The notes beneath the pieces are model-generated. The model saw only the letters and a list, made by a program, of their open reading frames with translations. It had not been told where the DNA came from and did no database searches. The position numbers were made by a program, and so were the translations under genes. 31,963 bases of DNA from a virus: positions 1-31,963 of IMG/VR virus record IMGVR_UViG_3300030331_001523. One strand, given 5' to 3'. Within the stretch, counting starts at the first letter, position 1, and each line of letters starts with the position of its first letter. This document shows, in pieces, positions 1 through 31,963 of the stretch.

Positions 1-22
1 ATTTTCTAACTATCGAAATTTT

Positions 23-232
23 ATGGCTAAGAAAAAAGAGCTAGATAATACGTTAAGATCATATACACAAAAAACAAAAAGATATGCAGTGGAATTTGTA
101 GAAGACGTTATTGATAGCGATGATCCTGGATTTATTATGGGAAGACTTGATAAGCGACCAGTTAACTTTTTTACTAAATTATATTATATAACATACAAAG
201 GGATAAGGATACTACCACATGATACCAAGTAA
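23..232 (+). CDS. Small hypothetical protein, possibly cut by the left edge
   Basis: A 69-residue protein if the ATG at 23 is used; I recognise no family. It is Lys-rich at the N-terminus (KKK at 3-5) and basic and aromatic towards the C-terminus. The frame stays open from base 2 to this ATG and no Shine-Dalgarno sequence is visible before it, so the gene may begin outside the window and this may be only its 3' end. It overlaps the following nuclease gene by 14 bases, as expected for co-translated operon members. A fused N-terminal half of that nuclease is not supported: the residues here lack the GT-x-x-H helix expected there. Confidence 0.5.
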   Translation: MAKKKELDNTLRSYTQKTKRYAVEFVEDVIDSDDPGFIMGRLDKRPVNFFTKLYYITYKGIRILPHDTK

Positions 233-701
233 TCAGATAAATAAAAGACTAATGGGTTTTATGAAATTTTGGGAAGATTATAAACCTATCGCATTTGCAT
301 CAGAAATTCAGCTACATCACAAAGATATACCATTTTGTGGTACTGCTGACTTTGTAGGTATGATAACAAATCCAAAGACTAATAAGTCTGATATAACCTT
401 AGTTGATTATAAAACTGGCTTGAATTACCCTGTACATCAGATTCAGTTATCAGCGTATGCAATGATATGGAATAAATTATTTCCAAAGTATCCAATAACG
501 AAAGTTGCGTGTTTGCATCTTAAAAGCACTTGGATTAAATCACCGACCTATACTCTTAAATATTATGATATTGATTATGATTTGGTTAAGAATTGCTATG
601 ATTTATGGAAGTGGCACAACTCTAGCAGTAAAGGGGATGCACCTACACCACGATTTAAAAAAGAATTTGAAACAAAGTTTAGTTTAAAGAAGAGTAAATA
701 A
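219..701 (+). CDS. RecB/Cas4-like PD-(D/E)XK exonuclease
   Basis: A 160-residue nuclease of the RecB/Cas4 branch of the PD-(D/E)XK fold. The conserved metal-binding core is visible: GTADF (about 46-50) supplies the Asp, LVDYKTG (about 67-73) supplies the D-x-K pair, and HQIQLSAYAMIW (about 77-88) is the motif with Gln and Tyr typical of this branch. Phage members resect DNA ends for recombination or replication. The protein is short: the N-terminal helix carrying GT-x-x-H, usual in phage RecB-like exonucleases, is missing, and a stop at 204-206 closes the frame, so it is either a minimal form or has lost its N-terminus. It overlaps the upstream gene by 14 bases and touches the next gene by one base (TAATG). 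Confidence 0.8.
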   Translation: MIPSNQINKRLMGFMKFWEDYKPIAFASEIQLHHKDIPFCGTADFVGMITNPKTNKSDITLVDYKTGLNYPVHQIQLSAYAMIWNKLFPKYPITKVACLHLKSTWIKSPTYTLKYYDIDYDLVKNCYDLWKWHNSSSKGDAPTPRFKKEFETKFSLKKSK

Positions 702-1642
702 TGAGTAACGAATTTACTTTTAAAAAAGAATGCAAAAGAAGATATAATCAGAGAGTTGAAGAATATTTTTCTAAATATCCACAAGATGAAAATATTAACG
801 AAGGATGTGTTTATTTCATCGGTGAATTGTCTCCTGTAAAAGCAAGTGAAACTAAAGCTGCTATGATTTTAAGAACAATTTGGCAATTAAAAGACAAAGA
901 TAAATATAAACACTTAAAGATGATACTTGAAGATTATTACGACTCAAATAAGTATGAAGCCTTTAGATATATTAAGATAGGCCACTCAAAAAATGTAAAT
1001 AGTAGGCTTAAAGCACTACAAACAGGAAGTCCAAGAGAATTAATATTAATTGGAACTATTAATAATGTTGACCAATCATTTGAAAAAGAATTACATGAAT
1101 ATTTAAAAAATTTAATAAATGGATGTAATGTTATGGGAGAGTGGTTTGATTTTTCTTTAGTAAGATACCATGTTAGAAATTGGTTGTATCCTTTTACAAA
1201 GCATTATTATTTTGAAGATGGATTTTATGATGAAGAGCAGGATTTGCTAAAAGCTTTATATAGAGACACCTATGACTATAGGGAATTCCTAGATACACCA
1301 ACTGAGCCTAAAAATTTACCTCAAAAAGAATACGATTGGATTGTAAGCAATGGTTATCAATTTCTTAAAGGTTGCACAACTGCTAATAAAGCACATCTAG
1401 ATTTATTTGGAGACATAATTAAAAAAGATGACCCTTACTTTAAAATAAATAATTCTTATAATTGCGCAAATGATGCGCTATCTTGTGTTTCTTTAATTAA
1501 GTTAGCTAATATTTTTAAAGAAACAGGTATTAAAAGCAACATGCAAACTTTAAAAAGTATTGTAAAAGATGTATATAGTGATACAGAGCCTGAAAAATTA
1601 GCAAGACATTTCGGTTTTCGTTATGATTTTTTTAGTAATTAA
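701..1642 (+). CDS. GIY-YIG nuclease-like protein, T5orf172 type
   Basis: A 313-residue protein whose first half carries a GIY-YIG-like domain of the T5orf172/MUG113 type. The first strand is CVYFIGE (36-42), the second is YIKIGHSKNVNSRLKALQTG (about 90-109), followed by a Glu helix (FEKELHEYLKN, about 127-137) and GEWFDF (about 146-151). Family members are predicted endonucleases or DNA-binding proteins. About 48 residues separate the two core strands, an insertion far longer than in most members and rich in charged helix. The C-terminal half (about 165-313) resembles nothing I know and contains scattered Cys residues. The gene starts one base into the stop of the preceding nuclease gene, within the same operon. 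Confidence 0.75.
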   Translation: MSNEFTFKKECKRRYNQRVEEYFSKYPQDENINEGCVYFIGELSPVKASETKAAMILRTIWQLKDKDKYKHLKMILEDYYDSNKYEAFRYIKIGHSKNVNSRLKALQTGSPRELILIGTINNVDQSFEKELHEYLKNLINGCNVMGEWFDFSLVRYHVRNWLYPFTKHYYFEDGFYDEEQDLLKALYRDTYDYREFLDTPTEPKNLPQKEYDWIVSNGYQFLKGCTTANKAHLDLFGDIIKKDDPYFKINNSYNCANDALSCVSLIKLANIFKETGIKSNMQTLKSIVKDVYSDTEPEKLARHFGFRYDFFSN

Positions 1643-1657
1643 ACAAGGAGAAGTAAT

Positions 1658-2029
1658 ATGAAAGTAACTTATAAGAGTGGCAAATACAATGTCGAAGTTG
1701 AAGGTGGCATCAAAGAAATCTTTGAGCAGCTAGCAACATTTGATAGTGTATTTGGTAATGCAAAGAATAAAGCAAATGGCAGTGAGAATATTGGCTTTAG
1801 ATGTAGAGAGGTAGATGGTAATAAATATTATGAGATGTATGATAGAGATACTTATCATACTCTTAAATTTGGTCAGACTAAAAAAGATGGTAGCTTATTT
1901 CCACGCAGAAAAGATGCAGATGGTAATTGGCTTGATGATGGTGGATGGACTAAGTATAATCCTGATGCACCAAATGTAAAGCAAACTAAACAAGAGAATG
2001 CTCAAGCAGATCAAGACATACCTTTCTAA
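1658..2029 (+). CDS. SSB-like phage protein with acidic C-terminal tip
   Basis: A 123-residue protein with an excellent ribosome binding site (AAGGAG, 7 bases before the ATG). The middle region is rich in aromatic and basic residues (FRCREVDGNKYYEMY at about 48-62, LKFGQ, LFPRRKD), consistent with a nucleic-acid-binding fold. The last residues (DQDIPF) copy the acidic, Phe-ending tip with which single-stranded DNA-binding proteins recruit partners. I infer an ssDNA-binding or recombination accessory role. The position between a nuclease and a replication-loader-like gene supports that. No detailed OB-fold assignment was possible by eye. It shares its terminal base with the next start (TAATG). 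Confidence 0.6.
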   Translation: MKVTYKSGKYNVEVEGGIKEIFEQLATFDSVFGNAKNKANGSENIGFRCREVDGNKYYEMYDRDTYHTLKFGQTKKDGSLFPRRKDADGNWLDDGGWTKYNPDAPNVKQTKQENAQADQDIPF

Positions 2030-2454
2030 TGATTAAGCTCTACATCAAGAAAAATAATAAAGAATACTGGGCAGATGGGGATAAAGTATTTGCTTGGTTG
2101 TATGAGCGCTATGTTAAAAATGAAGGAAGGTCGAAGAAAGCTAAAGGGAAACCAATGCCTTACTCAGAAAAATTAGATAATTTCTTTGCCGAAATATCCC
2201 TAGACAAACTATGGTTATCTGATATGGGTAAGGCTTTCCCTGGAATTAATATTAAAAATGAGCTTGATAAAGCTAAGATGTGGCTTATATCTAACAAATC
2301 TTACAAGAAAGACTTGAAGAAATTTTGTTATAATTGGATTGCAAGAGCAAATCCTACAATGGTAGCAGAAGAAGAAAAAAATGAGTATCAGATTAAAAAA
2401 CGTAATAAGTTAGCTGAAGCATTTAAACAAATGGAGCAAAAATATAAAAGATGA
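2029..2454 (+). CDS. Putative replication initiation / helicase-loader-like protein
   Basis: A 141-residue protein. The C-terminal half contains AKMWLISNKSYKKDLKKFC followed by YNWI and ARA, the pattern I associate with the C-terminal helices of phage replication-organiser and DnaD/loader-like proteins (W, then N, then a Lys-rich helix, then NWL-x-R). The N-terminus starts with a short basic strand and a Lys-rich stretch (about 33-46). The final 30 residues form a charged helix. It follows the SSB-like gene directly and overlaps the next small gene by ATGA, a replication-operon context. No helicase or primase lies in the window to confirm a partnership. A simple DNA-binding role is the main alternative. 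Confidence 0.5.
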   Translation: MIKLYIKKNNKEYWADGDKVFAWLYERYVKNEGRSKKAKGKPMPYSEKLDNFFAEISLDKLWLSDMGKAFPGINIKNELDKAKMWLISNKSYKKDLKKFCYNWIARANPTMVAEEEKNEYQIKKRNKLAEAFKQMEQKYKR

Positions 2455-2600
2455 GCAATGATTTAGCCAAACATCTTCAAGTAGTATATGAAGCATTAGA
2501 AGTAGCTAGGGAAGGTTTGAAACAGATGACTGATAATATCATAGCAGTAAAAACCTTGCAAGAGATAGACAAAATCACTACTAAAGTATTCGAGGATTAG
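2451..2600 (+). CDS. 49-aa helical hypothetical protein
   Basis: A 49-residue ORF (begins MSNDLAKHLQ, ends KITTKVFED) whose ATG overlaps the TGA of the previous gene as ATGA, the usual sign of translational coupling. The sequence is predicted almost wholly helical, with heptad-like hydrophobic spacing (L, V, Y, L, V, L), so it may form a coiled coil or bind a neighbouring replication protein. No known family is recognised. The tight overlap and the absence of any other use for this 150-base gap make it likely to be real. It is the last gene before a structured 87-base gap. Confidence 0.55.
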   Translation: MSNDLAKHLQVVYEALEVAREGLKQMTDNIIAVKTLQEIDKITTKVFED

Positions 2601-2687
2601 TTATATTATGGAGGCTACCCATTTTGGAGGTTTTCCATATCCTTTCTTTTCCTCCTTGTTACTTTGTTAACAGGGTAGCCACTCTTT
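2601..2687 (+). promoter_or_regulatory. Structured leader between two + strand genes
   Basis: An 87-base gap with an 8-bp perfect inverted repeat, GGCTACCC (2613-2620) and GGGTAGCC (2673-2680), enclosing a second pair GGAGG (2626-2630) and CCTCC (2651-2655). TGGAGG occurs twice (2609-2614 and 2625-2630), and both copies could pair with the one CCTCC, giving alternative folds. A 20-codon ORF (2608-2670, begins MEATHFGG, ends SSLLLC) spans most of it and could be a leader peptide. The next gene's ATG (2688) lies just 3' of the outer stem and has no clear ribosome binding site of its own. I infer cis-regulation of translation; there is no U-tract typical of a terminator. Confidence 0.45.
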
Positions 2688-2897
2688 ATGTATGGCCTCA
2701 AAGAACAGATAAAAAAATCTTCATTTACTTGCGATATGTGTAAAAGTAATTTCTTTCACAACTACTCTTATGTTTTTTATACTTATGGGATTTTACCTAA
2801 AACACCTTCAGAAAAGCTTATAATATGTCAAAAATGTGCGTTGCGAGAGGGTAAATATAAAACAATGAAACAATTTAAAGAAGCATTTAATGCCTAA
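2688..2897 (+). CDS. Small zinc-ribbon protein
   Basis: A 69-residue protein with two Cys pairs, CDMC (15-18) and CQKC (47-50), spaced as in a zinc ribbon, with aromatic residues between them (FFHNYSYVFYTYG). Such phage zinc-ribbon proteins are usually DNA- or protein-binding accessories; no specific function is evident. The start codon lies seven bases beyond a stable inverted repeat and lacks a good Shine-Dalgarno match, so its translation may depend on the leader structure. It overlaps the next gene by eight bases (2890-2897), placing it in the same operon as the downstream nuclease. Confidence 0.65.
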   Translation: MYGLKEQIKKSSFTCDMCKSNFFHNYSYVFYTYGILPKTPSEKLIICQKCALREGKYKTMKQFKEAFNA

Positions 2898-3330
2898 TTA
2901 TAAAGAGCCATTTAAAAAAAGAAATACAATTAATATAGCAGAGGAAAAATGTGTGGAATACTTACAAAAAAACAATATTTTATTTACTAGGTATGGATTT
3001 GACTGCCTACACGATGTTTCTGCTAAAGATTTTATGAAAATACCTGAAAATTTAAGATCTACACCTGACTATATGGTTTTTAGAGACTCTGCATTTTTTT
3101 TAGAAGTAAAAGGATGCTTTGATATACTAAAATTAAAGTTAAGTGACTTAAAAGCTTATAATTTTTGGAATAATCTTTGCAAACTTTATATTTTTAGCTA
3201 CTCTACTAAGTTTAAAGAGAAAAAAATTGTTGCACTTGATAAAATAACAGAGGTTGTAGCAACGTGCAAGATAGACTATTATGAAGACAATGGAAAAGCA
3301 TATTATAAAATACCTTGGGAGAAAATATGA
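2890..3330 (+). CDS. PD-(D/E)XK endonuclease-like protein
   Basis: A 146-residue protein with the core of a restriction-endonuclease-fold nuclease: an N-terminal helix with AEEKCVEYL (about 17-25), then STPDYMVF (about 57-64) and FFLEVKG (about 69-75), giving the PD and E-x-K pair. Alternating hydrophobic strands follow (LYIFSYS, KIVAL). Small phage nucleases of this fold act as branch resolvases, VRR-type or T7 endonuclease I-like enzymes, or homing-type enzymes; the subgroup cannot be fixed by eye. It sits in a row of DNA-metabolism genes and is coupled to both neighbours (8-base overlap upstream, ATGA downstream). Confidence 0.65.
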   Translation: MPNYKEPFKKRNTINIAEEKCVEYLQKNNILFTRYGFDCLHDVSAKDFMKIPENLRSTPDYMVFRDSAFFLEVKGCFDILKLKLSDLKAYNFWNNLCKLYIFSYSTKFKEKKIVALDKITEVVATCKIDYYEDNGKAYYKIPWEKI

Positions 3331-3677
3331 TAAAAGAAATGGAAGAATTATATCCAGAATGTACTAATGAATTACTTGATAACTTTGATAGAGCATATAA
3401 ACTTTGGTGTAAAAAACAACATGATTATGGCTGTTCTAATATTCAATTGGGCTTAGACCTAAACTCCTCCTCATCCGAGCGTTCGCAAAACAATAGGCTA
3501 GCCCAGTTGGGTATCGTGATTAGAATGAATGATAAAATAAGCAGACTAATTAATTTATATAAAAAAGATATGGAAGAATCATCTGCTGTAAAAGAATCTA
3601 TAGAAGATACAGCGATTGATATGATGAACTATGCAAATATGTTGATGGTATTAAGAGCAAACAAGTGGGGTAAATAA
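3327..3677 (+). CDS. Nmad1/DUF1599-type, MazG-like protein
   Basis: A 116-residue protein starting at the ATG at 3327, which overlaps the previous TGA as ATGA and is preceded by GGGAGA; an in-frame TTG at 3315 is less likely. The sequence has the phage Nmad1/DUF1599 pattern: KKQHDYG (about 29-35), LAQLGIVIRMNDKISRL (about 59-75), then ESIEDTAIDMMNYA (about 91-104), whose acidic residues resemble the metal site of all-alpha NTP pyrophosphatases (MazG). I infer a role in nucleotide-pool control or modified-nucleotide metabolism. A Ser-rich stretch (LNSSSSERSQNN, about 46-57) uses TCC/TCA codons unlike its surroundings and may be an insertion. Confidence 0.6.
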   Translation: MIKEMEELYPECTNELLDNFDRAYKLWCKKQHDYGCSNIQLGLDLNSSSSERSQNNRLAQLGIVIRMNDKISRLINLYKKDMEESSAVKESIEDTAIDMMNYANMLMVLRANKWGK

Positions 3678-4051
3678 TGAGTCATCCAAGTAAGATTAAA
3701 GGCAATAAATTTGAAAGAGATTGCTGTAAAAAAGCAGAACTATTTGAAATACCAAGCAAAAGAGCGTGGGGTTCAGATGGTAGATCATTAGGCTTACATC
3801 CAGAGGTAGATATTGTTTTGGGTGATAAAAACTATAATGATGAAATGCACGTTCAATGTAAGATTAGAAAGCGTTTACCTACCTATATTTTCCCAAAAGA
3901 TGATGCTATAGATTCTCAGCTAATTAGAGAGGATAGGGGCGAAGCCTACATAGTTATTAGGTATGAGGATTATCTTGCAGAAATGCGCAGATATAGGCAG
4001 TTAAAAGACGAACTAGAGCTATATAAGCCTACCAAACCTGAACAAACTTAA
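3677..4051 (+). CDS. Holliday-junction-resolvase-like (Hjc-type) nuclease
   Basis: A 124-residue protein with the archaeal Hjc-like arrangement: KGNKFERDC (8-16) supplies the N-terminal Glu, AWGSDGRSLGL (30-40) is the Ser/Gly loop, EVDIVLG (43-49) the Asp, and HVQCKIRKRLP (58-68) the Q/E-x-K strand. This set is typical of resolvase-like PD-(D/E)XK enzymes that cut branched DNA before packaging. The C-terminus is a charged helix. It ends the left + strand operon, and its last 23 bases overlap the end of the convergent tail gene, with no terminator between them. The start shares one base with the preceding stop. Confidence 0.7.
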   Translation: MSHPSKIKGNKFERDCCKKAELFEIPSKRAWGSDGRSLGLHPEVDIVLGDKNYNDEMHVQCKIRKRLPTYIFPKDDAIDSQLIREDRGEAYIVIRYEDYLAEMRRYRQLKDELELYKPTKPEQT

Positions 4052-5183
4052 AAGCGACTTCAAATACGCCATGTGCGACTTGAGTTATTCTTGTAGACTT
4101 TTGGTCTAACTTTACCATATAAAATTCATTTCTGGTATTGTCTGGTTGCAAGACGTGTCTTAATGAGCCTCCTAAAGTCCTATTTAAGTAAGTTCCTATT
4201 ATTGACTTTTGTTTTTTAAATCCAATGGCTTGGTTATTGATAAATCTAATATATCCCCCTGCTGAACTTCCAGATTGTATTGAATTAAACATATCTGTTT
4301 TATCTACATACGAAAATTTCATATCCCATGCTTTTCTACCAGTGTGGCCTGTGCCTATAAAGTTTTCAGTTGTAGACTCAGTAGTTGTAAATGGAGGTAG
4401 TGTAGCCCAATTTGGTGCGCCATAGTAATCAACGTGAGTTAAATGCTTTCCACCAATCGTAGTTTTAGTTTTTACCCCTTCGTGCATATATGTCTGCTTA
4501 ACGCTAAGATCTGGACTAACAGGAAAATCTAAATATGTACCTACAGAAAAAGAACCAATATTGTATGAAAACTCTTGAGGTAAATGACTGCCAGAGCTTG
4601 GCTTTATAACAAAGTCGAATTGATGCAGCTGATCTTCATCTCCAGCTCTATTTAATGAAATTTCAGACAATATAAATCCATCTTCATTTATCTCTTGCCC
4701 AAATTCACCAACAATAGAATTAATATATTGTGGCTGGCCTCCATAACCTAATAACCTGTCCTCTTGAGGATCTTCTGGTTGGTTTCCTCCATTGTAAACC
4801 AAGTCTACTCTTACTTTTGAATCTGAACCACTAGATAAGTTATGATTAAATACACCAGCGTAATTTGTTGTGTGCATTAAATTTAAAAATGGTTTCATTA
4901 AAACGCCATCTTCATCACTTGTAAAAAATTCAGCCGAAATACGTTTTATGTCATTATGTGCCCCTGAATTATTAAGAGTAATATATCTAACAGGGTCTAA
5001 ATCCCATAAAAGCTTATTATCGGCTGAGTTATCAAAATATGAATAGTTATCATCAGCATTTTCCCTAACTACAGTAACGCCACCTACTTTCATTTTCATA
5101 TTAATCGCCCTTGCGAATAAAAAATTATCAATATATACACGAGGTGTGCCTGGGGTAGAATAAGTTACTTTACTTAATGCCAT
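4029..5183 (-). CDS. Distal tail / receptor-region virion protein
   Basis: A 384-residue protein at the 3' end of the long late operon, just downstream of the tail-tip gene. It has the beta-rich, Gly/Asn/Ser/Thr-rich, low-Cys composition of phage tail fibres or tip-associated proteins, with no recognisable catalytic motif, signal peptide or membrane segment. Phrases such as DFPVSPDLSVKQTYM and AWDMKFSYVDKTDMF look like beta-sandwich strands. Position suggests a minor tail or host-recognition role; this is inference from gene order. Its stop (TAG, 4031-4029) lies inside the opposing resolvase gene. Start: ATG at 5183, two bases after the preceding gene. Confidence 0.55.
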   Translation of the reverse strand: MALSKVTYSTPGTPRVYIDNFLFARAINMKMKVGGVTVVRENADDNYSYFDNSADNKLLWDLDPVRYITLNNSGAHNDIKRISAEFFTSDEDGVLMKPFLNLMHTTNYAGVFNHNLSSGSDSKVRVDLVYNGGNQPEDPQEDRLLGYGGQPQYINSIVGEFGQEINEDGFILSEISLNRAGDEDQLHQFDFVIKPSSGSHLPQEFSYNIGSFSVGTYLDFPVSPDLSVKQTYMHEGVKTKTTIGGKHLTHVDYYGAPNWATLPPFTTTESTTENFIGTGHTGRKAWDMKFSYVDKTDMFNSIQSGSSAGGYIRFINNQAIGFKKQKSIIGTYLNRTLGGSLRHVLQPDNTRNEFYMVKLDQKSTRITQVAHGVFEVAFKFVQVW

Positions 5184-5185
5184 CT

Positions 5186-5620
5186 CTATTTCCTTCCAGT
5201 CTTTGGTTTTCTTTTAATTGTTATTCCCTTATAATTATAACTAAGTTCCCTTCTTCTCTCGCCTAGTGGGCTTATCTTTGCATCGTAAGAATCCCATGTA
5301 TTTGTATGGGTTTGATTCCACTTATCAGTTACTCTTCTAAAGGTTTGGTCTATTAATTTAATGCTTGAGCTGAATCTCCGACCTCTTCCAAAACATCTTA
5401 CTTTTTTAATATTTAAATATCCCTCATAAGTAAATAAAGTGTCTTGTATCTGCGTGTTTGGAAAAAATGTTATAAATATTTTATTGTCTGTAATGGTAGC
5501 TTTTTTAACGTCTACGTTAATATTTATTGACATTCTACCAGAATATTCTATTTGCATAGATAAAATACTACCTTTAGAATCAAAGTCTACATGGTTTTGA
5601 TATTGTATTAAATTACTCAT
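5186..5620 (-). CDS. Small tail-associated hypothetical protein
   Basis: A 144-residue protein lying between the tail-tip gene (8-base overlap) and the last tail gene (2-base gap). The N-terminal half is beta-strand-like (LIQYQNHVDF, ITDNKIFITFFP), while the C-terminal third is strongly basic (RCFGRGRRFSSS, GERRREL, TIKRKPKTGRK). I recognise no family. Context suggests a minor tail-tip or assembly factor. The basic tail could contact DNA or the peptidoglycan surface, but nothing in the sequence proves either. Confidence 0.5.
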   Translation of the reverse strand: MSNLIQYQNHVDFDSKGSILSMQIEYSGRMSININVDVKKATITDNKIFITFFPNTQIQDTLFTYEGYLNIKKVRCFGRGRRFSSSIKLIDQTFRRVTDKWNQTHTNTWDSYDAKISPLGERRRELSYNYKGITIKRKPKTGRK

Positions 5621-8600
5621 TTGACTCTACTGGGTATGATAGCGTTAAAATAATATAATCTTCAGCAGGATTCAGATTAAAATTGGTATGATTTATCTCA
5701 ATTAGGTTGCCATCTTGATATAAATCTATTTCACCATTTTCATAAACAACTGGTTCGCCATTTGGATAGAGCATATATTGGTAATTTAATCTAAAAAAAG
5801 TATCAGTCCCAGCAGAAATTCTAACAAAAAATCCATCAAATGCTAGCCAATTATTAATTTTTACCATATTAGAACTAGTAGGTGCGCCATTATAATCCTC
5901 ATATTCTTGGTGGTATGATAAGTTAACTTTACAATATATACCACTTGTAAACTGAAAAACATCTGGGAACGCATCCCTTAATTCAGCTAAAGTTGCATTT
6001 GGCACAATAGTATTATCAGCTCCTGTAAGTATTGGATTGCTAGTAGTAATATTAAGTTGAAGCCCAGTTTGATACTGCCAACCCCCAATATCAGCATCAA
6101 GCCCACTTGCAGCATAATGATGCCTAGTAGATAAAAGTTCAGCGTATCCATCATCATCTGCATCATCACTTGTTTCTGGAGTTCCATATATCTTTACATT
6201 AACATCATTAATTTCACCAACGTAATCAGGATATGCGCCTACGCCAATAAGGTTAGAACCATCAATCTCAGGGGCATCTAATGTTATTATAAATCTTTTA
6301 AGTTGTGGTGCTACATCAGATATATGCACGATACTTTCAATAGTATAATATCCTGCAGCGTTCAACCATGGATAATATTGTGGGCTAATTAAATCTCCTG
6401 TAAGCGTGGGCTGAAAAGTTATATTTGTACCAACTAAAGTTAAATTATTTGCAGATAATTCCTCTAAATAATCATTAAGATCTAGCATTTCGTTTATGGT
6501 ATGCGCTTGTGCAATTTCTACTACAATATTATCTCCAGAATGATACATAGCAAGAACGCCCAAGAATTCATTAACTGATGTGTCTATAAGTAAATCACCA
6601 ATCGGAGTAACTTCTGCTGGTGGGACTTTTTTGATTGCATCAATCGCAGCTACATCTTCTGCTGTTATCATACCATCTCTAGGCTCTGCAATATCTCCAT
6701 TTGCTATTGCATTAAGAGAAAGTGGATTTGCTACTGGATCATCTACATAGGCTTGTGCTGCATCGACATCATCTTGAGTCACATATCCATCTCCAGTTAC
6801 GTCCCCAGGAAGATATGAGTCGCCCATTGTTTCTATATAATAATCCATAAATGCCACCAAATCAAGAGCATCTATATTTCCATCTCCTTCAAGAGGATAG
6901 TTATTAATATCTCCATTTAATATTTGTTGTTCATTTAAGTTTGCCCCAACAGGATTATTTACAGCAAATAAAAGCAAATCATAGTCTGCTGACTCAAATC
7001 CAGTCCCATTTAAAGTTAAATCACCAGGAGTTTGAATTAAATCCTCCTCAGTATCATCATCTCCAGTATCATCATCTCCAGTGTCATCATCTCCAGTGTC
7101 ATCCTCATCATCGTCAATAGGTGGTTCTGGAATTTGGGTTAATCCTATAAGCTCATGTATCTGTATTGCTTTTATTGACACGCTATCCATAGTCTTATTG
7201 ATATCAGTTATCATAAAATAAGGTAGTACAAATTGTTGATTACCTGGGCTTATATTCGGCAAGAAAGGTAATCCTGTAGGCTGCATAATATCAACGCCAT
7301 AAGGAGAGAAAAATGATTTATAATCTCCATCTCCTATAGCTTTAAAATTTATTATATCTCCAACCTCTAATTCAAAACCTTGCGATAGATTAATTTTAAA
7401 ATCTACAATAGTATGCTGATTTTTATGTAATTCATGTAAATGGTTTCTAAGGAGTATAGCAGTTGGTTCATCTTGTATATATGGAGCTTCATGCTCTAAT
7501 AAAAACTCATCACCACTAATATCATTATCACTCAATCCATAGTATGCCTTGTAGTCCTCTGTATTTGGGACTTGTATTTCTTCTGTAACGTGCTTAAAAC
7601 TTTCTGTAATATAGTCATATCCATATTTTACTCTACATTTTACTGCAAGATCTTCGATATTAGTCTTGCTAAAGTTGTAAGATTCAATGTAGTCAACAAG
7701 TATAGTTTTATCTACATCGTCTCCAGCATAACTATTTTTCATACCTATAACTGTTGGCAATGAATTACTTAACCCAGTCTTGTAAAAAAAGTTTGTATTT
7801 TGCGCCACTTGCTGTAATACATCTACTGTTTTCTGTGGCTTATCTATAGAAAAGTTTAGTTCGTAATTGCTATCTGCTGTATTTTTTGTTACGAAATCCC
7901 CTTGACCAAACTCTCTATTCATTAAATCTTTAACTATTACCTTTGGAGTTTTTATTATTTTTTTAGCACCTTCAAAATCTGTATCGTAAGGATCAAACCA
8001 AAGAGTTACTTTTTCTTCTAAAGGCTCAGAATTTATTTCGCTATTAAATTCTTCTACCTCTATTGTTGTTTCTTTTATATCTAATATATTTCCATTAGCA
8101 TCAACTTCTTTAGTGCAATACCACAATTCAACTTTAGGTACAATAACATTTCCATCCTCGCCTAAACTATTTATGTTACTATTAAAAAATGAATTTTCGT
8201 TAAAAAAGTCACTTTCCTTTCTAAAGTATGTCCCATTTATGTAGATTGCGTGCATAGCAGTGTTTGTAAATTCAGTAGTGATTTGATTTATATCAAGGTC
8301 AAATATATAGCCTATTTCATTTTGCATATCAGCATTAACAACTTCAGTATTATCACTAATATTGGTAAAATCGACTTTAATCATTATTTCTGCTTTTAAT
8401 CCATCAACTTCAATAAATCTTAATTTGTCATTACCGATATAATCCAATAAGTATCTGAATAGTAAGTCGTCTGATGGCAAAATTTCAGTCCCACTATTAG
8501 GACATCTTGGGTTAGGGCTAAAATAAGCTAACTTCATACTATTAATATCATAAACTCTGTTATCGTCATAAACTCCAGAATGTCTACCCTTAGCATTTAA

Positions 8601-10529
8601 AAACATTTTATTATTAAGAGCATCTTTTTGATACCAAAGTCTCCTCATTAACATTCCTTTAAACTCTGCGAAAAAGTCTAAGTCTATATAGATATTAGCA
8701 CCTTCTTCAAGATCAAATGGTACAAAATTAATTAATACAGATCTTGCATCGTGCATAGGGTAACTAGAAATAAAGTCCCCTCTATTTCTAAATTGATTTA
8801 TTTCTTCATCAGAACCTTCATTAACTGGATTGTTAAATGGATTTCTATGGTCATCCAATCTCTGAGCTGCATTAACAAAGTCATTTTCTATCTCAAGCCT
8901 CATAGGGGCAATAACCCTAGGTCTTTTTGCGCACTCATGTACGCCAAATGTATTAATTAATCCTTCTTTAAAAGTTTCATCCCCATCCTCATCAGTAATA
9001 GTTATACCATTCAAGACTTCTGGAACAAATCCAACAGGATTATCAGACTGAAAAGCATTACCTATATCTATATCTTCACTATCGTATGCAACAGAAATAT
9101 TGTAAGTTTGATTTGATTTTGTGCTAAAGAAGCACATAGCCATTCTAGCATCACCTTGGAATCCAATGCTTGTGCCAGTAAACTCAGTCTTCGTATTTAT
9201 AAAAGTAATGATATTAAAATCAGATGGAGCTTCTATCCCTTTAACATCAGTAAAAACATCTGGAGATGATTTCATCTCTTCAAACTGAAATTCTATACAT
9301 GGATTATCTACTATTCTTTCACGATGGCCATCATCTGCTTCTTCATAATGATTTCTAGGAGACCTAGCTCCTCTTACAGTCTGCAAGTAATCGTTTGAAG
9401 AATTTTCAATATTGCCCCATTTTGCAGATACATTTGTAAATAAATCTGAATCAGAAAAATCGCTAGGATTTATATCATTATCAAAAGTATATCTTCCAAA
9501 ATGATGATGTTCATTAGGCAGGCCAGTATCTGAATCTTGCCCTGCCTGCTCATCGTGAGCATAAAAATTGTAGTAACTATTTACTTTTTCTAGCTTTGAA
9601 AGTTCAGATACAAGTAATGCTCCTTGGTTTAAATATTGAGATGGATTATTGTTAGAGCTGTCAACATCTTCAAAAAACTCTATATAATTATTATAAATAT
9701 CAAATTGTTTGTCAAAAGGCTTTCTTAATATCCTATCGTTCGCCTGCCTTGGCATCAACTTTAATACTCTAGCGCCCCCATCACCAAGTTTTGCAGTTAA
9801 AACATCTTGATCTATCACTTGAGTAGTAATTGCATTGGCCAAGTCATGAGTGTATTGTTGGAAATCCATTCTTTTTATGCCAACTATATCATAATTGCTT
9901 ATGTAAGCATTATCTGGAAATACCCTTGTTGCATTTGTTTCATTGTCTATATATGTAATCGCTGGAGCTTCTTTTAAATGGCCATACAATATAGGTATTC
10001 TTTCCTCGTTATAGACTTCATACGTCTTGCCATTTAATGTTGCCCCTTCATTATCTTCTGAATACAATGTATATTCTTTTTTAGGAAGTTCAGTGTTAAG
10101 TGATTGGGTAAGATATTCCTCACACTTTATTGTAACCTTTTCTTTGTCCTGATCGAATCTTGTGACTTTTAAGGTAGCTAATTTTGCGCAATCTTCTAAA
10201 GACTCACAACTACCTGTCTTTAAGTAAATCTCCACAGTTGCATTTGCTAGGCCATATTTTGCTCTATCTGTAAATCTTTTACCATTTATCTCATAATTAT
10301 TCAAGGTAATGGTTGTTCCAGACATCTTTACTTTCTTAGACTTAAAGTTAATAGATTCTTTTAGCCCACTAACTCTTAAATCTAAGTCTTCGTAGTAGTT
10401 ATCTTCAAAGTATTGTTGTTTTGTTGATATGTAAAATGTGTCATTGGCAGATGATATTACAGCCATAACATCGAAATTATTAATATCAGTAATTAAATCT
10501 TTTTGTATACTCTCAGGTATTGTTATCAT
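5613..10529 (-). CDS. Tail tip / hub protein with acidic linker and dockerin-like repeats
   Basis: The largest gene, 1638 residues, directly downstream of the tape measure gene (ATGA overlap), where siphoviruses encode their tail-tip hub. Residues 1-1130 are beta-rich; the region about 890-1130 (VDVLQQVAQNTNFFYKTG, LRNHLHELHKNQH, LEVGDIINFK, YFMITDINKTMDS) resembles the hub part of J-like tail-tip proteins. A low-complexity linker of DDDTG units (about 1137-1163) follows. Residues about 1205-1305 hold three dockerin-type calcium loops: GDGNIDALDLVAF, GDVTGDGYVTQDDVDAA and RDGMITAEDVAAI. A further ~330 residues of beta-rich C-terminus probably bind host structures. No enzymatic motif was seen. 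Confidence 0.7.
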   Translation of the reverse strand: MITIPESIQKDLITDINNFDVMAVISSANDTFYISTKQQYFEDNYYEDLDLRVSGLKESINFKSKKVKMSGTTITLNNYEINGKRFTDRAKYGLANATVEIYLKTGSCESLEDCAKLATLKVTRFDQDKEKVTIKCEEYLTQSLNTELPKKEYTLYSEDNEGATLNGKTYEVYNEERIPILYGHLKEAPAITYIDNETNATRVFPDNAYISNYDIVGIKRMDFQQYTHDLANAITTQVIDQDVLTAKLGDGGARVLKLMPRQANDRILRKPFDKQFDIYNNYIEFFEDVDSSNNNPSQYLNQGALLVSELSKLEKVNSYYNFYAHDEQAGQDSDTGLPNEHHHFGRYTFDNDINPSDFSDSDLFTNVSAKWGNIENSSNDYLQTVRGARSPRNHYEEADDGHRERIVDNPCIEFQFEEMKSSPDVFTDVKGIEAPSDFNIITFINTKTEFTGTSIGFQGDARMAMCFFSTKSNQTYNISVAYDSEDIDIGNAFQSDNPVGFVPEVLNGITITDEDGDETFKEGLINTFGVHECAKRPRVIAPMRLEIENDFVNAAQRLDDHRNPFNNPVNEGSDEEINQFRNRGDFISSYPMHDARSVLINFVPFDLEEGANIYIDLDFFAEFKGMLMRRLWYQKDALNNKMFLNAKGRHSGVYDDNRVYDINSMKLAYFSPNPRCPNSGTEILPSDDLLFRYLLDYIGNDKLRFIEVDGLKAEIMIKVDFTNISDNTEVVNADMQNEIGYIFDLDINQITTEFTNTAMHAIYINGTYFRKESDFFNENSFFNSNINSLGEDGNVIVPKVELWYCTKEVDANGNILDIKETTIEVEEFNSEINSEPLEEKVTLWFDPYDTDFEGAKKIIKTPKVIVKDLMNREFGQGDFVTKNTADSNYELNFSIDKPQKTVDVLQQVAQNTNFFYKTGLSNSLPTVIGMKNSYAGDDVDKTILVDYIESYNFSKTNIEDLAVKCRVKYGYDYITESFKHVTEEIQVPNTEDYKAYYGLSDNDISGDEFLLEHEAPYIQDEPTAILLRNHLHELHKNQHTIVDFKINLSQGFELEVGDIINFKAIGDGDYKSFFSPYGVDIMQPTGLPFLPNISPGNQQFVLPYFMITDINKTMDSVSIKAIQIHELIGLTQIPEPPIDDDEDDTGDDDTGDDDTGDDDTEEDLIQTPGDLTLNGTGFESADYDLLLFAVNNPVGANLNEQQILNGDINNYPLEGDGNIDALDLVAFMDYYIETMGDSYLPGDVTGDGYVTQDDVDAAQAYVDDPVANPLSLNAIANGDIAEPRDGMITAEDVAAIDAIKKVPPAEVTPIGDLLIDTSVNEFLGVLAMYHSGDNIVVEIAQAHTINEMLDLNDYLEELSANNLTLVGTNITFQPTLTGDLISPQYYPWLNAAGYYTIESIVHISDVAPQLKRFIITLDAPEIDGSNLIGVGAYPDYVGEINDVNVKIYGTPETSDDADDDGYAELLSTRHHYAASGLDADIGGWQYQTGLQLNITTSNPILTGADNTIVPNATLAELRDAFPDVFQFTSGIYCKVNLSYHQEYEDYNGAPTSSNMVKINNWLAFDGFFVRISAGTDTFFRLNYQYMLYPNGEPVVYENGEIDLYQDGNLIEINHTNFNLNPAEDYIILTLSYPVESNE
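7051..7107 (-). repeat. 15-bp in-frame tandem repeat coding for the DDDTG linker
   Basis: Three full copies plus one partial copy of a 15-base unit (read on + as GTATCATCATCTCCA, with GTGTC variants) begin at 7051, 7066, 7081 and 7096. In the tail-tip gene on the - strand each unit encodes a D/T/G pentapeptide, giving a flexible, strongly acidic linker between the hub-like part and the dockerin-like repeats. The unit is a multiple of three, so copy-number slippage would change linker length without breaking the frame. Confidence 0.85.
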
Positions 10530-12505
10530 GACATTCCAAAGTCAGTTCCAGTTCTGACTGCATCCCTTATTTTTTCTGCAAGTTCACCTTCTACAAAGTC
10601 AGATGTCATTACATTTCCAGTTATCGTAATATTAACTGCGCTTCCACCTTGATTCATAGCCTCTAAGTTATCTACTCCAATAGATTGCACAGCATTTCTA
10701 CTCATAACAAACTCGCCACGCTCTGCTTCTATTAAAGTCCCACCTTGGCTATGTCTTCTACCACCAACTAGACCACCAGTTTCAAATTGTTGCGCTCTTA
10801 TTTGTGTTGCAATCGCTACCATAGCTGCTGTTTCTAAAGCCCCAGCTATTTGTGGGATTGGGAAACTAAATCCATCGTCTGCAAGATTTTTTCTAGTAGC
10901 CATTCCAGCTCTTATCGCATCTATGATTGCAAGTCCATATTGTATATTTGCCATTTGCCTTGCAGTTTTTTGACCCATTTTCGCAACAGCGCCTAAACCT
11001 TTAATAATATTATCTGTATTTTTTAATCGTACATCTTGTAGTTTAAGTTCTAATTTTTCATTTTTTATTTTGTCTTCGTCTCTTTTCTTAATATCATCCA
11101 TAAGAGCTTTAACTCTCTCCATTCTTTCGATATCAGAGTTGTCTATAAATGGAATCGGTAATTGAAAATCTCCAAAGTCGCCCAACATACTAAAAGTTTC
11201 TACTATTTTGTTGTTATTATCTACAGTTTCTTTGTCAAGCGCATTTCTTTGAGCCTTTAAATCATTAACTAAACGATGTTTGTCGATTTCAGTATCTAAA
11301 CCTTCTATAATTTCTTCTGATTGCTTTATACTTTCTTCTTCTAAAGCAATTTCATTAGTTAAATTATTTATTTTCTCCATATCTGCATGGGAAACTGTTT
11401 GTTTTAATTTTAATTGACCGAATAAATTTTCTTCAACTAAATGACCAAAGTCTTTCTCTAATTCAAATTGCTTATCTTTTATTTTATTTTGAGATTCTAT
11501 TTGAGCATCTAATTCTTGATTTTTTTTCGACTCAAGGTCACTCAGAGATTCTATGTTGCGAGTCTGAACTTCGGCTCTTAACAATTCTAGGTTTAGTTTT
11601 TTTCTTTCAATTTCTAAAGTTTCCCCACCAAGCTCGTTAATTCTTCTTATTGAAGTCTCTAGACCTGTTTCTCTCATTCTTGCAAAAAATCCTGTAAATG
11701 CTTCTGCTGCTGACTTAATTCTTTTAGCTATATTAATGACTGCTGGAGCCATTAAAGCACCTATAGCCTCTGATGTATCACCTATAGCATTTTTCATTTG
11801 CTCTATAGAACCAGTAAGCGTTTCAGCTTGAGCTTTAGCTTGACCACCAAACGCATCTGCGATACTATTTACAAGGGTATTAAGCCTACCTGTAGATCCA
11901 ACTGCGCCTTCAACTTGAATACCATATCTTGATAATGAATTAGTCGATGAGCCTAATGTTTTGCCTACAAGATCGGCTGCTGAGGCTAAATCCATACCTT
12001 TTGCTGATGCCAAATCAAGGGTTGCTTCTGTTGCTTTCTTTAATTGCTCTTCGTCTTTAACAAAAGCAGCAAGTAGTGCTTGAGCTGATATAATTGTTTC
12101 ATCTCCAAAGGCTGTTACTTTTTGCAATGCAGAGGCTTGTCCAAGTAATCCTTTATTGACTTTACCTAGGGCTTGCTCTAATTTTTTCTCTGCAAGCTCT
12201 TGTTCTCCTTGCGCTCTTACAAACGAACCTATAGTTTTATTTAAAGTCGCAAATCCAAAAGCAGCAATAAGTAATTTAGAACGAAGTACAGATAGTGAAA
12301 ATGATAAATTTCTAGTATTTCTTACCCCAAATATTCCAAGTTGGTTATACTCATCGATTTGCCTGTTGAGCTTTTTTTGCATCCTTTCAGCAGCAGCATT
12401 ACCTTTTTCTAGTCTTTTTTGTGCAACTGATAATTCTACTATAGCTTTTTTTAGAGCAGCTGCCCCATCAGCTCTAAACTTTATCGTTATTCTAGGATCT
12501 GACAT
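10526..12505 (-). CDS. Tail tape measure protein
   Basis: A 659-residue tape measure protein. Helical N-terminal segments (ALKKAIVELSVAQKRLEKG at about 16-34) are followed by the typical Ala/Gly/Ser-rich body (LASAADLVGKTLGSS, LTGSIEQMKNAIGDT, SEAIGALMAPAV), a long coiled coil (about 290-440) and the usual Gly-rich ending (FETGGLVGGRRHSQGG, GEFVMSRNAVQSI). Its length fixes tail length; at about 0.15 nm per residue it suggests a tail near 100 nm. It follows the tail chaperone pair with a 14-base overlap, as in lambda-type gene order, and overlaps the tail-tip gene by ATGA. Hydrophobic stretches near 75-95 and 520-560 may help membrane passage. Confidence 0.93.
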   Translation of the reverse strand: MSDPRITIKFRADGAAALKKAIVELSVAQKRLEKGNAAAERMQKKLNRQIDEYNQLGIFGVRNTRNLSFSLSVLRSKLLIAAFGFATLNKTIGSFVRAQGEQELAEKKLEQALGKVNKGLLGQASALQKVTAFGDETIISAQALLAAFVKDEEQLKKATEATLDLASAKGMDLASAADLVGKTLGSSTNSLSRYGIQVEGAVGSTGRLNTLVNSIADAFGGQAKAQAETLTGSIEQMKNAIGDTSEAIGALMAPAVINIAKRIKSAAEAFTGFFARMRETGLETSIRRINELGGETLEIERKKLNLELLRAEVQTRNIESLSDLESKKNQELDAQIESQNKIKDKQFELEKDFGHLVEENLFGQLKLKQTVSHADMEKINNLTNEIALEEESIKQSEEIIEGLDTEIDKHRLVNDLKAQRNALDKETVDNNNKIVETFSMLGDFGDFQLPIPFIDNSDIERMERVKALMDDIKKRDEDKIKNEKLELKLQDVRLKNTDNIIKGLGAVAKMGQKTARQMANIQYGLAIIDAIRAGMATRKNLADDGFSFPIPQIAGALETAAMVAIATQIRAQQFETGGLVGGRRHSQGGTLIEAERGEFVMSRNAVQSIGVDNLEAMNQGGSAVNITITGNVMTSDFVEGELAEKIRDAVRTGTDFGMS

Positions 12506-12905
12506 TTTCTGTAGCCTTTTCTTTAATCTTATTAATTATTCTTTTGATGATAAAGGATTTTTGCACCCATCTGCCTGGTTGGTCTCCATAAGAGCCAGGA
12601 TAGGGTTGTATGCCGAAGTTTTCGCAGTATATGTATCGTTGGATATCTTTTTGACAATCTTTGTCGTATATGACGTTATTGCAAGCGAAAAAAGGAAGCT
12701 GAGATTGGACTGATTTTGCTACACTAAAGTTTTTGTTATCTCTCAAGTTTACTTCCTTAGTTTCTTCTATAATTAAACGTATTACATCCCAAACATCTTC
12801 TTCGCAATTAAATGTGCGAGTTTCATACTTTCCATCTATCATGACAGGCAATCTTGCCTCATAAGGAAAATTATGGAATTTACAGCCCCCACATGGCTCA
12901 ATCAT
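12492..12905 (-). CDS. Tail assembly chaperone second part (gpT-like), Cys-rich
   Basis: A 137-residue ORF in the slot of lambda gene T, between the first chaperone ORF and the tape measure gene, which it overlaps by 14 bases. The ATG at 12905 has no ribosome binding site. The frame is -1 relative to the upstream ORF and stays open back to a stop at 12983-12981, so it is probably made as a fusion by frameshifting at GTGGGGGAA (12943-12935), giving about 236 residues. Unusually for a chaperone it is Cys-rich: CGGC (5-8), then single Cys residues near 34, 75, 84 and 94, which might bind a metal. Gene order and the slip site carry the assignment, not sequence similarity. Confidence 0.55.
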   Translation of the reverse strand: MIEPCGGCKFHNFPYEARLPVMIDGKYETRTFNCEEDVWDVIRLIIEETKEVNLRDNKNFSVAKSVQSQLPFFACNNVIYDKDCQKDIQRYIYCENFGIQPYPGSYGDQPGRWVQKSFIIKRIINKIKEKATENVRS

Positions 12906-12916
12906 GACATTGAGTT

Positions 12917-13201
12917 CTATTTGGAGGCTTTCTCTTCCCCCACTAGAATGTATTCTTGTAAAGCTAAAAAGATATCTGTTCTATCTCCCATAGAAAGAGT
13001 TTTTAAAAATTCATCAGAAGTATCACCATCTAATCCAGTTCTGATCCATTTCGTAATAGTAGAATTTGCCATAACAAGTGAATCAATCGTTTTACCATCC
13101 TCTTTATAAGTATACTCAGTAGAATCAAGGAGCATATCCTTTTCATCTATTGAAACATCTTTAAAAACAACTTTCTTTCCAGATTTAGTTTTAAATTCCA
13201 T
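12917..13201 (-). CDS. Tail assembly chaperone first part (gpG-like)
   Basis: A 94-residue protein between the major tail protein and tape measure genes, the standard position of the lambda G-type tail assembly chaperone. It starts MEFKTKSGKKVVFKD, with a short beta-like N-terminus, and continues with helical, acidic segments (SIDEKDMLLDSTEY, DEFLKTLSMGDRTDIFLALQ), as is usual for this class. The start ATG follows an A-rich stretch with AGAGGGAATATT just upstream, a good ribosome binding site. A G-run 18 bases before the stop could send a fraction of ribosomes into the -1 frame. Confidence 0.65.
   Translation of the reverse strand: MEFKTKSGKKVVFKDVSIDEKDMLLDSTEYTYKEDGKTIDSLVMANSTITKWIRTGLDGDTSDEFLKTLSMGDRTDIFLALQEYILVGEEKASK
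12935..12943 (-). other. Candidate -1 ribosomal frameshift site
   Basis: On the - strand the first chaperone ORF reads GTG GGG GAA here, 18 bases before its stop at 12919-12917. Five G residues (12941-12937) let a P-site tRNA on GGG move back one base and pair again with GGG. The -1 frame entered runs without a stop into the downstream ORF starting at 12905. The placement near the end of the upstream ORF, in front of the tape measure gene, matches the G/GT frameshift of siphoviruses. The heptamer is not the textbook X-XXY-YYZ, which lowers confidence. Confidence 0.45.
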
Positions 13202-13227
13202 AATATTCCCTCTTTTTTATTTATTTA

Positions 13228-14247
13228 TTAGCAAGCGACTTCAACTAAAGGATTAGAACCATCACCTACTGCCTTAACAGATATATCAAGCATCATAACA
13301 TCGCCTTCATTAAAACCAACATTAGTTAAAAATGTTTTTGGCATGCTAATTCCAAAAGCCCCATCATTTAAGCTAGAATCATTATTTAATATCGTTTCCT
13401 GTGCTGCTGTGCTTCCATCCTGTGTTTGATTATTAAAGCTTGCAATTAGTGGTTCAGTATTAGCGTCATATTTAGCTGTTACGTCTAAAGTAGCTGAAAA
13501 TTCACCAGCCCTTGATACAACCTCATACCCATTTGTCGCTATTCCAGAGAACGTAGCAGGATTTTCTAGAGTCAATGAGAATGAACTCATAATTAAATCA
13601 TCTACTCCATATATTTTCCTATAAGCAACGTCAGCCCAACTGCTCATGAAATAATTTTCACTTGCAGCAAAAGACGTATCAACAGTAGTTGTCTCATCTG
13701 ACAAGTCTTCTACTATAGAACCTGTTTGTAGCGTAGCTGAGAATTTAACTCTGCCTCCCTCTGTACCTGTATCTCCATTTAAAGTCAATGAAGTTACTAC
13801 GCAATCCTTAAATGATAAATCTGAATTGCTTAAAGGCGATAAAATTACCACTGAAAGTAGAGTTCCTGCTTGGCTTGAATCGTTAACTCCAACAGATTGA
13901 ACTCCTGCATTTGAGGCAAAACTATATACTCCACTCGCAGAGCCTTCTGCTTCCCCTGTTATATTTTCTAACAACATATCAAGAGCTGCTGTTGTCGCAG
14001 TTCCTGATACAGAAATTTCCTTTACAGATGCTTTCACATCTTGAAAGAAATCTTCTTTTTGTAAAACCCTACTACCAGATCTAACATCCAGAACTTGTGT
14101 TGGGTTTAATGATGGTGTTCCTATTGAATCAACATCTAAGGCGTGATAAGGATTCCCACCTCCAGCTTCTATAGTACCAAAAGCATCTTGCTCTGCTATT
14201 AACACTTGAAATTGTTTAGGTGAGAACGCTGCTGTATTAATAGCCAT
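13228..14247 (-). CDS. Major tail (tube) protein
   Basis: A 339-residue beta-rich protein located upstream of the tail chaperone pair and tape measure gene and downstream of the tail terminator-like gene, the conserved position of the siphovirus tube protein. The N-terminus (MAINTAAFSPKQFQVLIAEQ) and the repeated strand pattern with many Ser, Thr, Gly and Asp (VKEISVSGTATTAALDMLL, VTSLTLNGDTGTEGG, AGEFSATLDVTAKYD) fit tube proteins of this type. It should polymerise around the tape measure. One Cys is near the middle and one is the last residue. GAGAATAA precedes the ATG. The one-base contact with the upstream 66-residue ORF indicates coupling. Confidence 0.8.
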   Translation of the reverse strand: MAINTAAFSPKQFQVLIAEQDAFGTIEAGGGNPYHALDVDSIGTPSLNPTQVLDVRSGSRVLQKEDFFQDVKASVKEISVSGTATTAALDMLLENITGEAEGSASGVYSFASNAGVQSVGVNDSSQAGTLLSVVILSPLSNSDLSFKDCVVTSLTLNGDTGTEGGRVKFSATLQTGSIVEDLSDETTTVDTSFAASENYFMSSWADVAYRKIYGVDDLIMSSFSLTLENPATFSGIATNGYEVVSRAGEFSATLDVTAKYDANTEPLIASFNNQTQDGSTAAQETILNNDSSLNDGAFGISMPKTFLTNVGFNEGDVMMLDISVKAVGDGSNPLVEVAC

Positions 14248-14447
14248 TATTTATTCTCCTTCGTGTTTTTGTTTTTATTATTAGTCTTTACAGTTTCGAC
14301 AAAATCCCAAGCAGGTTTTGGCACTTTATCTACCACTACTTGTTTGCCTGAATTAATTTCTTTTATTAAAGATGAGTCATAACCTGTAAACTTAAAGCAC
14401 CATAAGCTAGTTATTGGCTTGTCTTTATTTATAATTTTTATTTTCAT
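14247..14447 (-). CDS. 66-aa hypothetical protein before the major tail gene
   Basis: A 66-residue basic protein (N-terminal MKIKIINKDKPITSLWCFKF, C-terminal run KTNNKNKNTKENK). The middle has a Trp/Phe-rich strand and PKPAWDF. No family is recognised. It is tucked between the tail terminator-like gene (8-base gap, with AGGAGTTTAT before its ATG) and the major tail gene (TAATG-type one-base contact), so it is probably a small assembly or connector factor. It might instead act only to couple translation into the tube gene. Confidence 0.5.
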   Translation of the reverse strand: MKIKIINKDKPITSLWCFKFTGYDSSLIKEINSGKQVVVDKVPKPAWDFVETVKTNNKNKNTKENK

Positions 14448-14455
14448 ATAAACTC

Positions 14456-14893
14456 CTAAGCTGTATTGCTATGATGTTGTCCTCTCCATACTAATTCGAC
14501 AACATATTCATTTTCATCTTCTAAACTATTTAGAGTGCTTGACTCAATTCTACAATTAAATACATTAGTAGAGTCTGTTAGTGTCATTGCAATATTATCA
14601 TGCACCAAAGCTTCTATCCTTGAAGTGTATCTAAGTACATGGTCGAGAGATGATTTCTTTATATTTTTGTCAAGAAAGTAATAATACATATTAACTGTAA
14701 ACTCTCTTATCTCGCCATTAACATTATACTCAGTTAGCTCAGACCCTACTGGATCTAATCTTAAAAACTGCGCACCTGCTTGATTGGTCTCATGGCCTAT
14801 ATATACAGGCAATGCACCCTTAAATTCTGTCCTTATCGTATTGCGTAATTTATCAAGAATATTCTTAAAGTTGTTAGTAAAATTTACATCCAT
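14456..14893 (-). CDS. Putative tail terminator / head-tail joining protein
   Basis: A 145-residue protein whose size and pattern match tail terminator proteins: an N-terminal helix (NNFKNILDKLRNTIRTEF), a beta core with PVYIGHE, REFTVNMYYYFLD and YVVELVWRGQ at the end, and the helix SSLDHVLRYTSRIEALVHD. Such proteins cap the tube and join it to the neck. Gene order (connector, this gene, then major tail protein) supports that role. It begins in a TAATG overlap with the connector-like gene. Assignment by position and shape only. Confidence 0.6.
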   Translation of the reverse strand: MDVNFTNNFKNILDKLRNTIRTEFKGALPVYIGHETNQAGAQFLRLDPVGSELTEYNVNGEIREFTVNMYYYFLDKNIKKSSLDHVLRYTSRIEALVHDNIAMTLTDSTNVFNCRIESSTLNSLEDENEYVVELVWRGQHHSNTA

Positions 14894-15861
14894 TATAAAT
14901 AATGCCTTCTTCTAGTCATTTTTATTCCTTTTAAGTCTCCAGTATCAACTTCTTCGTTGTATCCTCTGACTTCAACTTCCCATTCGTTGTTAGCAATAGC
15001 AGAATTAAGATTGCTATGACCAAACCTGATTTGTAATCCATAAGCTAAAGGCTGATAGTCTCCAGTAATAACCTCTTCTGTGACTACTTGATTTGTTTTT
15101 AGTCCTGTACTATCTTTTACAAATACATTATATGTAGCTGTTCCTAATGCGCCCCCTGTTCCTATAATTACTTTAATCAAATCATAGTCAACACCACCTG
15201 CTCTACCTCTCAAGTCTACTGGTCTCATCTGATCGTCATTATAAGCTATATCCCTTATTACTCCCCTAGAGGCATCTCCAGTATTCTGCCAAGAAAGTGC
15301 AGCTCTACCTTCATTTAGAAGTTGCACGTTATTATCAGCTTCTGTCATAAGCGCAGTTGCTAATTCTGATGTTGGGTCTTTAGTCTTTACCATAAACGCA
15401 GCAGCATATAAAGCAGTTGTTCTGACAATCATGTAATCAAATTCACCATCTCCATTTTTCCACATATTTTTAGGTAGCTTAGGGTCAAGTCTTGAATCTA
15501 AATATCTACTTGCATCGGTTCTAAATTGGGTTACCATCGCAGAAAAGTCTTCACCTGCCTCCACAAGTATATCGTTGGGGTCAAGAGTAGCGCCAGCATT
15601 TGTTGTAAGGAATACTTGTACAGAATCTGTAGTCGGTGAATAATTAAATTCATAGATAGCATTAGGAGAATCAGTTACAGAAGTACCCTCTATGCCATCA
15701 AAATATAATTGTGTAATTAAGCCTGTATCATTTGCTTGATATTGATGAGTTGTATCTGTTGTTGTCCAACCATATATAGGAGTCTTTTGATCATACTCAT
15801 CAAGCTGTGGAAATACTCTTTTTAATTCTGCGTGCGTACAATATATTGGTGCTGATGCCAT
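14893..15861 (-). CDS. Head-tail connector / neck protein
   Basis: A 322-residue protein placed between the basic-protein cluster and the tail terminator-like gene. The N-terminal part (CTHAELKRVFPQLDEYD) and the later helices (ASRYLDSRLDPKLPK, RTTALYAAAFMVKTKDPTSE) resemble adaptor proteins of the SPP1 gp15/HK97 gp6 kind, which bind beneath the portal. These helices are separated by a long beta insertion (about 30-110) and followed by a beta-rich C-terminus (SRGVIRDIAY, VDYDLIKVIIG) that such small adaptors normally lack, so it may combine adaptor and extra neck functions. Both ends are TAATG junctions. Confidence 0.55.
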   Translation of the reverse strand: MASAPIYCTHAELKRVFPQLDEYDQKTPIYGWTTTDTTHQYQANDTGLITQLYFDGIEGTSVTDSPNAIYEFNYSPTTDSVQVFLTTNAGATLDPNDILVEAGEDFSAMVTQFRTDASRYLDSRLDPKLPKNMWKNGDGEFDYMIVRTTALYAAAFMVKTKDPTSELATALMTEADNNVQLLNEGRAALSWQNTGDASRGVIRDIAYNDDQMRPVDLRGRAGGVDYDLIKVIIGTGGALGTATYNVFVKDSTGLKTNQVVTEEVITGDYQPLAYGLQIRFGHSNLNSAIANNEWEVEVRGYNEEVDTGDLKGIKMTRRRHYL

Positions 15862-16106
15862 TATTTACCTCTCATCTTTCTTCTGACTGACTTAGAGTAT
15901 TTCGCTCTTTGCTTGCCAGCCTTAGTTGCTTTTCTTTTCTTCCTATTTTCGTATGCCTTCTGGCCAGGAGTAAGACTATCTCTAACAGACTTAGGTAAGT
16001 ATCTACCACGTTTACTCTTAGGTTTCTTTTTATCTTTAGAGCTAACATAATCCCACTTTTGTTTAGTCCATTTCTTTAATGACTTTTGTGACTTTTTAAG
16101 TGCCAT
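15861..16106 (-). CDS. Highly basic small protein, DUF5872-like
   Basis: An 81-residue protein with about 41% Lys+Arg (24 K and 9 R). The motif KKWTKQKWDYVSSKD (11-25), then RGRYLPKSVRDSLTPGQKA (33-51), then RKKRKATKAGKQRAKYSKSV matches the small viral DUF5872-type family known from some phages and large algal viruses, of unknown function. It is the third of four basic genes in a row within the head/neck part of the late operon, each joined by one- to a few-base junctions. I infer nucleic-acid binding, perhaps an internal virion protein that neutralises DNA; this is not established for the family. Confidence 0.65.
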   Translation of the reverse strand: MALKKSQKSLKKWTKQKWDYVSSKDKKKPKSKRGRYLPKSVRDSLTPGQKAYENRKKRKATKAGKQRAKYSKSVRRKMRGK

Positions 16107-16312
16107 TATCTATAGCCTCCACCTTTTGCTTTATACTGCCTAGCGAGCATTTGAGCTTTCCTTGCTGACCATTGACCTGCCCTTCCACCTTTAGATCCTG
16201 CCTTTATCTTTTGGAATAAACGCTTGCGCATAGTTGGTTTGGTATAGTTACCTGCCTCATTAACTCTACTTTTAGTTCTACGTTTTCTAGTTTTTCTTTT
16301 CTTTCTCGCCAT
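16106..16312 (-). CDS. Highly basic small protein, GGRAGQWSARKAQ family
   Basis: A 68-residue protein from the ATG at 16312, one base after the upstream gene's stop; an alternative in-frame start at 16369 would add 19 residues and a 56-base overlap. It starts with a dense basic run (MARKKRKTRKRRTKSR) followed by the conserved-looking block NEAGNYTKPTMRKRLFQKIK, SKGGRAGQWSARKAQMLA and a YKAKGGGYR end. I recall this block from small basic proteins of marine phages and algal viruses, function unknown. DNA or RNA binding is the obvious inference. The stop overlaps the next ATG (TAATG). Confidence 0.65.
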   Translation of the reverse strand: MARKKRKTRKRRTKSRVNEAGNYTKPTMRKRLFQKIKAGSKGGRAGQWSARKAQMLARQYKAKGGGYR

Positions 16313-16313
16313 C

Positions 16314-16574
16314 TTACCACGCCTTGCAAGACCAATATCTTGCTTTAGTTTTTGGGCCAGGATTTGCACAATTATGCCTAGCTCTAAATGATTTTCTTCT
16401 AGCTGGGCTTGACTTTTTAATTCTCATTTTAGGGTCACCAAAGGTTACTCTTTTTACTTTTCCAGCTCTAGTTTTAACATAAACTTGAGATTTCTTTTTC
16501 CCAAAACCTGGCTGACCTCTTCTTATGCGACTTGGCTTATTGAGTCTAACTGACTTTCCTCTATACTTAGCCAA
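16314..16574 (-). CDS. Highly basic small protein, FRARHNCANPGPKTKARYW family
   Basis: An 86-residue protein starting at TTG (16574), two bases after the upstream stop; no ATG is available in this frame before the stop at 16604-16602, and GGAAAAAGTGAG lies just before. The sequence holds YRGKSVRLNKPSRIRRGQ (4-21), VTFGDPKMRIKKSSPARRKS and then FRARHNCANPGPKTKARYW with CKAW at the end, a signature I know from small conserved proteins of many marine phages. The two Cys residues (near 69 and 83) could bind a metal with the neighbouring His. Function unknown; basic charge and context suggest a packaged or capsid-associated DNA-binding protein. Confidence 0.65.
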   Translation of the reverse strand: MAKYRGKSVRLNKPSRIRRGQPGFGKKKSQVYVKTRAGKVKRVTFGDPKMRIKKSSPARRKSFRARHNCANPGPKTKARYWSCKAW

Positions 16575-16575
16575 C

Positions 16576-16671
16576 TCACTTTTTCCTTTTTCTTCTAACT
16601 TTCATTTTTCTTTTTTTAGACTTCTTAGGTCTTCCTCTTTTTTTACCATATGTACCTTTACCATAAGGCAT
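16576..16671 (-). CDS. 31-aa AT-hook-like basic peptide
   Basis: A 31-residue ORF, 58% Lys+Arg, containing KKRGRPKKSKKRK (10-22). RGRP flanked by basic residues is the core of the AT-hook, which binds the minor groove of AT-rich DNA, and this genome is AT-rich. It lies between the 519-residue virion protein (11-base gap, GGGGG before its ATG) and the TTG-started basic gene two bases downstream, and it fills a gap that would otherwise be empty. It would be transcribed together with the other three basic proteins, which supports its being a real gene rather than chance. Confidence 0.65.
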   Translation of the reverse strand: MPYGKGTYGKKRGRPKKSKKRKMKVRRKRKK

Positions 16672-16682
16672 AGTCTACCCCC

Positions 16683-18242
16683 TTAAAATGTTTCTACTTT
16701 TAATGTTGCTCCACCTTTTTGCTGTGGAGTATTCCCTAATACTTCCATTAGTGAATTTACTTTTGCTGCATCTGTGGAATCTTGCTTACCACTAAATGGT
16801 GCGTTGTATAATGCGCTTATTACAAACTCTGCATTTGGACAACTTGGTATCTGCCAGTCTATTGCACCTGTCTCGTAATTTATACTACCTACATTACTAC
16901 CACTATAATTTAAATTCCCATATCCATCATCTGTTATAAATATATTTTTATAAGATGTACTATAGGTTACTCTGTCGTAGTTTAACTCTGGCTCTAATCT
17001 TGCATCTACTGCGCTTGATATATTTGCAAGTGCTGGGATTCTACCATTAGCTTGAGCTAAGAATCTAACTGATGCGCCAGATCCACTTGTTCCTGCTGTT
17101 AATGCTATTGCTGATGTAGATAATTTGCTTTGAGATTCAAATATAACATCTCCACCCCTTATAAACACATTTACTTTTTTCTCAAATAAATTTCCTGCTG
17201 TATAGTAAGCTGTATCTAAAGCATCCTGTATCTTTGATATTAGCCCATTAGCTCCACCAAAATTACCATTAGTTGCATCTGTAGTAAAGTTTATCTCTAA
17301 TGCTGAACCTCCATCTGCTGCTATTGTAAGGTAATATGTAGTAGAAGCTGTTAGCCCTGTAGGTGTATTCGATGTAACATCAGATAATCCCAGACCTTGA
17401 TAACCTTTTGTATAAAACTGTATTGCAACTGATCCTGGTGTAATACCAGATAATGCTGTTGCTGTTCTTGCATATCCAAAGAAGTTAGTAGACCTATACC
17501 TACCAAGGTTATCTGTCTGGACTACACTATATTTATCATAATCATGATATTTATTAAATATTGGAAAGTAAATATTAGCACCACTTACTGCTCCAGCAGT
17601 AGAATGTGTTTGACTGTCTTTATCTGCTGCGCTCGAACCATACAATGCTCTTCTTACAGTCAAGTTATTTGTTCCTATCGCAGTAACCTCCATAACCTCT
17701 ATTCTTCTTACTGTTTCTTCGCTTACACCAAGCTGTATGCAATCTCCAACTCTAAAGTAGTCTGAGTCGCTAACATTAAATTCTGTATCAGAATCTTCAA
17801 CATTTTCTGCTAATGTTGCTCCACTAGCTACTTCTAAAAGAGAATTTGGAGCTACAGAGCTTATAACATCTCCTTCGTATAAATCTGTATCATCGTCAGT
17901 CATAATAGCCCTACTTGCTGGCATGCTTATAACTTCTCCTGGATTTAGCAAGAAATGTAGAAAGTTTTCATTTCCTATATTATCTTCATCTGTCCATTGT
18001 TGAAATCCAAAGATTGCTACAGCAGGGGTAGAGCCAGTATTAGAAACTTTTACCATAGATATGTCTCCAGACTTTTGCGATGAAGCACTTGCATCTTTAC
18101 TAATATCTAATAGTAAGTCGTTAGTTGTATCGCTATATGATATAACTTTTGTTGTGATTGTTTTTGGCACTCTAGCTTTTTTTGTTGAAACTGAAGAGCT
18201 ACCACTACCTCCAGTATATTGTATTCCTGGCATCTTTGACAT
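16683..18242 (-). CDS. Large virion structural protein (fibre/decoration-like)
   Basis: A 519-residue Ser/Thr/Gly/Asn-rich, beta-strand-rich protein with no Trp-rich or enzymatic motif. It begins with a Gly/Ser linker (GGSGSSSVSTKKARVPK at about 11-27), continues through VDSDTEFNVSD-like strands and a Fn3- or BppU-like centre (SNTPTGLTASTTYYLTIAAD), and ends in NTPQQKGGATLKVETF. It lies next to two other fibre-like genes in the late operon. I infer an exposed virion protein on the head or neck; tail fibre is also possible. GGGGAAGAATT before its ATG is a good ribosome binding site. Confidence 0.55.
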   Translation of the reverse strand: MSKMPGIQYTGGSGSSSVSTKKARVPKTITTKVISYSDTTNDLLLDISKDASASSQKSGDISMVKVSNTGSTPAVAIFGFQQWTDEDNIGNENFLHFLLNPGEVISMPASRAIMTDDDTDLYEGDVISSVAPNSLLEVASGATLAENVEDSDTEFNVSDSDYFRVGDCIQLGVSEETVRRIEVMEVTAIGTNNLTVRRALYGSSAADKDSQTHSTAGAVSGANIYFPIFNKYHDYDKYSVVQTDNLGRYRSTNFFGYARTATALSGITPGSVAIQFYTKGYQGLGLSDVTSNTPTGLTASTTYYLTIAADGGSALEINFTTDATNGNFGGANGLISKIQDALDTAYYTAGNLFEKKVNVFIRGGDVIFESQSKLSTSAIALTAGTSGSGASVRFLAQANGRIPALANISSAVDARLEPELNYDRVTYSTSYKNIFITDDGYGNLNYSGSNVGSINYETGAIDWQIPSCPNAEFVISALYNAPFSGKQDSTDAAKVNSLMEVLGNTPQQKGGATLKVETF

Positions 18243-18252
18243 AATTCTTCCC

Positions 18253-19032
18253 CTACGTTAAATGATATTTTACTTTAATTGATAGTGAATAATCAGAGTT
18301 TACACTATCTGATTCAAATGTTGCTAAAATTACTTTTCCTGATGCTACGTCTGAACTGTCTACTGTCCATGTACTTAAATATGGTTGCTCATAACCTGCG
18401 TTTGTTACATCTGAATTGTGTGCTAATAATGTTCCATTTGTCAAACAATTTGTTGCACCTGATGTGAAGTCGTAACTCATTAAGTGCATACGAGTAGTAT
18501 CACCTGTTGCAGCATCTGCACCTTCGAGCGAATAAACTGCATCTATAGTTATATTGTCAGCTATATACCACATTACAGGTACAAGCTTAAAAGCATCTGT
18601 TGATGTTGTAAATGATGTCGCAGGATCAGTCCCTGTCCCTAAGTTTATATATTGTGATGTACTTGCATTGTTGCCATTAACAAATGGGACTGCATAATGA
18701 TTGTCAGCCAATACACTGCTAAAATGTGTAGTTACTACACTAAAATATGCGTATTGCGTATTCACTGTGTTGCCTGATGCAGATACAAGTTCATTTGTTG
18801 TATCTACAGATAAAACAGTATTTCCTGAACCTTTAGCTCTTACTTGCAATGCTGTTGTGGTATCGTCATTTTGTGGCAATATTCTAACATTGTCATCTGA
18901 TATTTGCAACGCTGTGCTTGAACCTGCACCATCCTTAATAGCTGTAACTGATGTAGGAACACCACTATTAGAATTATCTAATTGTAATAAATCTACATAA
19001 GAATTTTTTATTGTCTTTCCTGATAAACTCAT
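18253..19032 (-). CDS. Fibre-like virion protein
   Basis: A 259-residue protein with a repeat-like N-terminal region of the type seen in marine phage fibres: LSGKTIKNSYVDLLQLD (3-19), then ALQISDDNVRILP, ALQVRAKGSGNTVLSVDTT (about 61-79) and ELVSASGNT. These short Asp/Asn-punctuated strands usually form a trimeric beta-helical stalk. The C-terminal ~170 residues are a beta-rich domain (DITIDAVYSLEG-like, GKVILATFESDSV, YSLSIKVKYHLT) probably exposed at the virion surface. It sits between two other putative fibre proteins. Function inferred from composition. Confidence 0.55.
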   Translation of the reverse strand: MSLSGKTIKNSYVDLLQLDNSNSGVPTSVTAIKDGAGSSTALQISDDNVRILPQNDDTTTALQVRAKGSGNTVLSVDTTNELVSASGNTVNTQYAYFSVVTTHFSSVLADNHYAVPFVNGNNASTSQYINLGTGTDPATSFTTSTDAFKLVPVMWYIADNITIDAVYSLEGADAATGDTTRMHLMSYDFTSGATNCLTNGTLLAHNSDVTNAGYEQPYLSTWTVDSSDVASGKVILATFESDSVNSDYSLSIKVKYHLT

Positions 19033-19039
19033 AATTCTC

Positions 19040-19747
19040 CTAAGTTATATCCATTGTTATTGTGCTATGTATATAGAAACTAGAACCATCAGAACCATTT
19101 GTTCTTCTTGCAGTAACAAACATAAAATCTCCTTGAGTAACTGATGTTGCATTAAATGATGTTGTTTCTTTGTGCAAAAATGAAGTTGCTGAATCAAAAG
19201 TAAATGTTATTAATCCTAAGTTATCCATGGTAACATTTGTAGTAGCTGCCAATACTGTATCCAATGTTGGTTTTTCTATTTTCCATACGCCCATTTCTAC
19301 TACTGAATCTGCTGATGCTCCCGATGAATCTATATGAGCCATGAATTTTGTAATAGTTCCCGAATATGGTATTCTTCTACCACCATATCTTATTGTTCTC
19401 CACATATCTTCACCAGTTGTATCGTTATAATCATCAATATTAGAGTCAATAATATTAGTTACACCAAACTCATCGTGATGTGTAGCAACATAAAATTTAT
19501 TTAATGATGCCAAATTTGCAGAATAATAATACCAATCCATAAAAGTTTTAGCGCTAGAGCTGCCCCCACCTGCATTATCATCTACATATTTTTTTGTAGC
19601 TATTTCTTGTTCTTCAGATGGCTGCTGCTCCACAAAAACACGATTATCTTTTAATAATAAGCCACTAGAGTCATCTCCGACTTTTACAACTTGTCTATCT
19701 GACTTTAACTTATGCTGTAATTTTAGATAATTTTCGTTTATAAACAC
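19040..19747 (-). CDS. Fibre-like virion protein with ATKKYVDD motif
   Basis: A 235-residue protein. The N-terminal segment (KLQHKLKSDRQVVKVGDDSS, LLLKDNRVFVEQQPS) leads into EIATKKYVDDNAGGGSSS (about 48-65), a motif widespread at joints of phage tail fibres. The C-terminal domain is beta-rich (TITKFMAHIDSSGA, VVEMGVWKIEK, LGLITFTFDSA) and ends in FYIHSTITMDIT. It shares general design with the neighbouring 259-residue protein, and the two may be parts of one fibre or receptor-binding complex. Position between small lysis-type genes and neck genes makes head fibres as likely as tail fibres. Confidence 0.55.
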   Translation of the reverse strand: MFINENYLKLQHKLKSDRQVVKVGDDSSGLLLKDNRVFVEQQPSEEQEIATKKYVDDNAGGGSSSAKTFMDWYYYSANLASLNKFYVATHHDEFGVTNIIDSNIDDYNDTTGEDMWRTIRYGGRRIPYSGTITKFMAHIDSSGASADSVVEMGVWKIEKPTLDTVLAATTNVTMDNLGLITFTFDSATSFLHKETTSFNATSVTQGDFMFVTARRTNGSDGSSFYIHSTITMDIT

Positions 19748-19749
19748 TG

Positions 19750-19968
19750 CTAATCTGTACCTTCGTAATTTTTCATTTGTGGAAACTTATCAACAAACTT
19801 TGTAGTCTCCAAATCTTCTAATCTTTTATGTATTTTATTTACTTGATCTTTTTCAAATAGAGGAGGGTGGGCATTGTCCTCTAATTTGTCAAGTCTTCTA
19901 AAAATATTAATGACCCACCCCTGTATCTGTATAAATGGTTCTAGTTTATTTGCCAGCCACTTTATCAT
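19750..19968 (-). CDS. 72-aa coiled-coil hypothetical protein
   Basis: A 72-residue protein with an amphipathic N-terminus (MIKWLANKLEPFIQIQGWVI) and charged helices (RRLDKLEDN, KIHKRLEDLETTKFVDK). It overlaps the end of the upstream membrane-protein gene by 23 bases and stops two bases before the 235-residue fibre-like gene. No family is recognised. The first 25 residues could lie along a membrane, and with its neighbours it may belong to a lysis or virion-membrane group, but this is only contextual. Confidence 0.5.
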   Translation of the reverse strand: MIKWLANKLEPFIQIQGWVINIFRRLDKLEDNAHPPLFEKDQVNKIHKRLEDLETTKFVDKFPQMKNYEGTD

Positions 19969-20254
19969 CAGCTCTTAGACCTTTAATAAACCCTCTTACT
20001 ATAGAGCCAAAAATGTTATCTATTAAGTCTATAAACCATGGCTCAATAGTGGTATTCCAAACATTTTTAGTTACGCTCCATTTACTTAACCCTAAAGTCA
20101 TTACTCTTCCAACGCTTTCACACGCTGTTTCAATGACTGAGCAGATATGCTCGTTAGGCACTTTCTTTAGCACCCATAAAACCACAGCAGATGCTCCACC
20201 ACCTACCATTAAACCTGAATTGTTACTTAATACTCCTAGTACTGAATCTAACAT
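19946..20254 (-). CDS. Small membrane protein, candidate holin
   Basis: A 102-residue protein with one clear hydrophobic segment near the N-terminus (GLMVGGGASAVVLWVLKKV, about 14-32), after a short Ser/Asn-rich leader, and a second amphipathic stretch near 72-92 (WFIDLIDNIFGSIVRGFIKG). Two Cys residues (38 and 45) flank the membrane segment. Size, topology and closeness to the endolysin gene fit a holin or accessory lysis protein, but no holin family is recognised, and two other small membrane proteins nearby compete for that role. AAGGAGATTAATAT precedes the ATG, a strong ribosome binding site. Confidence 0.5.
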   Translation of the reverse strand: MLDSVLGVLSNNSGLMVGGGASAVVLWVLKKVPNEHICSVIETACESVGRVMTLGLSKWSVTKNVWNTTIEPWFIDLIDNIFGSIVRGFIKGLRADDKVAGK

Positions 20255-20268
20255 ATATTAATCTCCTT

Positions 20269-20565
20269 TTAATAATGTTTGTCTTGCTTTCGCATAAATT
20301 TTTCTTTTAACCCATTACCACTCATAGAAGCTAATATTTCTACTATCGCCCTGTAACTTGCTTTTAGCTCTGATTGCTTTATCTCAACTTTCTTGCTGTT
20401 GTCTATAAGCTTAATCACTATCCCTTCAAGGCGAGTAAAAGATTCTCTAAGCTCTGTTTGCAGTTCGTTTGTTATCCAATCGTTTTGGGTCTTAACATAA
20501 TAAGCTAGAGACACAAGGCCTACTAAGCTTATTCCATACTCTTTAACTAACTCAAAAATATCCAT
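20269..20565 (-). CDS. Membrane-anchored coiled-coil protein, lysis-type
   Basis: A 98-residue protein with an N-terminal hydrophobic segment (YGISLVGLVSLAYYVKTQ, about 10-27) followed by about 55 residues of coiled coil (NELQTELRESFTRLEG, KLIDNSKKVEIKQSELK) and a basic tail. This one-membrane-segment plus coiled-coil plan occurs in phage class III-like holins, antiholins and inner-membrane spanins; no lipobox partner was seen. It starts inside the stop of the small basic gene upstream (TAATG), so translation is coupled. Its role in lysis is inferred from layout and neighbours. Confidence 0.5.
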   Translation of the reverse strand: MDIFELVKEYGISLVGLVSLAYYVKTQNDWITNELQTELRESFTRLEGIVIKLIDNSKKVEIKQSELKASYRAIVEILASMSGNGLKEKFMRKQDKHY

Positions 20566-20666
20566 TATCTATAAAATTTTGGCATTGGCGTTGTATCACT
20601 CCAATATTTATATGACAATCTCAAAGATTGTCTTTTTCTCTTTTGCTTTACTTGCGCTTTTTGCAT
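20565..20666 (-). CDS. 33-aa basic overlapping gene
   Basis: A 33-residue ORF (begins MQKAQVKQKRKRQ, ends TTPMPKFYR) that overlaps the 3' end of the phosphoesterase gene by 59 bases in another frame. Its ATG is preceded by AGAGG at proper spacing, and its stop forms a TAATG junction with the next gene, exactly as at other junctions of this operon. It is 30% Lys+Arg in the first half, with an aromatic second half (SYKYWSD). No known family. The coupling evidence makes a real gene more likely than chance. Confidence 0.55.
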   Translation of the reverse strand: MQKAQVKQKRKRQSLRLSYKYWSDTTPMPKFYR

Positions 20667-21819
20667 TGTATGCCTCTAATGATTTATCTATGTTATAACC
20701 TACGCCATCTGTATTTTGTAGGTCTATTTTAATCCCATCTCTATTACCATCATCATAAAATATATAGCAATTTTGACTTGCTCTACCACTTAGGTTTAGA
20801 GCTTTTTCTGCATAGTCGTTACTTCCAACTAAGCTACTTGATCTGGCGTAACCATCACCTATTCTTGCAGAATGTACATGACCAAAAATCATATAGTCTA
20901 TCGCTATGCCTTTTAAGGAGTATCTTCCTATTATTTGATTTACTGCTGATTCCAACTTACCCCTTAAAGATCCATGACCATGTAACATTAATAAGTTTTG
21001 ACCTGCTACATTTATCACTAATTCTGATGGATTCCCTTGTATAAATTTAATACAACTATCTCTAAATAAATACCTTAAACATTGGAAAATTGTATAATCA
21101 TAGTTATCTGATGCTATTATTTTTGACCATCCCATCTCAGGATTAGCTCTTCCTTCATTTCCAATAATAGAGGCAACAGTTACATTAAAGTCTTCATTTA
21201 AGTCTAAAATAGCTTGTTGGAGGATATCCACAGCAAGGAATGTAGCATTAGCTCTGTTAGTAGCTTGATTTAAGAGTTCATCGAGCCTACGATCGCTATT
21301 CATCATATCACCAGTCATAGCAACAACTATATTAGTTATGTTTGCTGTTTTAAAGTACTTTTTGGCCTTATTTACGAAAGTTCTTATTCTTTCCGATGCA
21401 ACGCTAAAATCATATCGATTGTTTTCTAATTCTACGATTTCATTGAAATGGATATCACTCAGTTGTAATACTCCACAAGCTTTATCGTTAACACTAAATT
21501 TATTAGTAGACTTGTTTAACTTATTATTTTCAAAAAGCGTTTTTAATTCTTTTGTGTATTCTTCTATAGCATTTTCGATTCTTGCGTGTTCACGAAATGC
21601 TTTATTGTATATTCTGTTGTTGTCCTGAGCTTTCTGCTTTTGTTTAGATAATCTTACATTTTCTCGTACGATATCTACATCGGCATCCCATATAGGATAT
21701 ATGGTTGTTTGTAGACATTTTTGGCACTTGTACCTTTGTTGGCCTTTTCTGTCTTTGCCTTCCTTGCGCATACCTATATGGTAGCAATTAGGACAAACTA
21801 ACTTTTTAGGGTCTATCAT
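20608..21819 (-). CDS. Zinc-ribbon metallophosphoesterase
   Basis: A 403-residue protein with two parts. Residues 9-35 form a transposase-type zinc ribbon (CPNC, then GQQRYKCQKC), the InsA-like pattern. After a helical linker (about 50-103) comes a calcineurin-like phosphoesterase: LSDIH (D122, H124), TGD (D171), GNEGR (N221), LHGHGS and FGHVHSA supply the two-metal site. The usual GNH(D/E) His is Glu222. Relatives cleave phosphodiesters in nucleotides or nucleic acids, and the ribbon suggests a DNA or RNA substrate. AGGAGG sits five bases before the ATG. It lies directly after the endolysin gene in the late operon. Confidence 0.75.
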   Translation of the reverse strand: MIDPKKLVCPNCYHIGMRKEGKDRKGQQRYKCQKCLQTTIYPIWDADVDIVRENVRLSKQKQKAQDNNRIYNKAFREHARIENAIEEYTKELKTLFENNKLNKSTNKFSVNDKACGVLQLSDIHFNEIVELENNRYDFSVASERIRTFVNKAKKYFKTANITNIVVAMTGDMMNSDRRLDELLNQATNRANATFLAVDILQQAILDLNEDFNVTVASIIGNEGRANPEMGWSKIIASDNYDYTIFQCLRYLFRDSCIKFIQGNPSELVINVAGQNLLMLHGHGSLRGKLESAVNQIIGRYSLKGIAIDYMIFGHVHSARIGDGYARSSSLVGSNDYAEKALNLSGRASQNCYIFYDDGNRDGIKIDLQNTDGVGYNIDKSLEAYNAKSASKAKEKKTIFEIVI

Positions 21820-21831
21820 AGACCTCCTAGC

Positions 21832-22257
21832 TTATTGTGATTTGACTATCTCACTTAATTCTTTAGCCCTATTAGGACTATCTGACCTTGCCCATTTACT
21901 ATCGAGCATCTCCTCGCTAGCCTTCAAAAAGTTATCATCTTTTATATATTGTATTGTTTTACGAAATTTTCGTACTCCAGAAAATCCAATCTGGAATATC
22001 ATGTTTATAAGCACTTCTTGTATAGCTTTTGGTTTTTCAAAAAACCATTCACTCCAATCATCATGATTGCCTATGCTTTTAATTATATTATTTATTTTTC
22101 CATCTAGAATGAGGTCTGCAACTTCACGATCCATCACTAAATCTTTTATAGCAAATCCATAACCTATAGTGTCATAACCATTAGTGCATTTATATACACG
22201 AGGTTCATATCCCTCATGTTTAGCTATTTGCTTTTTTAAGCTATCTAGATTTCTCAT
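21832..22257 (-). CDS. Endolysin, GH24 (T4-type) muramidase
   Basis: A 141-residue lysozyme from the ATG at 22257; ATG 22266 or a longer start at 22326 is possible but less likely. The GH24 triad E-x8-C/D-x5-T is clear: HEGY (E15), then VYKC (C24), then YDTIGYG (T30), followed by a C-terminal helical domain (EVLINMIFQIGFSGV, WARSDSPNRAKELSEI). The Asp of T4 lysozyme is replaced by Cys, a common active variant of the family. It hydrolyses peptidoglycan to release progeny and needs a holin because no signal peptide is present from this start. It overlaps the end of a 54-residue membrane-type ORF upstream by 17 bases. Confidence 0.88.
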   Translation of the reverse strand: MRNLDSLKKQIAKHEGYEPRVYKCTNGYDTIGYGFAIKDLVMDREVADLILDGKINNIIKSIGNHDDWSEWFFEKPKAIQEVLINMIFQIGFSGVRKFRKTIQYIKDDNFLKASEEMLDSKWARSDSPNRAKELSEIVKSQ

Positions 22258-22405
22258 TATTTCCATTAAATTTATTTTTAATATTTTTTGCACAATATAA
22301 GCAGTATGTAAAAATACCAAAACCACCCATTAATAAACTTGGGTGTGGCTCTCCACATAGACCCAAAGCGTGTTTAAAAAAATGCAAGATTGAATCAAGA
22401 CTCAT
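22241..22405 (-). CDS. 54-aa Cys-containing membrane-type protein, candidate holin
   Basis: A 54-residue ORF that fills the gap before the endolysin. It begins MSLDSILHFFKHALGLCG, continues EPHPSLLMGGFGIFTYCLYC (19-38) and ends in a positively charged tail (KNIKNKFNGNNEKSR). Residues 22-39 could span the membrane, with a basic cytoplasmic end. Cys17, His21, and the CLYC pair (35, 38) could instead bind a metal. The start overlaps the end of the 78-residue gene by 11 bases, and its end overlaps the endolysin start, which argues for real expression and a lysis role such as holin. No family is certain. Confidence 0.6.
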   Translation of the reverse strand: MSLDSILHFFKHALGLCGEPHPSLLMGGFGIFTYCLYCAKNIKNKFNGNNEKSR

Positions 22406-22631
22406 CTTCTGTCCAATCTGATCCTGAAAGTATCGTTAATATTTCGCTATGATTATAGGTGGTCATATTGTAAAAACAGTAGGGTTTTCTGCCATCATAT
22501 TTAAGTATTGCTTGAGTGCCATCTAATGTTTTTCTAAGTGTATCCATAGATGTTTGTATTGAACTTTCTATCATTTCTTCTGTTATATCAGATACGTTTA
22601 CAATTACCCATTTTCTATTACTATAATCCAT
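22395..22631 (-). CDS. 78-aa hypothetical protein
   Basis: A 78-residue acidic protein (begins MDYSNRKWVIVNVSDITEEM, ends SGSDWTEDES). It looks like a small alpha/beta domain: strand KWVIVNV, helix SIQTSMDTLRKTLDG, strand AILKYDG, then SEILTILSGSDW. I have seen similar small proteins beside LamG genes in marine phage genomes but know no function. It joins the LamG-like gene upstream by TAATG and overlaps the next 54-residue gene by 11 bases, so it is part of the late operon. Confidence 0.6.
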   Translation of the reverse strand: MDYSNRKWVIVNVSDITEEMIESSIQTSMDTLRKTLDGTQAILKYDGRKPYCFYNMTTYNHSEILTILSGSDWTEDES

Positions 22632-23935
22632 TAAGGCGTATCTCCTTCAATAGCTTCAAATGAAAAATTATTCATAATACCTGCATTTCCATTCACTTTT
22701 TTAATACTTAAATTATCTATATATAGTCCACCACTATCATTGTTACTATTGGTTTCTCTTGCTCCAAAGTATCGAGTTGTTGTATCGTCATATATAAAAT
22801 ATAATTTATACGTTTGATAATTAAGTGAACTTTTCCCAATATTAGCTATTACTGAGGTTACTCCTGTAGTTGAAAGACTTGATGTTTCCGATAGTCGAAT
22901 ACTTTGAGTAGCTTGACTTTCACCTGTGCCTATATGTCTTGCATCTACAGATATTTGATATACACTACCTACATCTAATCCATTACCACTATCATCAACG
23001 TGTTCACTCAAATCTATTCTAAATCCTTCAGAACTTCCATCGGTCGTATATTTTAAAGCGTGACTTGAGCCATTTGTTATTGAAGATTCAAGCTCTACAG
23101 TTGTGCCAGTAAATACACGAAACCCATTTGTGTAATCTGTAGCACCATCAGATGTTATATTTGTTGATTCGTGTGCTGATGTGCTTAGTGCGTTTGCAAA
23201 TGTATATAACTCTGCACCTAAACCTGAATTAGATTCATCGCTAATAATATTATCTTGCGTACTATCATCGTTTGTTTGTGTGTGGCTAAATGTTCTGTTC
23301 CCATCCAACAATCCATCGCCCATACGCCACCAACCTTGTAAGTTAGATGAGCATACGCCTTCTTTGTGATTATAAGGCTCTCTGCCATTGTATAGTGTCT
23401 TTACTTCAGATGCTGATAATGCTTTGTCGTATATGGCTACTTCTGATATATTGCCATTAAAAAGAATAGAGTTTGTATCTGCTCTATTACCTATTCTTGG
23501 TGTCGTAGTTACACCTATATCCCTTGTTTGACTTGCTGTTGCTGATGCTGTTACATCAACACCATTAGCATATACTGCTCCTACATTATTATCATCATCA
23601 TATACACCTGCAACGTGATACCATACTCCTGCTTTAAATTCTGATATTATGCTTGTGTCAGAAGATACACTGCCACCATTTAAACGAAGTATAAGGTCAT
23701 CATTGTTTTCAAAAAAAAGTCTTGCACCATCGCTTGTATCATCATTAGCAGAGTATATACAATGACCTGAGCCAGTTTCACCTCTTTTAACCCACGCTAC
23801 TATTGTAAAATTATTAGCTACTGCAAGGTGTGAGCCACTTAGTTGTATAAAATCATCAGTACCATCAAACGCTAAAGAGAACTCATCTCTAAATACATCG
23901 CCACCACCTGTTGTTATTCTACGTGTCGGAAGCAT
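22631..23935 (-). CDS. LamG / concanavalin-like lectin-domain virion protein
   Basis: A 434-residue protein. Residues about 17-195 form a LamG/concanavalin-A-like sandwich: FSLAFDGTDDFIQLSG, FTIVAWVKRG, WYHVAGVYDDDNNVGAVYAN, NGNISEVAIYDKALSASEVK and LYNGREPYN are the standard phrases. Residues about 260-420 look like a second jelly roll of the carbohydrate-binding type (SHALKYTTDGSSEGFRI, YQISVDARHIGTG, LYIDNLSIKKV). No catalytic residues were recognised. It lies two genes after the capsid gene, so I infer a surface protein on the head or tail that binds glycans. It starts within the stop of the upstream gene (TAATG). Confidence 0.75.
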   Translation of the reverse strand: MLPTRRITTGGGDVFRDEFSLAFDGTDDFIQLSGSHLAVANNFTIVAWVKRGETGSGHCIYSANDDTSDGARLFFENNDDLILRLNGGSVSSDTSIISEFKAGVWYHVAGVYDDDNNVGAVYANGVDVTASATASQTRDIGVTTTPRIGNRADTNSILFNGNISEVAIYDKALSASEVKTLYNGREPYNHKEGVCSSNLQGWWRMGDGLLDGNRTFSHTQTNDDSTQDNIISDESNSGLGAELYTFANALSTSAHESTNITSDGATDYTNGFRVFTGTTVELESSITNGSSHALKYTTDGSSEGFRIDLSEHVDDSGNGLDVGSVYQISVDARHIGTGESQATQSIRLSETSSLSTTGVTSVIANIGKSSLNYQTYKLYFIYDDTTTRYFGARETNSNNDSGGLYIDNLSIKKVNGNAGIMNNFSFEAIEGDTP

Positions 23936-24441
23936 TAATCTTTTACGATGCCAATTTTAGCTGTCAAACTATTCTCTGAACTTGGAGTGTAAATTGCACC
24001 ACTCCTATTAATAACTGTAACATATATTGACTTACTATCTGATGCTGCCTTCACTACCATTCCAATATTACCTTTAAATGCAATTTCGTTATTGGATGGT
24101 TTTAACACACTCCAATTAGATATTGTTGTTGCTCCTTGTATTGTAATAGCTTCTGAATCTGATATACCTGCCATAGTGCCTGCTACCATATTATCAGGCT
24201 CAAATAACAATTCAACTGTAGGAGATTCAACATCATCATCCCTATTATGTAAAATTATAGATTGAATTATTGCAGATCCACCTGTAACTGCTACTGCGTT
24301 TGGTATTTCTATTGATTCTGAAATAACTTCACCATCAGCTACAGTTGCTCCTGTCCTTGTTAATGTTACGTCAATAAGATCAACTGCCATTGAGTTGAGT
24401 CTTTCTGCTGCGCTAAATCTTCCTAAATTTGTTTCTGCCAT
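23935..24441 (-). CDS. Capsid-adjacent small virion protein (decoration-like)
   Basis: A 168-residue beta-rich protein located directly after the major capsid gene, beyond a hairpin terminator-like structure. It starts MAETNLGRFSAAERLNSMAV and has alternating strands (ESIEIPNAVAVTGGSAIIQS, TVELLFEPDNM, GMVVKAASDSKSIYVTV). Position and composition are those of capsid decoration or cement proteins, but I do not recognise a specific family. AAGGAAAAATTTAA before the ATG provides a ribosome binding site. The stop overlaps the LamG protein start, so both may be made in matched amounts. Confidence 0.55.
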   Translation of the reverse strand: MAETNLGRFSAAERLNSMAVDLIDVTLTRTGATVADGEVISESIEIPNAVAVTGGSAIIQSIILHNRDDDVESPTVELLFEPDNMVAGTMAGISDSEAITIQGATTISNWSVLKPSNNEIAFKGNIGMVVKAASDSKSIYVTVINRSGAIYTPSSENSLTAKIGIVKD

Positions 24442-24465
24442 TTAAATTTTTCCTTATAAAATGTT

Positions 24466-24493
24466 ATTAGGGGGTAGTTACCCACCCCCTAAT
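24466..24493 (-). terminator. Hairpin terminator/attenuator after the major capsid gene
   Basis: A perfect 10-bp stem, ATTAGGGGGT (- strand) pairing with ACCCCCTAAT, with an 8-base loop, begins six bases after the capsid stop. A short T-rich stretch (AACATTTTAT) follows on the - strand. The weak U-tract suggests partial termination or transcript-end protection rather than a full stop, since the operon continues with the decoration-like gene after it. This would allow higher capsid and scaffold mRNA levels. Confidence 0.6.
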
Positions 24494-24498
24494 ATTAG

Positions 24499-25632
24499 TT
24501 AACTAATAACATTGTCAATAAGACCAATGATTCTTCTGTCACCTGCTGTGTTAGAATTTCTAACTGTACAACCATAGATTGCATCTACAGTTATTAAATC
24601 AGCTAAGTAACGATGCTGATAAGACTGTTGAACTCTTGGTGCTTGTGAAGCTGCATAGTACATTGCAGATTGGTGTACTGCAAACCCTCTAAAAGCATCA
24701 TCGTTATCGGCATTATCTGTATCAAAACCAGTCCAAGCTGCTATACCTTGATCTGCATCTGCTGAAACTGTAGAAGCATCTAGGTATGGGCTATTTGATA
24801 GGATTACTGGCATACCTAGAATATTTCCAACTACACCTGTTTGAGTAAAGCCTGCGCCTGCTGGTGCTGCTCCACCTCTCACGAATCCTGCGCCTGAATC
24901 TAAGTTAGCCAAACTTCCATATAATTTAGGGCCAAGGACTAAAGACCAGCCTTCCATAGAACCTGTTTCTGTTGTACATTTTTCCATAAGAGACCCAAGT
25001 AATGAGCTTGAAAGTGCTGTCCCTACATCAATAGTTCCATCTGCTGCTGCAAATGCAGTTCCAGAAGTTGTTCCATATACTGTAGTAAGGTTAGCTACAA
25101 CTTTATTCATAAGGTAGTTATCAACACCTCTTGAAATAGCGTAAGCAAGCTGATCTGTATACAAGCTAAATATATTGTATGAAGACTGTGCTTTAAGCGC
25201 ATCTGGAATAAATAGTGATGTCACTTTATGCTCGTTAATCTCTAATGTAGATTCAGTAGTTATCATTGAGTCACTTCCACCACCAGCAGAGTCTGATGTT
25301 GTATCAGGTGTTATTGCAGAACCCTGTGTTACTGATGATATTGGTGTTACCCCAACGTGAGGCAAGTGAATCTTATCTGCACCTACTGCATCTGCTGATA
25401 AGTCATTTGCGAGCTGAAGCATCATTGTTTTCTTTTGGAATTTATCAAGTATCGCTTGTGACCAAACTTCAGGTACAAACTCTTGACCAACTGAGCTAGC
25501 CCCTACAGCGCCAGCACCACCACTAAGAGTGTTAATATCTAGAGGATCTTCAATAGATACATTAGCCATAAGATGGTTGCCTGCATAACCATTATGCGCC
25601 CATCCTTGTATGTTATTTAATAAAAAATTCAT
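24499..25632 (-). CDS. Major capsid protein (HK97-type fold)
   Basis: A 377-residue protein right after the scaffold gene. EFVPEVWSQAILDKFQKKTM (about 51-70) is the characteristic N-arm phrase of HK97-type coat proteins; a P-domain helix (YTDQLAYAISRGVDNYLM), an A-domain loop (GVVGNILGMPVILSNSPYL) and the end HRYLADLITVDAIYGCTV follow. A Gly/Ala/Ser-rich, low-charge composition and AGGAGAAAAAA before the ATG support high expression. No protease gene is present in this window and no fused protease domain is visible, so head maturation probably relies on an unprocessed scaffold or on a protease encoded elsewhere. Confidence 0.9.
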   Translation of the reverse strand: MNFLLNNIQGWAHNGYAGNHLMANVSIEDPLDINTLSGGAGAVGASSVGQEFVPEVWSQAILDKFQKKTMMLQLANDLSADAVGADKIHLPHVGVTPISSVTQGSAITPDTTSDSAGGGSDSMITTESTLEINEHKVTSLFIPDALKAQSSYNIFSLYTDQLAYAISRGVDNYLMNKVVANLTTVYGTTSGTAFAAADGTIDVGTALSSSLLGSLMEKCTTETGSMEGWSLVLGPKLYGSLANLDSGAGFVRGGAAPAGAGFTQTGVVGNILGMPVILSNSPYLDASTVSADADQGIAAWTGFDTDNADNDDAFRGFAVHQSAMYYAASQAPRVQQSYQHRYLADLITVDAIYGCTVRNSNTAGDRRIIGLIDNVIS

Positions 25633-25648
25633 TTTTTTCTCCTAAAAG

Positions 25649-26170
25649 CTATTTTTTAAAGCTTTTTAAAATGTTTTGCCAGTTAGCCTCTTTTTCACTC
25701 GCAGTCATTTCAGATAATGATTTATCCATCTTGTATCTTCTTGCACTACCTGCTACTTCTGGAGCATTTGGCTTCTGACTGTTAAGTTTACTTGTTATAT
25801 ATTCGAGAGTATCAAGATCAAGCGATGCTAATCTTTCCTTCTCTGTTTCAGGCACTGATTCTAATAACATATTTCTGCGATTATCTTCATACTTGTTCCA
25901 CTTCTGTGCATTTGCAGTTAAACTTTCATTTTCAGAAGCAACCTTTTCGTATAAGGCTTTAAAATCTTCTTTCTCTTTTAGTTTAGCTTCTTCGGCACTA
26001 GCAAGCTTCTTCTCAAGTTCCTGTAATCGAGATTCAGCATCCTGCGACCTTTTACGATACTTCTTGCTTTCTGCTATTAATGAACTAACATCGGTCGGAT
26101 TGCTATTCATTTCTGTGGTAGGTTGCTCACTAACTGTTTCGCTTACTTCCTGACTATTTTCTTGTGACAT
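25649..26170 (-). CDS. Capsid scaffolding protein
   Basis: A 173-residue protein with the classic phage scaffold plan: a Gln/Glu/Ser/Thr-rich N-terminus, a long coiled coil with SRLQELEKKLASAEEAKLKE (about 57-76) and FKALYEKVASENESLTA, and a basic C-terminal region (GSARRYKMDKSLSEM) that would bind the coat protein. The start is the ATG at 26170, seven bases after a strong GGAGG; an in-frame upstream start would add 12 residues. It is the first gene of the leftward late operon, separated by 88 bases from the divergent TerL gene and 16 bases from the capsid gene. Confidence 0.88.
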   Translation of the reverse strand: MSQENSQEVSETVSEQPTTEMNSNPTDVSSLIAESKKYRKRSQDAESRLQELEKKLASAEEAKLKEKEDFKALYEKVASENESLTANAQKWNKYEDNRRNMLLESVPETEKERLASLDLDTLEYITSKLNSQKPNAPEVAGSARRYKMDKSLSEMTASEKEANWQNILKSFKK

Positions 26171-26258
26171 ACTGCCTCCATATATAGTTTTTTTGGTTGC
26201 AAACACACAATATCTTGTATGTTTCCTATTGCGTAAGTTATATTATGTTGGGTTATAA
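26171..26258. promoter_or_regulatory. Divergent control region between scaffold and TerL
   Basis: An 88-base gap where the leftward capsid operon and the rightward TerL-portal operon both begin, so both promoters should lie here or just inside the genes. On the - strand TTGTGT, 18 bases, TATATA precede the scaffold gene, but the -10 almost touches the ribosome binding site. On the + strand TATATT (26239-26244) has a weak -35 (TTGTAT, 26215-26220). Neither is close to consensus; a phage-encoded activator may be needed. Confidence 0.35.
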
Positions 26259-27584
26259 ATGCAAACATTTAATAACAATCTAAAAAAATTTAAGGATAAA
26301 TGGTTTGATTTTATGGGGTATAAGCCTCATAATGGTCAAATCAAATTGCACTTTCCATCGAAGGAAGATGCAAGGTTTTTTGTCATGGTATGTGGTCGTA
26401 GGTTTGGGAAGTCAACAGCAGCAGCTATGGAGGCAACGTATTACGCATCCCAACCTGATAAGCGAATATGGCTTGTTGGACTATCCTACGATAAAGCAGA
26501 CATTATGTTTAGAGAAGTTTGGAAGCGAATGGTCGTTGGTAAAGCTAATGATATAGAAAAGGCCTCAGAGAAAGAACGATATATACGCTTCAAGTGGGGT
26601 AGCGTAGTAGAAGCAAAATCAGCAGATAACCCAGATTCTTTAGTGGGGGCTGGTCTTGATCTACTTGTTATTGACGAGGCAGCTAAGGTTAAAAGAAAAA
26701 TATGGGAGATGTATTTATCTCCTACCCTAGCAGATAAGAAAGATAGTAAATGTATTTTTATTACTACCCCAGAAGGATTTAATTGGATATATGACCTTTT
26801 CTTGTTAGGTCAGTCTGATAAATTATGGGAATCGCATCAAGCTCCATCGTGGGAGAATCAGTATGCGTTTCCTGAAGGAATAGATGACCCTTTTCTTATA
26901 GAGAGAAAAAGGAATATGTCTAAGGAGATGTTTGACCAAGAATTTGGTTCTGCATTTACATCGTTTGAAGGAAAAGTTTATCCTTTTGATAGAAATAAAG
27001 ACGTTGGTCACTTTCCTTATAATCCTAATTATCCAACTTTCTGTTCTATTGACTTTGGATATAGGATGCCAGCAGTGGGCTGGTTTCAAACTCATAGAAT
27101 AAATGGCGAGTGGCATATAAATGTTATTGACGAGATTATACATGAGAAAAATATAAAGACAGATGAACTTATTAATAAAATTAAAAGCAAAGGATATAAT
27201 ACAGTTGCATACTTTGGTGACCCAGCAGGTATGCAAGCTCAAGGACAATCAGGGCTGGGAGATATAGAAATTTTTAGGAGAAATGGTATTAACGTAAGAT
27301 CTGTAAGAGATAAAGCTTCAAGAAATATTGCTTCTGGAATTACTCACGTTAGAGGATTTATTGAAAATGCTAATAATAATAGATATTTGCATCTGGATAA
27401 TAAATGCGTGGGACTGGCTCAAGATCTTGAAAACTATCGTTACCCAGAAGCTATTGAAAATAAAGACTTAAAACCTGACCCACTAAAAGATGGCTTTCAC
27501 GACCATGGATGCGATATGTTAAGATATTTTTTTATAAACCAATTTCCAATAAAACGAAATAAATTAATTATAAGGAATAGATAA
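26259..27584 (+). CDS. terL: Terminase large subunit
   Basis: A 441-residue packaging motor subunit. The ATPase domain has Walker A GRRFGKST (46-53), a Walker B LLVIDE (135-140) and a coupling motif near ITTP (about 170). The RNase H-like nuclease domain has IDFGYR (Asp265), YFGDPAG (Asp321) and DHGCDM (about 415-420). It powers DNA entry through the portal and cuts the concatemer. The start ATG is preceded by a weak ribosome binding site. It is directly followed by the portal gene (TAATG) and is divergent from the scaffold gene. The small subunit is not adjacent, lying 3.4 kb away on the other strand. Confidence 0.97.
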   Translation: MQTFNNNLKKFKDKWFDFMGYKPHNGQIKLHFPSKEDARFFVMVCGRRFGKSTAAAMEATYYASQPDKRIWLVGLSYDKADIMFREVWKRMVVGKANDIEKASEKERYIRFKWGSVVEAKSADNPDSLVGAGLDLLVIDEAAKVKRKIWEMYLSPTLADKKDSKCIFITTPEGFNWIYDLFLLGQSDKLWESHQAPSWENQYAFPEGIDDPFLIERKRNMSKEMFDQEFGSAFTSFEGKVYPFDRNKDVGHFPYNPNYPTFCSIDFGYRMPAVGWFQTHRINGEWHINVIDEIIHEKNIKTDELINKIKSKGYNTVAYFGDPAGMQAQGQSGLGDIEIFRRNGINVRSVRDKASRNIASGITHVRGFIENANNNRYLHLDNKCVGLAQDLENYRYPEAIENKDLKPDPLKDGFHDHGCDMLRYFFINQFPIKRNKLIIRNR

Positions 27585-28888
27585 TGAGTACAGTTGAAGA
27601 GATAATACAAGAATCTATAAGAGAGCTAAAGCTAGAACATTCAAAATCTAGACGTAGAGAAATATACAGACTTATAGATTATTATTCAGGAACAGAAACG
27701 CAAAAGTATATTGACAATTATTTTGATGCTGATGCCTTTAGAGAGATTCCTTTATACAGCGCTAACTTTACAAAGCGCTTTATTAATAAGATGTCTAGAA
27801 TTTATAACGTGGGCGCAAAGCGTAATGTGAGTCCACAGTACAATGAGCTTACTATAAAAAAAGATTCTTGCATGAAGCATATTGAGAAGATGACTAGACT
27901 TATTGGAACTATAGCTACTCAGGTTATTTACAGAGATGGCGATATGCCACATTTTGATTACAGGCCAGTGTATTACTTTGATGTACACATGAGTGATAAT
28001 CCATTTGTTCCTGCTGCGATTACTTACCCTATGCTGCATAATGTAAACGAAGTGTATGATGCTAATAAGCTAGAGTATGCGTATTGGGATGCAAATATTC
28101 ATGTGCATTATGACGAGGATGGAAATATAATTAATGAATTTGAGCATGGATATGGAGTTATTCCTTTTGTATTTACACATAGAGAAAACCAGATAGACTC
28201 TTTCTTTGTAGAAGGGGCTAATGATATTGTTGATTGTAATGAGCAAGTTAATATTACAATGACTGAGTTGCAACTTGGTCTTAGATTTCAGATGTTTGGA
28301 CAGCCATTTGTTACTGGAGTATATAGCGATAAAGGTATGAAGAGAACTGGTAGTGATCAAATACTTGACCTTCCTGAAGGTTCTACTTTTGGTATTGCTG
28401 CTCCACAGGGTGATATTCAGTCTGTAATAGAAAGTGTTAAGTTTCAGGTAGACCTTGTAGCACAAAACAATCACTTATATGTTCAATTTGCACAAGATGG
28501 TGGAGAAGTTCCATCAGGTATCGCACTCAAGATAAAAGACTTAGAGCGATTTGAAGATTATCAAGATGATATAGAGTTATTTAGAATGTATGAGCATGAG
28601 TTTTATCAAGTTGAGCGTGCGATTGCAGGTTATAATGGTATTAATTTGCCAAACGAACTAAAGCTTGATTTTATTGAACCTGAATATCCTAAGACAGTAC
28701 AAGATCAGATTTTACTTGATAATCACGCACTACAAAATAATCTAACTACACAGCCAGAGCTACTAGTAAAACAAAACAAAGATTTATCTATAGAGGAGGC
28801 GAGAGAAATTGTCAGAGCAAACAAGCAAGAAAACGAACAACAATCAATTTTTGAGAGAATACGTCAGCAAAATCAAAGACCTTCATAA
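27584..28888 (+). CDS. Portal protein
   Basis: A 434-residue protein, compact for a portal, immediately downstream of TerL. SPP1/HK97-like portal features are visible: an N-terminal helical region (LIDYYSGTETQKYIDNYFDA, about 30-49), KRFINKMSRIYNVG, an alpha/beta wing, the stem and crown region (DCNEQVNITMTELQLGLR, EVPSGIALKIKDLERFEDY) and an Asn/Gln-rich helical tail (KQENEQQSIFERIRQQNQ). It forms the dodecameric channel at one capsid vertex. The last 80 bases overlap a second gene in another frame. AGGAATAG before the ATG supports the start. Confidence 0.88.
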   Translation: MSTVEEIIQESIRELKLEHSKSRRREIYRLIDYYSGTETQKYIDNYFDADAFREIPLYSANFTKRFINKMSRIYNVGAKRNVSPQYNELTIKKDSCMKHIEKMTRLIGTIATQVIYRDGDMPHFDYRPVYYFDVHMSDNPFVPAAITYPMLHNVNEVYDANKLEYAYWDANIHVHYDEDGNIINEFEHGYGVIPFVFTHRENQIDSFFVEGANDIVDCNEQVNITMTELQLGLRFQMFGQPFVTGVYSDKGMKRTGSDQILDLPEGSTFGIAAPQGDIQSVIESVKFQVDLVAQNNHLYVQFAQDGGEVPSGIALKIKDLERFEDYQDDIELFRMYEHEFYQVERAIAGYNGINLPNELKLDFIEPEYPKTVQDQILLDNHALQNNLTTQPELLVKQNKDLSIEEAREIVRANKQENEQQSIFERIRQQNQRPS

Positions 28889-29042
28889 AATAGATATTGA
28901 CATTGATGGAGATATTAGCGAAGTTATAGTAGACCCAAAAGCGTTCGCTGAGAAGATAGCTAATAAAATATTACTTCAGAATATAGATAGAATAAAAAAA
29001 GCACGAAAACTAGGAGAAGAATTTGGCGAAGCCATTATATAA
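28809..29042 (+). CDS. 77-aa protein overlapping the portal gene
   Basis: A 77-residue protein starting at TTG (28809), which has a perfect AGGAGG nine bases upstream (28794-28799), so the unusual start is well supported. It overlaps the portal gene by 80 bases in another frame. The N-terminus is Ser/Lys/Asn-rich (SEQTSKKTNNNQFLREYV), then helical and charged (KAFAEKIANKILLQNIDRIK). No known family. Position between portal and head-completion genes suggests a small head assembly factor. The next gene also starts with TTG and overlaps it by 20 bases. Confidence 0.6.
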   Translation: MSEQTSKKTNNNQFLREYVSKIKDLHKIDIDIDGDISEVIVDPKAFAEKIANKILLQNIDRIKKARKLGEEFGEAII

Positions 29043-29529
29043 AGTAACATTTACTTCTAACTTTAGATTTTCTAAATTATTTAGCCAGATAGATGACATA
29101 CTTGGTAAAAGCAATGAGTCTGTTATTGATGGACTTGCTCAAATGACTAAAAGAAATATAACTGAGGGTAAACTTAGAGGTTTATCTCAGAACACATTAG
29201 AACTTAGAAGAAGAGGGTTATCAACCTTTAATTCTTATGATAGCCCAGGTCAAGGGATGAACTCTTTGACTCCTACAAGCAGAACTACGCCACTGCATTA
29301 TACTGGCAACTTATTAAACTCTATAAAACCAACTAAAGATGGAATTGAAATGCTTGAGTATGGTGTTGAACATCATAAAGGGTTTAAAACGCCTGAAAAT
29401 AGAAATGTTATGCCTAGAAAGTTCATAGCAGGAGCTGATGATTTAAAAAGAGACAAAGAAGGCTTAGAAAAGATACAGGATGATTTAGTTAATAAAATGA
29501 ATAGAGCGATGATGAAAAGGTCTCAATAA
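29023..29529 (+). CDS. Head-completion / virion morphogenesis protein (gpG or gp10-like)
   Basis: A 168-residue protein from TTG at 29023, with AGGAGAAG (29012-29019) just upstream. It carries phrases typical of the phage virion morphogenesis (Mu gpG-like, HK97 gp10-like) families: LAQMTKRNITEGKL, LHYTGNLLNSIKP (about 91-103), MLEYGVEHHKGFKT and NVMPRKFIAG (about 128-137), the last being the usual Pro-Arg-Phe motif near the C-terminus. The C-terminus is a charged helix. Expected role: joining head and tail or completing the neck. It ends in a TAATG junction with the minor head protein. Confidence 0.7.
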   Translation: MAKPLYKVTFTSNFRFSKLFSQIDDILGKSNESVIDGLAQMTKRNITEGKLRGLSQNTLELRRRGLSTFNSYDSPGQGMNSLTPTSRTTPLHYTGNLLNSIKPTKDGIEMLEYGVEHHKGFKTPENRNVMPRKFIAGADDLKRDKEGLEKIQDDLVNKMNRAMMKRSQ

Positions 29530-30068
29530 TGGCTGAACAATACGAAACCCTGGAGGAATTTTTAGATGCCGAAGAAATCGAACAACAAGACGAAGACACC
29601 CTTCTCTGGGTCGCACTCGGACTTGCTTATGGAATTGATGTATTTGCTTCAAGAATTGAACGAGAGATTGCTGTTCTCAGAGGATCAGGAGTCGGAGATA
29701 GAGCAATTATCCAAATTCTGTCCGATGATCTTAGGACTGGAGGACGAATTTTTGGAGAGTTCAGAAATACCATTAAGCGTGGAATTGTTGGAGGTATTAT
29801 GCAAGGTTTCAGGGTCGGACAAGACAATATTTATGGGGATAACGTAATGATGCGTTGGGTTTCTGTTGGAAGCCCTAAAATATGTGGTGATTGCGCTTCT
29901 AGGATTGGTCAAATCGATACTTGGGAGAACTGGCAAGCTGCTGGTTTACCTGCAAGTGGGTTTTCAGTCTGTAAAGAGAACTGCTATTGCCAACTTATAC
30001 CAGAAGATATACCTATTGACGACAAAGTTATAGTTCAGGGCGTTGGTGGGATAGAATCTAGTAGGTAA
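29529..30068 (+). CDS. Minor head protein with Cys-rich motif (gpF-like)
   Basis: A 179-residue protein. An acidic N-terminus (QYETLEEFLDAEEIEQQDED) and helices (about 62-95) precede MRWVSVGSPKICGDCASRIG (about 107-126), then GLPASGFSVC and CYCQLIP, the Cys/Trp pattern of the C-terminal part of phage Mu gpF/SPP1 gp7-type minor head proteins, which sit inside the head near the portal. It is much shorter than Mu gpF, apparently retaining only the C-terminal domain. The first ~300 bases use GTC, CTC, TCC and GGA codons more than neighbouring genes and have few stops in other frames. It ends exactly where the opposing small ORF ends. Confidence 0.7.
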   Translation: MAEQYETLEEFLDAEEIEQQDEDTLLWVALGLAYGIDVFASRIEREIAVLRGSGVGDRAIIQILSDDLRTGGRIFGEFRNTIKRGIVGGIMQGFRVGQDNIYGDNVMMRWVSVGSPKICGDCASRIGQIDTWENWQAAGLPASGFSVCKENCYCQLIPEDIPIDDKVIVQGVGGIESSR

Positions 30069-30146
30069 TTACTTATACTTTTCAATAATAGGCTTAATTT
30101 CAGCCCACATTTTATCATCTTTCTTCGATTTAGTGGTTTTTACCAT
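30069..30146 (-). CDS. 25-aa possible peptide gene
   Basis: A 25-residue ORF (begins MVKTTKSKKDDKMWA, ends IIEKYK) with AGGTGA seven bases before the ATG. It closes the leftward TerS operon and abuts the minor head gene tail to tail without a base between. It is Lys-rich and probably one helix. Good translation signal but too short to judge by composition; function unknown. The gap between it and the next gene (30147-30177) contains nothing else visible. Confidence 0.4.
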   Translation of the reverse strand: MVKTTKSKKDDKMWAEIKPIIEKYK

Positions 30147-30177
30147 CAAATCACCTATAAATAACAAAAATTCAGTA

Positions 30178-30390
30178 CTACCCTTCTTTAGAATCCACTT
30201 TATTATCAGCGCTTGTATCATTTTGTGCCTTTTTCTTTATTTTTTCATTTAAATCGATTATATGCTTCTGAAAATCAGCAGATAAACCTCTCCACTCTAT
30301 ATAACTTGCAAATAAGCTGTTTATATTCTGGATTTGGCCTGTAAGCCATCTTAATTGCTGATCTCTTTCTTTATTTGTTAATTTCGGCAT
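30178..30390 (-). CDS. 70-aa helical hypothetical protein
   Basis: A 70-residue protein from the ATG at 30390, preceded by AAAGGAAAAACA; an in-frame upstream ATG (30432) would lie inside an RNA hairpin region and is less likely. The sequence is helical with one Trp-rich core (KERDQQLRWLTGQIQNINS, YIEWRGLSADFQKHIID) and a polar tail (NDTSADNKVDSKEG). Small proteins with this pattern are common in phage packaging or head regions, but I know no function. It is in the operon downstream of TerS. Confidence 0.6.
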   Translation of the reverse strand: MPKLTNKERDQQLRWLTGQIQNINSLFASYIEWRGLSADFQKHIIDLNEKIKKKAQNDTSADNKVDSKEG

Positions 30391-30415
30391 TGTTTTTCCT
30401 TTTTTTATGAGACTT

Positions 30416-30465
30416 GGGAAGGTTTGCACCAAATTATAACGCTCCTGTTAACAATTTGCCCTCCC
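30416..30465 (-). ncRNA. Structured RNA element in the TerS operon
   Basis: Read on the - strand, GGGAGGG (30465-30459) pairs with CCTTCCC (30422-30416) using one G-U pair, CAAATT (30458-30453) with AATTTG (30435-30430), and TAAC (30450-30447) with GTTA (30440-30437), leaving the six-base loop AGGAGC. The G-U pair would be a mismatch on the other strand, so the structure belongs to the - transcript. It fills the 119-base gap between two small genes. The loop copies a Shine-Dalgarno core. It may be a processing site, a cis-regulator of the next gene or a small RNA; no known family is recognised. Confidence 0.45.
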
Positions 30466-30509
30466 CTTATCTCTTTTCGACTAGAAAGCATCTCTGCTTA
30501 CCTATATTT

Positions 30510-30710
30510 TTACCAAAGGCTTTGTTTCGCTCTTTTATATCGCTTTTTATAGTATTCTGTCACGCATTTTTTGCACCTACTCTTGTTTGCACCATAATCT
30601 TTAGGTTTTTTTATCTCTTTACACGCATTACACTCAATTCCACCATTTTTAAACCTACTTTTGTGCTTTTTCTCTTGCCAGAGGTCATATCCACTTTTCA
30701 TAACATCCAT
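30510..30710 (-). CDS. Small zinc-binding protein
   Basis: A 66-residue basic protein with CNAC (27-30) and CKKC (46-49) and the phrase CKEIKKPKDYGANKSRCKKC between them, a treble-clef or ribbon-like zinc site resembling the N-terminal half of some HNH-type phage proteins, but without the catalytic His-Asn-His. It ends in a very basic helix (YYKKRYKRAKQSLW). DNA binding is likely. It overlaps the preceding 82-residue gene by 13 bases; either of two ATGs (30710 or 30701) could start it. Confidence 0.6.
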   Translation of the reverse strand: MDVMKSGYDLWQEKKHKSRFKNGGIECNACKEIKKPKDYGANKSRCKKCVTEYYKKRYKRAKQSLW

Positions 30711-30946
30711 TGCATCTCACTCCAGTATTTTTTCCTGTAATGTGCCTTAATGCGATTATCCTTTTTTCTTTTTGGTCTTAAAATCTTTTTGCCTTTAATG
30801 TTTGTATAAAAATCATCTTCATCCCAGTCACATAGAGCGTGGTATCTTTGATTTCCAACTAAATTAGGGTGATTGCAATTATATACTTCCTCTACAGGCT
30901 GCATAATCAATAAAAAAAGTAAGTAATTACTTGCAACGTCTATCAT
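30698..30946 (-). CDS. 82-aa hypothetical protein
   Basis: An 82-residue protein that starts in an ATGA overlap with the end of TerS. It has a short hydrophobic N-terminus (SNYLLFLLIMQPV), then a Cys/His-containing middle (YNCNHPNLVGNQRYHALCDW) and a basic C-terminal half (GKKILRPKRKKDNRIKAHYR). If translation began at the internal Met15 the hydrophobic part would be lost. The NCNHPN/HALC arrangement could bind a metal. The basic tail suggests nucleic-acid contact. Function unknown; co-transcription with TerS hints at a packaging link. Confidence 0.5.
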   Translation of the reverse strand: MIDVASNYLLFLLIMQPVEEVYNCNHPNLVGNQRYHALCDWDEDDFYTNIKGKKILRPKRKKDNRIKAHYRKKYWSEMQWML

Positions 30947-31599
30947 TTCTTCTTTGCCCTCTTTGCTTCAAGCTCTGCTGTTTTTACCTTCTTTATCCAC
31001 TCCTTTTTTTGCGCTTTTGTTGGTCGGCCATTAGGTAAAACGTCTACACCTACAGCTTTAGCACGCTTTTTCCAGTGATACATTCTATTTCTATTCACTT
31101 TGCGCCTATGCTTATGCTTTTCTCTTTTAATCGTAGTATATTCAGTCCTGGTGCGCTCTTCTTGGTCTTCAATCTTACGCTCTGGAAGCTTTATATCTGG
31201 CATATCTGGAATATCTTCCACAATATCTTGTACCTCAGCATCTACAAATTCTACAGGCGTTTTATCTGCTTTTAAAAACTTCTCAAAAGGACTATCAATC
31301 GTTACGTTTATATTTTTCACAAGTTTTCCACTATGCTCCAAGACTAAACGTGCAGCTTGGACATTCCCTGCCTTTGCTTCCCTAACCATAGACTTTAAAA
31401 CAGCAGGTATATCTGATCCAAATTCAATCATATAAAGCTCATAAACCATATCTACGAAGTTTGGGTCTCTGCGCCAATGTTGTACTGTTGTAGGGGCAAC
31501 TTTAAGCGTTGTAGCTATCTCTTTTACAGTCATTTCAGGATTAAATGCCATCATTTCAGCAGCTTTTTGTCTTTCTTTTATTTTGGCAAGCTTATTCAT
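30943..31599 (-). CDS. terS: Terminase small subunit
   Basis: A 218-residue protein from the ATG at 31599; an in-frame TTG at 31635 would lie inside the promoter. The N-terminus has a helix-turn-helix (MTVKEIATTLKVAPTTVQHW, about 22-41), and the following segment (VLKSMVREAKAGNVQAARLV, then LEHSGKLVKNI) is the oligomerisation region of phage TerS proteins. The middle is acidic (about 116-140) and the C-terminus strongly basic (KREKHKHRRKVNRNRMYHWK, ending KRAKKK). TerS recognises the packaging site. It is unusually far from TerL and on the other strand, with its own promoter. Confidence 0.8.
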   Translation of the reverse strand: MNKLAKIKERQKAAEMMAFNPEMTVKEIATTLKVAPTTVQHWRRDPNFVDMVYELYMIEFGSDIPAVLKSMVREAKAGNVQAARLVLEHSGKLVKNINVTIDSPFEKFLKADKTPVEFVDAEVQDIVEDIPDMPDIKLPERKIEDQEERTRTEYTTIKREKHKHRRKVNRNRMYHWKKRAKAVGVDVLPNGRPTKAQKKEWIKKVKTAELEAKRAKKK

Positions 31600-31605
31600 T
31601 ATTCT

Positions 31606-31635
31606 AATATATACAACCTTTGACCTTATTTTCAA
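31606..31635 (-). promoter_or_regulatory. Leftward promoter for the TerS operon
   Basis: On the - strand TTGAAA (31635-31630, five of six matches to TTGACA) is followed after 16 bases by TATATA (31613-31608), or after 18 by TATATT. The start point would be at about 31601-31599, so the TerS mRNA would have almost no leader. A GGTCAA box lies within the spacer (31625-31620), where a bound protein would block RNA polymerase. Confidence 0.5.
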
Positions 31636-31685
31636 ATTTTTTTTTATAGCACCGAATTGACCTTTTAAATCCTACTTTGTGTGGG

Positions 31686-31811
31686 ATGGGAGCTGTTAAG
31701 AGCGACTTTGGAACATACGCTCATAGGGGGTTATATTTATTTCTGATAACATACAATATGTTAACTAATTTCAAGGGGGTTCACGTCGGGAAATATAAAG
31801 TATTACTTTAA
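31686..31811 (+). CDS. Doubtful 41-aa ORF in the control region
   Basis: A 41-codon ORF (begins MGAVKSDFGTYAHRG, ends GVHVGKYKVLL); the frame is open back to a stop at 31647-31649. It has a hydrophobic middle (LYLFLITYNML). There is no convincing ribosome binding site, and it overlaps a palindrome and a repeated AGGGGGTT (31725 and 31774), so the bases may serve regulation instead. Listed because nothing else occupies this stretch; I would not rely on it. Confidence 0.2.
   Translation: MGAVKSDFGTYAHRGLYLFLITYNMLTNFKGVHVGKYKVLL
31747..31763. promoter_or_regulatory. Operator-like palindrome TAACATA-CAA-TATGTTA
   Basis: A perfect 7-bp inverted repeat with a 3-base centre, the size of a dimeric repressor site, located in the non-coding right end between the TerS promoter and the window edge. 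It lies between two direct copies of AGGGGGTT (31725-31732 and 31774-31781). Confidence 0.45.
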
Positions 31812-31824
31812 ATGATAGATATTG

Positions 31825-31842
31825 ACCACTAGATATAGTGGT
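31825..31842. promoter_or_regulatory. Operator-like palindrome ACCACTA-GATA-TAGTGGT
   Basis: A perfect 7-bp inverted repeat with a 4-base centre. It overlaps one TTGACC box (31822-31827), so the same region may be read by two proteins or in two ways. No U-tract follows, which argues against a terminator. Confidence 0.5.
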
Positions 31843-31907
31843 TGTAATTGATTAATTGACCTTGTAATGAATTAAGCGCGCGCAAGCTGAGCCGATAACC
31901 AACCATT

Positions 31908-31930
31908 TATAATGTAAGTAAGTACTTACA
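31908..31930 (+). promoter_or_regulatory. Perfect TATAAT -10 overlapped by a palindrome
   Basis: TATAAT (31908-31913) runs directly into TGTAAGTA-AG-TACTTACA (31913-31930), an 8-bp perfect inverted repeat that would cover the transcription start. No good -35 exists at 16-18 bases, so an activator or an extended contact may be needed. It faces right, out of the window or, if the genome is circular, into the left operon. A related 12-base palindrome, AAGTAATTACTT, lies at 30921-30932 inside the 82-residue gene. Confidence 0.45.
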
Positions 31931-31963
31931 TATCTACAACAATAACAAAATATATATATAAAT

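Follow-up and report, generated by a model that had tools for sequence, protein, structure and literature searches.

The internal head proteins IPI-IPIII of bacteriophage T4 are small, basic, DNA-binding proteins that lie inside the head (PMC9026906). T4 internal proteins are present at ~300 copies and gain entry by means of a leader of ~10 aa, and T4 gp21 cleaves after L/I-X-E (PMC9026906, PMC7697877). Internal protein I is ejected and has an anti-restriction function (PMC9026906). Among other viral proteins, DUF5872, DUF5754/Tlr6F and DUF6321 are widespread families without an assigned role. The small protein Tlr6f is reported to be conserved across polinton-like viruses, virophages and Megavirales as well as in some phages (PMC4642659), and both DUF5872 and DUF5754 are listed for the algal giant virus CpV-BQ1. 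For the cyanophage S-SM1 the virion proteome has been measured, and gp14, gp21 and T4-GC 190 are named as detected (PMC3037559).

The phage locus described here encodes four small basic proteins, P1-P4. Unlike IPI-IPIII, to which we found no sequence similarity, P1-P4 lack a T4-type N-terminal leader of ~10 aa ending in L/I-X-E, and would correspond to the mature form. Longer phage proteins that contain the P2 domain do resemble IPI-IPIII in this respect: they have comparable N-terminal leaders and LxE sites.

Four basic genes in a late operon

The window, by which we mean the whole stretch of DNA that was analysed, is a 31,963-base virus record from an uncultivated tailed phage. P1-P4 (31, 86, 68 and 81 aa) are all on the minus strand, packed together in the late operon. 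The relevant features are:

16683..18242 (-): upstream gene, 519 aa; no PHROG match
16678..16684 (-): strong ribosome-binding site AAGGGGG ahead of P1, read from the sequence
16576..16671 (-): P1, 31 aa, 58% K+R, AT-hook-like, MPYGKGTYGKKRGRPKK...; optional member of the module
16314..16574 (-): P2, 86 aa, TTG start, predicted compact alpha/beta fold; phrog_7595
16106..16312 (-): P3, 68 aa, predicted two helices and Gly-rich loop; phrog_17747
15861..16106 (-): P4, 81 aa, SLKKWTKQKW...GRYLP...ENRKKRKATKAGKQ; phrog_14910
14893..15861 (-): downstream gene, 322 aa, 1-base overlap with the P4 stop; no PHROG match
24499..25632 (-): major capsid protein, co-directional with the cassette; phrog_267, E 4e-25
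26259..27584 (+): large terminase, opposite strand, ~10 kb from the cassette

An earlier note, made from the sequence alone, had described four adjacent ultra-basic genes of these lengths, and our analysis confirms this. The P1/P2 and P2/P3 junctions are 1-base gaps, and P3/P4 (a TAATG overlap) and P4/next gene are 1-base overlaps; 11 bases separate P1 from the end of the preceding gene. The Lys+Arg content is 58.1% for P1, 33.7% for P2, 36.8% for P3 and 40.7% for P4, with pI values of 11.3-12.0, compared with a mean of 12% and a maximum of 23% Lys+Arg for the 32 window ORFs of at least 100 aa. The four genes rank highest by this measure among all 196 window ORFs of at least 30 aa. Their net charges are +18, +28, +24 and +29, respectively, summing to +99 over 266 aa, and Lys/Arg makes up almost all of P1 and of the P3 and P4 tails. 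In 40 dinucleotide shuffles of the window there were 0.125 ORFs with at least 33% Lys+Arg per shuffle, and never a cluster of four. P3 and P4 are under strong purifying selection: dN/dS is 0.02-0.06 for P3, relative to two close relatives, and 0-0.13 for P4 where dS could be computed. The TTG start of P2 is supported by its relatives, which mostly have ATG at the same place (88 ATG, 5 TTG, 4 GTG). Together, composition, shuffles, dN/dS and start-site conservation indicate that P1-P4 are real, selected genes.

Our analysis also supports a late-operon location. The further claim that the genes lie between virion structural genes holds for the major head protein, but the two flanking genes match no PHROG, so the structural context is otherwise partly presumed. 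Single-protein searches of Pfam, NCBIfam and the PDB gave nothing significant for P1-P4; specifically, there was no significant Pfam or PDB match to an HU/IHF or histone fold. None of the PHROG families to which P2, P3 and P4 belong has an assigned function. We found no account of the P3-P4 pair in the literature searched, and searches for virion proteomics of HMO-2011-type phages or pelagiphages yielded no data on these proteins. The earlier statement that the genes have no described function is borne out.

The P3-P4 pair and its partners

Do the four genes travel as a set? We scanned IMG/VR with P3, P2 and P4 and analysed the loci of the best 80 of ~600 matches for each query with family HMMs; the co-occurrence counts that follow refer to these best matches. 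In 80 of the 80 loci fetched with P3, P4 follows P3 on the same strand, within 20 bases in 52 of them and within 1.4 kb in all. Conversely, P3 is beside P4 in 79 of the 80 loci fetched with P4, the sole exception (L221) having P4 at the contig edge. P2 occurs together with P3 and P4 in 124 of the 240 loci, usually just ahead of P3 and sometimes after P4. Among the 80 loci closest to the P2 of the window, 77 are without P3 and P4, and P3 is absent from the whole contig in 40 of the 41 longer contigs fetched with P2. P1 is found in at least 28 loci, that of the window among them; it may precede P2, lie between P2 and P3, follow P4, or have no linkage to the others. Based on these co-occurrence counts, P3-P4 is an obligate core pair, P2 is a facultative but frequent partner, and P1 is an optional, mobile peptide. 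Hence, the locus survey leads us to reject the view that the four genes invariably occur as a set: only P3 and P4 stay together, while P2 is mostly found elsewhere and P1 moves around.

P1 had been described as carrying a classic RGRP AT-hook. It does contain an RGRP core with basic flanks, GKKRGRPKKSKKR, but the first arginine is variable: of 28 P1 relatives, 12 have R ahead of GRP, 3 have K and 13 have V/I/T, the constant part of the family being GKG[TS]YG...GRP. Pfam gave no AT-hook match for P1.

Two individual P3-P4 loci depart from the simple arrangement. In the isolate HMO-2011 (L242, gp63 to gp59), three genes part P3 from P4, one of them annotated as a methanesulfonate monooxygenase; a metabolic gene has thus apparently found its way between P3 and P4. 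At L180:1912-2143, P3 spans two frames, which suggests a frameshift or a sequencing error in the contig.

The genes that flank P3-P4 are mostly co-directional with it, both upstream (140/145, 97%) and downstream (137/153, 90%). Many of them belong to terminase, portal and head-tail adaptor families, and as a whole they are highly diverse (74 of 134 are singletons); the pair has thus been kept across unrelated head modules. A fixed position beside the terminase was considered and rejected: in a survey of 46 long contigs, 31 with a recognisable terminase, the distance ranged from 0.1 to ~25 kb.

P3 and P4 also occur as a single protein: six loci of the first scans (again the best 80 of ~600 matches each) have such a fusion, as do 66 of the 77 loci obtained when the fused form was the query; a P4-P2 fusion is present in locus L038. 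Bacterial genome contigs contain the fused gene in both orders, P4-P3 in chromosomes of Pelagibacteraceae (SAR11) and P3-P4 in Corallococcus, Rubrobacter, Thermomicrobiales and Pyrinomonadaceae. Fusion in either order, together with the invariable neighbourhood, indicates that P3 and P4 form one working unit, and physical contact between them would be expected. P3 has 27 invariant columns, with the motif NYTKP..RK..F..IK.G.KGG..GQWSARKAQ.LA..YK..GGGY. For a natural P3-P4 fusion, L351, the predicted structure has a pLDDT of 83.5, with a core above 90; the P3 part is modelled as two helices about the Gly-rich loop, and the P4 part as a set of helices. The unit is thus predicted to be an ordered helical protein, and Foldseek found no PDB match for the model.

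The fused form points to a known family. The DUF5872 model (PF19197, 116 positions) covers fused P3-P4 proteins end to end, at 2-105 in L302 (E 8e-4) and 2-110 in L308 (E 1e-4), although the best fused relatives score 20.5-22.9 bits, below the Pfam cut-off of 27.5. Two of 45 P4 members match DUF5872; Pfam gave no such match for P3 or P4 of the window, nor for any phage record tested. The window has the order expected for DUF5872, P3-like then P4-like, but with the unit split over two genes rather than in a single polypeptide. From this similarity, P3-P4 looks like a split DUF5872-type protein, with P3 the N-terminal and P4 the C-terminal half.

The full-length fused gene has 12 matches in 118 genomes of the SAR11 family, and these genes are cellular homologues available for comparison. 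The SAR11 and soil-bacterial chromosomal homologues indicate that P3-P4 is also able to function away from the virion. Fused P4-P3 genes of SAR11 include L296:4785-5198, L291:4785-5198 and L313:4785-5210; in L296 and L291 they cluster with genes for DUF1365, cyclopropane-fatty-acid synthase, DUF3833, short-chain dehydrogenases and TspO. A link to UV repair through photolyase is not supported, none of nine SAR11 genomes with the fused gene, themselves incomplete, having a photolyase match. In a member of the Pyrinomonadaceae, the fused P3-P4 gene (L302:2929-4052) lies beside Hva1_TUDOR and DUF3140 genes.

The P2 domain and related phage modules

P2 is characterized by the motif RRKSFRARHNC...ARYWSCKAW. 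An AlphaFold2 model built with 52 natural relatives has a mean pLDDT of 93.3 and shows two helices and several short strands, of which 29-34 and 40-45 form a pair. Foldseek gave no PDB match for this model; among viral models there were 15 matches with E < 1e-3, almost all to larger phage proteins, of which one is named XkdF and another ChaB. As modelled, therefore, both P2 and P3-P4 would be small folded domains of novel fold and not plain charged tails.

A scan with the P2 alignment finds the domain in two kinds of longer protein. In four (L451, L454, L461 and L467) it stands ahead of what by eye is an XkdF/S78-type prohead-protease-like segment, and in L454 and L467 a ChaB-like part is in front of it; these readings agree with the names of the Foldseek matches. 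In ~30 others, the P2 domain is mostly C-terminal and follows acidic linkers. N-termini of the long P2 proteins, such as MKSFRDYLAES, MKTLKDYLTEA and MKKFKQYIDEG (C48C1), resemble the T4 capsid-targeting sequence. The leader pattern M.{4,9}[LIVMF].E is present in 23 of 35 long P2 proteins, which are related sequences, and in 79 of 431 other ORFs (p = 7e-9). Furthermore, [LIVM]x[ED] stands directly ahead of the P2 domain in 29 of these same 35 related proteins, compared with 6% in linkers, a difference whose p value is overstated because of that relatedness. The P2 of the window begins MAKYRGKSV, matching the residues AEYQGRKV that follow the site in long P2 proteins. Free-standing P2 thus appears to start exactly where cleavage would leave it. 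In the window itself we identified no prohead protease.

Among Pfam families, DUF5754/Tlr6F (PF19058) is matched by 15 of 52 P2 members in a consistent register (best E 3.7e-4), with none of 22 records above the Pfam cut-off and no match for P2 of the window. DUF5872 and DUF5754/Tlr6F are the nearest Pfam families of the cassette proteins; we do not claim membership in either, since the curated cut-offs are not reached. The suggested kinship to marine phages and algal viruses is upheld to this extent, by conservation in marine phages and by weak DUF5872 and DUF5754 matches. Assignment of P2 to the Hva1 TUDOR family was not confirmed, as no P2 relative matched the Pfam model. A P2 homologue, L247 (CRP-901 gp67), is named "HVA1 family protein" in GenBank, which is probably a misannotation.

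Contigs with P2 proteins also contain PSAYAN-type and KWFKEKW-type segments. In hhalign comparisons, P3 aligned with the former at 60%, P4 with the latter at 41%, and fused P3-P4 with PSAYAN at 62% in full register; unmatched family pairs gave about 0.5% or less. Iterated profile searches merge P3/P4 with these families through intermediates such as L391. We take this as suggesting remote kinship to the modules of T4-GC 119. This protein, a polyprotein of 495-708 aa with Cys-rich variants, resembles the cassette of the window, by remote similarity, in holding P3-like and P4-like modules. In the cyanophages S-SM1 and S-SM2, a P4-like part, a P3-like part and a DUF6321-like end are in one chain, the last where the window has P2, and the gene lies between those for the terminase subunits. 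In S-SM2, T4-GC 119 bears the GenBank note "similar to Synechococcus phage S-SM1 protein", as do gp14, gp15, gp18-gp21, gp23, gp3 and the cytidylyltransferase T4-GC 190; in the stretch inspected, no replication gene or terminase has it. Since the measured proteome is that of S-SM1, and the other genes so noted are virion genes, the GenBank note most likely marks virion proteins, T4-GC 119 included.

Separate genes are seen in the pelagiphage HTVC027P, where gp49 and gp50 (P3/P4-like) are followed by a 36-aa basic peptide and then by a DUF6321-like protein. HTVC027P gp49-gp52 and gp48-gp51 of the methylophage MEP402 are like the window in having P3 or a P3-like protein, P4 or a P4-like protein and a short Lys-rich peptide near head genes. 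They differ from it in having a DUF6321-like protein and not P2, and the HTVC027P versions are of the remote type. DUF6321-like proteins (RRKSF/YCAR...W.C) in the place of P2 were also observed at L480:7347-7625, L481:4290-6416, L244:4959-5210 and L246:5675-5980. Some P2 members match DUF6321 weakly. This suggests that the DUF6321-like and P2 (RRKSFRARH...YWSC.W) domains are interchangeable or distantly related.

Possible functions of the cassette

What is the function of P1-P4? We give a probability of roughly 0.5 to their being head-internal, genome-associated, nucleic-acid-binding proteins. P3 and P4 would be two halves of one functional unit, and P1 an optional AT-hook-like peptide alongside them. 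P2 would add a further binding domain, independent of the P3-P4 unit, and in other phages this domain would undergo maturation along with the prohead. Made late, these proteins would enter the prohead or bind DNA under packaging, remain with the genome and neutralise its charge, and perhaps protect the DNA or be delivered into the next host. For the leaderless proteins of the window, the simplest route of entry would be by binding packaged DNA or scaffold. That they bind nucleic acid is suggested by their charge, and that they are packaged by analogy with their relatives; the route into the head is presumed.

The earlier note had proposed that the proteins could be packaged as histone-like condensers. 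A packaged role does seem most likely, but not one of merely histone- or protamine-like composition. Low-complexity condensers for which charge is the only requirement would account for the net charge of the cassette and for the almost pure Lys/Arg of P1 and of the P3 and P4 tails. Simple protamines are nonetheless very unlikely, because P2-P4 conserve specific residues and folds, as judged by the invariant columns of P3, the predicted pLDDT of 93 for P2 and above 90 for the P3-P4 core, and the strict pairing of P3 with P4. Protamines have low complexity and no conserved fold, a description that does not suit P2-P4 but could suit P1. Similarly, the size, charge and Gly/Lys-rich loops of the proteins resemble, in our reading, extensions of ribosomal proteins, as would suit RNA- or ribosome-binding proteins that favour late translation. 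There is no significant match to a ribosomal protein in Pfam, NCBIfam, PDB sequence or fold searches, and the linkage is to head genes, which leaves such a function highly improbable.

Frequent proximity to terminase, portal and head-tail adaptor genes, including the order terminase-P3-P4-portal in L017, L031 and L078 and P3-P4-TerL in MEP402, could instead indicate late-expressed DNA-binding assembly factors that aid packaging or prohead assembly and are not kept in the mature virion. We consider this unlikely: the distance to the terminase varies widely, the terminase of the window is far away on the other strand, and in the relatives, the leader, the cleavage motifs and the tag linked to S-SM1 point to packaging. 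The fused genes of SAR11 chromosomes and of soil bacteria raise the alternative that the proteins are directed at the host, acting late on its nucleoid or RNA, or being ejected against its defence as T4 internal protein I is, and mimicking the host P3-P4 protein. The placement of the cassette in the late block, and protease-type P2 fusions that have no relation to the host, make such a role decidedly improbable.

If the head-internal reading is correct, the pairing, the fusions, the P2 contexts and T4-GC 119 would provide one idea for all three of the families DUF5872, DUF5754/Tlr6F and DUF6321, namely head-internal nucleic-acid binding, and many abundant marine phages would carry dedicated genome-associated core proteins. 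Trypsin-based proteomics would tend to miss such proteins because Lys/Arg-rich chains give peptides that are too short. We also raise, as a speculative and rather doubtful extension, that P2 and P3-P4 belong to an ancient, shared repertoire of viral core proteins, which would serve as a chromatin-like kit for genome packing and have passed between unrelated groups of viruses. In small marine phages the members of this kit would be separate genes, and in T4-like phages parts of a polyprotein that is processed by proteolysis; algal giant viruses and polinton-like viruses would have them as DUF5872 and DUF5754/Tlr6F proteins, and SAR11 and soil bacteria would carry cellular counterparts.

Two other minus-strand genes of the window were examined by eye. 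One (5613-10529) encodes a 1638-aa late protein with DDTGDD repeats and dockerin-like Ca-binding repeats, e.g. PGDVTGDGYVTQDDVDAAQAY; the other (20608-21819), among the late genes, encodes a 403-aa metallophosphoesterase-like protein with an N-terminal Cys4 zinc-ribbon.
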